Positions 1-61,574 of a stretch of 61,574 bases of DNA are shown here, piece after piece. The translations under genes were made by a program, and so were the position numbers. Within the stretch, counting starts at the first letter, position 1; the number at the start of each line of letters is the position of its first letter. The DNA is from Kiloniella sp. (GTDB taxonomy: Bacteria > Pseudomonadota > Alphaproteobacteria > UBA7985), in the NCBI GenBank assembly GCA_002690455.1, contig NZET01000002.1:1-61574 (forward strand), given 5' to 3'. A model generated the notes under the pieces. That model saw only the letters and a list, made by a program, of their open reading frames with translations, was not told where the DNA came from and made no database searches.

Positions 1-18
1 GCAGTCTTATTTTGCTGC

Positions 19-94
<76 letters not shown>

Positions 95-236
95 CCTCCC
101 TCGGGGGGTGGCAGAGCAGCTGGAATTGCTTCCGACTTCTTCCGTTTCAACACGCCTGCGTGCTTTCTCGCGCGTCAGTCAGACTGACCAGCCTCAAACG
201 TCATGGCTGGCCGGCAGGGGAGGAAGAGAGGGAAAC

Positions 237-1265
237 GTGCGCAGCTCAAAAACCATCCACGTTATTTCTGCCCACGCAGAAGGTGAAGTCGGCGATGTTA
301 TCGTTGGCGGTGTGTTGCCTCCGCCCGGTAACAGCCTGTGGGAACAGCGTCGTTGGATTGCGCAGGACCAGCGCTTGCGCAATTTCGTGCTGAACGAGCC
401 CCGTGGCGGGGTTTTTCGCCACGTCAATTTACTGGTCCCGCCCAAGCACCCGGAGGCTGACGCCGCCTTTATCATCATGGAGCCCGAAGACACGCCCCCG
501 ATGTCGGGCTCGAACTCCATCTGCGTTGCCACTGTCCTGCTTGACGCTGGAATCGTGCCGATGGTTGAGCCGGAAACTGTGATAAATCTTGAAGCTCCGG
601 GCGGTTTGGTGCGGGTACGGGCCCAGTGCGTCAACGGCAAAGCCGAGCGCATATTTGTCCAGAATTTACCCTCTTTTTCAGCTGATCTAGACTTGCCGTT
701 GCAAGTTGACGGGCTGGGTAGCATCCGGGTCGACACTGCCTACGGCGGCGACAGCTTTGTTGTTGTTGATGCGGGAGCGCTGGGGCTAGAAATCGTGGCG
801 GAGGAGGCCCACCGCATCGCTAAACTGGGGGTCAGCATCACAAATGCCGCCAACCAGCAGCTGACATTCAGCCACCCTGAAAACCCTGACTGGACTCACT
901 TTTCGTTCTGCCTGTTCGCTGGGCCGCTGAGCAGAGGCATCGATGGGCTCGAAGCCCGCGCCGCCGTCGCGATCCAGCCCGGAAAGGTGGACCGCTCGCC
1001 GACAGGCACGGCACTGTCTGCCCGGATGGCGATCCTGCACGCGCAGGGCGAGATGGTCGTAGGGGACAGCTTAACTGTTACATCGTTGATAGACTCGACC
1101 TTCCGCGGCAGGATTGTTGCCGAAACCAGCGTCGGCGGCCGTCCGGCGGTGGTGCCCGAAATCTCTGGTCGCGGCTGGATCACCGGTACGCACCAGCACA
1201 TGCTGGATCCCGATGATCCCTGGCCCGAAGGCTATAGGCTCTCTGACACCTGGGGTGCGCGCTAA
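237..1265 (+). CDS. Proline racemase superfamily enzyme (hydroxyproline epimerase/dehydratase-like), Ser/Thr active-site variant
   Basis: A 342-residue member of the proline racemase / 4-hydroxyproline epimerase / trans-3-hydroxy-L-proline dehydratase superfamily. I start it at GTG 237, behind a purine-rich AGGAAGAGAGG, because family homology begins there ([13 protein letters not shown]); an in-frame ATG at 108 would add an unlike leader. The two catalytic positions are visible. MSGSN (Ser90) stands where racemases have MCGHN or MCGHG, and DRSPTGTA (Thr256) stands where epimerases have DRSPCGTG. Known racemases use two Cys, while trans-3-hydroxyproline dehydratases have Cys plus Thr. With both Cys absent, two-base epimerisation is unlikely, and a dehydratase-type or other reaction is my inference. 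Its stop overlaps the convergent RraA-like gene by 4 bp. The substrate is probably a proline derivative but is unproven. Confidence 0.85.
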
Positions 1266-1951
1266 AGCCCGAAGACATCTCCGGCTGCCTTTCCCGAAGC
1301 CAGCGCGGCAATCCAGCGCTGCTCAAGCCCAATTTTTGCCTTCGCTGCATCGAGATGCGCCCGCGCCAGATCCGCATCCAGTACAATCAACCCGTCGGCA
1401 TCGCCAAGAATGAGATCACCGGCGTTGACGGGGCAGCCCCCGACATCAATGCCGCCAAACAGGGCACCGCCGGCAGCCGACGTCGGCCCGCGTGGATTGA
1501 TCCCGCGCGCGAACACCGGAAAATCTGGCCAACTACCAAGTTGGTCGATATCCCGCACCGCACCGTCTACCACCAGACCCGCACAGCCCTTGGCGCGCAG
1601 GTGCCCGCCGAGGATCTCCCCGATCATCGCAAAGTCCGTCCGCGCTTGTGCTGCGACCACAACCACATCGCCAGCCTGCACTTGGTCGAGCGCCAGCACC
1701 ACGGCGCCGAAGTCTGGCGGATTGCACTGCACCGTCAGGGCTCTGCCACGCAAGCTCAGCCGCGCCTCCTGCCCGGCGGGAAGGCGGGTACGCAGGGCAA
1801 GAGCGGGGTCAATCTGCCCTTCGGGTATCAGGTCGACGGCGACGCTGACCGGGATATCGGCCCAGGCAGCGATCTCCGCATTGCTGAGCCAGTTGCCTGT
1901 GTTTTGGGTCTGCGTGCCAGTTGTCTCTTCGCTATGAACAGTTATCGCCAT
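1262..1951 (-). CDS. RraA-like / 4-hydroxy-4-methyl-2-oxoglutarate aldolase family protein
   Basis: A 229-residue RraA-fold protein. The family signature is clear in the middle of the chain: [12 protein letters not shown] followed by LVVDGAVRD, the segments that supply the metal- and pyruvate-binding Arg and Asp in HMG/CHA aldolases. Class II pyruvate aldolases of this fold cleave 4-hydroxy-2-oxo acids to pyruvate and a second oxo acid. RNase-E-inhibiting RraA proteins share the fold but are shorter and lack this catabolic context. It lies 3 bp downstream of the aminotransferase gene on the same strand, so the two are probably co-transcribed. Together with the 2-hydroxyacid dehydrogenase further along, this suggests keto-acid catabolism; the actual substrate is unknown. 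Confidence 0.8.
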
Positions 1952-1954
1952 GGT

Positions 1955-3181
1955 TCAGCCTATCCGTGCCAGCAGGCGTTCGGTCGCGCGGGCAAGGCGG
2001 ACCACCGCCTCCTCCAACCGGTCGGCATCGTTGATGGTAAAGTTCAGTCTTATGCCGCGTCGAAACTCCTCCTGTGAGTCGAATACGCTGCTTGGGGTGA
2101 CACAGACTAATTCTTCCAACCCGATCTTGAACAGCTCATCGGTATTCAGCCTTTCGTCTTTGGCCGCCGCCCAAACGAACATGCCGCCTTCGGGGAATTG
2201 CCAATCAAAGAAATCGGTCAAGTGGCGGTCCATGGCGGCGAGCAACGCGTTGCGGCGCTCCCCATAGAGGCGCAACATTACCGGGTTCATTGCTTCAATG
2301 AGCCCGGCATCAAAAATCTTGCAGGTCATCCGCTGTGTCAGGCCACTGGTGCACAAATCCGAGCCCTGCTTGGCGGTGACAAGGGCCGCGATCATCTCTG
2401 GCACGGCGATCACCCAGCCCACGCGCAGGCCCGGGGCGACCATTTTCGACAGGGTGCCCAGATAGATCACCGGACCCTGATAAGGGCCGGGCGCGGAGGA
2501 CTCCTGCTCCGCCGAAAGTTCGAGTGCGCTGGGCGGAATTGGTCCATCGTAGCTCAGACCGCCGTAGGGATCATCCTCCACCAACCAGGCGCCAGTCTGG
2601 CGGGCGGCGTCGATCAGGTCGCGCCGGGTCTGCTCGGGAACCAGCCGTCCCGTGGGGTTGGAGAAATTCGGTACAATGTACGCGAACTTAGCACCGGTCA
2701 TCGCGCCGATCAGGTCGACGTCGTTGGTCTGCAGGTTCATGTTGCGGAACTGCGGGCGGCGAGGGCGCCAGGCGTCGAGCGCCCCCAGATAGGTGGGGAA
2801 CTGCCCGGCCATGGTGTCCCCTTCGTTGAGAAGGACCTTGCCGATTAGGTCCAGCGCCTGCATCCCGCTGGTGGTGATCAGCACATTTTCGGGGGTCAGG
2901 TGCAGGGTTTCAGTGGAATACCGCTGCGCTACGGCGGCGCGCAGGTCAGGCAAGCCTTCGATGGTGCCATAACCAAGCGTCTCATTGGGGAACTCGGCAA
3001 TCGACTGAGCAGCAATCTCTGACAGCCTATCGACAGGGTAGACCTGGGGATCTGGCAGGCCGCCAGCAATGTTGATCAAGCCGGGGATCTGTCCGGCCGC
3101 GAGAAAGGCGCGAGTGATGTCATTGGTATCATCGAGCCACCCCGCAAATGACGCGGGTGAGGGGGCCTGAGATTGGGGCAT
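1955..3181 (-). CDS. PLP-dependent aminotransferase (class I/II fold, 2-aminoadipate-transaminase/MocR-domain type)
   Basis: A fold-type I aminotransferase of about 408 residues. Visible family marks are the cofactor-pocket segment NFSNPTGRL, the VEDDPYGGLSY segment with the PLP-nitrogen Asp and phenol-contacting Tyr, and LGTLSKMVAPGLRVGW with the Schiff-base Lys. There is no GntR helix-turn-helix domain, so this is the free-standing enzyme rather than a MocR regulator. I prefer ATG 3181 (MPQSQ...), preceded by GAGG. An ATG at 3271 adds 30 residues with no resemblance to the family. It probably forms an operon with the RraA-like gene 3 bp downstream. Substrate cannot be read from sequence; proteins of this type include 2-aminoadipate, valine and aromatic transaminases. 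Confidence 0.85.
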   Translation of the reverse strand: MPQSQAPSPASFAGWLDDTNDITRAFLAAGQIPGLINIAGGLPDPQVYPVDRLSEIAAQSIAEFPNETLGYGTIEGLPDLRAAVAQRYSTETLHLTPENVLITTSGMQALDLIGKVLLNEGDTMAGQFPTYLGALDAWRPRRPQFRNMNLQTNDVDLIGAMTGAKFAYIVPNFSNPTGRLVPEQTRRDLIDAARQTGAWLVEDDPYGGLSYDGPIPPSALELSAEQESSAPGPYQGPVIYLGTLSKMVAPGLRVGWVIAVPEMIAALVTAKQGSDLCTSGLTQRMTCKIFDAGLIEAMNPVMLRLYGERRNALLAAMDRHLTDFFDWQFPEGGMFVWAAAKDERLNTDELFKIGLEELVCVTPSSVFDSQEEFRRGIRLNFTINDADRLEEAVVRLARATERLLARIG

Positions 3182-3330
3182 CGGTAAGGTTGCCTCAGCG
3201 TTGTGGGAAAGACTGCGCTTCTGCACGATTGTGAGCTTGTTATACTTCACGCAATTACGATCTTGGGACATTGCGCGGTTGGCGGAAAGTCAAAAACGCG
3301 GGCAGATTGCCGCGATCGGTGTTGAACGGT

Positions 3331-4707
3331 CTATGGCGCAGCCGGTGCTACCATATCCTGCATCCAGAACCGCTGCCACCAGAACCGGTGCAGCAACAGG
3401 AGCGCGGCGCAGCTCAGGCCGGCAACCAGCCCCAGCCAGATGCCTATAGCTCCCAGAGGTGTCCAGAACCCGAGCAAGTAACCCGTAGGCAAGCCAACCA
3501 GCCAATAGCTGACCGCCGCTTGAATCATCGGAACGCGTGTGTCTTGCACACCACGAAGCAAGGCGAGGGCCATGGCTTGCGTCCCGTCGGCGAGTTGGAA
3601 CAGTGCAGCCATTGCCAGCAGGCCGACCCCAATGGTGATGATGGCCAGCCGGTCTGGGTCAGCGGGGTCAAGGAACAGGCTGATAAGGGTTTTGGGCATT
3701 CCGAGGAAGGCCGCCATGGTGAAAACAACCATTGTCATCGCTAGCATAAAGCTCACCTGACCGCCGCGGAGCAGTCCGCTGATGTCACTCGTACCATAAG
3801 CCCGCCCGGCGCGCACGGTTGCCGCCTGACTCAGTCCGATGTGAACCATGAAGGTGGTCGAGGCCAGTTGCAGCGCAATGCCGTGGGCGGCCAGTGGCAG
3901 TGTCCCCACCCAGCCGACCATGATCGCCGAGGCCGCGAACATTCCGCTTTCTGCAAGATGGGTCAGGCCGATAGGCCAGCCCAGCCTGAATACGCTGCGC
4001 AAAGCTTCCGGATCTGGACGCCATAGCCGTTGGAGCAAAGCATGTTCAGGGAAAACCCGAAGGGCATAGAGTCCGAGACCCAGCAGCATCAGGCTGTGGT
4101 TAATCAGGCTGGCCAGCGCTGCGCCCGCGATGCCCATTTCGGGGAAGCCCCATTTACCAAAGATGAGCACCCAGTTTGCCAGCGCATTGCCCAGGGCCCC
4201 GACAATCGTCACCCACAGCACAATGTTGGCCCGCTCCTGTGCCGCCATATAACTCTTCAACACCATTACCAGCAGCGCAGGAAACATTCCAACGCCGGCA
4301 ATCCGTAAGTATGTCTGTGCCAGATCGGCAATGACTGGTTCTTGGCCCAGCAGTCGCAGGATCGGGCCTGACCACCAGAGCAGCGGGAACAGCAACATGC
4401 CGATTGCCACCGACAGCCACAGTCCCATGCGGGTCACTCGTCGTACTTGCGCTGTATCGCCGGCGCTCGATGCCGAGGCGACCATGGGCATGACGGCAAA
4501 GGAGAAGCCGCTGGCCATGACAAACAGCATGAAGAACAGTCCGGTGGCCAGCACTCCGGCAGCCAGCGCTTCGACATCGTACCAGCCCAGCATGATTGTA
4601 TCCGTCAACCCGACCGCGGCGTTGGCAAGGTGACTTCCGATCAACGGAATGCCGAGAAGAAGCATCGCCCGCGTGTGCTGCCTGTAACTTATCGTACTCT
4701 GTGACAT
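3331..4707 (-). CDS. MATE family multidrug/metabolite efflux transporter
   Basis: A 458-residue integral membrane protein with about twelve hydrophobic segments, the usual length and topology of MatE/NorM exporters. Two homologous halves are recognisable, each starting with a GxPLIGSHLANAAVG- or GWPIGLTHLAESG-like helix; the repeated motif is what identifies the family. These proteins sit in the inner membrane and export cationic drugs or metabolites using Na+ or H+ gradients. It is on the same strand as its neighbours, about 150 bp from the aminotransferase start, so shared transcription is possible but not shown. The C-terminus ends in a short basic/aromatic tail. Confidence 0.9.
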   Translation of the reverse strand: MSQSTISYRQHTRAMLLLGIPLIGSHLANAAVGLTDTIMLGWYDVEALAAGVLATGLFFMLFVMASGFSFAVMPMVASASSAGDTAQVRRVTRMGLWLSVAIGMLLFPLLWWSGPILRLLGQEPVIADLAQTYLRIAGVGMFPALLVMVLKSYMAAQERANIVLWVTIVGALGNALANWVLIFGKWGFPEMGIAGAALASLINHSLMLLGLGLYALRVFPEHALLQRLWRPDPEALRSVFRLGWPIGLTHLAESGMFAASAIMVGWVGTLPLAAHGIALQLASTTFMVHIGLSQAATVRAGRAYGTSDISGLLRGGQVSFMLAMTMVVFTMAAFLGMPKTLISLFLDPADPDRLAIITIGVGLLAMAALFQLADGTQAMALALLRGVQDTRVPMIQAAVSYWLVGLPTGYLLGFWTPLGAIGIWLGLVAGLSCAALLLLHRFWWQRFWMQDMVAPAAP

Positions 4708-4804
4708 TGGCCGCCTTGGGACGAAGCCTCAGCCCAAATCGCTTGGCCTGAGGTCATGTTAGGGGACGATGATCGCCCGTTTCATGGCCACGATCAAGCG
4801 GTCT

Positions 4805-5269
4805 TTAGCTCCCTTCGGACACTGCGTTCGGGTCGGGACCGAAGCGGTTGTCCCCAACGGTGCCGCGGATAAATCCGTTCCAGATGAACAGCAACAGTGG
4901 TCCGATCGCGGGGACAAAGATCAACAGGAAGAACCAGCCCCCTTTTCCACAGTCATGCAGTCGCTTTACCGAGCCTGCTATCGTGGCCCACAGGAAGGCG
5001 AGGCTGGCGACGAACATGGTCAGCATCATCACCAAAAAGCCGACAATTTGCGTACCGCCGACCATTGGCGGTTCCGTCTCTGTCGTGGCCGCTGTCAACA
5101 GCTGGGTACCCCATTCGACGATGCCAAAGACCAGTGCCAGCAGTAACAGAAGTACCCACAGACCGACATAAAGCAGCAGCAGTGGAATGGTGAATCGCAG
5201 CCAGTATTCAGCGCGTGACATGCGGCCCTGAAACGAGAAAAGCATGTAAATCAGCGAGCGGCGTTGCAT
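4805..5269 (-). CDS. DUF805 family inner-membrane protein
   Basis: A 154-residue membrane protein with the DUF805 hallmark near its start (FQGRMSRAEYWLRF) and three or four hydrophobic helices. The second half carries the typical RLHDCGKGGW segment, followed by a final helix and an NRFGPDP tail. Function of the family is unknown. I choose ATG 5269 (MQRRSLIYML) because GGAGGA lies just upstream; the in-frame ATG at 5284 adds five residues and has no comparable ribosome binding site. It stands alone between the MATE and dehydrogenase genes, all on the minus strand. Confidence 0.85.
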   Translation of the reverse strand: MQRRSLIYMLFSFQGRMSRAEYWLRFTIPLLLLYVGLWVLLLLLALVFGIVEWGTQLLTAATTETEPPMVGGTQIVGFLVMMLTMFVASLAFLWATIAGSVKRLHDCGKGGWFFLLIFVPAIGPLLLFIWNGFIRGTVGDNRFGPDPNAVSEGS

Positions 5270-5345
5270 CTGAACATCCTCCAACCGGCATTGATTTGGG
5301 TGTAGTACACTATATCGAGACAGAAGGCATAGTCATTGCCGGGAA

Positions 5346-6317
5346 TCAGAGAGCGTCGGGTGGGCTATCGCCTTTGAAGAAGGCGACGAGGTTCTCAACC
5401 ACTTTCAGACCCATGGCCGTCCGCGTTTCGAGTGTGGCGGAGCCCAAATGCGGGTTGAGAACGCAGTTGGTTAGACCCAGCAATCCGGGGTGGACCCGGG
5501 GCTCTTCGGCGAAGACATCGAGACCGGCACCGGCAATGGTTCCGGCTTGCAAAGCATCGACCAAGGCATCCTCATCCACCACATCGCCGCGCGCGGTGTT
5601 AATCAGAAATGCATGGGGCTGCATCTGGTTGAGGCGATCGGCGTTGATCAGGTGGCGGGTTTCTGCACCGCCGGGGCAGTGAAGCGAAACGAAGTCGGCT
5701 ACTTTCAGTACCGCTTCGACACTTTCCAATTGCTGGGCGCCAAGACCTTGAGCGACTGCCGTTTCAATGCGGCTACGGTTATGAAAAACGATTTGCATGC
5801 CAAAGCCGAAGTGCGCGCGCCGGGCCATGGCCTGTCCGATACGGCCAAAGCCGATGATTCCTAGTGTCTTGCCAGTGACCTGTGTCCCCAGTCGATCCGT
5901 GGGGCTCCAGCCCGTCCACTGACCGTCGCGAACATGCCAGTCACCCAATGAAATGCCACGTGCCACGGCCAGTAGCAGGCCCATGGACTGATCAGCCGTC
6001 GCATCGGTCAACACGCCCGGGGTGTTGGTGACCACCAACCCACTGTTTCGCGCTGCGTCGATATCGATGTGGTTGAAGCCAACACCGAAGTTTCCAAGGA
6101 TGCGCGTGCGTCGCCCTGCCTGCGCGTAAACCGAAGGCGGGAGATGGTCGATCACCGTAGGGGCAATAGCGTCGAAGTCGCGCAGGGCGGCCTGCCAGAC
6201 CTCTGCAGGCATAGGCAGGGGGCCTTCGTGCACCTCTACCTCAAAATGCGTGCGCATGGTGTCAACGGCCTCTGTTGGCCAGGGGGTGGTAATCAGAACC
6301 TTATTGGTGGGTGCCAT
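5346..6317 (-). CDS. D-isomer-specific 2-hydroxyacid dehydrogenase (glyoxylate/hydroxypyruvate reductase type)
   Basis: A 323-residue NAD(P)-dependent dehydrogenase interconverting 2-oxoacids and D-2-hydroxyacids. The Rossmann motif GIIGFGRIGQAM covers residues 153-164. The catalytic triad is present: Arg243 in NTARGDVVDE, Glu271/272 in LDVFAEEP, and His290 in LNPHLGS. The family signature around GNFGVGFNHIDIDAA is intact. Length is normal and nothing looks broken. Glyoxylate or hydroxypyruvate are the likeliest substrates for this sequence type; a role clearing keto acids made by the nearby aldolase or aminotransferase is inference. Its promoter probably lies in the 277-bp gap shared with the divergent nucleoside hydrolase. 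Confidence 0.88.
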   Translation of the reverse strand: MAPTNKVLITTPWPTEAVDTMRTHFEVEVHEGPLPMPAEVWQAALRDFDAIAPTVIDHLPPSVYAQAGRRTRILGNFGVGFNHIDIDAARNSGLVVTNTPGVLTDATADQSMGLLLAVARGISLGDWHVRDGQWTGWSPTDRLGTQVTGKTLGIIGFGRIGQAMARRAHFGFGMQIVFHNRSRIETAVAQGLGAQQLESVEAVLKVADFVSLHCPGGAETRHLINADRLNQMQPHAFLINTARGDVVDEDALVDALQAGTIAGAGLDVFAEEPRVHPGLLGLTNCVLNPHLGSATLETRTAMGLKVVENLVAFFKGDSPPDAL

Positions 6318-6594
6318 CGTGGCTCAACCTCACTGTGGATCAGATGCAGCGAGGCACAACAGGGGATCAAGCGCACGGCAAATGCAAGCCCCGCGCGGCC
6401 GTCTTTGCCCCTTACGACCCGCAAAGTGACGGAGCCAAGTCGATGAGTCGTCTGCAGCTGTGCTGTCTGTGTTTTTCTGGATGCGTGCAGTGACCTTTCG
6501 CCCGGCGCCACCCTTTTTTCGCCGCACAATCTGTGCCACCGTTGCAGGGTTGCGCCGCGGTTCGGGGCAGGGCCACGGAAGGAGGCATAAGCCA

Positions 6595-7539
6595 ATGGGT
6601 GAGAAAATCCTGATCGATACCGACCCTGGGATCGACGACGCTTTTGCCATTCTCTACGCGCTTAAATCACCGGATTTCGACGTGCTTGGGCTGACCAGTA
6701 TTTATGGCAACGCCAGCATCGAGCAGACCACGCACAACGCTCGCGCGCTCGTTGACATGGGCGGACAAGCCTGCCCCGTGGCGCAGGGGGCAGCGGACCC
6801 TCTGACCATCGAGCGTCGTGCCTTCCCGGTCATGGTGCATGGAGAGGACGGCTTTGGCGGCTTCTCGCCCGCGCAGATCAAGGCGCCGTTGGTTCAGGGG
6901 AGCGCAGCGGGGTTCATCATTGACACCCTCCGCGCCCATCCCGGCGAAGTTACGCTGGTGCCCATCGGTCCACTGACCAACATCGCTCTGGCACTTCAGC
7001 AAGCGCCCGATATCGCCCAGCTGGCAAAGGGTGTTTCGATCATGGGCGGGGCAGTCAACGTGAACGGCAATGTTACCCCGGCAGCCGAGGCGAATATCTA
7101 TGACGACCCCGAGGCAGCAGAGATCGTCTTTGGAGCGCCATGGACGGTGACGATGCTCGGCCTCGATGCGACCCATCAGGTGCCGCTAACCCGCGCCAAC
7201 GTGGCTCGAATTGAAGCAGATGGCGGCATGAACGGACGCTTTCTCGCAGCCGCTGCAGTGCAGTACTTTGACTTTCATGCTGAGGTCGTGGGGCTGGATT
7301 TCTGTCACTTCCATGACCCGTCGGCGCTGATTGCCCTGTGCCGGCCTGACCTGTTCACTCGACAACCGTCGAGCGTGCGGGTGGTGTGTGAAGGCTTCGC
7401 CGCCGGCAAGACAATCGCCAAGCCCATTCAGCGGTTCACCGCGCAACCCGGCTGGGATGAGCGTGCCCGGGTCGAGGTCTGCATTGATGCGGATGGTGCT
7501 GGGGTCATTAATCATTATCTGGAGGTGATGACCGCATGA
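6595..7539 (+). CDS. Inosine-uridine-preferring nucleoside hydrolase (IunH/RihA family)
   Basis: A 314-residue enzyme that hydrolyses the N-glycosidic bond of ribonucleosides. The calcium-binding DTDPGIDD motif, diagnostic for the family, is at residues 8-15, and ANIYDDPEAA and VTMLGLDATH segments follow. Start is ATG 6595, 9 bases after GGAGG; an open frame extends upstream to 6460 but has no family similarity. It overlaps the ribokinase gene by 4 bp (ATGA), so the two are translationally coupled. This gives a complete salvage step: the hydrolase releases base and ribose, and the kinase phosphorylates the ribose. Confidence 0.92.
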   Translation: MGEKILIDTDPGIDDAFAILYALKSPDFDVLGLTSIYGNASIEQTTHNARALVDMGGQACPVAQGAADPLTIERRAFPVMVHGEDGFGGFSPAQIKAPLVQGSAAGFIIDTLRAHPGEVTLVPIGPLTNIALALQQAPDIAQLAKGVSIMGGAVNVNGNVTPAAEANIYDDPEAAEIVFGAPWTVTMLGLDATHQVPLTRANVARIEADGGMNGRFLAAAAVQYFDFHAEVVGLDFCHFHDPSALIALCRPDLFTRQPSSVRVVCEGFAAGKTIAKPIQRFTAQPGWDERARVEVCIDADGAGVINHYLEVMTA

Positions 7540-8435
7540 ACGCCAAGAGCCGCGTGATCGTTTTTGGGTCCATCAATGTCGATCTGGTTGCTGAAGTCGA
7601 TCGGCTGCCCGGTCCGGGAGAGACCATCAAGACGACCCGCTATAGCGCGTTGCCCGGTGGCAAGGGCGCAAATCAGGCGCTGGCTGCCGCTCGAAACGGC
7701 GCCGTTACGCTGATGGCCGGGGCGGTCGGTTCAGACGGGCAGGGGCCGACAGCATTGGCGCAACTGCGCAGCGCTGGTGTTGATCTGACCGCGGTGGGAG
7801 GGGTCGAGGGCCCCTCGGGGCTGGCCATGATCGCGGTTGACGCGGGTGGGGAGAATCAGATTATCGTGGTTTCCGGGGCTAACGACGCAGCGACGTGCGC
7901 TCATCTGCCTGAACTTGGCCAAAGCGACTGGCTGGTCACGCAGAATGAGATCAACTGGACAGAGACGGCTCAAGCCCACCAAAGAGCGCGGGGGCAGGGT
8001 GCAAGCGTGATCCACAATACCGCCCCCGCCCATAGGCTTTCGGCGCAGGACATGGCTCAGATCAACGTACTGATCGCGAACGAGCACGAATTGACCCAAG
8101 CCGCTGGGTTCGAGGTTGCGCGGGCAGTCAGTCCTGATGAGGAAGCGCGTGCGCTTCTGACCGCTGGTGTGGGCGCGGTGGTGCTGACACTGGGTGCCAA
8201 AGGTGCAGCGCTCTATCAGGGTGATGAACCGGTCTTAACCGTTCCCGCCGTTGCAGCTGAGGTGCGCGACACGACCGGGGCAGGGGATGCCTTCGTCGGT
8301 GCGCTGGCAGCTGCGCTTGCTGCTGGTGAAGCTCTGCCCGACGCGGTTGCAACCGCCAACCGCTATGCTGCTCGCGTTTGCGAGGTACTGGGTGCCCAGA
8401 CCCCACCGGCACTGCTTCAGACACCTGAATTCTGA
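7536..8435 (+). CDS. rbsK: Ribokinase (PfkB family)
   Basis: A 299-residue PfkB-type sugar kinase that phosphorylates D-ribose to ribose-5-phosphate. Signature 1 is at the N-terminus (GGKGANQALAAAR, residues 41-53). Signature 2 is DTTGAGDAFVGA near residue 245, with Asp251 as the expected catalytic base. NEHE at residues 182-185 matches the conserved ribokinase segment. Length fits RbsK. It overlaps the stop of the nucleoside hydrolase by 4 bp, so its likely job is capturing ribose released by that enzyme. Another PfkB sugar specificity cannot be excluded, but the operon partner favours ribose. Confidence 0.88.
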   Translation: MNAKSRVIVFGSINVDLVAEVDRLPGPGETIKTTRYSALPGGKGANQALAAARNGAVTLMAGAVGSDGQGPTALAQLRSAGVDLTAVGGVEGPSGLAMIAVDAGGENQIIVVSGANDAATCAHLPELGQSDWLVTQNEINWTETAQAHQRARGQGASVIHNTAPAHRLSAQDMAQINVLIANEHELTQAAGFEVARAVSPDEEARALLTAGVGAVVLTLGAKGAALYQGDEPVLTVPAVAAEVRDTTGAGDAFVGALAAALAAGEALPDAVATANRYAARVCEVLGAQTPPALLQTPEF

Positions 8436-8470
8436 GCGCTGATCCTCATCCTGCTTCGGGTGTTGTCCTC

Positions 8471-10405
8471 TCAGGTTAACTCGTAGAGATAGGTCGCTTC
8501 CGTGCCCAGAAGCACCAGATTGGTTTCCCCAGAGGAAAAATGATCACGCAGGGAGAGATCAAGAAGCCGTCCCCCAGCCAAGGCATCGAGATCAACACCA
8601 GTGAACAGGGTTTGCGCCATGGCTTCATCAGCAAAGCCGTTGCCGAGATTTTCGAACACCACCAAGTCTTCACCCACACCCTGCCGCACCAGCATTTCAG
8701 CCTGCCCGTCGCCCGTCAAATCGGCGAAATGCAAGATGTCTACCGCATCGAGATCCAGAGCCGCATGAGGATCGGCAAAAGCCGGCTCGCTCAGGCGCAT
8801 GACATTACCATCACTGAACTGATAACGCTCGTCGGGCACGCCGGAGGCGTTGGCATGGACGCTCTTCGCCAATGAGCCAAAGTTGAAGCCGGTCTGGCCA
8901 GAGAAATCGGTTTCCGTCACGCTGAACGACATGAGGAAGTTACTGCTTGTATTGAAGCTGCCGAGCACGATTTCTCCGTTGTCGAGCTCAACCAGATCGA
9001 TTTTAGGCAACGCAGAAAAAGACGCTGCCGCCAGGCTAGAGTCTACGCCATCAGGGCCGACGATGAAGTATTCCTGCGCATTGAGATAAAGGTCTATCCT
9101 CGCCTGCCCGGTGGTCGTTTCAACCCCACCGTGGCCAAACCGGCCATCGGGGAAGGCTGAATCGGTAGACCGACTGCCGAAGACAAGCGCGCCCGAACTC
9201 AAGCTGTCGTGGGCTTGGGTGTAGGTCGGTACGGACTTCAGTGCATCCAGGCTGTCGTCTTCGATCCGGATGCTCAAGGTCTGGGTGGTGGTACCTTCTT
9301 CGGGATCCGTGGCGGAGACAGTGATCGAAAGGCTTTCGTGGCTCTCGAAGTCGATCAGTTCGGGACTGGCGACCGAAATGGTGCCGTTCTCCGCATGAAC
9401 GCCAAAGGCACCGGGGATATCCTGCGCTACAATGGCATACGTTACAGCCGCTCCCTCGGGGTCTAGCGCCGTGACGGCGACCCCGGTCAGGGTGCCAGCC
9501 TGCGCCGTCTCACTTACTGAGCCGGTGCCCGTGAGTTCAATGAAGGTTGGGGGCTGGTTTTCGGGGGTGGTCGAACCGCCTTCTCCGTCGCCTTCATCAC
9601 CGCCAGCGTCCCCGTCTGCTAAATCGGCTTCCGGGTCGTCGCTGTCGTCTGCGTCGAGGGGCGGATCTTCGTCGTTGTTGCTGCTTGCATCGTCGTTGGT
9701 GGTATTGATTGCAATCGTCTCGGACAGGTCGACTAGCTCTGAAGACAAGTCTGCATAGGCTGACGCAACGACCAACGTGCCAACAAGTGATGCTCCTGCG
9801 CTTGTGATGGCGCCTAGGTTGCTTTTGTCTTCGATGATCATCGTTGTACCGGCTGCTGAAACACTGCTGGCGTCAACGGGTAGTCCACCGTTGGCCAGGT
9901 GCGGAGCAGCTTGTGCCGCCCCTTGGCGTGGACCCTGAACGGTGTCTGCGAAGTTGAGTTGCTGGGCCAGTTCTGCACGAACGAAAACTTGTCCCTGATC
10001 CTGTCGGATCAGTTCGTTGCTTCCGTCCAACCGCCGTCCGCCTTCGAGGCGAAGGGTTCCGGCCGGGGTAGGGCTAGGGCTCTCGCGGTGGCCATCTATC
10101 ATACCGTTCTCAGTGGGGAATGGCACCTTTGTCTGCGGGGGAGGCGTGTCAGCGGCTAGAATCTGCGCGCCAGGCACATTGACAAAGTTTGCCACCTTCA
10201 TGGTTTCGAGCGTTGTCCCAGCGGCAAAGCTTTCCTGCGCCGGCTCGGGCATTGTCAGCAGCGCAGCCGTCGTCTTTCGGTGGGGACTCTGGTCGGTCTG
10301 ATCATTGGCCCTGACGGCGGATGGGCTCCATGGAAGGCCGAGTAAAAGGAAGGTTGACAGAGGCCAGCGGCAGCGCTTTGCGCGCTGCGAAAAATTTGTG
10401 TTCAT
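8471..10405 (-). CDS. Secreted acidic protein with cadherin-like and FG-GAP-like segments
   Basis: About 644 residues, not matched to a named protein. An N-terminal signal peptide (basic start, then FLLLGLPWSPS, cut near AVRA) implies export. About 200 residues of low-complexity, mostly polar sequence follow, with one hydrophobic stretch. Next is a strongly acidic Asp/Glu/Gly linker (DDSDDPEAD, GDEGDGEGG), then a single cadherin-like repeat with an LDPEGAAVTYAI core and a closing IRIEDD. The C-terminal third holds a LTGDGQAEML segment typical of FG-GAP/VCBS repeats. Such parts usually bind Ca2+ and act in adhesion. Start ATG 10405 gives the clean signal peptide; a TTG at 10432 is less likely. 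It is monocistronic, with a notably AT-rich upstream region (10427-10485). Confidence 0.65.
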   Translation of the reverse strand: MNTNFSQRAKRCRWPLSTFLLLGLPWSPSAVRANDQTDQSPHRKTTAALLTMPEPAQESFAAGTTLETMKVANFVNVPGAQILAADTPPPQTKVPFPTENGMIDGHRESPSPTPAGTLRLEGGRRLDGSNELIRQDQGQVFVRAELAQQLNFADTVQGPRQGAAQAAPHLANGGLPVDASSVSAAGTTMIIEDKSNLGAITSAGASLVGTLVVASAYADLSSELVDLSETIAINTTNDDASSNNDEDPPLDADDSDDPEADLADGDAGGDEGDGEGGSTTPENQPPTFIELTGTGSVSETAQAGTLTGVAVTALDPEGAAVTYAIVAQDIPGAFGVHAENGTISVASPELIDFESHESLSITVSATDPEEGTTTQTLSIRIEDDSLDALKSVPTYTQAHDSLSSGALVFGSRSTDSAFPDGRFGHGGVETTTGQARIDLYLNAQEYFIVGPDGVDSSLAAASFSALPKIDLVELDNGEIVLGSFNTSSNFLMSFSVTETDFSGQTGFNFGSLAKSVHANASGVPDERYQFSDGNVMRLSEPAFADPHAALDLDAVDILHFADLTGDGQAEMLVRQGVGEDLVVFENLGNGFADEAMAQTLFTGVDLDALAGGRLLDLSLRDHFSSGETNLVLLGTEATYLYELT

Positions 10406-10483
10406 GAAAACAGAACCCGTGAAACCGATCAAATATCGATTTAAGGTATTTTAAATTTTCAAATATTCTATATAAAATTGCAT

Positions 10484-10505
10484 TATCGGCAGGGTGCTAC
10501 CGATA
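10484..10505 (-). terminator. Candidate hairpin terminator after the Rieske oxygenase gene
   Basis: A 6-bp stem TATCGG/CCGATA with a 10-nt loop. On the minus strand it is followed by an AT-rich stretch containing ATTTTAT, 40-60 bp beyond the Rieske gene stop. The stem is short and the U-run imperfect, so this is tentative. The same AT-rich stretch is probably also the promoter region of the cadherin-like gene. Confidence 0.35.
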
Positions 10506-10546
10506 CGAGAGAATGCCTGATTTTTGCGGAAAGCTGCCGTATCTGA

Positions 10547-11698
10547 TCAGCGCAGAATATCTGCTTCGCCCAGGGAATCTGCCACCCAAGCGTGGAAGCA
10601 GTGCGTTGCTGCGTCCATGGCAGGGGAGAACCGACCCCCGTCGAAATGCGGTGCTTTGCGCCCACGCTGCATGCCTTCGACCACCTGGATATCTTCGTCG
10701 AAAACCAGGCGCCACTGCCGGGCGTTAACGGTGCGCAAATCAGCAAAATCCTCAGACGCAGCCCGTTCTGAGGCGTAAAAAATGCCAACCCGCTCGATGG
10801 TGTGATCAACCCCCTGAGGCAGTAGTAGCATGGCAAAGATATGATCGCGGTGAACCCCGGCCAGCACGTTGGGATAGAGCACGATGTATTCGGCCTGACC
10901 GTTCCACCAAGCCTCTCGCAGGTCGGTGAAGGTGTCCAGCATGCGGCCGTCTTCGCTGCGGGTCGGGTTGAACACGGTGGTGCCTTGCCCGGAGTAAGCG
11001 CCGGGCTCAACGATATTGTAGTGGTCTTCGATGCGTGAATAACTGTTCAGGTCAGGATGAATCCAAGGCAGGTGGTAAGCCTCGCAATAGTTCTCTACCG
11101 CCAGTTTCCAGTTGCAGGCGACATCGAGCGTGAATTCCGACGCGCTACCATCAAAGAACAGTGGCTGATTGAACTCCTGCCAGCGCTTCATCAGTTTGCT
11201 ATGCCTTTCTTCAAATGGCGCGGCATTCCCACTGACGTTGGCGTAAACTACGCCCAGATAGGTGTGCGAAGGCACTTCCAGCAGGCCTAGTTCGGGCTTG
11301 TCGATGCAGGGGTGATGATTGGCGTCTGGCCCCCCGACAAGCGGCGTGGCAACCAGCCGTCCGTTCAAGTCATAGGTCCAGCTGTGGTAGGGGCAGCGCA
11401 TGCCCTGCCGCGCCTTGCCTGGCTCCTGCACGAGGACCATACCGCGATGGCGGCATACATTTTCGAACACGCGGACTTGCGCATCGCGACCTCGGACCAC
11501 AATCAGCGGAATGCCAGCCAGCTCTACGGGATAGACGTCACCAGCTTCTGGCACGTCGCCTTCGAAGGCGATGCCCGACCAATTGCCGAGCAACAGCCTG
11601 CGGCTTTCTTCGGCGTACACCGCCGGGTCGGTGTAAAGGGGGTTGGGCAAGCCATTGGCGGTTTCAATCGGCTGAGACACTTCATTTAGCAGCGTCAT
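10547..11698 (-). CDS. Rieske non-haem iron oxygenase, alpha subunit
   Basis: A 383-residue ring-hydroxylating-type oxygenase subunit. The Rieske 2Fe-2S ligands are visible as CRHRG (Cys82, His84) and CPYH (Cys102, His105). The mononuclear iron site follows as ENYCEAYHLPWIH (Glu206, His209, His214). Enzymes of this family include choline, glycine-betaine, carnitine and stachydrine monooxygenases as well as aromatic dioxygenases. In a window rich in betaine and carnitine genes a quaternary-amine substrate is plausible, but that is inference. No reductase partner is adjacent; electrons must come from a ferredoxin or flavoprotein encoded elsewhere. It is transcribed divergently from the PhnD-like gene across a 144-bp gap containing a GCGACGC/GCGTCG inverted repeat. 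Confidence 0.88.
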   Translation of the reverse strand: MTLLNEVSQPIETANGLPNPLYTDPAVYAEESRRLLLGNWSGIAFEGDVPEAGDVYPVELAGIPLIVVRGRDAQVRVFENVCRHRGMVLVQEPGKARQGMRCPYHSWTYDLNGRLVATPLVGGPDANHHPCIDKPELGLLEVPSHTYLGVVYANVSGNAAPFEERHSKLMKRWQEFNQPLFFDGSASEFTLDVACNWKLAVENYCEAYHLPWIHPDLNSYSRIEDHYNIVEPGAYSGQGTTVFNPTRSEDGRMLDTFTDLREAWWNGQAEYIVLYPNVLAGVHRDHIFAMLLLPQGVDHTIERVGIFYASERAASEDFADLRTVNARQWRLVFDEDIQVVEGMQRGRKAPHFDGGRFSPAMDAATHCFHAWVADSLGEADILR

Positions 11699-11842
11699 GG
11701 GTCGGGTCCTCTGAATGTGGTACTACTGCGTTAGCCAATTTCAGTCGAGCTGTGTAGGCCAGCAGCGACGCTTCCTGCGTCGGTTCTGATTGACTCTCTG
11801 CGAGACTTGACCGGTTCAGACAAGTCGCCCCATGCTCTGCCC

Positions 11843-12697
11843 ATGGCTTCATTGACGAAAATCCGCGGACGGGCTCTCTTGCCTCTCTATGACTGGCCGG
11901 AGTACCACGCGCAGACTGATGCTCTTTGGGCAAGGATCCGGGAAGCCGCGCGGGATGATGGTTTGGACCTGCCGACCAAGATTGAGCATCGCAACCACAA
12001 TGTTTCAGCTTGGATGGAAGGAGGGCTGGTCTTCAGTCAGCTGTGTGGCTCGCCCTGGTATCGTCACCACCGGGAGCATGCGCGCTATCTGGCGTCGTCG
12101 GTGTTGGCCCTCGATGGCGCGCCAGCGGGGCACTACTACAGCCACGTGATTGTTCGATCTGATTCGAGCCTCAACGCGCTGGTCGATCTCGGCCAAAAGC
12201 GAGGCGCTCGCTTTGCCTACAATGAGTCAGATTCCCAGTCCGGTGTTCACTGTCTGCGCGCGTACATGAATATCGATGCGCAAATCGCGCGCGGCGTGCA
12301 CAGTGGCGGACACCGGCACTCGATCGATGCAGTACTGGCCGGAGAGGCAGATTTCGCCGCCATTGATGCGTGCAGCTTCCGGCTCTATGACGCGCTATTT
12401 CCGGCGCGCGTCAACGGCCTGCGAATCCTGGCGCAGACCCCGCTCAGGCCTGCGCCGGTGCTGATTACCTCGGCAGAGTTGGAGGGGGGAGTGGCCCGGC
12501 GCCTGCAACGGGCAGTCTTGAACGCGTTGAGCGGTCCTGACGTGTCTCAAGCGCACTATGCCTTTATCGGTGCTGTTGATCTCGGCGTGGCACCCTATGC
12601 GGTGTTTGAGCACGACCTCAGGGCGAGGCCGGCGCCGATCGAAGGCCGGTCTACCAAGGGCACATTTACTCGTTCCAAGGACCATTCAGGGCTTTGA
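11843..12697 (+). CDS. Orphan PhnD-like substrate-binding-domain protein
   Basis: A 284-residue protein resembling the phosphate/phosphonate periplasmic binding fold (PhnD family). Recognisable elements are LPLYDW at the start, the YNESDSQSG ligand-loop region, and the GGHRHSIDAVLAGEADFAAID segment typical of these domains. I see no signal peptide or lipobox, and there are no permease or ATPase genes nearby, so it is probably cytoplasmic or exported by an unrecognised route. ATG 11843 is preferred over TTG 11807. Its 3' end overlaps the convergent crotonase gene by 32 bp. A role as a sensor, chaperone or enzyme linked to the divergent Rieske oxygenase is speculative. Confidence 0.7.
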   Translation: MASLTKIRGRALLPLYDWPEYHAQTDALWARIREAARDDGLDLPTKIEHRNHNVSAWMEGGLVFSQLCGSPWYRHHREHARYLASSVLALDGAPAGHYYSHVIVRSDSSLNALVDLGQKRGARFAYNESDSQSGVHCLRAYMNIDAQIARGVHSGGHRHSIDAVLAGEADFAAIDACSFRLYDALFPARVNGLRILAQTPLRPAPVLITSAELEGGVARRLQRAVLNALSGPDVSQAHYAFIGAVDLGVAPYAVFEHDLRARPAPIEGRSTKGTFTRSKDHSGL

Positions 12698-13598
12698 GGT
12701 CAGGGTAGACCGGCGCGCGCTGCTGCATCTTGGCCGCCGCTGACTCCATCATATGGTGCGGGGCCAGAATGCCGGCGTTGAGAGCCTGCAGATAGCGCAA
12801 CGTGTCCTCAGTCGAGTGGTCGGCTGCGTAGTTCATCACGTGCTTCGAGCTGGATACGGCCAATGGTGAATTGACGGCGATTTGGCGGGCAACCGCCATC
12901 ACGGCGTCGAGCATGGACTTGTGATCTTCAAAGACCTTGTTGACGAAGCCGCACGCCAGCGCCTCGGCGGCCTCCAGCTTGCGTCCGGTGTAAGCGAGTT
13001 CACGCAGTAGGCCGTCTGGCAGCTGGCGCGTGACCCGGGGGAATGTGCCGACGTCCGCGACCATGCCGATGTTAACTTCCTGGATGGTGAAGAATGCGTC
13101 TTCTGTACAGTAGCGCATATCACAAGCGCTGCTCAGGTCGACGCCTGCACCAATGGCACCACCTTGGATAGCGGCCAGCACAGGCTGACGGGCGTTGTAA
13201 AGGCAGGAGAAAGTCTCCTGTAGCAAGTGCAGGTGATGGCGAAATGCTTCTGCGTGGATGTAGGGGTCTTGATCTCCGCGCATGAAAGAACTGCCTGCTT
13301 CAGCAAACACCGACAGATCCATGCCAGCGCTGAAGTGTTTGCCGGTGCTGGAAACCACGATAACGCGCGCGGCGGCGCTCTCAGAGATCGCATTGATAGC
13401 CGAAGGAAACTCGACCCAGAAGGCCTTGTTCATGGCATTCCGCTTCTCGGGCCGGTTGAGCACGACATGGGCGATCTGGTCTGCAAATGAGACGGAAATA
13501 TTCTCAAATTCGGGCAGACTCAGCACGGCAGCCGATGCAGTTTTTTCTGCGGTGCCGGGGGTAGGGGAGACAGATTCCGCGTTGTGGTTGGTTGACAT
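12666..13598 (-). CDS. Enoyl-CoA hydratase/isomerase family, dienoyl-CoA isomerase-like
   Basis: A 310-residue crotonase-fold protein. The oxyanion-hole segments are KHFSAGMDLS and IQGGAIGAGVDL. The sequence after them (SSACDMRYCTEDAFF, then QEVNIGMVADVGT) places Asp, Glu and Asp as in delta3,5-delta2,4-dienoyl-CoA isomerase (ECH1), rather than the two Glu of enoyl-CoA hydratases. That enzyme shifts double bonds during beta-oxidation of odd-position unsaturated acyl-CoAs. The first 30 residues are low-complexity and may not all be translated. Its 3' end runs 32 bp into the opposing PhnD-like gene. A run of CGTT repeats lies about 45 bp upstream of its start. Confidence 0.82.
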   Translation of the reverse strand: MSTNHNAESVSPTPGTAEKTASAAVLSLPEFENISVSFADQIAHVVLNRPEKRNAMNKAFWVEFPSAINAISESAAARVIVVSSTGKHFSAGMDLSVFAEAGSSFMRGDQDPYIHAEAFRHHLHLLQETFSCLYNARQPVLAAIQGGAIGAGVDLSSACDMRYCTEDAFFTIQEVNIGMVADVGTFPRVTRQLPDGLLRELAYTGRKLEAAEALACGFVNKVFEDHKSMLDAVMAVARQIAVNSPLAVSSSKHVMNYAADHSTEDTLRYLQALNAGILAPHHMMESAAAKMQQRAPVYPDLKALNGPWNE

Positions 13599-13642
13599 GG
13601 TGCGGTTCCTCTTCGAGGCGGTCGTTTAATTGTTTGTTTGAT

Positions 13643-13662
13643 CGTTCGTTCGTTCGTTCGTT
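13643..13662 (+). repeat. Tetranucleotide repeat (CGTT)x5
   Basis: Five perfect copies of CGTT, flanked on the left by imperfect TGTT/GATC units. It lies in the gap between the crotonase start (13598) and the end of the nitroreductase gene (13741), so on the minus strand it occupies the 5' region of the crotonase gene. Tetranucleotide runs of this kind are prone to slippage. Confidence 0.9.
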
Positions 13663-13740
13663 TGGCTCTCTGGTTCAGCATGTTTATCTAGATAGGCTCT
13701 AGCGCTGCGAACGGGGCCGCCGTAGCTTAGGAAACCGTGC

Positions 13741-14334
13741 TCAGGAAGGCCAGCGTGAAACGATGGCATCGAAGTCGGGGCGAGGGCGGTCGCTGTCATT
13801 CGATGCTTTGCCGCCAATGTAAATATAGCCCGCGATCTGGTCATTTTCACCGGAGCAGTTCAGGGCAGCACGTACGTCTGGGTCGAAAGCGGTCCACTCG
13901 CTTAGCCATTGTGCGGCAAAGCCCTCAGCCTGGGCAGCGATCAGCAGGGTTTGGCAGACGGCGCCCGCTGAGAGTTGCTGTTCCCAGAGAGGGATTTTGT
14001 GCGGGACAGTCGGGGTGGAGAGCACCGCGAGGACAACGCCGGCGCGTTCAAAGCGTGCGGCTTCCAGCGCAAGCGTGGTTTCCGGGGCGTCGGTTCGCTG
14101 GTTGGCTGCAAAGGCTGGACGCAGTACGTCCCGGCCAAAGGCAGCGCGGGCTTCGCCTTCAAAGACAACAATGCGCCAAGGGGCGAGCTTGCCATGGTCA
14201 GGGACACGGATGCCCGCGCTGAGGATGGCGTGAAGCGTATCTTGATCCGGGCCGCCAGCTGGCATGTTGGCCGCGGTGACTGAGCGTCGGGCGCGCAGGA
14301 ATGAAAGGGTCGAGGGTTGGCGGGTTTCGGACAC
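13741..14334 (-). CDS. Nitroreductase family FMN protein
   Basis: A 197-residue single-domain nitroreductase of the short YdjA-like type. The FMN-phosphate region appears as RRSVTAANM near the N-terminus, then PDHGKLAPWRIVVFEG, and SAGAVCQTLLIAAQAEG in the central helix. The C-terminal YIYIGG segment completes the fold. These enzymes use FMN and NAD(P)H to reduce nitro groups, quinones or enones; the physiological substrate is unknown. It lies 22 bp beyond ccmB on the same strand, which hints at co-transcription with the haem-export genes, although no functional link is established. Confidence 0.85.
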   Translation of the reverse strand: MSETRQPSTLSFLRARRSVTAANMPAGGPDQDTLHAILSAGIRVPDHGKLAPWRIVVFEGEARAAFGRDVLRPAFAANQRTDAPETTLALEAARFERAGVVLAVLSTPTVPHKIPLWEQQLSAGAVCQTLLIAAQAEGFAAQWLSEWTAFDPDVRAALNCSGENDQIAGYIYIGGKASNDSDRPRPDFDAIVSRWPS

Positions 14335-14355
14335 GGGACAATTTCCTTGGTAGTC

Positions 14356-15030
14356 TCAGACCAGCGAAAGGACCCAGCGTGTGGTCCATGCGAAGACGAC
14401 AGTTTGCAGCAGGGATAGCCCTAGCGACAACCCTAGCGCAGCGAGCGACAGAGTGTCGGTCAGTCCGACACCAACCACGACGAAAGGCAGCGCCAAAGGC
14501 AGCGCAGCAGCGCCCAGAAGAACACCGACCTGTCCCATAACGACGCGCAGCGCTGCGGCGAAGGCGCTGAGCGCGACAAGGGCAGGCGAGGCGATCAGTA
14601 GTCCTGCTATCAGTGCCAGCAGGACCGTCACGGGCTGGCTGTAGAACAGGCTAATCAGCCAGCCCGCCGCCAGCAACCAGGGCAGTGACGCCAGCCAAGC
14701 CCCGATAAGGCGGCCGAAGATGAAGCCAGCGAAGTCAGGGGCGCCGGACCGCAGGCGCTGGTTCAGGCCTGAGCGGACCTGATCCATCCACCAGTCAGCA
14801 TTGGCATAGATGAGGGCGAGCACTGTCATGGCCCATCCCACGGCCGGTCCTGCCGAACGGAGGCGTTCGGGGTACTGTCCGAGCGTCAGTCCAACGGCGG
14901 TGAGCGCGACGGCCAAGAAGCCCAGCGCCCCAAGCGCAGAAAGGTTTTGGTGAAGCCGCAAGCGCAGTTCGAGGCGGAGGCCGGCGTTAAACATCTCCGG
15001 TTGCCTCCGGGTGAATGCCGGCATTGCCAA
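14356..15030 (-). CDS. ccmB: Haem exporter permease CcmB
   Basis: A 224-residue membrane protein with six hydrophobic helices, matching CcmB. Distinctive segments are the basic N-terminus followed by GLRLELRLRLHQN, and the later FGRLIGAWLASLPWLLAAGW helix. CcmB is the membrane subunit of the CcmAB complex, which drives release of holo-CcmE for cytochrome c maturation in the periplasm. Its start lies 44 bp inside ccmA, so translation is coupled. The rest of the system (ccmC, ccmD, ccmE, ccmF, ccmG) is not next to it; a nitroreductase gene follows instead. Confidence 0.9.
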   Translation of the reverse strand: MAMPAFTRRQPEMFNAGLRLELRLRLHQNLSALGALGFLAVALTAVGLTLGQYPERLRSAGPAVGWAMTVLALIYANADWWMDQVRSGLNQRLRSGAPDFAGFIFGRLIGAWLASLPWLLAAGWLISLFYSQPVTVLLALIAGLLIASPALVALSAFAAALRVVMGQVGVLLGAAALPLALPFVVVGVGLTDTLSLAALGLSLGLSLLQTVVFAWTTRWVLSLV

Positions 15031-15643
15031 GAGTCAAGCGGTGGGCGCCGGGCAGAGAGTGGTCGTGGGAGGAGAACACAATCGCACCTCCCCTTTGAAG
15101 ATGCTTGTTAAACAGGTTCAACGCCGTTTGCACAGCGGCTTGATCCAGCCCAGAGAAGGGCTCGTCGAGTAGCCAGACGGCGGCTTCGGGTCGGCATGCC
15201 AAAGCGAGGCTGATCCGTCGGGCTTGCCCCTGGCTAAGGGTACGGGCAAGCCTGGCACTTAAGGCTGGTAGCCCGAGTTGCTCGATAGTGGTGGCTTCGG
15301 CGGCAAGGCCGCAGTTGGCATAAAGAGCGAGATTTTGCGCGACGCTGAGATCAGGCAGCAAGCCGTTATCGTGGCCCAGATAGCCCGTCGCAGGTGTCAT
15401 ATGCAACAGAGCGCCTGAGACAGGGGTAAGTAGACCTGCGAGGGCCGCGAGCAAAGTGGATTTCCCGGCACCGTTGGGACCAAGCAGATGAATTGCCTCG
15501 CCTCGGTGCAGTATCAGATCCAGGCTCTGGATCACAACACTGTCTGCGCGCGCAAGTGACAGCTCGCTGGCGCGAAGCAGCATAGAGGTACCGGTGTCGG
15601 CAAAGGTCCCGGTGGCACTTTGTTGGCGGTTTTGGGCCATCAT
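14987..15643 (-). CDS. ccmA: Haem exporter ATP-binding subunit CcmA
   Basis: A 218-residue ABC ATPase. Walker A is LLGPNGAGKST, the signature region is TLSQGQARRISLA, and Walker B is VWLLDEPFSGLD. The closing SSHDHSL holds the switch His. Length and the overlapping ccmB identify it as CcmA, the ATPase of cytochrome c maturation. The start is ATG 15643 or the adjacent ATG at 15640, after GAAAGG. A later ATG (15583) would give a shorter protein beginning nearer the usual family start, but it lacks a ribosome binding site. The gene heads the ccmA-ccmB unit, so its promoter lies in the palindrome-rich gap to its right. Confidence 0.92.
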   Translation of the reverse strand: MMAQNRQQSATGTFADTGTSMLLRASELSLARADSVVIQSLDLILHRGEAIHLLGPNGAGKSTLLAALAGLLTPVSGALLHMTPATGYLGHDNGLLPDLSVAQNLALYANCGLAAEATTIEQLGLPALSARLARTLSQGQARRISLALACRPEAAVWLLDEPFSGLDQAAVQTALNLFNKHLQRGGAIVFSSHDHSLPGAHRLTLGNAGIHPEATGDV

Positions 15644-15815
15644 GGCCTTTCTTTAGCCTGAGGCGGTCTCCTTTCACAACGAGGACTTTGTCGCTTAGGC
15701 CATCGAGTTTGGGGATCTTGCCTATGTCTGGGATGGCGTGTCGGCGCGTCACCGGCTTCGCCGTTTTCCGGCCGGACCCGCGCTGCTGAACGGACAGCTA
15801 CGCTGGCGATATCGG

Positions 15816-15867
15816 TTGCGCGCTCGATTTGACGCCGCTTCGCGGCTTACAAATCTCCCACGCGCAA
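15816..15867. repeat. Palindromic element A, copy 1
   Basis: A 52-bp element. The outer arms TTGCGCG and CGCGCAA pair, the middle arms GATTTG and CAAATC pair, and the inner arms GCCGC and GCGGC close a TTC loop. The inner 30 bp (15826-15855) recur base for base at 26214-26243. The CGCGCAA arm can instead pair with a second TTGCGCG at 15895-15901 across a GGCTTCGGC/GCCGAAGCC hairpin. Confidence 0.85.
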
Positions 15868-16022
15868 GGCTTCGGCTTGAGGCCGAAGCCTTGGTTGCGC
15901 GGGAGAGGGCCGAAGACGGCGAAGCCGTCGAGGACCGAGCCCGCCACCCCGTGAGTTTGGCAAGGGCGAGTCTACCCCTCACCGGTGGGAGCCATCACGT
16001 CGCAATCACTTTGCGCAGAAGT

Positions 16023-16075
16023 GCGCGTCGCTGCGCTCCGCCGCGCGAAGCGCGGTTGGAGCGAAGTCGGCGCAA
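16023..16075. repeat. Palindromic element C (GCGCAA-ended, GAA loop)
   Basis: A 53-bp imperfect palindrome starting GCGCG and ending GTCGGCGCAA, with arms CGCTCC/GGAGCG and CCGCGC/GCGCGG around a GAA loop. It shares the ends and the GAA loop with the elements at 26093 and 33868, but the arm sequence is different while pairing is kept. Confidence 0.7.
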
Positions 16076-16141
16076 TCCAGCCCTCCAGAACCGCGACCCA
16101 ATGACGGTTGAAAGCTGGGCGCAGGCCTTCTATTTTCATTA

Positions 16142-16156
16142 GGACCAAAGCAGTCC
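16142..16156 (+). promoter_or_regulatory. Candidate operator/promoter element before sufR
   Basis: An inverted repeat GGAC-N7-GTCC, 30 bp before the sufR start codon, within the stretch TTAGGACCAAAGCAGTCCAA. Rrf2-family Fe-S regulators usually repress their own operon through sites of about this size and position, so this is the best candidate site for autoregulation. The assignment rests on location and symmetry only. Confidence 0.4.
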
Positions 16157-16185
16157 AATACTTCAACATAGACCCTGGGTTCTTC

Positions 16186-16701
16186 ATGAAGCTCTCGCGC
16201 TTGACCGATTACGCCGTGATCTTGCTGACCAAGCTCTCGTTTTCAGACGCAGAGCCGGCCTCGGCCGCGCGTCTGTCCGAGACCCTTATGCTGCCGCAAC
16301 CCACGGTCTCCAAGCTCCTGAAGATACTTTCCAAAGCCGACCTGCTGACAGCCCAGCGTGGCGCTTCCGGCGGCTATCGTCTCAGCCGTAACGCCGCTGA
16401 AATCAGCATCGGCGACGTCATTGCAGCGATTGAGGGGCCTCTCGCGCTAACCGCCTGTATCGATGAGCGAGAAGAAGATACCTGCGGCGTGCAGTCTTTC
16501 TGCGGCATGCGCGGCAACTGGGCCGTCGTTAACAGTGCCGTCAGCGATGCGCTGAGTCGTGTGACGCTGGCCGACATGGCGCCTGCGTGGATGAACATGT
16601 TCGGGCCGCTGGACGCGAAGGTCGCTGATCTCAACAACACCGCCGATCGAAGAGTTACAGTTCATCGGGCGTCAGCCCACAAGAGCGGGGAGGTACGCTG
16701 A
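16186..16701 (+). CDS. Rrf2-family Fe-S regulator of the SUF operon
   Basis: A 171-residue IscR-like transcription factor. An N-terminal winged helix (MKLSRLTDYAVILLTKL, then TVSKLLKILSKADLLTAQRG with the basic wing) binds DNA. Three cysteines at 91, 100 and 106, in the order expected for a cluster-binding Rrf2 protein, should hold a 2Fe-2S or 4Fe-4S cluster. Such proteins sense Fe-S demand and adjust suf transcription. ATG 16186 is chosen because similarity starts exactly there, although the frame is open from 16108. The gene is 3 bp from sufB, so it is the first gene of the operon. Confidence 0.9.
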   Translation: MKLSRLTDYAVILLTKLSFSDAEPASAARLSETLMLPQPTVSKLLKILSKADLLTAQRGASGGYRLSRNAAEISIGDVIAAIEGPLALTACIDEREEDTCGVQSFCGMRGNWAVVNSAVSDALSRVTLADMAPAWMNMFGPLDAKVADLNNTADRRVTVHRASAHKSGEVR

Positions 16702-16704
16702 GCC

Positions 16705-18174
16705 ATGGTTGCCGAAGTAGAAACCATTCAACAGGTCTCTGCGCTTGCAGAGAAGTATAAGTACGGCTTCGTCACAGATATTGAATCAGAGTCCGCGCCC
16801 AAGGGCTTGAGTGAAGACACCGTCCGGTTCATCTCTGCCAAGAAGGGCGAACCTGAGTGGCTGCTCGAATGGCGGCTGAAAGCCTACCGCTATTGGCTGG
16901 AGATGCCGACGCCAGACTGGGCCAAGCTCAAAATTCCACCGATAGACTATCAGGACGCCTACTACTACTCGGCGCCGAAATCGGCCGAGTTCCGCCCTGA
17001 GACGATCGACGATGTCGACCCGGCACTGATCGAAACCTACAATAAACTTGGGATTCCGTTGCATGAGCAGGAAATGCTCGCCGGGGTACAACAACGCTCG
17101 GTCGCGGTTGACGTTGTTTTCGACTCCGTTTCCGTGGCCACCACCTTCCGAGACAAACTTGCCGAGGCAGGGGTGATCTTCATGCCGATCTCTGAAGCGG
17201 TTCAGGAGCACCCGGCATTGGTGCGCAGGTACCTCGGCTCAGTCGTTCCCCATACCGACAACTACTTCGCCGCGCTCAATTCAGCTGTGTTCACAGATGG
17301 CTCGTTCGTGTTCGTCCCCAAGGGCGTAACCTGCCCTATGGAATTGTCGACCTACTTCCGCATCAACGCGGAGAACACCGGGCAGTTTGAGCGCACATTG
17401 GTCGTGGTCGAAGATCAGGGCTATGTTTCCTACCTAGAGGGTTGCACGGCGCCGCAGCGCGACGAGAACCAGTTGCACGCCGCAGTGGTCGAACTGGTCG
17501 CGCTGGAAGAGGCCGAAATTAAGTACTCCACCGTCCAGAACTGGTATCCTGGCGACGAGCACGGGCGAGGCGGCATCTACAACTTTGTCACCAAGCGTGC
17601 CAAGTGCCAGGGCGCGCGCTCAAAAGTATCGTGGACCCAAGTCGAGACCGGCTCGGCCATCACGTGGAAGTATCCGTCGTGCATGCTCATCGGGGAGGAA
17701 AGCCAGGGAGAGTTCTACTCGGTCGCCATCACCAACAACCTTCAGCAAGCTGATACCGGTACCAAAATGGTGCACGTCGGTAAGAACTCTCGCTCGCGCA
17801 TCATCTCGAAAGGCATCTCGGCTGGTCGGTCGAACCAGACCTACCGCGGTCTGGTTAAATCAACCCGCACTGCCAAGGGCGCGCGAAACTTTACCCAGTG
17901 TGACAGTCTGCTGATAGGCGACCGCTGTGGCGCGCACACCGTTCCTTACATTGAAGCTGGTAACGCCACCTCAATGTTTGAGCACGAAGCGACCACCTCA
18001 AAGGTTTCCGAAGACCAGCTGTTTTACTGTCGTCAGCGCGGCATGGACGAAGAAGAAGCGCTGGCGCTGATCGTCAACGGCTTTGTAAAGGACGTGCTGC
18101 AGGAACTGCCCATGGAGTTTGCGGTAGAGGCGCAGAAGCTGGTCGCCATCAGCCTCGAAGGCTCCGTTGGATGA
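16705..18174 (+). CDS. sufB: Fe-S cluster scaffold protein SufB
   Basis: A 489-residue SufB, normal length for the family. It forms the SufBC2D scaffold on which cytoplasmic Fe-S clusters are built. Typical segments are visible: [20 protein letters not shown] in the core, [20 protein letters not shown], and the [17 protein letters not shown] stretch near the C-terminal active region, including conserved Cys and His. It begins 3 bp after the regulator gene and its stop overlaps the pdxJ start by 4 bp (ATGA). That tight spacing makes pdxJ part of the operon rather than a chance insertion. Confidence 0.97.
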
Positions 18175-18914
18175 CCTTGCTGTCGGTGAACATCAATAAG
18201 ATCGCACTGCTGAGAAACTCACGCGGTTCAGGGAAACCCGACCTGGTGGAAGGCGCGCGGCTGGCACTGGCGGGTGGGGCTGAGGGCCTGACGGTGCACC
18301 CGCGTGCCGATGAGCGCCACATAACCTTGGCGGATGTCCGGACCATTGCAGACATGCCGGAGGTACGCGAGCGTCGGGTCGAGTTCAACATCGAGGGCGA
18401 CCTGCGGGATGACTTGCTTAATCTCGTCGAAGCCGTGCGCCCGACACAGTTCACCATCGTCCCGGTTATGGCCGGGGAAGTCACGTCTTCGCGCGGTTGG
18501 CGAGGCGAAGACGACCATACCGCCCTGGGCACCTGTTGTGCGAGAATGCGCGCTGCAGGGATCCGCACAGCCGTGTTTGTCGACCCTGATCCTGCCTCTG
18601 TGCTGCTTGCAGCCAAAGGCGGCTGTGACGGGGTGGAAATCTACACCGGTCTGTATGCGGACGCCCACGGGCGCGGTGATTTTGCCGCTGCACTGGATGA
18701 CATCGAAGCCGCGGCCGAGCAAGCTCGAGCGCTCGGTCTGCGCTTGAATGGAGGCCACGACCTGACCGTCGAAAACCTGGGCCCCCTCTGCGCCCGTGTG
18801 GTTTTCGACGAATTTTCCATCGGCCACCGGATCGCCAGCGATGCTCTGTTTCGCGGGCTGACCGACGCGGTGGCTGACTTTAAAGCTGTCGTTTCTGACG
18901 ACCAAGGGATCTGA
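18171..18914 (+). CDS. pdxJ: Pyridoxine 5'-phosphate synthase PdxJ (Bacteroidetes-like sequence type)
   Basis: A 247-residue TIM-barrel enzyme joining deoxyxylulose 5-phosphate and 3-amino-2-oxopropyl phosphate to pyridoxine 5'-phosphate, the last ring-forming step to PLP. Seen: [13 protein letters not shown] at the N-terminus, [12 protein letters not shown] with the conserved active-site His, EFNIEGD, and RLNGGHDLT near the C-terminus. Usual proteobacterial PdxJ reads NIDHIATLRNARG, TVHLREDRRHI and NAGHGLT as I recall it. This protein instead matches the variant I recall from Bacteroidetes, which suggests an ancient separate lineage or transfer. It overlaps sufB by 4 bp and is followed 7 bp later by sufC. 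SufS, encoded downstream, needs PLP. Confidence 0.9.
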
Positions 18915-18921
18915 GCCACCT

Positions 18922-19668
18922 ATGCTGGATATCAAAGGCCTTCGCGCCGACCTCGAAGACGGTACAAAAATTCTCAAGGGCATTGACCTGCAGATTGCAG
19001 CGGGTGAAGTCCACGCGATCATGGGCCCCAATGGCTCGGGTAAGTCGACCACCGCAAACGTCCTTTCAGGGAAACCTGGCTACCAAGTGACCGGTGGCAG
19101 CGTCCGGCTTGACGGTGCTGACCTCATGGAGATGGAGCCCGAAGAACGCGCCCACGCAGGCCTGTTCCAAGCCTTTCAGTATCCGGTGGAAATCCCTGGG
19201 GTGCAGGCTTCGACCTTCTTGCAGTCGGCCGTGAATGCAAAGCGTAAGGCCGCTGGGCTCGACGGACTTGACGCGCTGGCCTTTGTCCGGGAATTACGCG
19301 CGAAGGCCAAGACGCTGGGCATCGGTAACGATATGCTCAAGCGCGCGGTCAACGTCGGTTTTTCCGGTGGCGAGAAAAAGCGCTTTGAGACTTTGCAGAT
19401 GGCACTGCTCGAACCCCGGATGGCTGTGCTTGACGAGACCGATTCAGGGCTAGATATCGACGCTCTGCGTGTGGTTGCTGATGGCGTCAATGCCCTCCGC
19501 TCCAAGGATCGATCCTTCCTGGTGATTACCCACTACCAGCGCCTTCTTGAATACATCGTCCCCGATCACGTCCATATTCTGAGCGATGGCCGAATCGTAC
19601 GATCTGGCGATAAGTCGCTGGCACTGGAGGTTGAACAGTCTGGTTACGCGGAGTTCCAAGCGGCATGA
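18922..19668 (+). CDS. sufC: SUF ATPase SufC
   Basis: A 248-residue ABC ATPase of the SufBCD complex. Walker A is MGPNGSGKST, the signature is NVGFSGGEKKRFE (the SufC form, with KKR after SGGE), and Walker B is MAVLDETDSGLDID. ATP binding drives the rearrangement of SufB and SufD that exposes the assembly site. It starts 7 bp after pdxJ and overlaps sufD by 4 bp. Length and motifs are normal. Confidence 0.97.
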   Translation: MLDIKGLRADLEDGTKILKGIDLQIAAGEVHAIMGPNGSGKSTTANVLSGKPGYQVTGGSVRLDGADLMEMEPEERAHAGLFQAFQYPVEIPGVQASTFLQSAVNAKRKAAGLDGLDALAFVRELRAKAKTLGIGNDMLKRAVNVGFSGGEKKRFETLQMALLEPRMAVLDETDSGLDIDALRVVADGVNALRSKDRSFLVITHYQRLLEYIVPDHVHILSDGRIVRSGDKSLALEVEQSGYAEFQAA

Positions 19669-20825
19669 CAGACGTTTTCGGCGCAGACTTTCTTGATCGA
19701 ATTGATGGCGCAGGTGCGGTGCAGAATGCTGCTGCATTCGCGAGCCTTCGGGAACGGGGTTTTCCCAACCGTCGAGTCGAGGCCTGGCGCTATACTGACC
19801 TTACCGGACCTCTGGGTAGGGCACTGGCGCCTGCAGGCCTTCGCATCAACCAAGAGCAAAGTGGACTGTTCGGTCCCATACCCGCTGCTGAAGTGTCTCA
19901 CCGAAGCGCCGACCCGGATACCGACGCCCTGAGCCTGCTCAACGCCAGCCTCGCCGGCGAAGGCTTCCTGTTCGACGTCCCAGAAAAAGTGCGGTTGAAG
20001 CCGGTCTTCGCCCGCTTTGGTCCTATGGCCGAGAACGCGCTGGTAAACGCCAACAATCAGATCCGTCTCGCTCCCGGAGCGCAGGCGACCCTGATCGAGC
20101 GCTGGGGAAATACCGATGACAGTTGGTTGAACAGCGATACGAACATTGAACTGGCCGAGGGAGCCCATCTGACCCGAGTCATCCTCGTTGAGGATGGCGG
20201 GGCAGGTACCCAAACCCACCGTACCGCGGCCCGTCTAGCTGAAAGCGCCCGATACGATTGTCTTGTCGTGACGATCGGTGGCGGGCTGCACCGGATTGAG
20301 CAGCACGTCGACATCAATGCCGCTGGTGCCCACGCCGGACTGGCAGCACTTGTCTTGAAAACGGGTCAAGAGCACAGCGATTTCGTCACGAGTGTGCGCC
20401 ACCTGGCCGCCGATACGACCTCTGACCAACAGGTGCGCACGGTGGTTGACGAACAGGCCACTGCAATCTTTCAGGGTGGCATTCACGTTGCACAGGACAG
20501 TCAGCGGATCGAGGGGGACCAGCTCTCTCGCGCACTGATGCTCTCGGACAGGGCGCAGGCCTTCACCAAACCTGAGCTTGAGATATTTGCAGACGATGTG
20601 AAGTGCTCCCACGGGGCGACTGTGGGCGATCTGAGTGACGAAGCGCTCTTCTATCTCCGTACCCGTGGAATCGAAGAATCGCGCGCGCGGGCTCTCCTGG
20701 TCCTGGCCTTCGCTCGTGAGCCCTTGGCTGCGGTCGACCTGCCCGATGCGGTCGAGGCGATGCTCGATGAAAAGCTGAAAGCTTGGTTGGGGGTGCCGGG
20801 GGCTTTTGAGGAGCTGGCACTGTGA
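19665..20825 (+). CDS. sufD: Fe-S cluster assembly protein SufD
   Basis: A 386-residue SufD, the partner of SufB in the SufBC2D scaffold; it helps iron entry. The C-terminal beta-helix is typical, with IFQGGIHVAQDSQRIEGDQL followed by KCSHGATVGDLSDEALFYL, which contains the conserved Cys-x-His. The N-terminus is more variable, as usual for SufD. The start overlaps sufC by 4 bp (ATGA) and the stop overlaps the sufS GTG by 4 bp, so the run sufB to sufT is translationally linked. Confidence 0.93.
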   Translation: MTDVFGADFLDRIDGAGAVQNAAAFASLRERGFPNRRVEAWRYTDLTGPLGRALAPAGLRINQEQSGLFGPIPAAEVSHRSADPDTDALSLLNASLAGEGFLFDVPEKVRLKPVFARFGPMAENALVNANNQIRLAPGAQATLIERWGNTDDSWLNSDTNIELAEGAHLTRVILVEDGGAGTQTHRTAARLAESARYDCLVVTIGGGLHRIEQHVDINAAGAHAGLAALVLKTGQEHSDFVTSVRHLAADTTSDQQVRTVVDEQATAIFQGGIHVAQDSQRIEGDQLSRALMLSDRAQAFTKPELEIFADDVKCSHGATVGDLSDEALFYLRTRGIEESRARALLVLAFAREPLAAVDLPDAVEAMLDEKLKAWLGVPGAFEELAL

Positions 20826-22066
20826 GCCACACCCAACCTATGGCCACCAGCTTCGATCTCGCGGCGATCCGGTCGGAGTTTCCAACCTTAAAGCGCCGGG
20901 TCTACGACGATAAGCGGCTGATCTTCCTTGATTCTGCAGCATCGTCTCAGAAGCCGCTGGCCGTGACGGACGCCATGGACAGCTTTATGAAGACCTCCTA
21001 CGCTAACGTTCATCGCGGGGTGCACCGGCTCAGTCAGGAGGCCACCGACGCCTTCGAAGCGGCACGCACGAAGGTCGCCGGCTTCATGGGGGCAGAGGAC
21101 CGGGAAGTTGTGTTCACAAAGAACACCACCGAAGCCATCAATCTCGTCGCCCAGTCCTGGGGTCGCAAGAACCTGCGACCCGGTGATGAAATTCTCCTCA
21201 CGGTGCTCGAACACCACGCCAATATCGTCCCCTGGCAGTTGATTGCCGAGGAAACTGGCGCCGTCGTGCGTGCCGTTGATATCCAGTCGGACGGCACGCT
21301 GGATATGGATGATTTTGTTGAAAAGCTTGGTGAGCGAACCCGGATGGTCGCCTGCGCTTTTGTCTCCAACGTGCTTGGGACCGTGTTACCCGTCGAGGAT
21401 ATTATTTCCCGCGCCCACGCTAAGGGTGCGCTCGTTCTGCTTGACGCTTCACAAGCCGTGACTCACCGGCGCGTCGATGTTCGAGCGCTGGACGTGGATT
21501 TTCTGGCCTGGACCGGTCACAAGCTTTATGGGCCGACGGGTATTGGTGTGCTCTATGGAAAGTACGACTTGCTCGATGCCATGCCACCCTACCAGGGCGG
21601 TGGCGACATGATCGATACTGTCTCGTTTGCCGGTACAACCTTCCGCGAACCACCTTTCCGTTTCGAAGCCGGCACCCCCGCAATTGTCGAAGCTGTCGGT
21701 CTGGGTGCTGCGGTTGATTGGGTTGAAGGCGTCGGGCTCCAAGCCATTGCTGCCCACGAGGCCGACCTGCTGGACTATGCCATGCAGCGCTTGGCCGTGA
21801 GCAACGACGTACGTGTGTTTGGCACGGCACCAGAAAAGGTCTCCGTGTTGGCATTCCAACTGGGTGAGCATCACGCCAACGATGTTGGAACCATTCTTGA
21901 CCGGACCGGGGTGGCGCTGCGCGTCGGTCAGCACTGCGCCGAGCCGCTCCATGACCGTCTGGGTGTGCATTCAACCGCGCGAGCTTCGTTCGCCGCTTAC
22001 AATGGACGCGACGATGTTGATGCGCTGCTCGATGGGCTTGCAGTCTGCCGGGAGTTGTTGGGATGA
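20822..22066 (+). CDS. sufS: Cysteine desulfurase SufS
   Basis: A 414-residue type II cysteine desulfurase. PLP-bound SufS takes sulfur from cysteine as a persulfide. The PLP lysine is Lys234 in WTGHKLYGPTG and the persulfide cysteine is Cys372 in RVGQHCAEPLH; both numbers count from GTG 20822. An ATG at 20840 (MATSFDLAAI) is an alternative start and is closer to the usual family N-terminus. No SufE gene is present in the window, so sulfur transfer to SufB must use a SufE from elsewhere or proceed directly. It overlaps sufT by 4 bp. Confidence 0.95.
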   Translation: MSHTQPMATSFDLAAIRSEFPTLKRRVYDDKRLIFLDSAASSQKPLAVTDAMDSFMKTSYANVHRGVHRLSQEATDAFEAARTKVAGFMGAEDREVVFTKNTTEAINLVAQSWGRKNLRPGDEILLTVLEHHANIVPWQLIAEETGAVVRAVDIQSDGTLDMDDFVEKLGERTRMVACAFVSNVLGTVLPVEDIISRAHAKGALVLLDASQAVTHRRVDVRALDVDFLAWTGHKLYGPTGIGVLYGKYDLLDAMPPYQGGGDMIDTVSFAGTTFREPPFRFEAGTPAIVEAVGLGAAVDWVEGVGLQAIAAHEADLLDYAMQRLAVSNDVRVFGTAPEKVSVLAFQLGEHHANDVGTILDRTGVALRVGQHCAEPLHDRLGVHSTARASFAAYNGRDDVDALLDGLAVCRELLG

Positions 22067-22509
22067 GTGATCAGGACTTCAAAACCCTCGCGGATTTCAT
22101 GCCCGATCCGGGGGTGACGATGGACCCTGCGGCGGGCGTTCGCGTGCGTCGGGACGGTACCACCTTCATCGCTGAGGCCGGAGAGCCCTTGCGCGCGGGT
22201 TCAACACTGGCCAGCGAGGCGGGAATGGTTGCGGCGATGCAGACCGTCCATGATCCGGAAATTCCGATCAATATCTATGATCTTGGGTTAATTTACCGCC
22301 TCGATCAGAATGCGGAAACCGGTGATGTTGAGGTCGACATGACCCTGACCGCACCGGCCTGTCCGGTTGCCGGAGAAATGCCGGGCCACGTTGCAGCAGC
22401 GCTGGCTGGGGTCGAAGGTGTGGGCAAGGCGACCGTCCGGCTGGTCTGGGAGCCGGTTTGGACCCCCGATCGCGCCAGTGAAGATGCCCAACTGGTGCTG
22501 GGTCTTTAG
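22063..22509 (+). CDS. sufT: SufT / MIP18-type (DUF59) Fe-S maturation protein
   Basis: A 148-residue protein whose second half is a DUF59/MIP18 domain: VHDPEIPINIYDLGLIY, followed by TLTAPACPVAGEMP with the conserved Cys, and ending in VRLVWEPVWTPD. SufT proteins help mature certain Fe-S enzymes. The first 50 residues form the N-terminal extension typical of SUF-operon versions. It overlaps sufS by 4 bp and ends the tightly packed part of the operon; a 236-bp gap separates it from sufA. Confidence 0.9.
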   Translation: MSDQDFKTLADFMPDPGVTMDPAAGVRVRRDGTTFIAEAGEPLRAGSTLASEAGMVAAMQTVHDPEIPINIYDLGLIYRLDQNAETGDVEVDMTLTAPACPVAGEMPGHVAAALAGVEGVGKATVRLVWEPVWTPDRASEDAQLVLGL

Positions 22510-22525
22510 TGGGTGGTCAGGCTGT

Positions 22526-22569
22526 AGTCCCGTATTTGAATCTCTGGACGGAGCCTTGTGAACGGGACT
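22526..22569. repeat. 8-bp perfect inverted repeat after sufT
   Basis: AGTCCCGT at 22526-22533 and ACGGGACT at 22562-22569, separated by 28 nt, just downstream of the sufT stop. It could fold as a hairpin in the suf mRNA or serve as a two-site operator for sufA. No U-tract follows, so it is not a standard terminator. Confidence 0.5.
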
Positions 22570-22647
22570 GAGACGATGCATGTAAAGGGCAGAGATGATG
22601 GGTGCTGATGACGCACTCGGCGCGAGGGCTTTGCGGCCTTTCGTTTT

Positions 22648-22676
22648 CGTGCCTATAGTTATTCGTGCCTGTAGTT
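22648..22676 (+). repeat. Tandem 13-bp direct repeat upstream of sufA
   Basis: CGTGCCTATAGTT (22648-22660) and CGTGCCTGTAGTT (22664-22676) differ at one base and repeat with a 16-bp period. They lie 70-100 bp before the sufA start codon, where a regulator binding site would be expected. Confidence 0.6.
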
Positions 22677-22745
22677 GGGCGTGACTAATGTTAAGACCGA
22701 AGACGGCCACCATGCTGGCCTACTCAGGGAATAGAGGTCCTGATC

Positions 22746-23084
22746 ATGATGGAGAACGTACTTAATCTGACCGACAAAGCGGCTGATCGTGTCAAATCTT
22801 TGATCGAAACGTCTGGCGACAAGGCCGTTCTCGGCTTGCGTGTGGGTGTGAAGAAGGGTGGCTGCTCTGGCATGGAATACTTCGTTGAGTACGCGGCGGA
22901 GAAGTCAGCATTGGAAGAAGAAGTACAGGACAAAGGCGTGCGGATTTTCATCGAGCCTGCAGCCTTCATGTTTTTGCTCGGCTCGACCATGGACTATAAT
23001 GAGGATCGCCTATCTTCGGGGTTTACCTTTGAGAATCCCAATGAAACAGCCCGCTGTGGCTGTGGACAGTCGGTCGCTTTCTAG
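22746..23084 (+). CDS. sufA: A-type Fe-S carrier SufA (HesB/IscA family)
   Basis: A 112-residue A-type carrier that accepts clusters from SufBCD and passes them to apo-proteins. The three ligand cysteines are present: Cys40 in KKGGCSGMEY, and Cys104 and Cys106 in TARCGCGQSV at the C-terminus. The first Met (22746) and the next (22749) are both possible starts. It is separated from sufT by 236 bp containing a direct repeat, so it may have its own promoter in addition to read-through. Confidence 0.92.
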   Translation: MMENVLNLTDKAADRVKSLIETSGDKAVLGLRVGVKKGGCSGMEYFVEYAAEKSALEEEVQDKGVRIFIEPAAFMFLLGSTMDYNEDRLSSGFTFENPNETARCGCGQSVAF

Positions 23085-23221
23085 ACGGGCGCTGACCGGA
23101 TTGCCCTTTGCGTCTGACCCTAGTTTTTAAGGGCTGCTTGGTTTGCACCAGTGAGTAGGCCGGGTTCCGATACCCGACGGACAAAGGACTGAACCTCTTC
23201 GCAGTTTCCCCCGCAATCCTT

Positions 23222-23254
23222 TTTGGCTGTGCCTTTGCCTTTGGCTGTGCCTTT
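23222..23254 (+). repeat. Short tandem repeat, 18-bp period
   Basis: TTTGGCTGTGCCTTT occurs at 23222-23236 and again at 23240-23254. It lies in the 249-bp gap between sufA and the corrinoid-activator gene, which also holds a CGGGT/ACCCG hairpin at 23161-23176. I recognise no riboswitch there. Confidence 0.6.
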
Positions 23255-23333
23255 GGCGGCTTGGCCGCATCTAGGCAATTTGCAGGCCGCAAACAGGTCG
23301 ATGTATCCCCGAACAAACGGCTAAAAAGCGCTC

Positions 23334-25397
23334 ATGACAGAAAAAGCACCAGCCACTGCCCGCCTCGTCTTCACCCCTTCCGGCAAGCGAGGCGATTTTC
23401 CCGTCGGCACCCCCGTGCTGCAGGCCGCGCGACGCCTTGGCGTGGATATCGACAGCTTATGCGGCGGAAACGGCATGTGTGGGCGCTGCCAGATCACCCT
23501 GGGCGAGGGCGACTTTGCCAAGCATGGGATCACATCTTCCGCGCACCATGCTTCCTTGCCGAATGCAGTCGAAACCCGCTACGCCACCAAGCGAAATATG
23601 AAGACCGATCGACGGCTGTCCTGCCAGACCCTGCTCCAAGGCGATCTGGTGGTCGACGTCCCCCCCGACGCTCAGGTTCACAAGCAGGTTGTGCGCAAGT
23701 CGGCGGACGAGCGGGTGATCGCCATCGATCCCACCGTTCGCCTGCACTTTATAACTGTGCGCGAACCGGACATGCACGAGCCCAGCTCCGACCTCGGAAG
23801 GATTCATGAGGCGCTGGAGCAGCAGTGGGGTCTAACGGGGTTGGAGACCGACTTTGGGCTGATGCGGACCATGCAGCCGATCTTGCGTAAGGGGAACTGG
23901 CAGGTCACGGCGGCTGTACGCGATGGTGAAGAGCTGGTTGCGCTTTGGCCGGGCTTACAAGAGCGGGTCTTTGGTCTGGCGGTGGATCTGGGCTCGACGA
24001 CCATCGCTGCGCACCTCTGCGACTTGGGGACGGGCGAAGTGCTGGCTTCCAGTGGACTGATGAACCCTCAGATCCGCTTTGGCGAAGATGTTATGTCCCG
24101 CGTGTCGTATTCGATGATGAACCCGGGCGGGGATGCCGAGATGACCGCGGCCGTGCGCTCTGCACTGAACGAACTGGCGGTGGCGACAGCCGAGGAAGCC
24201 GGGATCGCGGTGACTGATATTCTCGACGTGACACTGGTGTCCAATCCGATCATGCACCACTTACTACTCGGCATGGACCCGGTTGAACTGGGCGGGGCAC
24301 CCTTTGCGCTGGCTACAGATTTCGGTACGCGGCTGAAGGCGCGTGATCTGGATATCAACCTGAACCGTGGTGCGGGGGCTTATGTCCTGCCCTGCATCGC
24401 GGGGCACGTGGGGGCAGATACGGCTGGTGTCGCTTTGGCGGAGCGGCCTGACCAAAGCGAGAAGCTCACCTTCATCGTGGATGTCGGCACGAATGCTGAA
24501 ATGTTGCTGGGCGATAGGGACCGGGTGATGGCTGCGTCCTCTCCGACAGGCCCGGCCTTCGAAGGCGCACAAATTTCAAGCGGTCAGCGAGCTGCGCCGG
24601 GGGCGATCGAGCGAGTGAAGATCGACCCGCAGACGCTGGAGCCGGCATTTAAAGTCATTGGCAGCGATCTGTGGTCGAACGAGGCCGGTTTTGAGGATGA
24701 AACCTCTGGCACGGGCATCACCGGCATCTGTGGCTCTGGCATCATTGAAGCGCTCTCAGAGATGTTTCTCGCCGGGCTGATGAACGAAGATGGCGCCATT
24801 GACGGGGGGCGGCAGGCCCTCACCCACCGGATCGTGCCCGATGGCCGGACATTTGCCTACGTCATCTATGACGCGAGCGCAGACGATGGCCCAACCATAA
24901 CAGTTACGCAGAACGACGTACGAGCGATCCAGATGGCCAAGGCGGCGCTCTACGCCGGATACCGGCTGCTCAAGGACAAGCTTGAGGCCGACGGTGACCA
25001 ACGGCCAGTCGAGCGAGTGTATCTTGCCGGTGCCTTTGGCTCTCACATTGACGTAAAGCATGCCATGGTGCTGGGCATGATTCCGGATTGCGATCTTGCT
25101 TCAGTGGCGTCCGTGGGCAATGCGGCGGGAACTGGCGCGCGGATCGCCTTGCTCAATGCGCAGGCGCGCCGGGATATCGAGGAAGCCGTTCGAAACATCG
25201 AGAAGGTCGAAACTGCTGTCGAACCCATGTTTCAACAGCACTTCGTCGAGGCCATGGCCATTCCTCATAAGACGGCAGACTTCCATAACCTTTCCAGCGT
25301 GGTAAGCCTGCCTGAGCGGGCCGCGGTAGGGGTCGGTGGTAATAATGACAGGGCCGAGGGACGCCGCCGGGGTAGCGGCCGCCGCCGCCGTGGCTAA
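23334..25397 (+). CDS. Reductive activator of corrinoid proteins (RamA/RACo-like, 2Fe-2S plus ASKHA domain)
   Basis: A 687-residue protein. An N-terminal plant-type 2Fe-2S domain carries Cys43, Cys49, Cys52 and Cys97 (SLCGGNGMCGRCQ and SCQTLL). A middle domain and a large ASKHA ATPase domain of the DUF4445 type follow (GLAVDLGSTTIAAHLCDLG, GTNAEMLLGD, and VYLAGAFGSHIDVKHA). RACo/RamA proteins reduce inactive Co(II) corrinoid proteins so that MttB- or MtgB-type methyltransferases can work. The MttB-family gene lies 10 kb away. The last 20 residues are Arg/Gly-rich, which is unusual. It starts 249 bp after sufA and may depend on the SUF system for its cluster. Confidence 0.85.
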   Translation: MTEKAPATARLVFTPSGKRGDFPVGTPVLQAARRLGVDIDSLCGGNGMCGRCQITLGEGDFAKHGITSSAHHASLPNAVETRYATKRNMKTDRRLSCQTLLQGDLVVDVPPDAQVHKQVVRKSADERVIAIDPTVRLHFITVREPDMHEPSSDLGRIHEALEQQWGLTGLETDFGLMRTMQPILRKGNWQVTAAVRDGEELVALWPGLQERVFGLAVDLGSTTIAAHLCDLGTGEVLASSGLMNPQIRFGEDVMSRVSYSMMNPGGDAEMTAAVRSALNELAVATAEEAGIAVTDILDVTLVSNPIMHHLLLGMDPVELGGAPFALATDFGTRLKARDLDINLNRGAGAYVLPCIAGHVGADTAGVALAERPDQSEKLTFIVDVGTNAEMLLGDRDRVMAASSPTGPAFEGAQISSGQRAAPGAIERVKIDPQTLEPAFKVIGSDLWSNEAGFEDETSGTGITGICGSGIIEALSEMFLAGLMNEDGAIDGGRQALTHRIVPDGRTFAYVIYDASADDGPTITVTQNDVRAIQMAKAALYAGYRLLKDKLEADGDQRPVERVYLAGAFGSHIDVKHAMVLGMIPDCDLASVASVGNAAGTGARIALLNAQARRDIEEAVRNIEKVETAVEPMFQQHFVEAMAIPHKTADFHNLSSVVSLPERAAVGVGGNNDRAEGRRRGSGRRRRG

Positions 25398-25462
25398 CGA
25401 CCCGAGCGGGTGTAGGATGCACCGGGGGTTTCCAAAGAGACCGAGAGAACTGGACCAGACCG

Positions 25463-26062
25463 ATGGCGCTAGGGTTTAAGACGCTCTATGACCGTGCCGA
25501 GCGGGCTGCAGGGTCGCGAACGGCGCTATGGCTGCTGGGCGGGGTGAGCTTCGCGGAGAGTGCGGTGCTGCCGGTGCCAGTTGATGCGGTGTCAGTTCCG
25601 ATCATGCTTTCTTCGCGGCGGCGGATCCCAGTGGTCGTGTTGATCGCGACGGTAACGAGCGTGTTGGGCGGATTGTTGGGGTACGCGTTGGGCTGGGGTT
25701 TTTATGAGGCGCTCGCAAAGCCGCTGCTGGGGTGGTTGGGTGTTTCAGGTCAACTTGAGGCCTTTGCGGCGCGAATGCAGGACAATCCGGCGGGCGGCAG
25801 TTGGTTGATCTTTATGGGTGCACTAACACCGATCCCGTTCAAGGTTGTGTGTATTGGCTCCGGGGTGGTCCAATTTGATCTGACGTTGTTCATTGCGGTT
25901 GCCATGGCCGGACGCTTGCTGAGGTTCCTGTTTTTCGGGGTTCTTTTCTGGGTCTTCGGCGAACCACTAAAGGCTGTGATCCGACGCAATAGCGGATGGA
26001 GTGTCTTAGCGCTGTTGGTCGTTGTGGTGGGTGGCTTTGTGGCTGTCAGCCTGCTGTTCTAA
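25463..26062 (+). CDS. YqaA-type membrane protein (VTT/DedA-related)
   Basis: A 199-residue integral membrane protein. It has the YqaA/VTT pattern: an early ESAVLPVPVDA segment in place of the DedA glutamate-proline loop, a GGLLGYALGWGFYEAL helix, then the MGALTPIPFKVVCIGSGV re-entrant region and a closing hydrophobic helix. VTT proteins are thought to be lipid scramblases or transporters; the role of the YqaA branch is not settled. It begins 65 bp after the corrinoid activator and ends before a palindrome cluster. Confidence 0.82.
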   Translation: MALGFKTLYDRAERAAGSRTALWLLGGVSFAESAVLPVPVDAVSVPIMLSSRRRIPVVVLIATVTSVLGGLLGYALGWGFYEALAKPLLGWLGVSGQLEAFAARMQDNPAGGSWLIFMGALTPIPFKVVCIGSGVVQFDLTLFIAVAMAGRLLRFLFFGVLFWVFGEPLKAVIRRNSGWSVLALLVVVVGGFVAVSLLF

Positions 26063-26092
26063 GCGCCGGAGTGATGGTGTCGCCGTTGGTCT

Positions 26093-26143
26093 GCGCGACG
26101 CCTTGTCGAAGACCGCGAAGCGGTCGAGACAAGGTCGGCGCAA
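26093..26143. repeat. Palindromic element B, copy 1
   Basis: A 51-bp element from GCGCGACG to GTCGGCGCAA, with arms CCTTGTC/GACAAGG and GACCGC/GCGGTC around a GAA loop. It recurs at 33868-33918 with a single base difference (A26112 to G33887). It lies between the convergent yqaA-type and GlxA-type genes and could also act as a terminator. Confidence 0.85.
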
Positions 26144-26163
26144 CGGTGCTGGGTCACCTTTGC

Positions 26164-26286
26164 ACCGCGCTCAACGCGGTACCCTTTGAGCGCTAGGCAT
26201 AGCTGGCGCGTTCGATTTGACGCCGCTTCGCGGCTTACAAATCGTCCACGCGCAACAAAACGGACGCGCCGGCCCAGGCCCGGCGC
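26164..26286. repeat. Palindrome cluster including element A, copy 2
   Basis: Three further hairpins follow element B. ACCGCG/CGCGGT lies at 26164-26180. Element A copy 2 occupies 26206-26255, with inner 30 bp identical to 15826-15855. GCGCCGG/CCGGCGC lies at 26266-26286. The element A copy and the last hairpin both run into GCGCAA, the same tail as elements B and C. Confidence 0.75.
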
Positions 26287-26344
26287 AACATGTCTTTCCT
26301 GCAGAATTCAAAAGGCTCCGGATCTCGGCACAGGCAGCGGTCGT

Positions 26345-27409
26345 TCAGGCCGCTTCTTCTTCATAATTCGGGGTGTGATCAAAGCCCAGATCCCCCGGAT
26401 CGACCGTCCCGGAGCGCTCCTGGCGCGGGGTCTTGCCGAAAAAGTCACGGTAACACTTGGAAAAGTGAGACGCCGACACGAAGCCACAGGCCAGGGCCAC
26501 ATCAATGACAGGCATTGGTGTCTGCAACAACAGTAGCCGCGACTTGTTCAGTCTTAGCTCCAGATAGTAGCGCGCCGGTGAGCGGTTCATGTACTTCCGG
26601 AACAACCGTTCCAGCTGCCGGGTCGAAAGCGATGCCATATCGGCGAGTTCGCCGCGGGTCAGCGGCTCCTCGAGGTTTTCCTCCATCGCCTTGATTGCGG
26701 CCAGCAGCTTAGGGTGGCGCACACCCAGTCGCGCAGGCAAGGCGACGCGCTGCTGGTCTCGGTGATCGCGGATCCGCTCGTGCAGCAGCTGGTCAGCCAC
26801 TGCGGCAGCCAGCTCGTGGCCATGTTGGATCGATACCAGATTGAGCATCAGGTCCAGCGCGGCTGTCCCACCCGAGCAGGAGTACCGCTTTCGATCAATC
26901 TCGAAGACCTCCGTGGTCACTTCGATATCGGGGAACAGCTCGGTAAAGGCGGCAAGGTTCTCCCAGTGGATGGTACAGGTATGCCCGTCCAGCAGGCCCG
27001 ATTTGGCTAGAATGAACGCCCCCGTACAGATCGCGCCGACTTCAAGCCCTTTAGACGCCGCCCGGCGCAAAAACGGGATGATTAGCGCCGTATCGACCCG
27101 ATGCACATCAAGGCCAGAGCAGATCGTCACCGAAACGCAGTCCATGGCCGTATCCAGTGCCCCATCGACCGGTACAAGGATGCCGTTGGAGCAGGTCACT
27201 GCCTGGCCCGTATCCGAGACCAATATCCAATCGTAGAGCTTCTTGTCGCTCAACCGGTTAGCCATACGCAGTGTTTCAATGGCACTGGCAAAGGCCATCA
27301 TCGAGAATTGATCTGTCAGAATGAAGCCCAGACGCTGCGGGAATTCGTTGGGGCGGGAACCAAACATAGGGGTGGGTAAACTCCGGCTCGGCGCAATGTC
27401 GACAGACAA
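26345..27409 (-). CDS. GlxA-family transcriptional regulator (GbdR/CdhR-like, DJ-1 domain plus AraC HTH)
   Basis: A 354-residue regulator. The N-terminal DJ-1/PfpI-type ligand domain reads LGFILTDQFSMMAFASAIE at its start and includes GAICTGAFILAKSGLLDG. A C-terminal AraC helix-turn-helix pair follows: ELADMASLSTRQLERLFRKY, then ALACGFVSASHFSKCYRDFF. The start resembles GbdR and CdhR, activators of glycine betaine and carnitine catabolism. It is divergent from soxB across about 700 bp, so activating the sarcosine oxidase operon in response to a betaine-pathway compound is the natural prediction, but this is not proven by sequence. Confidence 0.88.
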   Translation of the reverse strand: MSVDIAPSRSLPTPMFGSRPNEFPQRLGFILTDQFSMMAFASAIETLRMANRLSDKKLYDWILVSDTGQAVTCSNGILVPVDGALDTAMDCVSVTICSGLDVHRVDTALIIPFLRRAASKGLEVGAICTGAFILAKSGLLDGHTCTIHWENLAAFTELFPDIEVTTEVFEIDRKRYSCSGGTAALDLMLNLVSIQHGHELAAAVADQLLHERIRDHRDQQRVALPARLGVRHPKLLAAIKAMEENLEEPLTRGELADMASLSTRQLERLFRKYMNRSPARYYLELRLNKSRLLLLQTPMPVIDVALACGFVSASHFSKCYRDFFGKTPRQERSGTVDPGDLGFDHTPNYEEEAA

Positions 27410-28104
27410 CGTCGATTGCTAACGATTCGCGATGAGCTTTGCTTTGAAATAATTCGCGACGCAAGGGCAAAAATGCTGCTGTGATGCGATCGAAACCAGT
27501 TTTGGGCACGATGCATCCATTGGGATCGTGATGGCATGGTGTTCCAGCGGCTCAATGAGCACGCGATGACCCATTTCAGGGCCACCTCTGACCACCATCC
27601 AACATCCACCTGCTACCGGCGGCGCGGCGCGATCAGGGTGAAACTGCTTTCCACGAACCACTGTGAAGCGAAGCACTTTCCCCGCAAATGGTCTTCCCGG
27701 CAACTCAACCCACTGCGCAAACATTCATGCACGGGGGGGAAGCGTATGCGCGCTGCGGCTTACCACCAATGGCTTGTCGTCCCAAGCCTACACTCTGTGC
27801 CATGGATTGCGGGTCATACGCTGAAGGGGCATCCTCCCCCGAGGTGCGACACCTTTGCGGGGTTGAGGCGCGTGCAGGCAGGTTTGCGCCGCCTTCTCGC
27901 GGTTGTATTGTGTCCTTTGCGCGCAAGTGATTGCGGCACGTGCAACGGCCTTCGGGCTGGAGCACTGTGGTGCCTGTTCTGCGGCAGTAGTATTCAGTCG
28001 TCTGGCTCGTCGCTCTCGCCCCATGCTGACCGTTCTCGGATGGTCGCCCCATTCTGGCTGTTCAACGACGGCCGCTCAGTTACCGCCACTCCGGGGGAAC
28101 CTCT
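27410..28104 (+). promoter_or_regulatory. Long regulatory gap between GlxA-like regulator and soxB
   Basis: About 695 bp with no recognisable gene. Frames open across it (for example 27536-28231) have no protein character and run into soxB. It must hold the divergent promoters and regulator sites. Visible structure is a perfect TTGCGCGCAA palindrome at 27917-27926 and a set of nested complementary arms at 27732-27853, described separately. The soxB ribosome binding site region is GGGGGAAC just before ATG 28105. Confidence 0.6.
27732..27853 (+). ncRNA. Candidate structured leader RNA upstream of soxB
   Basis: AGCGTATG (27741-27748) and CATACGCT (27815-27822) are perfect complements enclosing a GGCTTG/CAAGCC hairpin (27771-27788). 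G-rich 27733-27739 can extend the closing helix with CCCCCG at 27836-27841, while GGGG at 27826-27829 competes for the same C-run. An AGGTG/CACCT hairpin with a CGA loop follows at 27842-27854. The arrangement resembles a switchable leader. It matches no riboswitch class I can name, and the distance to soxB (about 250 nt) is large. Confidence 0.3.
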
Positions 28105-29376
28105 ATGGTCAACCAGCCCGCCAAAAAACAGCGTTTCAACGCTCTGTCTCTGGTTCGCAATGCCTTCTCCTGGCATCAGAACTGGGAGCAGCAGTGGCGC
28201 AGCCCCGAACCGCTCGACGCCTATGAGGTGATCATCGTTGGTGGCGGGGGGCACGGCTTGGCGACGGCCTACTATCTGGCCAAGGAGCACGGCATCACCA
28301 ATATAGCTGTGCTGGAGAAGGGATGGATCGGCGGAGGAAACACTGGTCGAAACACCACAATTGTGCGTTCCAACTACCTCTGGGATCAGTCTGCGGCCAT
28401 CTACGAGCATTCGATGAAGCTTTGGGAGGGCCTGACCCAGGACCTGAACTATAACGTCATGTTCAGCCAGCGAGGGGTCATGAACCTCGCCCACAACATC
28501 ACCGACGTCCGCGACACTCAGCGGCGCGTGCACGCCAACCGTCTCAACGGCATCGATAGCATCTACCTCGATGCTGCCGGGGTAAAGAAGAAGGTTCCGG
28601 GCATCGATTTGCGCGGCGGCGGACGTTATCCGGTGCTGGGCGCCTCCTTCCAACCGCGCGGCGGTACGGCCCGCCACGATGCCGTGGCCTGGGGCTATGC
28701 GCGCAAGTGCGACGAGATGGGGGTTCACATTATCCAGAACTGCCGTGTGACGGGCTTCGATATCCAGGGCGGCATGGTCAAAGGCGTTCAGACCACCAAG
28801 GGCCCAATCCGGGCAAAGAAGGTCGGGCTGGTGCCCGCCGGTCACTCCTCGGTGCTGGCCTCCATGGCGGGCTTCCACCTGCCCGTAGAGAGCCACCCTC
28901 TTCAGGCCCTGGTGTCTGAGCCCATCAAGCCAACGATCCACACTGTGGTAATGTCGAACGCCGTGCACGCCTATATCTCCCAGTCCGACAAGGGGGAACT
29001 GGTCATTGGCGCGGGCGTGGATCAGTACATTTCTTACGGTCAGCGTGGTTCCCAGCAATTGGCGGAAGAGACCCTCGTCGCTATTTGCGAACTGTTCCCA
29101 CAGTACAAACGAATGAAAATGCTTCGCCAGTGGGGTGGCATCGTCGATGTCTGCCCGGATGCAAGTCCAATCCTGACCTCGACGCCGGTGGCCAATATGT
29201 ACCTGAACTGTGGTTGGGGCACCGGTGGCTTTAAGGCGACCCCGGGCTCCGGGCATGCTTTTGCGGCCCATATCGCCCGAGGAGAGCCCACCGAACTCAC
29301 GGCCCCGTTTTCGCTGTCCCGGTTTGAAACCGGGTTTCTGATCGACGAGCACGGCGCCGCCGCCGTCGCACACTAA
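28105..29376 (+). CDS. soxB: Sarcosine oxidase beta subunit
   Basis: A 423-residue flavoprotein, the catalytic subunit of heterotetrameric sarcosine oxidase, which oxidises sarcosine to glycine and passes the methyl group to tetrahydrofolate as a methylene. The FAD dinucleotide motif is [18 protein letters not shown] near residue 40. [14 protein letters not shown] and the C-terminal [17 protein letters not shown] segment match the family and include the covalent-flavin region. It heads the soxBDAG operon, with soxD starting 17 bp later. The glutamate-rich initial segment common to SoxB is absent, but length is normal. Confidence 0.95.
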
Positions 29377-29393
29377 CCCGGAGAACCCCCTCC

Positions 29394-29753
29394 ATGCTGC
29401 TGATCCGTTGCCCCTACTGCGAGCAGGACCGCCCTGAGGTCGAGTTCTCCTACGCTCATCAGGCCCACAAGCCTCGGCCTGAAGAGGCCGAAGGCACCCT
29501 CGACGACCATAATTGGGCGCGCTGGGTCTACTACCGAAAGAACATCAAGGGCGTGGCGCATGAACGCTGGTATCACGCTGCAGGCTGCCGCAAGTTCTTC
29601 AATGCCGTCCGCGATACCGTCTCCTCGGAGGTGCTCGCCACTTACCGTTCAGGCGAAACCCCACCCATCGAGGAGAGCCGGATCGAAGGCGAAGAGATTT
29701 CCTTCGAGTACGAGCGCACAACCGAACCAACGTCGGCGGAGGAAGGTAAATGA
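29394..29753 (+). CDS. soxD: Sarcosine oxidase delta subunit
   Basis: A 119-residue zinc-binding subunit. The start LLIRCPYCEQDRPEVEF has the paired Cys that, with later His and Cys (HAAGCRKFF), bind zinc in the family. WARWVYYRKNIKG is the conserved central segment. SoxD is a small structural subunit of the tetramer. It lies 17 bp after soxB, and its stop overlaps soxA by 4 bp (ATGA). The acidic C-terminal tail is slightly longer than usual. Confidence 0.93.
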   Translation: MLLIRCPYCEQDRPEVEFSYAHQAHKPRPEEAEGTLDDHNWARWVYYRKNIKGVAHERWYHAAGCRKFFNAVRDTVSSEVLATYRSGETPPIEESRIEGEEISFEYERTTEPTSAEEGK

Positions 29754-32700
29754 GTCAGAAATTCCGCCAGAGTGAAGGCGGTCGAATCGATCGTGGCGAG
29801 CCGCTGAGCTTTACCTTTGATGGCCAGATTTTCGAAGGCTATCGAGGTGACACGGTCGCCTCGGCCCTGCTCGCCAACGGCGTGCATCTCGTCGGTCGTT
29901 CGTTTAAATACCATCGCCCGCGCGGGATTGTCTCAGCAGGCGTGGAAGAGCCTAACGCGCTGATCGACTGCAACGTCACCGAAGCCGAAAGGGGCACGCG
30001 CGAGGCCAACAACCGCGCCACAGTGACCGAGTTGCGTCAGGGTCTGACCACCCGTTCGGTCAACGCCTTTCCCTCGCTTCGCTTTGACTTGGGGGCGATC
30101 AATACACTACTGGCACGTTTCTTTCCGGCGGGCTTTTACTACAAGACTTTTCTGGTCAGCACCCGCCTCTGGCACGGTCTCATCGAGCCGATTATCCGGC
30201 GCGCTGCCGGTCTGGGGGTGAGCGACGAAAGCCCGGACATTGCCCGCTATGACGCGCACTACCTGCATGCTGACGTTGTGATTGTCGGTGCCGGGCCTAC
30301 GGGGCTACAGGCCGCGCGAACAGCCGCCCAGTCCGGTGCCCGGGTTATTCTGGTTGAACAGGACAGCCTGTGTGGCGGGTCACTGCTGCGCGACCCGGTG
30401 ACAATCGATGGCAAGGACGCCGAAAGCTGGATCAACGATGTCACAGCTGACCTTGCCGCTATGTCCAACGTCCGGGTCATGACCCGGACAACCCTTTCGG
30501 GTATCTTCGACCATAACATGCTGACAGCATTGGAGCGGGTGACCGATCATCTCGACCCCGGTCAGGCTGGCTTGCACACTCCCCGCATGCGGTGGCACCG
30601 AATCCGCGCGCGCCAGGTTGTGCTGGCCACAGGCGCCTTTGAGCGACCGTTGGTCTTCCGAAACAACGATCTGCCCGGGATCATGTTCGCCAGCGCGGTT
30701 GAGACCTATCTGCAGCGCTACGGCGTTCGTGCGGGAGATCGCGGCGTTTTCGTGGTCAACAACGATATGGCGCTTTCAGCCGCGATCAAGGCGCACCACG
30801 CCGGAATCGAAGTCAGCGTGGTTGATGTTCGGGAAGCAGACCGCAGCCAGCGGAACGAGGGCCCCAACGCCCGAAGCCTGCGAGATCTGGGCGTGCCAGT
30901 CCACACCGGCCACACGGTTATCGCTGCGCATGGTGCGCGCCGGGTCAGCGGTGTGGAAATCGCACCAATGACCCTTGATGGGGGCAAAATCAGTGGCGAA
31001 TCACGGGTGCTGGCGTGCGATTTCCTCGCCACGTCGGGCGGCTACAACCCGATCGTTCACCTCCACTGTCAGTCTGGCGCCAAGCTCGACTTCGATCCCG
31101 AAACCGCCTGTTTTGTTCCTGGACCACCGAACCCAACCACGCCGAGCCTCTCAGCCGGCGCTTGTCGCGGGGTTTTTGGCCTCAATCAGGCATTGATTGA
31201 CGGCGCTGATGCGGCCACGCGGGCGGTGAGCGCACTGGGTGCCACCGTCGGTCCGATTGACGCGGTCAGCGACGGGCCGGTAGGCAAGGGGACGATGCCG
31301 GTCTCGTCTTCGGACGACGCCCACGACGGCGACTTGCGGATCAGGCATCTTTGGCTGCTGCCGTCTGACAAGCCGACCAGTAAGGGCGGCAAGTATTGGG
31401 TCGATTTTCAGAACGACGTGACCGCTGCAGACCTGGAACTTGCGGTTCGCGAGAACTTCCGTTCTGTCGAGCACATCAAACGTTACACCACGCTGGGTAT
31501 GGCAACCGATCAGGGCAAAACGTCGAATATCAATGCACTTGGGATCCTATCAGACGTGCTGGGCGTGACGATCCCTGAGATCGGCACGACGACGTTTCGA
31601 CCGCCATACACGCCGACGACCTTTGGCGCTATCGCCGGGCGAGAGCCAGGGGACTTCCTCGACGTGGCCCGCGTGACCCCTATGCACGATTGGCACGAGG
31701 CCAACGGTGCCTTGTTCGAGGATGTGGGGCAGTGGAAGAGAGCTTGGTACTACCCGCGTCCGGGTGAAGACATCCACGCAGCTGTTGACCGTGAATGCCG
31801 CGCCGTGCGCGAGGGTGTAGGCCTGCTTGACGCCTCGACTCTGGGTAAGATTGTGGTCAAAGGGCCTGATGCTGCGACGTTCCTCAATCGCGTTTACACC
31901 AACAAGTGGCTCAAGTTGCCTGTAGGTCGGTGTCGCTATGGGCTGATGCTGGGTGAGGACGGAATGATCATGGACGATGGGGTCTCATCCCGGCTGGGAG
32001 AGGATGAGTTCCTGATGACCACCACCACCGGCGGTGCAGCCAGCGTGCTGACCCATCTGGAGGATTACCTGCAAACTGAGTGGACAGACCTCAAAGTCTA
32101 TCTGACTTCAGTGACGGAGCAGTGGGCCGTGGCGTCCCTTAATGGTCCGCGGGCGCGCGACTTGCTTGCCGAGCTGTGCACGGACATCGACCTTTCGCCC
32201 GAGGCTTTCACGTTTATGTCTTGGCAAGATGCGACAGTGGTCGGCATCAAGGCGCGGATCTTCCGTATTTCGTTCACTGGCGATCTTGCCTTCGAGATCA
32301 ACGTGCCGGCCGATCAGGGTATGGCCCTGTGGTCAGCGCTGATGACGGCTGGCTCGAAGTACGGCATCACGCCATACGGGACTGAGGCGATGCACGTGCT
32401 GCGAGCAGAAAAAGGGTTCATCATTGTTGGGCAGGATACGGACGGTTCGCTCAATCCTTACGACATGGGGATGGACTGGATCGTAGGTGCGGACAAAAAC
32501 GATTTTATCGGCAAGCGTTCACTCTCCCGTAAGGATATGGCCGACCCGTTGCGGAAACAGTTTGTCGGTATTCTGACGGAAGATCCTTCGGTGGTTTTGC
32601 CCGAGGGCGCGCAGTTGGTCTCGGCTGAGGATGCACCCGCGCAGGCCTTTCCCAAATCTCCCGTGCCCATGCAGGGTCACGTGTCGTCATCCTACTGGTC

Positions 32701-32860
32701 TTCGGCAGCGGGCCGTTCGATCGCCATGGGTATTGTTAAGGGTGGGCTGGCGCGCAAAGGCGAGCGGTTGATCGTTCCGCTTGAGGATGGGCGAAACGTA
32801 CCGGTCACGTTGGGAGACCCGATCTTCTTCGACAATCAGGGGGAGCGCCAGCATGGTTGA
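29750..32860 (+). CDS. soxA: Sarcosine oxidase alpha subunit
   Basis: A 1036-residue subunit with the usual three-part build. An N-terminal 2Fe-2S-ferredoxin-like fold with no cluster cysteines (RSFKYHRPRGIVSAG) comes first. A NAD-binding flavoprotein domain follows (VVIVGAGPTGLQAARTAAQ; LATGAFERPLVF). A C-terminal aminomethyltransferase (GcvT-like) domain then begins near MHDWHEANGALFEDVG and includes GTEAMHVLRAEKGFIIVGQD. The last domain binds tetrahydrofolate and captures the one-carbon unit. It overlaps soxD by 4 bp and soxG by 8 bp. Length is normal and no break is seen. Confidence 0.95.
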   Translation: MSQKFRQSEGGRIDRGEPLSFTFDGQIFEGYRGDTVASALLANGVHLVGRSFKYHRPRGIVSAGVEEPNALIDCNVTEAERGTREANNRATVTELRQGLTTRSVNAFPSLRFDLGAINTLLARFFPAGFYYKTFLVSTRLWHGLIEPIIRRAAGLGVSDESPDIARYDAHYLHADVVIVGAGPTGLQAARTAAQSGARVILVEQDSLCGGSLLRDPVTIDGKDAESWINDVTADLAAMSNVRVMTRTTLSGIFDHNMLTALERVTDHLDPGQAGLHTPRMRWHRIRARQVVLATGAFERPLVFRNNDLPGIMFASAVETYLQRYGVRAGDRGVFVVNNDMALSAAIKAHHAGIEVSVVDVREADRSQRNEGPNARSLRDLGVPVHTGHTVIAAHGARRVSGVEIAPMTLDGGKISGESRVLACDFLATSGGYNPIVHLHCQSGAKLDFDPETACFVPGPPNPTTPSLSAGACRGVFGLNQALIDGADAATRAVSALGATVGPIDAVSDGPVGKGTMPVSSSDDAHDGDLRIRHLWLLPSDKPTSKGGKYWVDFQNDVTAADLELAVRENFRSVEHIKRYTTLGMATDQGKTSNINALGILSDVLGVTIPEIGTTTFRPPYTPTTFGAIAGREPGDFLDVARVTPMHDWHEANGALFEDVGQWKRAWYYPRPGEDIHAAVDRECRAVREGVGLLDASTLGKIVVKGPDAATFLNRVYTNKWLKLPVGRCRYGLMLGEDGMIMDDGVSSRLGEDEFLMTTTTGGAASVLTHLEDYLQTEWTDLKVYLTSVTEQWAVASLNGPRARDLLAELCTDIDLSPEAFTFMSWQDATVVGIKARIFRISFTGDLAFEINVPADQGMALWSALMTAGSKYGITPYGTEAMHVLRAEKGFIIVGQDTDGSLNPYDMGMDWIVGADKNDFIGKRSLSRKDMADPLRKQFVGILTEDPSVVLPEGAQLVSAEDAPAQAFPKSPVPMQGHVSSSYWSSAAGRSIAMGIVKGGLARKGERLIVPLEDGRNVPVTLGDPIFFDNQGERQHG

Positions 32861-33476
32861 TTTGTCCTACCGTCCCTTGAGCAAGCTTGCGCTGGCGGCA
32901 CGCTCGCAGACCGCTGCCTTTCAGGCGCCCGTACATTTGTGGGAGTTGCCCAAGCGTGGGATGGCCACGCTGCGCTTAGACCTGAGCGATGCAGCACTGG
33001 TCGAGCGGGCAGAAAGTGCGCTGGGTCTCGCGCTGCCGAAGCAGTCCAATACCCTGACCACCGATACCAGAGATGGCTTCGTCCTGTGGGCTTCGCCGGA
33101 TGAGTTCATCATTGACCTTCCCGCGCATGGCGATGCGGTAGCGCGACTTGCTGCGCTACGAGATGCACTGTCTAATGATTTCGCCGCTGTGGTTGACGTT
33201 GGCGATCAAATGGCGGGGATCGGACTGGGCGGAAGCCACTGGTGCGAGGTTTGGTCGAAAGTCTGTGCGCTGGACCTGCATCAGAGCCGGTTTATGCCGG
33301 GAGCCTGTGCCCAGACGTTGGCGGCAAAGTGTAACGTTCTGCTCTATGCCCCGGACCTCCGCGAACGCCGGGTGGATCAGATCCGTCTTTACACCAGGCG
33401 GAGTTTTGCACAGTACCTGTTCCTGCGGCTTGAAGATGCAGCACAGGAATACGGGCTGACCTTGCGGGCATTCTGA
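32853..33476 (+). CDS. soxG: Sarcosine oxidase gamma subunit
   Basis: A 207-residue SoxG, a GcvT-N-like accessory subunit that stabilises the tetramer. The segments LWELPKRGMATLRLDLSD and VDVGDQMAGIGLGG, and the final YTRRSFAQYLFLRLEDAA, are typical. The true start is ATG 32853; the frame is open from 32781 inside soxA, but that part has no SoxG similarity. The 8-bp overlap with soxA indicates coupled translation. No glyA or purU follows, unlike in many sox operons; an SCP2-domain gene comes next. Confidence 0.92.
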   Translation: MVDLSYRPLSKLALAARSQTAAFQAPVHLWELPKRGMATLRLDLSDAALVERAESALGLALPKQSNTLTTDTRDGFVLWASPDEFIIDLPAHGDAVARLAALRDALSNDFAAVVDVGDQMAGIGLGGSHWCEVWSKVCALDLHQSRFMPGACAQTLAAKCNVLLYAPDLRERRVDQIRLYTRRSFAQYLFLRLEDAAQEYGLTLRAF

Positions 33477-33507
33477 TTTTTCTGTTCAAGTCGCGAGGGC
33501 TTTGCTA

Positions 33508-33531
33508 AAGGTAAAACCAGCGTTTTACCTT
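33508..33531. repeat. 10-bp perfect palindrome between soxG and the SCP2 gene
   Basis: AAGGTAAAAC and GTTTTACCTT pair perfectly over 10 bp around a CAGC loop, 23 bp before the SCP2 start codon. No U-run follows, so an operator of the TetR/GntR kind or an mRNA-stabilising hairpin at the end of soxBDAG is more likely than a terminator. Confidence 0.6.
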
Positions 33532-33554
33532 ACGAAATTGCAGGGGATTGACCC

Positions 33555-33845
33555 ATGTCTGTTGAAGCTATCGTCGATAATCTTAATCAGGTGCTCAGTA
33601 GCGGTGCAGGGCTTGATGGCTCGCTGAAGATGAACTTTGGTGATGATGGTGTGGTGCGGATCGAAGGCACAACAGTTACCACCGATGACAGTGACGCCGA
33701 CGCGACCATCAATATCACGCTGGAAGATGCCGTGGCGATGATGAACGGCGAGCTCAATCCGACCATGGCCTTTATGCAGGGCAAACTGTCAGTCGACGGC
33801 AACATGGGTATGGCGCTCAAGCTGGGCAACCTGCTCGAAGACTAG
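33555..33845 (+). CDS. SCP2 sterol-carrier-domain protein
   Basis: A 96-residue single SCP2 domain. The pattern DADATINITLEDAVAMMNGE followed by NPTMAFMQGKLSVDGNMGMA and a final LKLGNLLED is diagnostic. Such proteins bind lipids or fatty acyl-CoAs in the cytoplasm; the bacterial ligand is usually unknown. It starts 79 bp after soxG behind AGGGGA, with the perfect palindrome in between, so it may be separately regulated. A link to the betaine pathway is not obvious. Confidence 0.9.
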   Translation: MSVEAIVDNLNQVLSSGAGLDGSLKMNFGDDGVVRIEGTTVTTDDSDADATINITLEDAVAMMNGELNPTMAFMQGKLSVDGNMGMALKLGNLLED

Positions 33846-33867
33846 TGTTGGACGACAGACCGTAATC

Positions 33868-33918
33868 GCGCGACGCCTTGTCGAAGGCCGCGAAGCGGTC
33901 GAGACAAGGTCGGCGCAA
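33868..33918. repeat. Palindromic element B, copy 2
   Basis: This 51-bp copy matches 26093-26143 at 50 positions. The difference (G33887 for A26112) changes an A-T pair in the inner stem to G-T, a pair that RNA tolerates as G-U. It lies 23 bp after the SCP2 gene, where a terminator would be expected. Confidence 0.85.
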
Positions 33919-34094
33919 GATGGGTCTTTTCCCACTGAACCAGCCGTGAATTGATTGTGGTTCTAGGGGAGAGTGTCGGCGGCCGCGCCGTGGCTGACGC
34001 GATTATGCTCGTGTAGCGAAGCTACGCCTAACCCAACCGGCCAACATCTGCCCGAGCCTTGTAGTGCCGAATTTTCCGCCTATGGTCATGAACT

Positions 34095-34592
34095 ATGAAC
34101 CGAACGCCTGCTGAATATTCACCTGTTCCTGTTTGCTTTCGCCTGCTGCCGGCACTGAGGGCTGTTGCCGTCTCGCTCTGCGGGCTTGTGGCACCGGGTC
34201 TGCATGCAACGGCACTGGCCCTGAATTCCCCCGAACAGGAAGTGGTTGTTCGCACACTGTCGGCGGCTGAAATTCTGGACCTGACCGAAGACAAGACGTG
34301 GGTTATCGATTTTGACAACAGCACCGTGACGTCGACCACTTTTTACAAGGCTGGTGGCGAGCGGTTTACTGAGCGTGACGGTTTGGTCGAGCGCCTCCAG
34401 TGGTTTATCGATGAGCAGGCCGATCAACGCTGTGTTCGCTCTGCGTTCGGGAGCCGATGTGGTTATATTGTCAGCTTCGGTGGGGCCCTGAAAATCTGCA
34501 TGCAGCTCGACCCGTTGGGAGACTGCAGCTACACCGTTGCGAGGATCGAAAACGGTGATCGCTACGGCCTTGAACAGCGCTCAGGCCTTTAG
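34095..34592 (+). CDS. Hypothetical secreted protein
   Basis: A 165-residue protein I do not recognise. A basic start and a hydrophobic stretch (AVAVSLCGLVAPGLHA) suggest a signal peptide cut near residue 42. The mature part is small and contains four Cys in two close groups (RCVRSAFGSRCGY and KICMQLDPLGDCSY), suggestive of disulfide bonds in the periplasm. It is isolated: 250 bp from the SCP2 gene and convergent with the LysE-type gene. The start ATG has a weak ribosome binding site. Confidence 0.55.
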   Translation: MNRTPAEYSPVPVCFRLLPALRAVAVSLCGLVAPGLHATALALNSPEQEVVVRTLSAAEILDLTEDKTWVIDFDNSTVTSTTFYKAGGERFTERDGLVERLQWFIDEQADQRCVRSAFGSRCGYIVSFGGALKICMQLDPLGDCSYTVARIENGDRYGLEQRSGL

Positions 34593-34684
34593 ATCTCAAC
34601 CCTCGTGTATGGTCCTCTTGGCTTAATTTTGGAGTGTTGTCACATTGTCTCGGCTTGCCGGCCAGAAGCGCGGTTCAGGATCCC

Positions 34685-35335
34685 CTAGCGGCCAAGGATA
34701 TCCTGCAACTCGCTCAGGAACATCAGTGGGATCATGAGGAACAAGCTCATCCCAAGGCACACGTTGATCAACCGAATTCGACGCGGGTCGTCGATCAGTC
34801 GCGACATCAACTGCCCCAGACTCACCCAAGTCATAGAAGAGAAGGCACTCGGTGAGAGTGATACCGCAACGGCACCAACGCCCAGCATCCAGCCAATCTC
34901 ACCGGTTTCCGACAGCCCTGCAATCATCGCGGTATAGGAAATCGCGTAGCCCCATCCCTTCGGATTGATGGCCTGAAAGGCTGATGCTTCAAGAAAAGTC
35001 AGTGGCCGGGAGGCTTTATTGCGCTCCAGATCAGTTGATGCTGTCATGGTCCGATAAGCGAGGTAGGCCATGAAGGTACTGCCTGCGAGCAGCAAAGCCC
35101 AGCGAACTGCGGGCATGGCGGCGAGTAGGGCTCCGACGCCAATGATTACGATCGTCATCAGGACAAGAAAACCGCCCGCGACGCCGAACATGTGCGGCAG
35201 CGTTCGTCGCAGCCCAAAAGTCATGCCCGAGGACAGCAGCATTAGGTTATTTGGCCCAGGGGTCATCGCAGCGATGAACGAATACACAGCACCAACGATC
35301 AGCGGGTGAGTAGCGAGGCTTTCAAGCATAGGCAA
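34685..35335 (-). CDS. LysE/RhtB family amino-acid exporter
   Basis: A 216-residue membrane protein with six hydrophobic helices. The family motif MTPGPNNLMLLSSG lies after the first helix, and FLEASAFQAINPKGWGYAIS in the middle is the second conserved block. LysE-type proteins export amino acids or related small molecules. The gene is monocistronic on the minus strand. Two Met codons at the start (35335 and 35329) are both possible. The 232 bp upstream of it, to the MttB stop, hold nothing I recognise. Confidence 0.88.
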   Translation of the reverse strand: MPMLESLATHPLIVGAVYSFIAAMTPGPNNLMLLSSGMTFGLRRTLPHMFGVAGGFLVLMTIVIIGVGALLAAMPAVRWALLLAGSTFMAYLAYRTMTASTDLERNKASRPLTFLEASAFQAINPKGWGYAISYTAMIAGLSETGEIGWMLGVGAVAVSLSPSAFSSMTWVSLGQLMSRLIDDPRRIRLINVCLGMSLFLMIPLMFLSELQDILGR

Positions 35336-35567
35336 CAGGCTCTCACAGCGATGCCGCGCACGGCAATGTCGTTTCAGCAGGGGTGTCAGGTAGGCACCAT
35401 ATCCGCGCTGTTCAGGAAAGGGGCAGGCGGTCGGTCAGGTTATCGGGCGCCTTGAGGTTCCCGGTCGTGGCTTGGGCTTGATGGCGAGCCCATAAGCGGG
35501 CGGTGCCGTGATATTGCTGGTGCGCTTCATTCAGCCGATTCAACAGCCCGGACTGGGCGGCCCAGCC

Positions 35568-37142
35568 TCAGTACAAGGCATCGGGCATCGAATCTTTCCG
35601 GTTCCGGATGAAGGTTGTTAGCGCTTCGTCTACGCCGGCGTCAAGCGCAGGGGCGACGGCGTCATAATCCTTAATCATCTGTTTCCAACGGGTGTTCGCA
35701 CGCTGATACATGTCTTGCGAGCCTTCGATTTCCCACTGCTCAAAGGAGGCTGAATTGGACAGTTTAGACTCGTAAAATGCCGTCTGATAATTGCGGTTGG
35801 TATGGTCACAGCCGAGGAAATGGCCACTTGGGCCGACTTCTGCAATGGCGTCCATGGCCTGACCGTTGGCTGACAGGTCTACGCCACCTTGCATAATATG
35901 GATCATGGCCAGTTGATCAGCGTCCATTACTAGTTTTTCCGGGCAGGACACCAACCCGCCTTCCAGCCAGCCCGCCGAATGCAGCATGAAGTTGACCCCT
36001 GCACCCACAGCCGGGAGGATCGACATCATGGTCTCATAGGCCGCCTGAGCGTCTGGTACTTTGGAGGCATTGAGTGAACCGCCCGAGCGGAAGGGTAGGT
36101 TCATGCGCCGAGCCAACTGTGCCATTCCCATCGTGATCAGCGCTGGTTCTGGCGTGCCAAAGGTTGGCGCGCCGGAAGCCATCGACATCGACGCTGCAAA
36201 AGTACCGAAGATTACCGGTGAACCTGGCCGAATCAACTGACCATAGGCGATGCCGGTCATGGCTTCGGCCAAGCACTGCGTCATTACCCCCGCCGGTGAG
36301 ACAGGCGCCATTGCACCGGAAATCAAGAAGGGTGACACGATACAGGCCTGATTGTTCTCCGCGTAGACCCGCAGAGCGCCGTTCATAATCCCATCATAGG
36401 TCAGGGGCGAGTTAACGTTGATCAGACTGGTGGTCACGCAATTCTGGTCGACGAAGTCTGCGCCGAAGACCAGCTTGCATAGGTCGACCGTATCCTGCGC
36501 CCGTTCCGGTGCCGTCACCGAACCCATGATCGGCTTGTCGCTGTATTTGAAGTGACTGTAGACCATGTCGAAATGACGCTTGTTCACTGGCACATCAACA
36601 GGTTCGCAGATGGTGCCGCCCGAGTGATGCAGCGCAGGGGACATATAGGTCAGCTTCACCAGCGTTTCGAAGTCGCCAAGCGTGGCGTAGCGTCTGCCTT
36701 CGTCATAAGACCGGTAGAAGGGCGGGCCGTAGACTGGCGCGAACACCGTGCGCTTGCCACCGATTTCCACATTGCGTGCAGGATTGCGGGCGTGTTGAAC
36801 AAACGAGGAAGGCGCGGTTTTGCAGAGTTCTCGGAGCATCCCTTTGGGGAAACGGATCCGGGCGGTGTCGGTCTTCCCCTCCGCCAAGGTGATATCAGCG
36901 CCCTGGGCTCGCCACTTTTCAATGGCGAAGGCATCTTCGGAGATGTTGATACCAATTTCCTGCAGGATGGTGTCGGCGTTGGCCTCGATCAATGACAGGC
37001 CCTCTTCGGAGAGCACGTTGACGTCGGCAAGCTGACGGTCGATGACAGCAAGTTGCTCGATAGATGTTGGGGCACCGGTTCGCTCGGCGCGACGGCTGCC
37101 ACGACTACCGCGACGGCCGCCGGTTTGTTCAACTGCGGTCAT
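35568..37142 (-). CDS. MttB-family trimethylamine/betaine:corrinoid methyltransferase, non-pyrrolysine
   Basis: A 524-residue member of the MttB superfamily (COG5598). ATG 37142 follows a good GAGGAG; the frame continues upstream to 37247 without similarity. The frame is open throughout with no internal amber codon, so it is a non-pyrrolysine member, as are the glycine-betaine methyltransferases. These enzymes move a methyl group from a quaternary amine to a corrinoid protein. Typical segments are PAGVMTQCLAEAMTGIAYGQ, HDMVYSHFKYSDKP-like residues and the end RNRKDSMPDALY. The N-terminus is Arg/Gly-rich. The partner corrinoid protein is not encoded next to it, while a RACo-type activator lies at 23334. 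Substrate unknown. Confidence 0.86.
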   Translation of the reverse strand: MTAVEQTGGRRGSRGSRRAERTGAPTSIEQLAVIDRQLADVNVLSEEGLSLIEANADTILQEIGINISEDAFAIEKWRAQGADITLAEGKTDTARIRFPKGMLRELCKTAPSSFVQHARNPARNVEIGGKRTVFAPVYGPPFYRSYDEGRRYATLGDFETLVKLTYMSPALHHSGGTICEPVDVPVNKRHFDMVYSHFKYSDKPIMGSVTAPERAQDTVDLCKLVFGADFVDQNCVTTSLINVNSPLTYDGIMNGALRVYAENNQACIVSPFLISGAMAPVSPAGVMTQCLAEAMTGIAYGQLIRPGSPVIFGTFAASMSMASGAPTFGTPEPALITMGMAQLARRMNLPFRSGGSLNASKVPDAQAAYETMMSILPAVGAGVNFMLHSAGWLEGGLVSCPEKLVMDADQLAMIHIMQGGVDLSANGQAMDAIAEVGPSGHFLGCDHTNRNYQTAFYESKLSNSASFEQWEIEGSQDMYQRANTRWKQMIKDYDAVAPALDAGVDEALTTFIRNRKDSMPDALY

Positions 37143-37576
37143 GAGCAAGGCTCCTCGTTTGGGGGCGTGAATCCTTTGTGTGTCGTCTTGCGGCGAAGAA
37201 CTATTCCACTTCCGCCTTGGACTGCCGTTTGACCGCCCCCACGTCATGCAGTTTTGATGGGTGGTCTGATCCCCTGTAGGCCGATCTTGCGGAGGCTTCC
37301 AGACGGCAGGCTCGGGAGCGTGTAGTGTGGTCGGGCCAAGTGGTCGGGCAAAGGCGTGTGCGCGGTGTTTGCTCGAGGCGGTTGCGCGACTTTGACGTGC
37401 GCGGTTAGTCAGGGGTGAGCGCCCTGACGCTCAGGTAGCATAGAGGAAATTGCGGCGTGGAGCTTTTGTGCGTTGGCGCGACACGGGTCTTCAGTAAATG
37501 GGCGCTTACGTTATGTCTGAGTCCGGCTTTCGTCTGCAGGGAGAGCGAGGGCCAGAGCCAGAGCCAGAGCCAGAGC
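37143..37576. other. Intergenic region with overlapping alternative hairpins
   Basis: About 430 bp between divergent genes. It holds two mutually exclusive hairpins, GTCAGGG/CCCTGAC (37408-37428) and TGAGCG/CGCTCA (37416-37433), which share bases. Four copies of CCAGAG follow at 37552-37575. The promoters of the MttB-type and beta-propeller-like genes must also lie here. Confidence 0.5.
37552..37575 (+). repeat. Hexanucleotide repeat (CCAGAG)x4
   Basis: Four perfect CCAGAG units end two bases before GTG 37577. Because the unit is six bases, copy-number change keeps frame. If translation starts upstream at GTG 37457, the repeats encode a Gln-Ser run. Confidence 0.9.
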
Positions 37577-38485
37577 GTGAAACTACAGCGGAGCCCGCAG
37601 GAAACACTGCTGGTCGCCGGCATGAACGGCGAGGTTGTGGAATTGGACCATGACCTGCAGGAAGTCGGCCGCTGGACGGCGCACGCGGGCGCGGTCAACG
37701 TTCTACAGGCGGGAAGGGAAACTGACTGGACTGGTAAGGCAGATGCAAGCGCACATCTCATTTGGACGGCCGGCGGCGACGGCTGCTTGCGGGCCTGGGT
37801 GCGGGATGAGTGTCTCAGTCAGGCTAAGCCTGAGGGCCCTGATGCGACGGAGGAGAGCAAACCCGGTGCAGCGCTTGGGGATAGCGCGGCGGTATGGTCA
37901 GAGGCCCTCTGTCTGTTTGGACCAAAGAAGCCGATCACGGCCTTTTGGTGGGGTGAGGCCGCCGGTGCCTTTGCCTTGGGCTACGAGCGCGCGCTTTACC
38001 ATTGGTCGGCGCCAGAGGCGCAACCGCGCAAAATCAACGGTGTGGCCAGCCTCGAGCGTCTCGGGCAGGCGTGGTACGGCTGCCCGAAGACAGGGGCAAA
38101 GGCCGCTGACATTGGCCCGCTGGCTGAATTCGATCCCATTACCGGAAATTTTGGGACGCCGGTGTTTGACGATGGTTTCGCAGTCTGGTCGCTGAAGCCA
38201 TGGGATGACCGACGTTTGCTGGCCTTTGGGGTCGATCGGCGTGCTTGGGTAGTCGATCCGATCATGGCGCGCCGACAGTTGATTGAGTGGCACTGCGAAA
38301 GCAGCGGGCCTGGGTCGTTGATCCTGTCGAACGGGAGTCGCCTGCTCTATGGCGAGGGAGCAATCGTCTGTGATGGCATCTCAACCGATGCACCTCTGCG
38401 AGGGCTTTACGGGGCGGTCGAGTGGCCCCGTGGCCGGGTCCTATTTGCCGGTGCCGATGGACAGGTTTGGATCTTTGCGCTCTGA
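37577..38485 (+). CDS. Beta-propeller-like (WD40-type) hypothetical protein
   Basis: About 302 residues with propeller-like repeats: LLVAGMNGEVVELDHDLQEVG, then AHAGAVNVLQ and LIWTAGGDGCLRAWV, which read like WD40 blades with a GH-to-W spacing, and later VLFAGADGQVWIFAL at the end. No catalytic motif is apparent. I place the start at GTG 37577, after the hexanucleotide repeats; ATG 37622 is possible, and GTG 37457 would add 40 residues including a Gln-Ser repeat. No signal peptide is seen with the shorter start. It stands alone, convergent with the aminopeptidase gene. Function unknown. Confidence 0.6.
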   Translation: MKLQRSPQETLLVAGMNGEVVELDHDLQEVGRWTAHAGAVNVLQAGRETDWTGKADASAHLIWTAGGDGCLRAWVRDECLSQAKPEGPDATEESKPGAALGDSAAVWSEALCLFGPKKPITAFWWGEAAGAFALGYERALYHWSAPEAQPRKINGVASLERLGQAWYGCPKTGAKAADIGPLAEFDPITGNFGTPVFDDGFAVWSLKPWDDRRLLAFGVDRRAWVVDPIMARRQLIEWHCESSGPGSLILSNGSRLLYGEGAIVCDGISTDAPLRGLYGAVEWPRGRVLFAGADGQVWIFAL

Positions 38486-38604
38486 ACAGCTTCCGAATGG
38501 TTGGGCGCGGGCCAGTCGGCGTTACCCTAACGGCTCATTTCACCAGAGCCGTCAAATCTTTGCCCATCGAGACTCTGCCGCCCGCTCCGCAATTCCCATG
38601 CGCA

Positions 38605-40113
38605 TCAGCCCTCGTAGTGATCCTGCACTAGTTTGTTCAGCGAGCGCACTGCAAACCCCGTTGCGCCTGTGCCGACCATTGGCTTCGCCTTGTCTGCCCA
38701 AACGACACCTGCAACATCCATGTGCGCCCATTTCTGGTCCTTTTGGATAAACCGTTCCAGGAAACAGGCCGCGGTAATTGAGCCGCCCCAGCGTCCTGCG
38801 CTGATGTTGCGCATGTCGGCCTCTTTGCTATCGAGCATCTTGTTATATTCTTCGCCCAGCGGCATCCGCCAAACGTATTCGCCCGTTGCCTCAGACGCGT
38901 CGTGGATCTGCGCAGCCAATTCATCGTCATTGGAAAATAGCCCTGCTTTCTCCATGCCCAGCGCCACCAGCATGGCGCCGGTGAGGGTCGCAAGATCCAC
39001 AATGAATCTCGGTCGGTACTGCTCTTGCGCATGCCATAGCACGTCCGCAAGAACCAACCGCCCTTCCGCGTCAGTATTCAGAACCTGGATGGTCTGCCCC
39101 GAAAGCGAAGTGACGATATCGCCGGGGCGTTGGGCGTTACCATCGGGCATGTTTTCCACCAGGCCGATCAGGCCGACCACGTTGGCCTTTGCCTTGCGGG
39201 TGGCGAGAGTTTTCATCAAACCCGAGACCGCCGCAGCTCCGCCCATGTCCCACTTCATGTCTTCCATTCCGCCCGCAGGCTTAAGCGATATGCCGCCCGT
39301 GTCGAAACAAACGCCCTTGCCGACAAAGCAAATTGGGTCTTTGTGGACGCCGCCACTCGCCCCCTTCCAGTGCATGGCAACAACCACGCTGTCTCGGATA
39401 GATCCCTGCCCGACACCTAGAAGCGATCCCCAGCCCTCCTTCTTCATCCGTGCTTCATCGATAAGAGTCACTTCAACCCCCAGCGGTTCCAGCTCAGCCC
39501 GAACCCGTTCAGCAAAGGCCATGGGGTGGAGAACATTGGCCGGCTCATGTTTTAGGTCGCGGGCCAGGTAGTGCCCGGCCAGCCGCCCAGCAGCCTGCGC
39601 CAGATTGTCATCTGCGGCCGCGCTGGAAGGATTATCACACAGCCCCACAATCGACGTCACAGACTGGCGTTGTTCATCCTTGAGTCTGGTGCGGTAACCA
39701 TCGAAGCGGTAGGAGCGCATCGCGGCTCCCTCAACCAGCAGGGCCGCGGTTGCTGCGTTTGCATCGTGGGGCAGAATGTACAGGCTTTCGTCACCCGAAG
39801 TTGCCACCGTGGCGAGCATCTGCGCGCCCGCACGATTTAGATCGAGTAGGCTGGGGCTTTCCTTACCCATGCCGCAGAGTACGATCCGTGCCGGCAGGCC
39901 TTCACCGGCCCCCAGCACCAGTTGGATCTTACCTTTCTCGCCTCTGAACCGGCCCGCCTCAGCCGCCCGCCGGATGGCACCTCCGCTGGCCTCATCCAAT
40001 GTGGCCAGCCTTCCAGACCAGGGCTTGTCCTCGACCACAGTCAGGGCAAGGGCGCCGGGGAAGCTTTCAGGTACAGAGCTCAGAGAAATCGAGGGCATAG
40101 ACGCAGGCGTCAT
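38605..40113 (-). CDS. pepA: Leucyl aminopeptidase (M17, PepA)
   Basis: A 502-residue M17 aminopeptidase removing N-terminal residues from peptides in the cytoplasm, normal length for the family. The signature NTDAEGRLVLADVLW is complete, and the metal ligands and catalytic Lys are in CFVGKGVCFDTGGISLKP and the following MKWDMGGAAA. Start ATG 40113 gives the usual N-terminus; 26 extra residues to 40191 are unrelated. The start region faces the divergent TauE gene across 169 bp. Some PepA proteins also bind DNA, but nothing here points to that. Confidence 0.95.
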   Translation of the reverse strand: MTPASMPSISLSSVPESFPGALALTVVEDKPWSGRLATLDEASGGAIRRAAEAGRFRGEKGKIQLVLGAGEGLPARIVLCGMGKESPSLLDLNRAGAQMLATVATSGDESLYILPHDANAATAALLVEGAAMRSYRFDGYRTRLKDEQRQSVTSIVGLCDNPSSAAADDNLAQAAGRLAGHYLARDLKHEPANVLHPMAFAERVRAELEPLGVEVTLIDEARMKKEGWGSLLGVGQGSIRDSVVVAMHWKGASGGVHKDPICFVGKGVCFDTGGISLKPAGGMEDMKWDMGGAAAVSGLMKTLATRKAKANVVGLIGLVENMPDGNAQRPGDIVTSLSGQTIQVLNTDAEGRLVLADVLWHAQEQYRPRFIVDLATLTGAMLVALGMEKAGLFSNDDELAAQIHDASEATGEYVWRMPLGEEYNKMLDSKEADMRNISAGRWGGSITAACFLERFIQKDQKWAHMDVAGVVWADKAKPMVGTGATGFAVRSLNKLVQDHYEG

Positions 40114-40282
40114 GAGTATTTTCCTTCCTGATCGACCACAGACAACGCAACGCACCGTTCCTGTGGTGACTGGTCTTACAACGAGCCCCAACCTAAGCCG
40201 CTCGCCTCAAAGCGCAAGCGTGCAGGGCAGCAAACCAAGAATACCGTTTTGACTTTCGAGAACCAGGGCGGAACGTGGTGCC

Positions 40283-41065
40283 ATGGAACTGGGTTTTCTC
40301 ATCGTACTCGCTGCAGTCTTTTTCGCTGCCTTTGTGCAGCGGCTGGCTGGCTTTGGTTACGGCCTGATCTCAGCACCGGTGGCCATGATCTTTTTCAGCC
40401 CCTTGGAAGTCGCTTTCCTGATGGCCTTCTGGGGGACGGTAAACTCGGCCCCGACGGCCTACTTCACCCGTCGCAGCATTCCCTGGGGCGCCTTTTGGCC
40501 AGTCATTCCTTGGTTAATGGTAGGGCTGGTTGCCGGTCTGGGTGCGCTGTTTATCGCGCCGCCACTGGCCTTTAAGATACTTGCCGTCTTGATCTGCGTG
40601 CAGGCCTTCATTTCTGTATTCTGGCCGCATCTCGCGACTCGCGGCGTGGGCTGGACGGCAGATGGCCGGGTGGCAGGCACACTCGCCGGCCTGCTGCAGG
40701 CAACAGTCAATATCCCCGGCCCGCCTCTGGTGGTGCACTTCAACACGCTGCGGCTGCCACAGGAAGCCTTCGTTGGTGTGTTTGCCATTGTTTTTCTTTC
40801 GGTTTCTGTGGTGCGGGTGATTTTGGGTTGCGTTGCTTTCGCTCTGGGCCAAGAGCTGGCGTTTCTGGCCAATGCTATCCCAGCCTCTCCGGTTTACACA
40901 TTGAGCCTCGGATCAGTGGCGACGTTCGTTGGTGTTACGGTGGGGCAGACGATTGTGCATCGGGTCAGCACAGCTTTCTTCAAGCGACTGACTGGCGTGA
41001 TGATCGCAGTTTCAGCGCTAGCGCTGCTCACGGATATTTTGGGCCTCTTGCCCAACGCAGGCTAA
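40283..41065 (+). CDS. TauE/SafE family sulfite exporter-like protein
   Basis: A 260-residue membrane protein with seven or eight helices. The two repeat signatures are RLAGFGYGLISAPVAMIFFS near the start and VTVGQTIVHRVSTAFFKRL near the end, matching TauE/SafE (DUF81). Such proteins export sulfite or sulfonate-derived anions. There is no taurine or sulfonate catabolic gene next to it, so its substrate is open. Monocistronic, divergent from pepA. Confidence 0.88.
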   Translation: MELGFLIVLAAVFFAAFVQRLAGFGYGLISAPVAMIFFSPLEVAFLMAFWGTVNSAPTAYFTRRSIPWGAFWPVIPWLMVGLVAGLGALFIAPPLAFKILAVLICVQAFISVFWPHLATRGVGWTADGRVAGTLAGLLQATVNIPGPPLVVHFNTLRLPQEAFVGVFAIVFLSVSVVRVILGCVAFALGQELAFLANAIPASPVYTLSLGSVATFVGVTVGQTIVHRVSTAFFKRLTGVMIAVSALALLTDILGLLPNAG

Positions 41066-41268
41066 TCTGGATGTGGGCGCAGCCCGAAAGGCAGGCCTAC
41101 TTGTTAACAGTTGCACCCAAAGCCGTTACAGCCCGGAAGCGGCTGTGATCGAAGCAGACCGTTCAAGCATTCGGTGAATACCCTTTTTGCCGATGCTCAG
41201 ACCTATGGCAGACTTTAGGCTTAGGCTTACGCTCGGGACTGTCGACGAAGCATGAGGAGTTGGTGAAG

Positions 41269-42240
41269 GTGAACAACAATCTCGGCGGTGGTTTCGCTAT
41301 TCTAACGGCCGTTCTGCTGATGGCCATCGCCGATGCAATGATCAAGGTTTACATGGGCGACCTCAGCCTTTGGCAACTGTTTCTGACCCGCTCGCCCTTT
41401 GTACTCGGGCTGTTGCTGGCATTGTCCGTTAGCGTGCCAGGGCAGGGACTGAAGCCTGCATTCATCGCCCTGGGCGACCCGTGGGTTATGCTGCGCTCGG
41501 TGCTGGTGCTGCTTATGTACTTGTTCATGTACATGAGCTTTCCCTATCTCAAGCTCGCGGTCATGGGCGCGGCATTTTTCATTGCGCCGATCTTTACGGC
41601 GCTGATGTCGGCATTGTTTCTGCGCGACCGGGTCGGGCTGCGGGGCTGGGGTGGGGTTGCGCTTGGTTTTATTGGGGTTCTGGTGGTCTCACGCCCCGGC
41701 ACGAGTGTGTTCCAGCCCGCCATCTTCCTGCCGGTGATTGCAGGGCTTTGCTACTCCCTGGCCGCCGTGCTGACCAGGGCGCGGTTGCAGCAGAGCAACA
41801 CGCTGGGAGTTGCCTTGTCGCTTAACCTTATCCTACTGATCATCAGCGGTGTTTTGGTGCTGGGACTGACTTTCACGCCACCGCCTTCGGCCTGGGTCGA
41901 TCATTCGCCCTTCATGCTCCGCCCTTGGGCTGAGATGAGCGCACAAGACTGGATAGCCATTATTGTCATGGCTGTACTCATTTGTGGGCTGACCGTACTA
42001 CTGGCGCTGGCCTATCAGATCGGGCAGACCGTACTGATCGCGACATTAGAATATTCGTACCTGATCTTTGCTGGTCTGATCGGCTACATCTTCCTCGATG
42101 AAGTGCTCGATGGTTTCAGCCTTGTGGGCATGGCGATCCTGGTGGGCGCCGGGGTGCTTGTGGTTACGCGGAGGACGTCGCCCCTGCCTGCAGCCTCACC
42201 CGCATCTGCGAGCAAGTCCGAGACCGGTGCGGCCCCATAG
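41269..42240 (+). CDS. DMT superfamily (EamA) transporter
   Basis: A 323-residue protein with ten hydrophobic helices forming two EamA repeats (first starting FAILTAVLLMAIADAM; second near LPVIAGLCYSLAAVLTRARL). These are metabolite exporters or importers of the inner membrane. Start chosen at GTG 41269, 9 nt after GAGGAG; TTG 41260 and GTG 41263 are too close to that site. Its 3' end overlaps the opposing GFA gene by 77 bp. The last residues are Ala/Ser-rich and poorly conserved. Confidence 0.86.
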   Translation: MNNNLGGGFAILTAVLLMAIADAMIKVYMGDLSLWQLFLTRSPFVLGLLLALSVSVPGQGLKPAFIALGDPWVMLRSVLVLLMYLFMYMSFPYLKLAVMGAAFFIAPIFTALMSALFLRDRVGLRGWGGVALGFIGVLVVSRPGTSVFQPAIFLPVIAGLCYSLAAVLTRARLQQSNTLGVALSLNLILLIISGVLVLGLTFTPPPSAWVDHSPFMLRPWAEMSAQDWIAIIVMAVLICGLTVLLALAYQIGQTVLIATLEYSYLIFAGLIGYIFLDEVLDGFSLVGMAILVGAGVLVVTRRTSPLPAASPASASKSETGAAP

Positions 42241-42772
42241 GCTGTGGCACCCCTGGGAGGTTAGCCATTTCGGCTGAGTCGCTGTCCTTAAATCGGGGCA
42301 GGTCGTCGCCAATTTCATAGTAATCGGGCTTGTGACTAACGAAAATATGTCGCTCCAGTTGCAGGCTGCTCTGGTCATCAAAACTCCCAGCCATGAGCGC
42401 CACCTTTTCACGCGTTCTCGCGTCCGAAAGCCGCCAGCTGATATTGCATCCGCAGGTGCCGCAGAACCCCCGCTCGGCGAACTCGGAACTCTGGTACCAG
42501 GTCAAGGTGCCGTCCCGGGTCCAGCTCAGCCCGCTCTGGGCCACGCTGGTCGCGGCCAGCGTATGACTGCTCATCTGGTTGCACTGTCGACAGTGGCAGG
42601 CCACTACCGGCGCCATCGCCGTTCAGGCTTCTACCCGCCATCGTGTGCCTCCACAGGCACAGCCACCTGTGAGGGTCTTATCAGCGACCCTTGTTGGGCG
42701 CGCTGTTTCGTTGACCGCGTCCGACTGGCCTGCCTGCTCCGGCGCGTTTGCTGCTGCTGTCTCGTTCTTCAT
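42164..42772 (-). pseudogene. GFA-family (glutathione-dependent formaldehyde-activating-like) protein, split by an in-frame TGA
   Basis: A GFA/CENP-V domain read in one frame but broken by a stop. From ATG 42772 the frame reaches LTGGCACGGTRWRVEA, which carries the first zinc cysteines. It then meets TGA at 42623-42625, and continues in the same frame from ATG 42616 as APVVACHCRQCNQMSSH and FCGTCGCNISWRL. Intact relatives run straight from RVE to ACHC, so a single nonsense change, a sequencing error or recoding explains it. The downstream piece alone lacks two zinc ligands. The C-terminus overlaps the EamA gene by 77 bp. The 5' end overlaps the unknown gene upstream by about 90 bp. Confidence 0.75.
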
Positions 42773-43190
42773 CACTGACCCGTCCTCCCAACTTTTCCAG
42801 CAACCCCTGCAACTCGCTGATTTCGAACTCCAGATCGGTGCGTTCAGTTGAGCCTGCACGTGTTCTGCGCTTGGCAAGTTTGAGATCGCGAAGCAGGCTG
42901 TCGAGCACGCGACGCAGTTCGATCGGGTTCGGAGCCTCAATGTGTACGTTGGTGTGCATCATCAGGTGTGAATAGGCATCGAAATCCGACTGCGCCAAAC
43001 CGGTCAGGGCCTCGTCGAGCTCCGACCAGGAGTCTGCATTGGCAGCGAGCAGGCGTGAGGTCGGGCGCTTTTCACACGCGACCATAATCCGAACAAACTG
43101 CCAGACGGGAATTTCCATGCTGCTTCGCCCTCTCAAGCCTGCATAAAGGTTTGGCCCAAGGTCATAGGCGGATTTTCGGGCAAACGCCAC
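42681..43190 (-). CDS. Conserved-looking hypothetical protein
   Basis: A 169-residue soluble protein I do not recognise. The core (MEIPVWQFVRIMVACEKRP, from residue 25) looks real and may be the true start (ATG 43118). A helical, possibly coiled segment follows (ELRRVLDSLLRDLKLAKRR and DLEFEISELQGLLEKLGG). The last 30 residues are basic and low-complexity. It lies 20 bp after the glutamine amidotransferase gene on the same strand, and its 3' end overlaps the GFA gene start, so it belongs to the tatD-headed run of genes. Confidence 0.55.
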   Translation of the reverse strand: MAFARKSAYDLGPNLYAGLRGRSSMEIPVWQFVRIMVACEKRPTSRLLAANADSWSELDEALTGLAQSDFDAYSHLMMHTNVHIEAPNPIELRRVLDSLLRDLKLAKRRTRAGSTERTDLEFEISELQGLLEKLGGRVSDEERDSSSKRAGAGRPVGRGQRNSAPNKGR

Positions 43191-43210
43191 GGCGATCAGC
43201 CCTGCGTGGC

Positions 43211-43981
43211 TCAGCCTGCTTTTCTGTTGCTGCTGCCAGCGTTTCTGTCTGCCGTACGGCCGTGCAACTGGTCGGTAAAGCCAAGATCATCGAGCATGTT
43301 GTCGGTCCACCGCCGAACCCGTTCCTGATGGCACGCGTAGTCCGCTCTGTGCGAGGACCGGCAGCGTACGCCGGGGATCGGCTCAGGATCCTCAGGGGCC
43401 ATCGTCGTCCAGGTCTCGATCATGGCGTCGGTAATCTCCGGGTGGAACTGGGTGCCCAGTGCAATGTCAGTGATCTTGAACGCCTGTGTGGGGAAGTATT
43501 CGGAGGTCGCTAATGAGACCACGGCCTCGGGGAGCCTAATACCCTGCCTGTGCCAGTGATATACCTGCATCGAACCGGTCTCAAAGAGGCCGGCATCTTC
43601 GCCAGCCGGCGTTGGATCAAGGCGGTAGTATCCGCGCTCCCGGATGCCGTCTTCGCGGTCATATACGTCGCCGCCGAAAGCCTTAGCGAGGATCTGCCCC
43701 CCCAGACACAGACCTAGAAAGCGGCCACCAGCATCGACATAGGTGCGGACCCAATCAATTTCATCCTGCAGGTAGGGGTCCGCGTCGATCTCAGTGAGCA
43801 GCTGTGGGCCGCCATAGAATACCGCGCCACTAAAGGCCGCTGGATCGGGTTGGGGGAGGGGCTGCCCCAGAAACGGTCGCACCCAAATCGTCGGATATCC
43901 CCGCGCACGGAGCACACCCGAGACATAGTCGCGAGGCAAACGCATCGAATGCGTCACCAGAAGCACGGGCTTAGGAAACAC
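43211..43981 (-). CDS. Class I glutamine amidotransferase-like protein
   Basis: A 256-residue GATase1-fold protein. The nucleophile is Cys92 in FLGLCLGGQILAKAFGG, and the His-Glu pair is His180/Glu182 in LGTQFHPEITDAM, so the triad is intact. It resembles the GuaA-like stand-alone amidotransferases that release ammonia from glutamine or hydrolyse gamma-glutamyl amides. No synthase domain is attached. It starts 27 bp after the ferredoxin-like gene, in the same operon. The substrate is unknown. Confidence 0.82.
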   Translation of the reverse strand: MFPKPVLLVTHSMRLPRDYVSGVLRARGYPTIWVRPFLGQPLPQPDPAAFSGAVFYGGPQLLTEIDADPYLQDEIDWVRTYVDAGGRFLGLCLGGQILAKAFGGDVYDREDGIRERGYYRLDPTPAGEDAGLFETGSMQVYHWHRQGIRLPEAVVSLATSEYFPTQAFKITDIALGTQFHPEITDAMIETWTTMAPEDPEPIPGVRCRSSHRADYACHQERVRRWTDNMLDDLGFTDQLHGRTADRNAGSSNRKAG

Positions 43982-44008
43982 GCCACCATCCGATCGACTT
44001 GTTGAGCC

Positions 44009-44689
44009 TCAGGATTTCGACCCGAGAGCCTTCCTGAAGCGATTTTGATGGTAGTGTGCTTGATCGGGGGGCAGTTGCCAACTCTGTCCATAGGGACAAG
44101 AGGCTCTTGCATCACATCCAGCAGAAAAACATCTCGGATTGCGCAACAAATAGTCAGCACAAGCTTGAAAATCGAAAGTTTTTGGTGCCGTGAACGCGCC
44201 AACCGGGCATGCTGACAGGCATGGCTTGTCTCTGCACGAGGCACAGGGATCAAATTGAAGCTTATTTATCAGTGACTTGTGCGAATCGTCTTCGACGATG
44301 GCCTCCTGGGCTCGAGGCAACACTACGTGTGCGCGAGCAGCCATCCACAACCCATATTCGGGATGAATCATCAGCCCCAGATCCGACTGTGCAATTCGGG
44401 CAAAGGTCTGGGTCCAGAGCACTACGAAATTCGGTGCGTCCGCATCGAAGACAAAAGTAATCTGAGCCTCCGGATATCCGGCCAGCGCCTCTTTGATCGC
44501 GCGCCGGGTAAAAGCATCAACCGGATCATTTGGGTTGGCATGCCACTCTGGGCTGGCGGTCACGGCATCCCAGAATGTCTGTCCGGCGCTGCCGACAGCG
44601 AATTCAGTACCCGCCGCGGTTTCCCGGCTATCCAGCACCAGAAAACCTGCGCTTTCCAGAGCACGGGTCAGGGTGACACCGCGGCTCAT
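44009..44689 (-). CDS. 4Fe-4S ferredoxin-like protein of unknown role
   Basis: A 226-residue protein. The C-terminal half has a dense cysteine pattern: Cys149, 152, 157 and 161 in CASCRDKPCLSACPVGAF bind a 4Fe-4S cluster in the usual CxxCxxxxCxxxC arrangement, and Cys177, 187, 192 and 198 (RCFSAGCDARASCPYG) may hold a second. The N-terminal half (about 140 residues) is unlike known ferredoxins. It resembles the Fe-S tail of QueG-type enzymes only at the cluster motif. It overlaps the MBL gene by 4 bp (ATGA), giving tight coupling with tatD and the MBL enzyme. Function unknown. Confidence 0.7.
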   Translation of the reverse strand: MSRGVTLTRALESAGFLVLDSRETAAGTEFAVGSAGQTFWDAVTASPEWHANPNDPVDAFTRRAIKEALAGYPEAQITFVFDADAPNFVVLWTQTFARIAQSDLGLMIHPEYGLWMAARAHVVLPRAQEAIVEDDSHKSLINKLQFDPCASCRDKPCLSACPVGAFTAPKTFDFQACADYLLRNPRCFSAGCDARASCPYGQSWQLPPDQAHYHQNRFRKALGSKS

Positions 44690-45537
44690 CCACCGATCTC
44701 CAAGACCAGGCCGTCATAGGCTGGCTCAACGAAATCCTGGGTGGCAGCGAGGGTCTGGGCATAGTCGAGCCATTCGGACATGTGGGTGATGAGCCCGCGC
44801 TTTGGCCGGGCGTGATCCATCCAGCCCTTGGTCATCTCCAGATGCGCGTGAGCGGGATGCGGCTCACCGCGGGCCGCATCGGCCATCCAGACCTCCAGCC
44901 GCCAGTCGCGCAGCTGATCGAGGATTGTGGCGGGCAGATCAACGCAGTCGGTCGAGTAAGCGAAGCCCCCAATGCGCAGGCCGATCGTTTCCACCCGGCC
45001 ATGCGGCTGGCGCCAGAGTTGAAAGGGGAAGCCAGCAATTTCAACGTCGATTACCCCGCTGCTGGGTTCGACCACCTGTGGCTCGAACAGGGGCGGATAC
45101 CAGGCAAAACCTTCGAAGATATAGCGTAGATTCTCACGGACGTGAGCTTCGGTCTCGGGCAGCAGGATCATCGGTAGCGCCGCGCGCCGCTGGTAGACGT
45201 AGTGCCGCACATCGTCGATGCCGTGGATATGGTCGGCGTGATGATGGGTGAGAATGACCGCATCAAGCCCCTGTGGCGGGCCGTAGGTCAGCAACTGCTC
45301 GCGTAGGTCAGGACCGGTATCGACCAGAATCGTTTTGTCACCGATTTCTAACAGGATTGACGCGCGCCGCCGACGGTTGCGCGGGTTGTTGGGATCACAC
45401 TGCCCCCAGTTGCCCGTTGGCAGTGGGACGCCTCCGGAGCTGCCGCAGCCCAAGATAGTGACCCGGATCAACGGCAGGCCGGACATCGGAATCGGGTTCG
45501 GGTCCGAATTCAGGTTCGAGTCGTTTGCGCTGTTCAT
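44686..45537 (-). CDS. MBL-fold metallo-hydrolase (PhnP-like)
   Basis: A 283-residue metallo-beta-lactamase-fold enzyme. The metal site HHHADH is at residues 98-103, and LGCGSSGGVPLP near residue 30 and the DTGPDLR motif around 73 match the PhnP-like branch, which includes phosphoribosyl cyclic phosphodiesterases. It is usually found beside tatD in alphaproteobacteria, without phn genes, so phosphonate use is not implied. It overlaps tatD by 4 bp and the ferredoxin-like gene by 4 bp. Substrate unknown. Confidence 0.85.
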   Translation of the reverse strand: MNSANDSNLNSDPNPIPMSGLPLIRVTILGCGSSGGVPLPTGNWGQCDPNNPRNRRRRASILLEIGDKTILVDTGPDLREQLLTYGPPQGLDAVILTHHHADHIHGIDDVRHYVYQRRAALPMILLPETEAHVRENLRYIFEGFAWYPPLFEPQVVEPSSGVIDVEIAGFPFQLWRQPHGRVETIGLRIGGFAYSTDCVDLPATILDQLRDWRLEVWMADAARGEPHPAHAHLEMTKGWMDHARPKRGLITHMSEWLDYAQTLAATQDFVEPAYDGLVLEIGG

Positions 45538-46343
45538 AGCTTTACCTGTGAGGGTGCTGGCACTGGCACCCTTTTGAACAGCCGGAAGAAATTTGCCCCG
45601 ATCCGGGCGTGGAATTCGCCGACGCTCAAGCCTTTGCGTTCGGCCCAGAATGCGGCGGTATGCGCGACGAAAGCAGGCTCATTTGGTTTGCCCCGGTGTG
45701 GGGTGGGGGCGAGGAATGGGGCGTCGGTCTCAACCAGCAGACGCTCGTCCGGCACACTGTCCAACACCTGTCGCAGAGCCTCGGCGCTCTTGAAGGTGGT
45801 GATGCCTGACAAGCTTAGGAAACCCTCCATCTCCACCACAGCATCGGCCAGCGCCTGACCGCCGGTGAAGCAATGGATGAGGATCGCAAACGGCCCGTCT
45901 TGCCAGTGTTCACGGAGGATGGCGATTGTGTCCTCGTCGGCATCACGAGTATGGATGATGAGCGGCATGTCCAGCGCCCGGGCGGCGGGAATGTGCGCCT
46001 CGAATGAACGCCGCTGAGCGGCTTTGGGCGCGAAGTCATAATAGTAGTCGAGCCCGGTCTCACCGACACCGACCATCTTGGGGTCTTCGGCGAGTGCAAG
46101 CAGAGGATCGGGGGCATTGATGCCCGCATCGCCGGCTTCGTGCGGGTGCACGCCCACGCCCATGAATACGTCGTCAAATGGGTCGGCGATGGCCTTGATC
46201 GTTTCGAACCGGTCCAGTCGCGTGCAGATGGTCACAATCCGTTCGACCCCGGCAAGCCGGGCGCGGCGCACGGCTTCCTGCGGCGAGATGCCAATCTTGG
46301 CGTGGTCGAGATGACAGTGGCTGTCTACAAGCATAGGGCGCAA
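45534..46343 (-). CDS. tatD: TatD-family hydrolase (DNase)
   Basis: A 269-residue metal-dependent hydrolase with a TIM-barrel fold. VDSHCHLDHAK at residues 6-16 carries the HxH metal site. MGVGVHPHEAG and VGVGETGLDYYY with the metal Glu, then MPLIIHTRDAD, complete the pattern. TatD proteins are 3'-5' exonucleases implicated in DNA repair. It heads a minus-strand operon: its stop overlaps the MBL gene, and the ferredoxin-like, amidotransferase, unknown and GFA genes follow. The start may be ATG 46343 or the third-codon ATG 46334. Confidence 0.92.
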   Translation of the reverse strand: MRPMLVDSHCHLDHAKIGISPQEAVRRARLAGVERIVTICTRLDRFETIKAIADPFDDVFMGVGVHPHEAGDAGINAPDPLLALAEDPKMVGVGETGLDYYYDFAPKAAQRRSFEAHIPAARALDMPLIIHTRDADEDTIAILREHWQDGPFAILIHCFTGGQALADAVVEMEGFLSLSGITTFKSAEALRQVLDSVPDERLLVETDAPFLAPTPHRGKPNEPAFVAHTAAFWAERKGLSVGEFHARIGANFFRLFKRVPVPAPSQVKL

Positions 46344-46474
46344 AGTTCCGGTAATCGTCGCAATTCGAGCAGAACCTAAGGCCGCGCTATTGTTTTTCCA
46401 ATGACAATCGCGGGGTTTTGGGGTTCTGCTGCCACTTTCTCGCCGTCTCCCCTATTTCCAGCTGAGAGGTCACC

Positions 46475-47365
46475 ATGAACTACGAAGTTTTCATCACTGC
46501 TGCTGTTACCGGCTCCGGTGACACCGTGAGTAAGTCCGACAAGGTGCCCGTGACGCCCAAGGAAATCGCCGCGGCGGCCATTGAATCCGCAAAGGCCGGA
46601 GCGGCAATCGCGCATTGTCACGTCCGTGACCCCGAAACCGGCGCGCCGGCACGGAAGGTTGAATACTATCGCGAAGTGGTCGAGCGCATTCGCGAGGCGG
46701 ACACCGACGTTGTCATCAACCTGACCGCTGGCATGGGCGGGGATCTGACACTGGGGCCGGTCGAGCAGCCGCTGCCACCACTTACAGCCGGCACGGATAT
46801 GGCTGGGGCCACGGAGCGGATGGAGCACGTCACCGCTCTTCTGCCGGAGATCTGCACGCTGGACTGTGGCACACTCAATTTCGGCCATGGCGATTATATC
46901 ATGACCAACACGCCATCGATGCTTCGTGCCATGGCCCAGCAGATGACGAATCTTGGTGTGCGTCCGGAGATCGAAGCCTTCGACACCGGCCACCTTTGGT
47001 TTGCCAAGCAGTTGGTCGAGGAAGGGATCATCGAAGACCCGGTGATGGTCCAGCTGTGTATGGGCATTCCTTGGGGCGCGCCCAACGACATGAACACCTA
47101 TATGGCTATGGTCAACAACGTGCCAGAAAGCTGGGTCTGGTCGGCTTTCTCTATCGGCCGTATGCAAATGCCTTACGTCGCGGCTGCGGCCCTCGCGGGT
47201 GGAAACATTCGGGTCGGACTGGAAGACAACCTCTACCTCGACCGCGGTGTATTCGCCACGAACGCGCAACTGGTCGAGCGCGCCGCCGATATTGCGACTA
47301 ACATGGGCGCAAAGATCATCGGACCCGATGAGGTTCGCTCTCGCCTGAAGCTGGTCAAGCGCTGA
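46475..47365 (+). CDS. Beta-keto acid cleavage enzyme (BKACE; carnitine-pathway type)
   Basis: A 296-residue zinc enzyme of the 3-keto-5-aminohexanoate cleavage family (BKACE). The metal histidines are in [12 protein letters not shown] (His47, His49). In carnitine use, BKACE condenses dehydrocarnitine with acetyl-CoA and splits it into betainyl-CoA and acetoacetate. The neighbour, a carnitine-dehydrogenase-like protein, supports that substrate over 3-keto-5-aminohexanoate. The start ATG has GAGAGG a few bases before it. Its stop shares one base with the next gene's start, so translation is coupled. Confidence 0.9.
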
Positions 47366-48339
47366 TGGCTGGCGTGGAGCAGCCAGGCCGTTCTGCGGCA
47401 TCCGTCGTCGCTATCGTCGGTGGCGGAGTCATCGGCGCCGGGTGGGCTGCGCGCTACCTGCATCGGGGGGCAGAGGTTCGGGTTTTCGACCCTGACCCGG
47501 AGGCGGAGCGAAAGATTGGCGACGTCCTCGCCAATGCAACCGCAGCCTTTAAGATGCTGTTTGGTGTGCCGCCAAAGGCGGGGACGCTGAGCTTCCACGA
47601 CACGCTTGCCGAAGCGGTGTTAGGCGCGGAAATCGTGCATGAGTCTATCCCTGAACGCCTCGACCTCAAGCAGCGCGTCCACGCAGAAATCGCAGCCTCA
47701 GCCCCTGCTGAGGCGATCCTGTGCACCTCTACCAGCGGCCTGTTACCCAGCCGAATTCAAGAAGGCCTCGAACGACCCGATAACCTGATCGTTGCCCACC
47801 CGTTCAACCCGGTCTATCTGCTGCCATTGGTTGAATTGGTCGCAGGGCAGGGGACGGCCGAGGGTGTTATCGATCGCGCGGCATCGATCATGGATTCGCT
47901 GGGTATGAAGCCGCTGAAGGTGCGTAAGGAAATCGATGCTTTCATCGCGGACCGTCTGCTCGAAGCGGTGTGGCGGGAGTCTCTTTGGCTTGTCAAAGAC
48001 GGCGTGGCGACGACGGAGGAAATCGACGACGCGATCCGCTATGGATTTGGCTTGCGCTGGGCGCAAATGGGACTGTTCCAGACCTACCATACAGCCGGGG
48101 GTGAGGTCGGCATGCGGGCCTTTATTGAAATGTTCAAGCCTTCGCTGCACTGGCCCTGGACCAAACTGATGGACGTGCCAGAATTGGACGACGCCCTGAT
48201 TGACACAATTGCCGACGGAGTCGAGGAACAAGCGTGTGGTCTGACCGCCCGCGATCTCGAACGCCAGCGCGACAAGAACCTTGTGGGGATCCTGCACGCG
48301 CTCAAGGCCAACAACTGGGGCGCGGGAACACTGGTCTAG
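47365..48339 (+). CDS. L-carnitine 3-dehydrogenase-like 3-hydroxyacyl-CoA dehydrogenase family protein
   Basis: A 324-residue NAD-binding dehydrogenase. The Rossmann motif is VVAIVGGGVIGAGWAARYL near residue 20, and AHPFNPVYLLPLVELVAG carries the family's catalytic His. This length and sequence type match L-carnitine dehydrogenase, which oxidises carnitine to 3-dehydrocarnitine, the BKACE substrate. Many carnitine dehydrogenases are fused to or neighboured by a betainyl-CoA thioesterase; none is present here. It begins on the last base of the BKACE stop. An acyl-CoA dehydrogenase gene follows after 50 bp. Confidence 0.87.
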   Translation: MAGVEQPGRSAASVVAIVGGGVIGAGWAARYLHRGAEVRVFDPDPEAERKIGDVLANATAAFKMLFGVPPKAGTLSFHDTLAEAVLGAEIVHESIPERLDLKQRVHAEIAASAPAEAILCTSTSGLLPSRIQEGLERPDNLIVAHPFNPVYLLPLVELVAGQGTAEGVIDRAASIMDSLGMKPLKVRKEIDAFIADRLLEAVWRESLWLVKDGVATTEEIDDAIRYGFGLRWAQMGLFQTYHTAGGEVGMRAFIEMFKPSLHWPWTKLMDVPELDDALIDTIADGVEEQACGLTARDLERQRDKNLVGILHALKANNWGAGTLV

Positions 48340-48389
48340 CCCTGCGCTGGTCCGACCCTGCGCACCCCAGAGAGCAAAGGACAGAAATC

Positions 48390-49553
48390 ATGCACTTCGG
48401 CCTGACCCCCGAACAGGAAATGGTGGTGGATACCGTCCGTTCCTTTGTAGAAGCTGAAATCTACCCGCACGAGGACGAAGTCGAGCGGCTGGGCTACGTG
48501 CCGCAGGCGTTGGGCGAAAGCCTGAAGCAGAAGGTACTGGACATGGGTTTCTATGCCCCCAACTTCCCCGAAGATGTCGGCGGGGGCGGGCTCGATCACC
48601 TGACCTTTACCCTGCTGGAGCGCGAGCTCGGGCGTGGGTCGATGGCGCTGACGCATTTCTGGGGGCGTCCGCAAAACATCCTAATGGCCTGTGAAGGCGG
48701 GCAGCGCGACAAATACCTCTTCCCCGCTGTGCGCGGAGAGCGGATGGACGCGCTGGCCATGACCGAGCCAGATGCAGGCTCGGACGTGCGCGGGATGAAG
48801 GCAACAGCAGTCCAGCAGCCTGATGGCGACTGGGTGCTGAACGGGACGAAGCACTTCATTTCCGGTGCTGAACACGCTGATTTTGTGATCGTATTCATGG
48901 CTTCGGGTGTCGAAGAAACCCCAAAAGGGCCAAAGAAAAAGATTACGTGCTTCCTTGTCGATCGCGGTACGCCGGGTTTCGAGATAAAGGACGGTTATCA
49001 CTCGCTATCGCACCGGGGATACAAGAACTGTATTCTCACCTTTGATGATTGCCGGTTGCCGAATGCGCAGGTGCTGGGCGAAATCCACGGTGGCTTTCAG
49101 GTCATGAACGAATGGCTCTACGCTACCCGTCTGACTGTCGCGGCCTTTTGCGTCGGGCGGGCGCGCCGCGTCTTCGATCACGCCACTCAGTGGTCGGCTG
49201 AGCGTCACCAGTTCGGCCAGCCGATCGGTAAGTTCCAGGGCGTCTCCTTCAAGCTCGCCGATATGATAACGGAGATCGACGCAGCGGACTGGTTAACGCT
49301 GGCTGGCGCCTGGCGCCTTGATCAGGGGCTGGAGGCAAATCGCGAAATTGCATCGGCCAAGCTCTATGCATCAGAAATGCTGGCGCGGGTCACGGACGAA
49401 GCCATTTCCATATACGGCGGTATGGGCTTGATGAGCGACCTGCCGATCGAGCGGTTCTGGCGTGATGCCCGGGTCGAACGCATTTGGGATGGGACATCGG
49501 AAATACAGCGCCACATCATCTCTCGCGACATATTGCGCAAGTTGGGAGCCTGA
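48390..49553 (+). CDS. Acyl-CoA dehydrogenase family protein
   Basis: A 387-residue FAD enzyme of the acyl-CoA dehydrogenase fold. MTEPDAGSDVRGMKATA and RGYKNCILTFDDCRLP match the middle domain, and YGGMGLMSDLPIERFW the C-terminal domain. At the usual catalytic-Glu position of MCAD/SCAD (IYEGT) this protein has IWDGT, with Asp367. Start ATG 48390 follows AAAGGA; the frame is open from 48234 without similarity. Position after the carnitine-type genes suggests a gamma-butyrobetainyl- or crotonobetainyl-CoA substrate, but CoA-transferase genes are absent, so this is a guess. Confidence 0.86.
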   Translation: MHFGLTPEQEMVVDTVRSFVEAEIYPHEDEVERLGYVPQALGESLKQKVLDMGFYAPNFPEDVGGGGLDHLTFTLLERELGRGSMALTHFWGRPQNILMACEGGQRDKYLFPAVRGERMDALAMTEPDAGSDVRGMKATAVQQPDGDWVLNGTKHFISGAEHADFVIVFMASGVEETPKGPKKKITCFLVDRGTPGFEIKDGYHSLSHRGYKNCILTFDDCRLPNAQVLGEIHGGFQVMNEWLYATRLTVAAFCVGRARRVFDHATQWSAERHQFGQPIGKFQGVSFKLADMITEIDAADWLTLAGAWRLDQGLEANREIASAKLYASEMLARVTDEAISIYGGMGLMSDLPIERFWRDARVERIWDGTSEIQRHIISRDILRKLGA

Positions 49554-49684
49554 TCCCGTTTGCTTGCGCCCATAGCCCGGTAAGGCAAGGCGTGCCACGC
49601 GGAAAAAACAGGTCGGCATCAGGGGACAACTGCTTATAGTATCGCTTCCCTATGACGCTCCGCGGAAATGAAAGGTTTAGAGCG

Positions 49685-50965
49685 ATGTACGATCTCCGTG
49701 CGATCCGGGAGAATCCAGCTTGGTTTGACGCCGCCCTAAAGCGGCGAGGCCTCGATTCTCTCTCTTCTCAGGTGCTTGAGATGGATGAATCCCGGCGATC
49801 GTCTCAGACTCAGCTGGGTGAGTTGCAGGCTCGCCGCAACGCCGCATCCAAAGAGATCGGCGCGGCGATGAAGGACAAGGATGCGGCCCGAGCCGACGCG
49901 CTTAAGGCTGAAGTCGCTGATATCAAGGATCGAATGACCGCGCTCGAGCAGGCCGAGGCTATCGCCGAGGCTAAGCTGAACCAGCTGCTTGAGGGTTTGC
50001 CCAACCGCCCTGACGACAGCGTCCCAGACGGCCAGGACGAAGACGACAACGAAGAGGTTAAAGTCTGGGGTGAGCCGACCAAGTTGGATTTTCAGGCCAA
50101 GCAGCACTTCGAGCTAGGCGAAGACCTCGGCATGATGGATTTCGAGACCGCCGCACACATGTCGGGTGCGCGCTTTGTCATCCTGCGCGGCAAGCTCGCA
50201 CGGCTGGAGCGCGCCATCGCCCAGTTCATGCTCGACTGGCAAATTGAGCAGAACGCCCTGACAGAGATGGAAGTGCCATATCTGGTCCACGCCGATGCGC
50301 TCTACGGAACCGGCCAGTTGCCTAAGTTCGAAGAAGATCTCTACAAGACCAACTCTGGGCATTACCTGATCCCAACCTCCGAAGTGCCGCTGACCAATGT
50401 CGTCGCAGACAAGATTGTTGAGACGGAGAGCTTACCGATGCGGATGGTGTCTTACTCGCCTTGTTTCCGGTCCGAGGCCGGCTCGGCTGGGCGAGATACC
50501 CGTGGCATGATCCGTCAGCACCAGTTCAACAAGGTGGAAATGGTCACTATCTGCGACCCGGACAGCTCCTGGGACGAGCTGGAACGCATGCGGGGGTGCG
50601 CTGAAAGTGTGCTTGAGGTCCTGAAGCTGCCTTACCGCGTTGTGACGCTATGCACCGGTGATCTGGGTTTCTCGGCCGCTAAAACCTACGATCTCGAAGT
50701 ATGGTTGCCGGGGCAGGAGTCCTATCGTGAGATTTCTTCGTGTTCGAACACGCTGGATTTCCAAGCGCGCCGGATGAAAGCGCGATGCAAGTCCAAGACT
50801 GACAAGCAGACCCGCTTTCTGCACTCGCTCAATGGCTCAGGGCTCGCCGTTGGCCGCGCCCTGATCGCGGTGATGGAAAACTATCAGCAGGCCGACGGTT
50901 CGATCGCTGTGCCAGAGCCGCTGCAGCCTTACATGGGTGGCCTTAGCGTCATCTCGGCAGACTGA
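49685..50965 (+). CDS. serS: Seryl-tRNA synthetase
   Basis: A 426-residue class II synthetase that charges tRNA-Ser and tRNA-Sec. The N-terminal coiled-coil arm (residues ~30-100, heptad Glu/Lys/Ala-rich) is typical. Motif 2 is in [20 protein letters not shown], and motif 3 in [20 protein letters not shown]. Start ATG 49685 ([14 protein letters not shown]) is the family start; ATG 49652 adds 11 unlike residues. It opens the conserved run serS-surE-pcm-nlpD, with surE 3 bp after it. Confidence 0.97.
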
Positions 50966-50968
50966 GGC

Positions 50969-51832
50969 ATGAGCACGTCGGCAGGGCAACAGCAACAGCA
51001 ACAGCTGGCCCGCGGGCTGAACCCGGTGGTTGCTGAGCAACTCCGCGGCAGGCGCATCCTTGTCACTAACGACGATGGTATTGATGCCGACGGGCTCGCC
51101 CGGCTGGAGACATTGGCGCGGCGGTACAGCGATGATGTCTGGGTGATTGCGCCCGCAACGCATCAGTCTGCGCGCTCTCGCGGCATTACTCTGCGGACGC
51201 CATTGCGGGTTCTCGATCTGGGGGAGCAGAGAGCGGCAGTGACGGGGACCCCGCTCGATACCTTCATGGTTGGCATCCAGCACTTCTTTGATGACCGTCT
51301 ACCTGATCTGGTGCTCTCCGGAATAAATCACGGCGGTAACACGGGGGCGGATATTGGCTACTCGGGAACCTGCGGTATTGTCATGGAAGCGGCAATGCAC
51401 GGCATCCGTGGCGTTGCCTTTTCCCAGCATACGGTCGGCGGTGTCATGGACTGGCGTGTTGCCGATGCCCATTTGGATCGGGTCTTTGAGCAGGTGATGC
51501 AGGTGGCCGTGCCGGATACCGTGCCGCTGTCGGTGAACTTTCCCGCCTCGATGGCCGCTCAGGCCGACGCCGAGCGCCTACTCGTCGTTCCACAAGGGTT
51601 CCGGGCAGACAAGATCGGGCTTACCCCGGGGGAAGATGAAGAAGGGCCGTACTACAGCTTTGGCCACTTGCGTGATAACACGCCCGGTAGCCCCGTCTCG
51701 GATGTTGCCGCCGTGGTGGGCGGTCGAATTTCTGTTACCCCGCTCCGTTTCAAATGCGACCATACTGATTTTCTCGAGTCCGTTGGCACCCAGCTCGATC
51801 TGATCGAGCGGATGGCTGACCCCGAGTCTTAG
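50969..51832 (+). CDS. surE: 5'/3'-nucleotidase SurE
   Basis: A 287-residue SurE, a survival-protein phosphatase acting on nucleoside monophosphates. The metal site is ILVTNDDGIDADG at residues 29-41, and ATHQSARSRGITL and LSGINHGGNTGADIGYSGT are conserved. The first 25 residues include a run of six Gln (residues 7-12) not usual for SurE. It starts 3 bp after serS and 21 bp before pcm, so the three are co-transcribed. Confidence 0.95.
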   Translation: MSTSAGQQQQQQLARGLNPVVAEQLRGRRILVTNDDGIDADGLARLETLARRYSDDVWVIAPATHQSARSRGITLRTPLRVLDLGEQRAAVTGTPLDTFMVGIQHFFDDRLPDLVLSGINHGGNTGADIGYSGTCGIVMEAAMHGIRGVAFSQHTVGGVMDWRVADAHLDRVFEQVMQVAVPDTVPLSVNFPASMAAQADAERLLVVPQGFRADKIGLTPGEDEEGPYYSFGHLRDNTPGSPVSDVAAVVGGRISVTPLRFKCDHTDFLESVGTQLDLIERMADPES

Positions 51833-51853
51833 ACGCAGAACCGGGGGAGGGGC

Positions 51854-52675
51854 ATGCTCGGTCATCTGCGGAAATGGCTGTCTATACGCCCTGATCGGGC
51901 TGTTGAGACGGACCCTGCTGCCGCAGGGCAGGCACGGGGCAGCGGGCCCAGTACCCTCGACAGTCCGCTGGCGCAGGCCAAGCTTGAACTGGGAATGCTG
52001 CTGCGCCTGCAGGGCATTACCAACAGCGCTGTGTTGCGAGCTATGCTTGACCTCGTTCCCCGCGAGGACTTTGTAGCGCCCTCTATGCTCGATCGAGCCT
52101 ATGAGAATATCACCCTGCCGATTGGCCGGGGGCAGACCATATCTCAGCCCTATGTCGTCGCGCTGATGACCCAATTGTTGGAACCCCGCGGGGATAAGCG
52201 AATTTTGGAGATCGGCACAGGCTGCGGTTATCAAGCTGCAATCCTCGGCCACCTGTTCGGCCAGGTCTACTCGATCGAGCGGCATAAGGATCTGGCTGAG
52301 GCAGCCATCCGGCGTCTGGGCCGGCTGGGTGTCGATAATGTTTCGGTGCAACAGGGCGATGGCTTTCTGGGCCTGTCGGCAGCAGCACCGTTCGACGGTA
52401 TCATCCTGAGCGCCGCGCCGCGGGAAGTTCCCGTATCACTGGTCAATCAGTTGGCCGAGGGCGGGCGTTTGGTCATGCCATTGGAGCTGGAAAACGGTGA
52501 TCAGTACCTTATGCGATTTACCAGCTCTAAGGCGGGGCTGTTCGAGGAACGCTTCACTGAGGTCCGATTTGTCCCTATGTTACAAGGGATTCCTGACAAG
52601 AACACCGTACAAGCTACGGTAATTGATGACGATTCTTTAAAAATGGATTCGCCAAAAGTTGATTCGTCGCTCTGA
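51854..52675 (+). CDS. pcm: Protein-L-isoaspartate O-methyltransferase
   Basis: A 273-residue SAM-dependent enzyme that repairs isoaspartyl residues. The SAM motif RILEIGTGCGYQAAIL is clear, as are PIGRGQTISQPYVVALMTQL and the RLVMPLELENG end. The first ~40 residues are variable and low-complexity, as usual. It follows surE by 21 bp in the surE-pcm-nlpD order of alphaproteobacteria. Confidence 0.95.
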   Translation: MLGHLRKWLSIRPDRAVETDPAAAGQARGSGPSTLDSPLAQAKLELGMLLRLQGITNSAVLRAMLDLVPREDFVAPSMLDRAYENITLPIGRGQTISQPYVVALMTQLLEPRGDKRILEIGTGCGYQAAILGHLFGQVYSIERHKDLAEAAIRRLGRLGVDNVSVQQGDGFLGLSAAAPFDGIILSAAPREVPVSLVNQLAEGGRLVMPLELENGDQYLMRFTSSKAGLFEERFTEVRFVPMLQGIPDKNTVQATVIDDDSLKMDSPKVDSSL

Positions 52676-52788
52676 TCTGGTGTAGGACTTGCTTATCTTT
52701 GGATGCCGCCGGTTTTCGAGCCCTTTAGGGGCGCATAAATTTTATTGATTTCATAATTCGATAATCCAGAGGAATTGAGGCGTAGACC

Positions 52789-54270
52789 ATGACCCATATT
52801 TCACGGGTCCGATTGGGCACTTTTCCGGGAGCCGCCGCGCTATTTCGTGCGAGGTTCCGGACCGAAACGATCAGATTTCGCAGCCTTGCGTTGGCGCTTG
52901 CGCTCAGCCTGTTTCTGGCGTTGAGCCTGATCGCTGCGAAACCTGCGGGCGCGCAGCAGCAGCAGCAATTGCAGCCGCACGGCACGTCGCAAGGCGAAGC
53001 GGCAAATTGGAATGCAATTTACCCCGCGCACAAAACCGCCAAAGGCGTTGTCAGCGGGGAAGGGCTTTACGTCGTGCTTCGTGGTGACACGCTGTATGGC
53101 ATTGCGAAGCGCTTCCGTGTGGGTGAGCGCACGCTGATCCAGCTCAACCAGCTTGGCGATGCCGGTCGCATCGTGACGGGACAGACGTTGCACATTCCTT
53201 TGCGTTCGGCCGATGCCGGGCTGGGGATCGCCAACGCGCGCCATGTTGCTGTCGCTGTACCGAGCCGCCTTGTCACCGATCCCGCCAGCCAGCGCCAGCA
53301 TGTTGTGCAGCGCGGTGAAACGGCTTACCGCATCGCGACCAAATACGGCATTCGCCTCGATGATCTTGCTACGGCAAATGGCCTCGACGCCAGCTACTCT
53401 GTGCGTTTGGGACAAGTGCTGCGCATCCCGGCTCAACAAATCGCTGCTGTAACCCCAATCCCTTCCCTCGGCCCGACCCCGAGTGGAACTGTCAGCGGCG
53501 TTCGCGGTTCTTTCAGCCTTTCAGCGCCGACCGCCAGTGATAGCGCTGCCGCCGCCGCAGCGAACGGTGTCGGTGGAAATACGCAGCTTGCACAGATTTG
53601 GGGTCCAGACTTCACGCCGCCCGTACCAGCGCCGCGACCCCCAGCACCGAAGAACGAACCGCTGCGTTTGACGGATGCCGGGTCGGTTTTTTCGCCGGCA
53701 ACCTCGGCGCCGGGTATTGCGCCCGTGGCGGGGCCTGTGCCTTCTCCATCGCCAATGATCGACGGGACAACTGGTGCTGAGCAGGGGCAGGTCACTCGTG
53801 TTCATCTGTCTGGGGCGCGGTCATTTACCCCTTTGCCCGCTGTTCGGCAGGGCGAAACCGTTCTCCTGCCTGAGCGCGTCTCCAGCGATGGCGCCAACGT
53901 GTTCAACTGGCCGGTGCGAGGGCGCTTGCTTTCGGCCTTTGGTCCGCGGGAGGTTGGTATCGTAAACGACGGTATCAACACCGCTGGGCGACGGGGCGAG
54001 CGGGTTACAACCTCGCTGCCCGGCGTGGTGATCTTCGCGTCCGATCAGCTCGAGAAATTCGGCAATCTGGTCCTGGTTCAGCACGACGCTGAGTGGGTTT
54101 CGGCGTACTCTCATCTCGACGGTCTGATCGTCGGCGAAGGGCAGCAGCTGCAGGCTGGACAGGTTCTGGGCCACGTCGGCGTTTCGGGGAATGTCTCCCG
54201 CCCACAGCTTCACTTTGAAGTCCGCCGTGGGGGTAAGCCTGTTGACCCGCTGCAAGTGCTGCGGTTCTGA
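52789..54270 (+). CDS. nlpD: NlpD-like LysM / degenerate M23 (LytM) cell-division activator
   Basis: A 493-residue envelope protein. A basic start and a hydrophobic stretch (LALALALSLFLALSLIA, residues ~32-50) give a membrane anchor or signal, followed by Ala/Gln-rich sequence with a Gln run. Two LysM domains lie near residues 92-135 and 172-215. A Pro-rich linker leads to a LytM/M23 domain (~395-490). The usual HxGID zinc motif is replaced by NDGIN, so the first zinc His and Asp are lost, as in E. coli NlpD and EnvC. It is therefore probably an amidase activator rather than a peptidase. It follows pcm by 113 bp. Gene order supports the name; a distinct DipM-like role remains possible. Confidence 0.8.
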   Translation: MTHISRVRLGTFPGAAALFRARFRTETIRFRSLALALALSLFLALSLIAAKPAGAQQQQQLQPHGTSQGEAANWNAIYPAHKTAKGVVSGEGLYVVLRGDTLYGIAKRFRVGERTLIQLNQLGDAGRIVTGQTLHIPLRSADAGLGIANARHVAVAVPSRLVTDPASQRQHVVQRGETAYRIATKYGIRLDDLATANGLDASYSVRLGQVLRIPAQQIAAVTPIPSLGPTPSGTVSGVRGSFSLSAPTASDSAAAAAANGVGGNTQLAQIWGPDFTPPVPAPRPPAPKNEPLRLTDAGSVFSPATSAPGIAPVAGPVPSPSPMIDGTTGAEQGQVTRVHLSGARSFTPLPAVRQGETVLLPERVSSDGANVFNWPVRGRLLSAFGPREVGIVNDGINTAGRRGERVTTSLPGVVIFASDQLEKFGNLVLVQHDAEWVSAYSHLDGLIVGEGQQLQAGQVLGHVGVSGNVSRPQLHFEVRRGGKPVDPLQVLRF

Positions 54271-54298
54271 CGCGGACCGATCCGCTGGACAGAGACCG

Positions 54299-54327
54299 GG
54301 TGGCCCTCTTTCGCTGCTGGGGCCACC
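54299..54327. terminator. Candidate bidirectional hairpin between nlpD and the DUF815 gene
   Basis: GGTGGCCC and GGGCCACC pair perfectly over 8 bp with a 13-nt loop, between two convergent genes. There is no clear U-run, so it is a possible shared terminator rather than a certain one. Confidence 0.45.
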
Positions 54328-54339
54328 ACCCCCCTCAAG

Positions 54340-55209
54340 TCAGGTGTGACGCCCGATAAAGTCCTGAGCAAACTGCCAGGCCACCCGGCCTGAACGCCCG
54401 CCCCGGGTGGCGGACCACTCGATGGCTTCGGCCCGGATTTGATCGGCGTTGACCTTGACACCCGCTCGGTCGATGTAGCCGTCGACGATGGCTAGAAACG
54501 TATCCTGATCGCACCGGTGAAACCCCAGCCACAGGCCGAAACGGTCTGACAGAGAGACCTTTTCATCGATCGCTTCACTGGAATGAATTGCCGCGCGCTG
54601 CTCGTTCTCCATCATGTCGCGAGGCAGTAGGTGGCGACGGTTGGAGGTCGCATAGAACAGCACGTTTTGCGGCCTTCCTGCGAGGCCGCCATCCAGCACG
54701 GTCTTCAGCGATTTATAGGCAGCATCATCATAGTCGAATGACAGATCATCGCAGAACAGCAGCGTGTTGGCAGGCAGCCCTGAAAGGTGAGTGAGCAGGC
54801 GGCCAACAGTGGCTATATCTTCGCGCGCCAATTCGACCAGGAGCAATGGCTGTTCCAGGCCACCTTCTTCGACGATTTTGGCATGCACGGCTTTGATCAG
54901 ACTTGATTTACCCATCCCGCGCGCACCCCAGAGCAGGGCGTTATTTGCGGGTCGTCCTCGGGCAAAGCGCCAGGTGTTTTCAAGCAGCGTACGCTGCGAT
55001 CGATCGATGCCGAGCAAAAGATCAAGGTCGACCCTCGCAACCTGCTGCACAGGTTCAAGCCGATGCAACTCCGGGCGCCAAACAAACGCGCTGGCCCCCG
55101 CCACGTCGGTAGGATCGACCGGCGCAGCCTCCGGAGCGAAGTGAGCGGTCAGCACCTGCAGCGTTGCTCGGATTTCGGCCAGTTCGGCCTTAAGCGCATC
55201 GTTGCTCAT
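54340..55209 (-). CDS. DUF815 family AAA ATPase-like protein
   Basis: A 289-residue ATPase. Walker A is WGARGMGKSSLIKAV, Walker B is TLLFCDDLSFDY, and sensor-type VLFYATSNRRHLLP follows, then LSDRFGLWLGFH. This pattern and length match DUF815, a widespread alphaproteobacterial ATPase of unknown role. It is convergent with nlpD and divergent from yajC, and stands alone on its strand. Confidence 0.9.
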   Translation of the reverse strand: MSNDALKAELAEIRATLQVLTAHFAPEAAPVDPTDVAGASAFVWRPELHRLEPVQQVARVDLDLLLGIDRSQRTLLENTWRFARGRPANNALLWGARGMGKSSLIKAVHAKIVEEGGLEQPLLLVELAREDIATVGRLLTHLSGLPANTLLFCDDLSFDYDDAAYKSLKTVLDGGLAGRPQNVLFYATSNRRHLLPRDMMENEQRAAIHSSEAIDEKVSLSDRFGLWLGFHRCDQDTFLAIVDGYIDRAGVKVNADQIRAEAIEWSATRGGRSGRVAWQFAQDFIGRHT

Positions 55210-55438
55210 CGCGTGTTTCTCCCTTCTTGTATGGTCTGTGATGCTGGTGTAACTGGCGCAGCAGCACTCGACCGCCCATATAAACCACGAAGCCCTGCAG
55301 GGGTCGCATGCGTGCTCGGGCCAGCAGACGTGGATTTATGGGCCTTGATCTGTATAGTCCGCGCAGCGCCGCTGACCAGCGGGAATGTGCCGGATCAACC
55401 TGCAGGTTGTTTTCCGGCTTCAGATGACAAGTGGAACA

Positions 55439-55870
55439 ATGACGATGATACGCGCAACCAAAATAAAAGCGGCGCTGATAACCGCCGCCGCCCTGATCTC
55501 CATGCCTGGCCTCGCTAGTGCCCAGACGGCCGGTGCCAACGGCCAATTGATCCAGATGGTGCTGATGTTCGGCATGATTGGCGTTGTCATGTGGTTCTTC
55601 ATGATCCGCCCCCAGCGCCGCCGGGCGCGTGAGCAGAATGAAATGATAGCGGGATCGCAGCCAGGCGACAGCCTGATGCTCAATTCCGGTTTTCGCGTGA
55701 AGCTCAAGCACAAAGACGAGAGATACTTCCGCGTCGAGATGGGCGATCAGGTCATCGTCGAGGTCGATCCTGCTGCAGTAACGATGAACATAACCGCGCA
55801 GGAAAAGCGAGCGGAGGAAGCCCTTCAGCAGGCTGAGGCCAAAAAAGCAGGGCGCAATAAGAACAACTAA
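55439..55870 (+). CDS. yajC: Preprotein translocase accessory protein YajC
   Basis: A 143-residue small membrane protein. The core is the helix LIQMVLMFGMIGVVMWFFMI followed by RPQRRRAREQNEMI, the classic YajC motif, then a GD-rich soluble domain. It assists SecDF. ATG 55439 (MTMIRAT) gives a signal-like N-terminus; ATG 55424 is an alternative. secD begins 72 bp later. Confidence 0.93.
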   Translation: MTMIRATKIKAALITAAALISMPGLASAQTAGANGQLIQMVLMFGMIGVVMWFFMIRPQRRRAREQNEMIAGSQPGDSLMLNSGFRVKLKHKDERYFRVEMGDQVIVEVDPAAVTMNITAQEKRAEEALQQAEAKKAGRNKNN

Positions 55871-55942
55871 GCCCGATGGGGCGGGATTGTTGACGGTCCG
55901 CGGGCCGGTAGCGCAGGACAGGAAAGAAAGAGGCTTAAGCGC

Positions 55943-57511
55943 ATGAGCTATACCCGTTGGTGGCAACCCGTGCTTGTTGGGTTGGTCGTTCTGGCCGGTG
56001 TGTATTTCGCTGCACCGAACCTGTTCCCACGCACGACATACGATGACAACAACGTCGCCCAATCCTATGTACCTGCGCCGTTCTTGCAGTTTCAGGTCAA
56101 CCTCGGCTTGGACCTGCAAGGCGGCTCTTACCGGCTTGTGCGGGTCGATCTTGACGATGCTAAAGCGTCGTACATGCAGGATGTTCAACGCATTGGTTCC
56201 AACACCCTGCGGGATCAGGGCGTGGCGCTGCGGGCCATTGCCTCTGACACCAACGTCCGGTTCCAGTTCCGCGATGAAACCGCCATGCTTGGCGCGCGTG
56301 AAATCCTGCGGGAGCAGTTTCCAACGGCCAACTACACTGATGAAGGCGCTGTCCTGACCGTCGGTATCGGTGATGAAGCCTTTGAGGTGGTCAAGCAGGA
56401 GACCGTGCAATCGGTCCGCGATACCATCGAACGCCGGATTGATGCGTTTGGCTTGACTGAGCCAAGCATCCGTATTCAGGGGGAAGATCGCATCCTGATC
56501 GAAGTGCCCGGGGTGTCAAACATCGACGAGTATCTCGAAAAGCTGGAGCTGAGCATTCACATCGTAAGCCAGGCTGGCGCGACACGGAACCCCAACGAGA
56601 CGCTCTTCATGCTGCTGCCGGACAGCGACCGAGTGCTGGCTGCCGGTGAGCAGCCGGTACGGTACCTGATCGAGCGGCAGGAATGTGTGAACGGTGCTGA
56701 TATTCAGGGTACGGGGGTGGACGCCGAGCGTGGCATCGCCGTTACCTTTACGCTTAACAGTCGGGGGACCAAGGACTTTGCCAACTGCACGCGTGACAAC
56801 ATTGGTGAGCGCCTGGCCATTGTACTCGATGGAGAGGTGATTTCCGCCCCCAATGTCAACGAGGCCATCAACACCGGTGCCGTTCAGATCACAGGTGGTT
56901 TCGAGTTCACCGAGGCAAAAACCCTTGCGACGCTGCTTGGTACCGGTTCGCTGGCAGCCGAGGTGGAAAGTATCGAAGAGCGTGTGGTCGGCCCGGGGTT
57001 GGGCGCCGAGAGCATACGCTCGGGTGCCATTGCCTGTCTGGTCGCTATGGGGCTAGTGCTGGTGTTCATGGCCGCGTCTTACGGCCTATTAGGGTTAATG
57101 GCCAACGTTGCGCTGGTGGTGAACCTTGTGCTGCTGCTGGGTCTGTTGTCGCTGTTTGGGGCGACGCTGACCCTGCCGGGTATTGCGGGGATCGTGCTGA
57201 CAGTTGGTATGGCGGTGGATGCCAACGTATTGGTGTTTGAGCGCGTCCGCGAAGAAGCCCGAGCAGGGCTTGATCCAGGAGATTCAGTCGCGAGCGGCTA
57301 CGGGGCTGCGTTCTCGACCATTCTCGACGCCAACCTGACCACTGTTATCGCGGCGATCTTGCTCGCCGCCTTCGGCACTGGCCCGATCCAGGGCTTTGCG
57401 ATCACGCTGACCATGGGGATTCTGACCTCCATGTTCACGGCACTGCTGCTGACACGTTTGCTCATTAACCTTTGGCTCGACGGTTTCCGGCCGTTGAAGC
57501 TACCGATTTAA
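55943..57511 (+). CDS. secD: Protein translocase subunit SecD
   Basis: A 522-residue SecD, the proton-driven accessory of SecYEG. An N-terminal TM helix precedes the conserved LGLDLQGGSYRLV, a large periplasmic domain follows, and five further TM helices in the last third include GIVLTVGMAVDANVLVFERV with the conserved charged residues. It is separated from secF by 17 bp. Length is near that of alphaproteobacterial SecD. Confidence 0.96.
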   Translation: MSYTRWWQPVLVGLVVLAGVYFAAPNLFPRTTYDDNNVAQSYVPAPFLQFQVNLGLDLQGGSYRLVRVDLDDAKASYMQDVQRIGSNTLRDQGVALRAIASDTNVRFQFRDETAMLGAREILREQFPTANYTDEGAVLTVGIGDEAFEVVKQETVQSVRDTIERRIDAFGLTEPSIRIQGEDRILIEVPGVSNIDEYLEKLELSIHIVSQAGATRNPNETLFMLLPDSDRVLAAGEQPVRYLIERQECVNGADIQGTGVDAERGIAVTFTLNSRGTKDFANCTRDNIGERLAIVLDGEVISAPNVNEAINTGAVQITGGFEFTEAKTLATLLGTGSLAAEVESIEERVVGPGLGAESIRSGAIACLVAMGLVLVFMAASYGLLGLMANVALVVNLVLLLGLLSLFGATLTLPGIAGIVLTVGMAVDANVLVFERVREEARAGLDPGDSVASGYGAAFSTILDANLTTVIAAILLAAFGTGPIQGFAITLTMGILTSMFTALLLTRLLINLWLDGFRPLKLPI

Positions 57512-57528
57512 GGGAGGGAGGCGCGCTC

Positions 57529-58749
57529 ATGTTCCCTCTGATCCGACTTTTCCCCCAGAACAGCAATATTGACTTTCTTGGCCTGCGCCGGATTACGCTG
57601 GTGTTGTCACTGGTGCTGATCCTTGGCTCGGTAGGGATGTTCCTGACCCGTGGTCTGAACCTCGGCATTGACTTTAAAGGTGGGCTGCTGTTCGACCTGC
57701 GTTTTAGCGAAACCATTGCGATCGACACGGTGAAAGAAGACCTCACCGCGCTGGGCTTCGGCACGCCCGAGGTCCAAGCCTTCGGTTCCGACCGCGATGC
57801 CAAAGTCGTGTTTGCCACCCCGAACGCACCGACCGAGGACGAGGAAATTGCACAGGTTACAGCGATCAAGCAGGCTGTTCGCGGGCTCTACCCGCCCAAA
57901 CTCGACGGTGAAGACCTCGAACTGGCGCAGGCTGCTGCGACAGAGGGCGACATCGAATTCGTTAACGGTAGCGTAGAATACCGCCGGGTCGAGAATGTCG
58001 GGTCCAAAATTTCTGGAGAGCTGGCGCAGAAGGGCGCACTGGCCACCGCCTTGGCGCTCCTCGCCATTGCCGCCTACATCTGGTTCCGTTTTGAATGGCA
58101 GTTTGCCATCGCTGCACTGCTCGCCCTGAGCCATGATGTGATTACCACAATCGGGCTGTTTTCGGTGTTCCAGTTCACCTTTGACCTGCCGACGGTCGCG
58201 GCGATCCTGACTATCGCGGGTTATTCGATCAACGATACCGTGGTGGTCTTTGACCGCGCACGAGAAGAGATGCGGCGTTATAACGAACGCCCGGTGATGG
58301 AGGTCCTCAATATCGCCCTGAACCGCACGCTTTCGCGGACGCTGATGACCTCCGTGACTACGCTGCTGGCTTTGCTGGCGCTGTTCGCATTTGGCCCGCT
58401 GGTCATTCGTGACTTCACCATCGCACTGATGTGGGGCGTGGTGATCGGAACCTATTCCTCGCTGTTCTTTGCCACTCCGCTGCTGGTGGTCATGGGCCTG
58501 TCGGCGCGTGCCTTTGACAAAAAGATCGTCGATGATGACGAGGATGATTACGCCGCTCAGCTGGCCGCATCGGTGACGCAGATCGACGACGATGAAATTC
58601 GCGCCCGTGTCCGCACAGATGGTGGCGAAGATCGCCCGATTGAAGCCGAGATGATCTTTCCCGATGACCCGGACAACGACGGTCCGGTGCAAGGGGGGCG
58701 CAGACGCGTGCGCAAGACGAAGAAGAAGCGCCCGTTGGGTCGGAAATGA
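57529..58749 (+). CDS. secF: Protein translocase subunit SecF
   Basis: A 406-residue SecF. The LNLGIDFKGGLLFDLRF segment after the first helix, and VAAILTIAGYSINDTVVVFD with the functional Asp, are typical, and six TM helices are expected. Start ATG 57529 follows AGGGAGGGAGG; the upstream open frame overlaps secD and is spurious. The C-terminal 60 residues form a long acidic then basic tail (IDDDEIRARV, then RRVRKTKKKR) beyond the normal family length. Confidence 0.95.
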   Translation: MFPLIRLFPQNSNIDFLGLRRITLVLSLVLILGSVGMFLTRGLNLGIDFKGGLLFDLRFSETIAIDTVKEDLTALGFGTPEVQAFGSDRDAKVVFATPNAPTEDEEIAQVTAIKQAVRGLYPPKLDGEDLELAQAAATEGDIEFVNGSVEYRRVENVGSKISGELAQKGALATALALLAIAAYIWFRFEWQFAIAALLALSHDVITTIGLFSVFQFTFDLPTVAAILTIAGYSINDTVVVFDRAREEMRRYNERPVMEVLNIALNRTLSRTLMTSVTTLLALLALFAFGPLVIRDFTIALMWGVVIGTYSSLFFATPLLVVMGLSARAFDKKIVDDDEDDYAAQLAASVTQIDDDEIRARVRTDGGEDRPIEAEMIFPDDPDNDGPVQGGRRRVRKTKKKRPLGRK

Positions 58750-58797
58750 CGGCGCGGCGGCCTTTTCAAACAGCATTGGTCGGGCCATATCCAGTCT

Positions 58798-59172
58798 ATG
58801 GACATCACACCTCATATCCGCGAAAGCCGGGTTATTGTCGATGGCTACGGTGACGGAGGTTTCCGTATCAATGGTGAGCGCCACGTAGGCGGGCTGATTG
58901 TGCTGGAAACCGAGGCCCTTGCCATCCCGTCGGTCACGCTCGATGAGTTGACGCCAGCAGTGCTGGAGCCGCTCATTGAGCGTGCAGACGAGCTGGACGT
59001 GGTCCTTTTCGGCACCGGCGACCGCATGCGCTTCCTGCCTCCCGCGATCATGGAACTGCTCGATCATCACCGCATTGGCTTTGATCCTATGGATACCGGC
59101 GCGGCGTGCCGCTCCTTTAACGTGCTAGTGACCGAGGACCGCCGCGCAGCCGCCGTTTTGTTGCCGGTCTGA
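58798..59172 (+). CDS. Mth938-like domain protein (DUF498)
   Basis: A 124-residue protein of the Mth938/NDUFAF3 family. VLFGTGDRMRFLPPAIMELL and MDTGAACRSFNVLVTEDRR are conserved. The eukaryotic relative NDUFAF3 aids complex I assembly, and the next gene here encodes a relative of NDUFAF6, another complex I assembly factor; a shared role in respiratory-chain assembly is inferred from that pairing. It begins 49 bp after secF. Confidence 0.88.
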   Translation: MDITPHIRESRVIVDGYGDGGFRINGERHVGGLIVLETEALAIPSVTLDELTPAVLEPLIERADELDVVLFGTGDRMRFLPPAIMELLDHHRIGFDPMDTGAACRSFNVLVTEDRRAAAVLLPV

Positions 59173-59189
59173 AACAAGGCGTCCCCGCT

Positions 59190-60008
59190 GTGAACCGCTT
59201 TGCCGCCCTGATCCTGCAAGCCCATCCTGCCGCAGCGCTCAAGATCGAGCCTTGGCTGCGCTTTGCGCACGAGGTGTCTCTGGCCCCGACCAAAGTTTCT
59301 GAACCGGGCCTTGGTGAAATCAGACTTAAGTGGTGGTCTGATGCCGCATTGGAAGCGCTCGATGCCAGCGCAAGCACTCCCCGTGCTCATCCGACAGTGG
59401 AAGCGTTCCACAAGACCGTGCAGAGCGCCAATATTCGACCGGCACCGGGGCTGGTGCGGGCCTTCGTCGACGCGCATTCCCTCGACCTTGCATCCCGGCC
59501 TTACGCGGATATCGAAGCCCTGCGCGCCGATGCGACCGCGCGCTGGGGCAACCAGTTGCGGGTCGGCTTGCAGTTGTTGGCCATAACAGACGAAGTCCAT
59601 CATCACGCTGCCAACCACGTTGGCGCAGGCTTCGGCATCATGCAGGTGCTATTCAGCGCCAGGCTCAATGCCGCGCGGGGCCGCAACGTGCTGCCGGACC
59701 TGACCGCAACTGGCCTGGATCTGAATCTGGATTTGGATTTTGAACAGACCGCGCCAGAGGATCGCGCGAACGCGGGTGAGGCGCTGTGCGGGCAGGCGGC
59801 CTTCCACCTTGATCGTGCACTGGAATTGTTGCCGGACCCACAGACCGCTGCCTTACCCGTGATGCGCTTTGGCCTTGCCGCGCGAGCGTTGATTACGGCG
59901 GCGCGCAAAGCTGGGACGGACCCGCTGCACGTGCCGACGCCAGAGACTGTGGCGCAGACCTTTGCCCTGCACTTGCTCTGGGCACGGCTGCGGAGACGCT
60001 ATGCCTGA
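59190..60008 (+). CDS. Squalene/phytoene synthase-like protein (NDUFAF6-like)
   Basis: A 272-residue protein of the squalene/phytoene synthase fold, divergent. SEPGLGEIRLKWWSDAALEA and HPTVEAFHKTV match the bacterial NDUFAF6-like branch, which has lost the Asp-rich DxxxD prenyl-diphosphate sites. It is therefore probably not a terpenoid synthase. It follows the Mth938-like gene by 17 bp and overlaps the HNH gene by 8 bp, so it sits in a short operon after secF. Confidence 0.8.
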   Translation: MNRFAALILQAHPAAALKIEPWLRFAHEVSLAPTKVSEPGLGEIRLKWWSDAALEALDASASTPRAHPTVEAFHKTVQSANIRPAPGLVRAFVDAHSLDLASRPYADIEALRADATARWGNQLRVGLQLLAITDEVHHHAANHVGAGFGIMQVLFSARLNAARGRNVLPDLTATGLDLNLDLDFEQTAPEDRANAGEALCGQAAFHLDRALELLPDPQTAALPVMRFGLAARALITAARKAGTDPLHVPTPETVAQTFALHLLWARLRRRYA

Positions 60009-60348
60009 GCCCAAGGATCGCTTCGAGGCGCACCGCGCCGACCCGCGCTACCTCGGCGACTGCCCGATCTGCGCCCGCCCCCTGCTCAAGGGGCCGAGCA
60101 TTGATAAACATCACTTTTTACCCAAATCCGAAGGCGGTGGTCCGGAGGTAGCGCAGTGGGTGCACCGCATCTGTCACAAGCAGGTGCACGCGCTGTTCAC
60201 CGCCAAGGAGCTGGCCCGCGACCCCGAGTTGCAGCGCCCGAGTGCGCTTGCGGCGCACCCGGACTTCGAAGGTTTCATCGCGTGGATACGAAAACAGCCG
60301 CCTGAGTTTAACGCACGTATGCGAAAAACCCGGCGGCTGCGGAAATAG
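60001..60348 (+). CDS. HNH endonuclease-like small protein
   Basis: A 115-residue protein with an HNH pattern. Cys pairs CPICARP near residue 20 and HRICHKQVHALF near residue 55 flank IDKHHFLPKSEGG, the HH core. Such proteins are widespread in proteobacteria and mostly unstudied; a nuclease activity is plausible but not shown. The start ATG 60001 overlaps the stop of the preceding gene by 8 bp. Confidence 0.82.
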   Translation: MPEPKDRFEAHRADPRYLGDCPICARPLLKGPSIDKHHFLPKSEGGGPEVAQWVHRICHKQVHALFTAKELARDPELQRPSALAAHPDFEGFIAWIRKQPPEFNARMRKTRRLRK

Positions 60349-60383
60349 CGCCCCCAGCGGGCTTCGGCGAGGGGTTCAGGACG

Positions 60384-60989
60384 TCAGAGTGCTTCTTCGA
60401 GGCGCTCGCCGACCCAGGACCAGTTCACCAGCTTTTCCAGCACATCCTTGATGTGGTCCGGGCGGCGGTTCTGGTAGTCGAGGTAGTAGGCGTGCTCCCA
60501 GACATCGATGCCGCACAGCGGGGTCGCGCCGTGGGCCAGCGGGTTCTCACCACCGGGGACACCCTGGGTCACCAGCTTGCCATCGCTTAGCGCGAGCCAG
60601 GACCAGCCAGAGCCGAAGACGCCGGCGCCGGTGTTGACGATCGCGTCCATCATGCCATCCACGGAGCCGAAATCGCGCTCGGCCATTTCCTTGAGCTTGC
60701 CGGAGACACCCGAAGCGCCGCCTGCGAACTGGTTCCAGTAGAAAATGTGATTCCAAGCCTGACCAGCGTTGTTGAACACGCCCTTGAGGTCGGCCTTGCC
60801 GAAGGAAACGCGCACGACTTCTTCAAGCGACATGTCGGCCATATCGGTGCCTTCGACCAGCGGGTTCAGCTTGGCGAAGTAAGTCGCGTGGTGCTTGCCG
60901 TGGTGCAGCTGCACGGTCTGCTGACCGATGACTGGCGCGAGGTAGGTGTCGTCGTAGGGAAGGGCCGGAAGCTCAAAAGGGGCTGCCAT
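60384..60989 (-). CDS. sodB: Superoxide dismutase (Fe/Mn family)
   Basis: A 201-residue cytoplasmic superoxide dismutase. The metal ligands are in QLHHGKHHATYF (N-terminal His), WNHIFYWNQF (second His) and GIDVWEHAYYLDYQ (Asp and His), all present. FELPALPYDDTYLAP is the family start. Sequence features are nearer to the Fe form, but Fe versus Mn cannot be decided safely. It is convergent with the HNH gene across 35 bp. Confidence 0.94.
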   Translation of the reverse strand: MAAPFELPALPYDDTYLAPVIGQQTVQLHHGKHHATYFAKLNPLVEGTDMADMSLEEVVRVSFGKADLKGVFNNAGQAWNHIFYWNQFAGGASGVSGKLKEMAERDFGSVDGMMDAIVNTGAGVFGSGWSWLALSDGKLVTQGVPGGENPLAHGATPLCGIDVWEHAYYLDYQNRRPDHIKDVLEKLVNWSWVGERLEEAL

Positions 60990-61121
60990 TGTCTGTCTCT
61001 CCAGTTTCTGCGTGCCGAATGACGGCGTTCTAAGGTTTAGATGTAAGGTTTCAGGCGCAGATCGCCAACCCGTGTATCGTCGCTGATGAGCAGGGTTGAA
61101 GCGCGGCGGCGGCGCAGCGCC

Positions 61122-61574
61122 TCAGCGCAGGTCAAAATCAACCAGCCGCGAGACGCTGTCGGCGGTGCCGGTCTTTGGGTCGATGTCGAAAGACTGCGTC
61201 ACTGGCATGCCCAGTTCCAGCGACCACGTTTCACTGTAGCTGTAGACATCCTCAGGGTCGGTCGACGCCACCCCGTCGGCGTACACCTGCACGTCTTCGC
61301 AGGCCATGACCATGGTGTGGGTTTCGCCGAAGTCGGTCGGGTAGGGCTCGGCCGGGAAGCTGTAGTCGCAGGTCGTCTTGACCTCGTCGAAGGTGCCGCT
61401 CCAGTCCGCGAAGCCGTCGGAGGCGAACTGGGAAAACTGGCCAACGAAGCGGTCGCCGTCATTGATCTCGATGGGCATGCTGTCGCCTGCGACCGGGGCA
61501 TAAACGATGGCATACTCAGGATTGAGCGACGACAGCCACAGCCGCCCGCCGAGCTGGTAGTACTGGATCGACCA
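61122..61574 (-). CDS. Hypothetical protein, 5' end cut by the window
   Basis: The frame is open from the right edge of the window to a stop at 61122, giving 150 visible residues beginning WSIQYYQLGGRLWLSSLNPE; a Met at 61478 is therefore probably internal. The visible part is acidic, with two Cys (TTCDYSF, MACEDVQVY), and looks like a secreted or periplasmic domain, but its start is missing. I do not recognise the family. Confidence 0.6.
   Translation of the reverse strand, partial: WSIQYYQLGGRLWLSSLNPEYAIVYAPVAGDSMPIEINDGDRFVGQFSQFASDGFADWSGTFDEVKTTCDYSFPAEPYPTDFGETHTMVMACEDVQVYADGVASTDPEDVYSYSETWSLELGMPVTQSFDIDPKTGTADSVSRLVDFDLR

Follow-up and report, generated by a model that had tools for sequence, protein, structure and literature searches.

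In BIMEs and REPINs, REPs are paired with their orientation alternating (PMC2817692, PMC3116915), and a single REP is a stem-loop of 20-40 bp. In REPs of the GTAG/RAYT type, the 5′ foot of the hairpin bears a tag, GTAG or GGAG, that stays unpaired, and the genome that holds them encodes a RAYT (Y1 HUH) transposase flanked by the repeats. The CGTC-tagged REPs of Alphaproteobacteria, which have no dedicated transposase, are recognized by a CGTC tag, stems of 8-9 bp with A-T at the base, loops of 4-5 nt and a CCA tail, and frequently form dimers of opposite orientation in convergent and unidirectional intergenic spaces (Di Nocera et al. 2013, PMC3733652). The Neisseria intergenic mosaics mentioned in the same paper are large assemblies of different palindromic modules, while a MITE combines terminal inverted repeats with a target-site duplication and a cognate transposase. 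Template switching at hairpins, finally, produces block compensatory changes and inverts spacers (PMC8794818, PMC8604942).

The elements described here form a genus-specific superfamily of dispersed, non-coding, imperfect palindromes of 51-54 bp, and the family works like BIMEs and the transposase-less alphaproteobacterial REPs (PMC2817692, PMC3733652). Like BIMEs and REPINs, its members are short intergenic palindromes with regularly spaced opposite pairs, mosaic composites and placement at gene 3′ ends, present in high copy number in a few related species. Unlike them, they exceed the REP size range and stack three helices, several subfamilies with unrelated arms occupy the same slot, and neither a RAYT nor a clear GTAG tag was found. 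With CGTC-tagged REPs they have in common that they are alphaproteobacterial, that no dedicated transposase was found, that dimers of opposite orientation are frequent, and that convergent and unidirectional spaces are occupied. Because size and RAYT do not match, and probably the tag does not either, we regard the family as being of the REP/BIME kind without classing it as REP. Our preferred reading, to which we give a probability of roughly 0.55, is that these are genus-restricted REP/BIME-like repeats that act as DNA, not as host RNA, and have spread singly and as composites behind genes. Alphaproteobacteria are known to carry palindromic repeats without a transposase (PMC3733652), and the family is an addition to these; it also offers a natural test case for distinguishing RNA selection, DNA-level templated change and selection at copying.

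Anatomy and distribution of the palindromes

The window, the whole 61,574-nucleotide stretch analyzed, is contig 28 of the MAG of a marine alphaproteobacterium, 1.69 Mb in 29 contigs and 63% complete; this genome was sampled as 444 kb in stretches, the window included, together with loci around copies. A sequence-only reading of the window had named three elements, at 16023-16075, 26093-26143 and 33868-33918, with GCGCG starts, a GAA loop and GTCGGCGCAA ends. All three are real and lie where it put them, and three further members had been overlooked (15816-15866, 15896-15946 and 26204-26254). The six members, and one associated palindrome, are:

15816..15866, minus strand: subfamily C palindrome (covariance model, folding)
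15896..15946, plus strand: subfamily D palindrome (covariance model, folding)
16022..16075, plus strand: subfamily B palindrome, arm block CTGCGCTCCG/TGGAGCGAAG
26092..26143, plus strand: subfamily A palindrome, the subject of this analysis (pattern search, annotation, folding), laid out as TGCGCGACG-CCTTGTC-GAA-GACCGC-GAA-GCGGTC-GA-GACAAGG-TCG-GCGCAA
26167..26193, no strand assigned: F-like palindrome GCGCTCAA...TTTGAGCGC, lying in the spacer that separates A and C in their composite (identified by eye; its score falls short of that used for annotation)
26204..26254, minus strand: subfamily C palindrome that forms an oppositely oriented pair with the A copy of 26092..26143
33867..33918, plus strand: subfamily A palindrome (pattern search, annotation, folding)

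At position 33867 the 33867..33918 copy has C instead of the T found in most others, and its conserved part begins at 33868, as the earlier reading had it. As single-stranded DNA, the three elements named by that reading fold better than dinucleotide shuffles (z = -4.6, -2.6 and -2.5).

The four subfamilies are built alike: TGCGCG is followed by a short unpaired segment and then by an arm, a small internal loop separates the arm from an inner stem leading to CGC, and past the GAA loop comes the mirror image. Elements are 52 (A), 54 (B), 51 (C) and 51 (D) nt long, the consensus of all four has 25 nt ahead of the GAA loop, and the right end is GCGCAA or GCGCCA. There is also a fifth type, F, which is smaller (CGCTCAAAGCGAAGCGTTTTGAGCG or ACACTCAAAGCGAAGCGTGTTGAGTGT) and has only the GCGAAGC apex in common with A-D. 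In the DNA hairpin literature GCGAAGC, the sequence at the apex, forms a mini-hairpin of extraordinary stability. The class of DNA mini-hairpins that includes it is treated elsewhere (PMC10527192), and this stability may be relevant to the elements. With respect to tags, columns 9-12 read GGAG in most of C and D, although G12 pairs and an outer helix lies outside the tag; A and B have no tag of the GTAG/GGAG type. The elements likewise depart from CGTC REPs, with a loop of 3 nt, long and interrupted arms, and GACG at the 5′ foot of A/B ends, though GCGCCA is the end of some C/D copies.

The sequence-only reading had proposed a genome-wide covariance-model search for more copies, and many were found. 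Pattern searches of the window's own genome returned the 26093 element 7 times when up to three mismatches were allowed, the ends GCGCGnnGC...GTCGGCGCAA in 21 copies, and TGCGCG...GCGAAGC...CGCAA 43 times, where a reversed-pattern control gave 1; a covariance model of subfamilies C and D, with 150 candidates scored, matched it at least 89 times at E<=0.01. In all, the genome contains at least about a hundred elements. The same model found at least 89 copies in each of the MAGs MED803 and SP156, 7 in MED834, and 11 in G004 and 4 in G001, each a further species of the genus. It found no copy in the other genomes of the class, 239 of which were searched at E<=1e-4 under stricter large-set filters. 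Among 84,980 species genomes, the exact C core occurred only in MED803, SP156 and MED834, which belong to this genus and whose records are titled Rhodospirillaceae bacterium or Geminicoccus sp. The general pattern stayed at background level in other families, and viral contigs, plasmids and phages contained no matches to the elements. The G004 and G001 versions are diverged: their arms differ, their ends are the same, and together with a leading hairpin each makes up a unit of about 91-94 bp. Another mosaic module, CCCCCTT...AAGGGGG...GGGGG with variable inner hairpins, lies upstream of this unit at L186, L187, L189 and L192.

Placement and composite architecture

The three elements named at first had been described as intergenic and near gene ends or starts. 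This is correct for each of them: the 26093 element lies 30 bp past the stop of a VTT-domain gene, the 33868 element 22 bp past a stop codon, and the 16023 element ends about 32 bp ahead of an Rrf2-type regulator gene. Intergenic placement also holds for the clusters examined, 61 of 63 being outside genes predicted by a simple purpose-made caller. In the window's own genome, convergent spaces held 11 of 23 clusters, compared with 35 of 212 background gaps of at least 50 bp (Fisher p = 0.001). Summed over subfamilies, gene 3′ ends were faced in 81 of 114 scorable cases, and the G004/G001 units mostly follow the stop codon directly, their right end lying 2-53 bp behind it in 9 of 12 units.

Such positions would fit an explanation in which the elements are host-functional RNA hairpins at 3′ ends that would stabilize mRNA, stop antisense read-through or aid termination, with selection on the RNA keeping the arms paired. 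Against it, the three window elements named at first have no T-run behind them (the next bases are CGGTGC, GATGGG and TCCAGC), as an intrinsic terminator would, and no Rfam family matched the elements.

The copies are further organized into composites. Flanks could be used for 64 C copies; upstream of 39 of these stands an A, B or D copy of opposite orientation, in most cases at a distance of 50-62 bp. These regularly spaced alternating palindromes in intergenic mosaics have the architecture of BIMEs. An intervening hairpin and a TGTCCGTTTGAC linker are common to many composites, whose ends are inverted (TTGCGC...GCGCAA); no target-site duplication was seen by eye around them. Near-identical composites stand at unrelated sites, which indicates that they disperse as composites. 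The Neisseria intergenic mosaics are similar in being large mosaics of different palindromic modules, but the modules are others, and here A, B and D have common ends and exchange in one position.

At L098 (6950-7108) and L120 (1644-1802), a spacer hairpin between C and D, with the minus-strand sequence GGACACGCCGGGC...GCCCGGCG...CTTTTTTTGTC, resembles an intrinsic terminator inside the composite. At L109, L116 and L119, CCTTCG(A/G)CAGGCTCAGGA... interrupts the F palindrome of several copies and resembles another dispersed motif.

Arm covariation and change at the same site

The sequence-only reading held that arm sequences differ between elements while each pairs internally. This is true family-wide, with the exception of truncated copies and of two chimeras (L105, 5545-5596; L123, 3159-3210) in which a D left half and an A right half are joined at the GCGAAGC apex and the arms are unpaired. 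The A-T to G-T change that it pointed out between the 26093 and 33868 copies is also correct, and a single change of this kind is by itself little evidence for compensated pairing. Among copies at large, however, the arms covary far beyond chance. Across 48 different copies of C and D, 90.1% of cells are paired versus 82.2% after shuffling, 83 cells are altered on both sides versus 31.5±4.2, and the covariation score is 0.277 versus 0.127, a signal that is lost when the partner is slid by one column. In 25 B copies, 6 pairs are altered on both sides versus 1.4 in shuffles. Because the shuffle control ignores relatedness and counts the C/D difference, one old split, many times over, the changes within D and within B are the safer part of these figures. 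Individual comparisons give the same kind of change: the B copy at 16022..16075 has two doubly compensated pairs relative to a copy at C8:19411 of the same genome, and the four sites that differ between the G004 copies L190 and L191 are two adjacent, fully compensated pairs, with nothing else changed.

Covariation is commonly read as proof of a functional RNA. In this family it is strong among copies, and inside orthologous copies there is no compensation. We compared 12 same-site element pairs between sister species. Differences occurred at 15 of 412 paired positions and at 13 of the 202 that are unpaired; each of the 15 paired changes was one-sided, and 10 of them set a Watson-Crick pair against a mismatch, a change that could have run in either direction. 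Overall, the elements differed at 28 of 614 positions and their immediate flanks at 125 of 969. The elements are thus conserved relative to their flanks, and their pairing is not mended in place, since every paired change is one-sided. These one-sided changes fit compensation that arises in single templated events or at copying rather than by slow per-site selection.

Strong covariation and slower change than in the flanks are what the RNA-hairpin explanation would lead one to expect, and slower change, a point against our preferred reading, would also fit host function or gene conversion. The one-sided loss of pairs in orthologous copies speaks against it, as does the failure of G-T to be preferred over A-C by strand (26 and 16 one-sided states, roughly equal in frequency, in a weak test of low power because elements occur in both orientations). 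So does presence or absence at orthologous sites: an A-C composite of SP156 (L110, 4785-4945) is missing from the orthologous space of the window, about 38350-38700, which is an empty site. The sequence-only reading had offered selection on a folded RNA or a palindrome-dependent mobile element as the source of compensated change. Selection on RNA is not supported; compensated change can also arise in one step through hairpin-templated template switching (PMC8794818), and we consider host-functional RNA hairpins unlikely.

Turnover and possible routes of dispersal

Other changes at shared sites affect whole elements. Around the sites compared here, SP156 and MED803 mostly show 91-96% similarity. 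At one site in these two species (L104/L080), a B copy is inverted exactly between TTGCGC and GCGCAA, and the rare GGGGCCAAG variant in both argues for the same copy having been turned round. At L105/L109 the place of the sister species' B is taken by a D/A chimera, and at L124/L102 the sister species has D where B and C stand; the compared loci were chosen for containing C, so the proportion of common sites does not follow from them. The inversion, the one apparent case of its kind, and the slot changes both rest on MAG assemblies, in which palindromic repeats can be misassembled. The same 18-bp core deletion is present in two loci, L104 and L116, and it and the empty site come from MAG assemblies too. 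Two other candidate inversions were set aside: between L114 and C6:126348 the stretch enclosed by the flanks gives too poor an alignment, and the inverted composite at L017/L109 could represent separate insertions.

Together, the compensated blocks, the apparent inversion and the precise core deletions suggest palindrome-templated DNA processes combined with dispersal. An element that becomes single-stranded, for example on the lagging strand, would fold into one hairpin with a GNA-triloop apex. Hairpin-templated synthesis could then copy one arm onto the other, so that the shape would stay while the arm sequence changed, and the same process might flip the element between its inverted ends or delete its core. 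The changes are like template-switch mutations in their block compensation, arm homogenization and spacer inversion between inverted repeats, but the published cases concern mutations of RNA or yeast genes, not the evolution of dispersed repeats (PMC8794818, PMC8604942).

These documented events, together with the multi-pair compensated blocks, the in-place inversion and the exact core deletions, also fit a purely mutational origin, in which ordinary palindromes would be homogenized, inverted and deleted by template switching at replication and would spread only through occasional recombination, without any dedicated mobilizer. That no mobilizer was found in the genus genomes or beside the clusters is in its favor and counts against our preferred reading, as does the lack of a target-site duplication visible by eye. 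The RAYT that the sequence-only reading had suggested looking for did not appear: Y1_Tnp (PF01797) was detected in 0 of 6 genus genomes, all of them MAGs that are 63-96% complete, and in 5 of 14 controls. Y2_Tnp matched neither the genus genomes nor the controls, so this negative carries no weight. No transposase-like gene recurs beside the clusters, where only ABC ATPases and dehydrogenase-like proteins do. Without copying to new sites it is hard to explain how the same ends and apex came to stand in at least 89 copies at intergenic sites that are unrelated, and how whole composites recur as units; we doubt that mutation by itself made the family.

If the repeats are mobilized as DNA, as our preferred reading has it, a putative trans-acting enzyme might recognize their ends, apex and shape rather than their arm sequence. 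A stronger version, which we think unlikely, is a RAYT-free dispersal in which such an enzyme would read folded single-stranded DNA through its ends, GNA apex and shape, leaving the arms open to rewriting, with several arm 'alleles' competing for the same slot and sites. The folded single-strand architecture, conserved ends and variable arms, and the in-place inversion, are also reminiscent of attC-like folded sites, in which case a tyrosine recombinase, integron-like or other, would have the elements as its targets or have left them as remnants. We disfavor this and think it very improbable: integron integrase (TIGR02249) never exceeded the cut-off in the genus, where weak sub-cut-off matches occurred as they did in 14 of 14 controls, cassette arrays were not seen, and the ends are not RYYYAAC...GTTRRRY.

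Elsewhere in the window, a gene of the MTTB trimethylamine methyltransferase family that has no in-frame stop (35568-37247, minus strand) contains a PYLIS_3 RNA match at 35975-36070, which at 34.8 bits is below the cut-off of 38 and probably just reflects the shared gene family.
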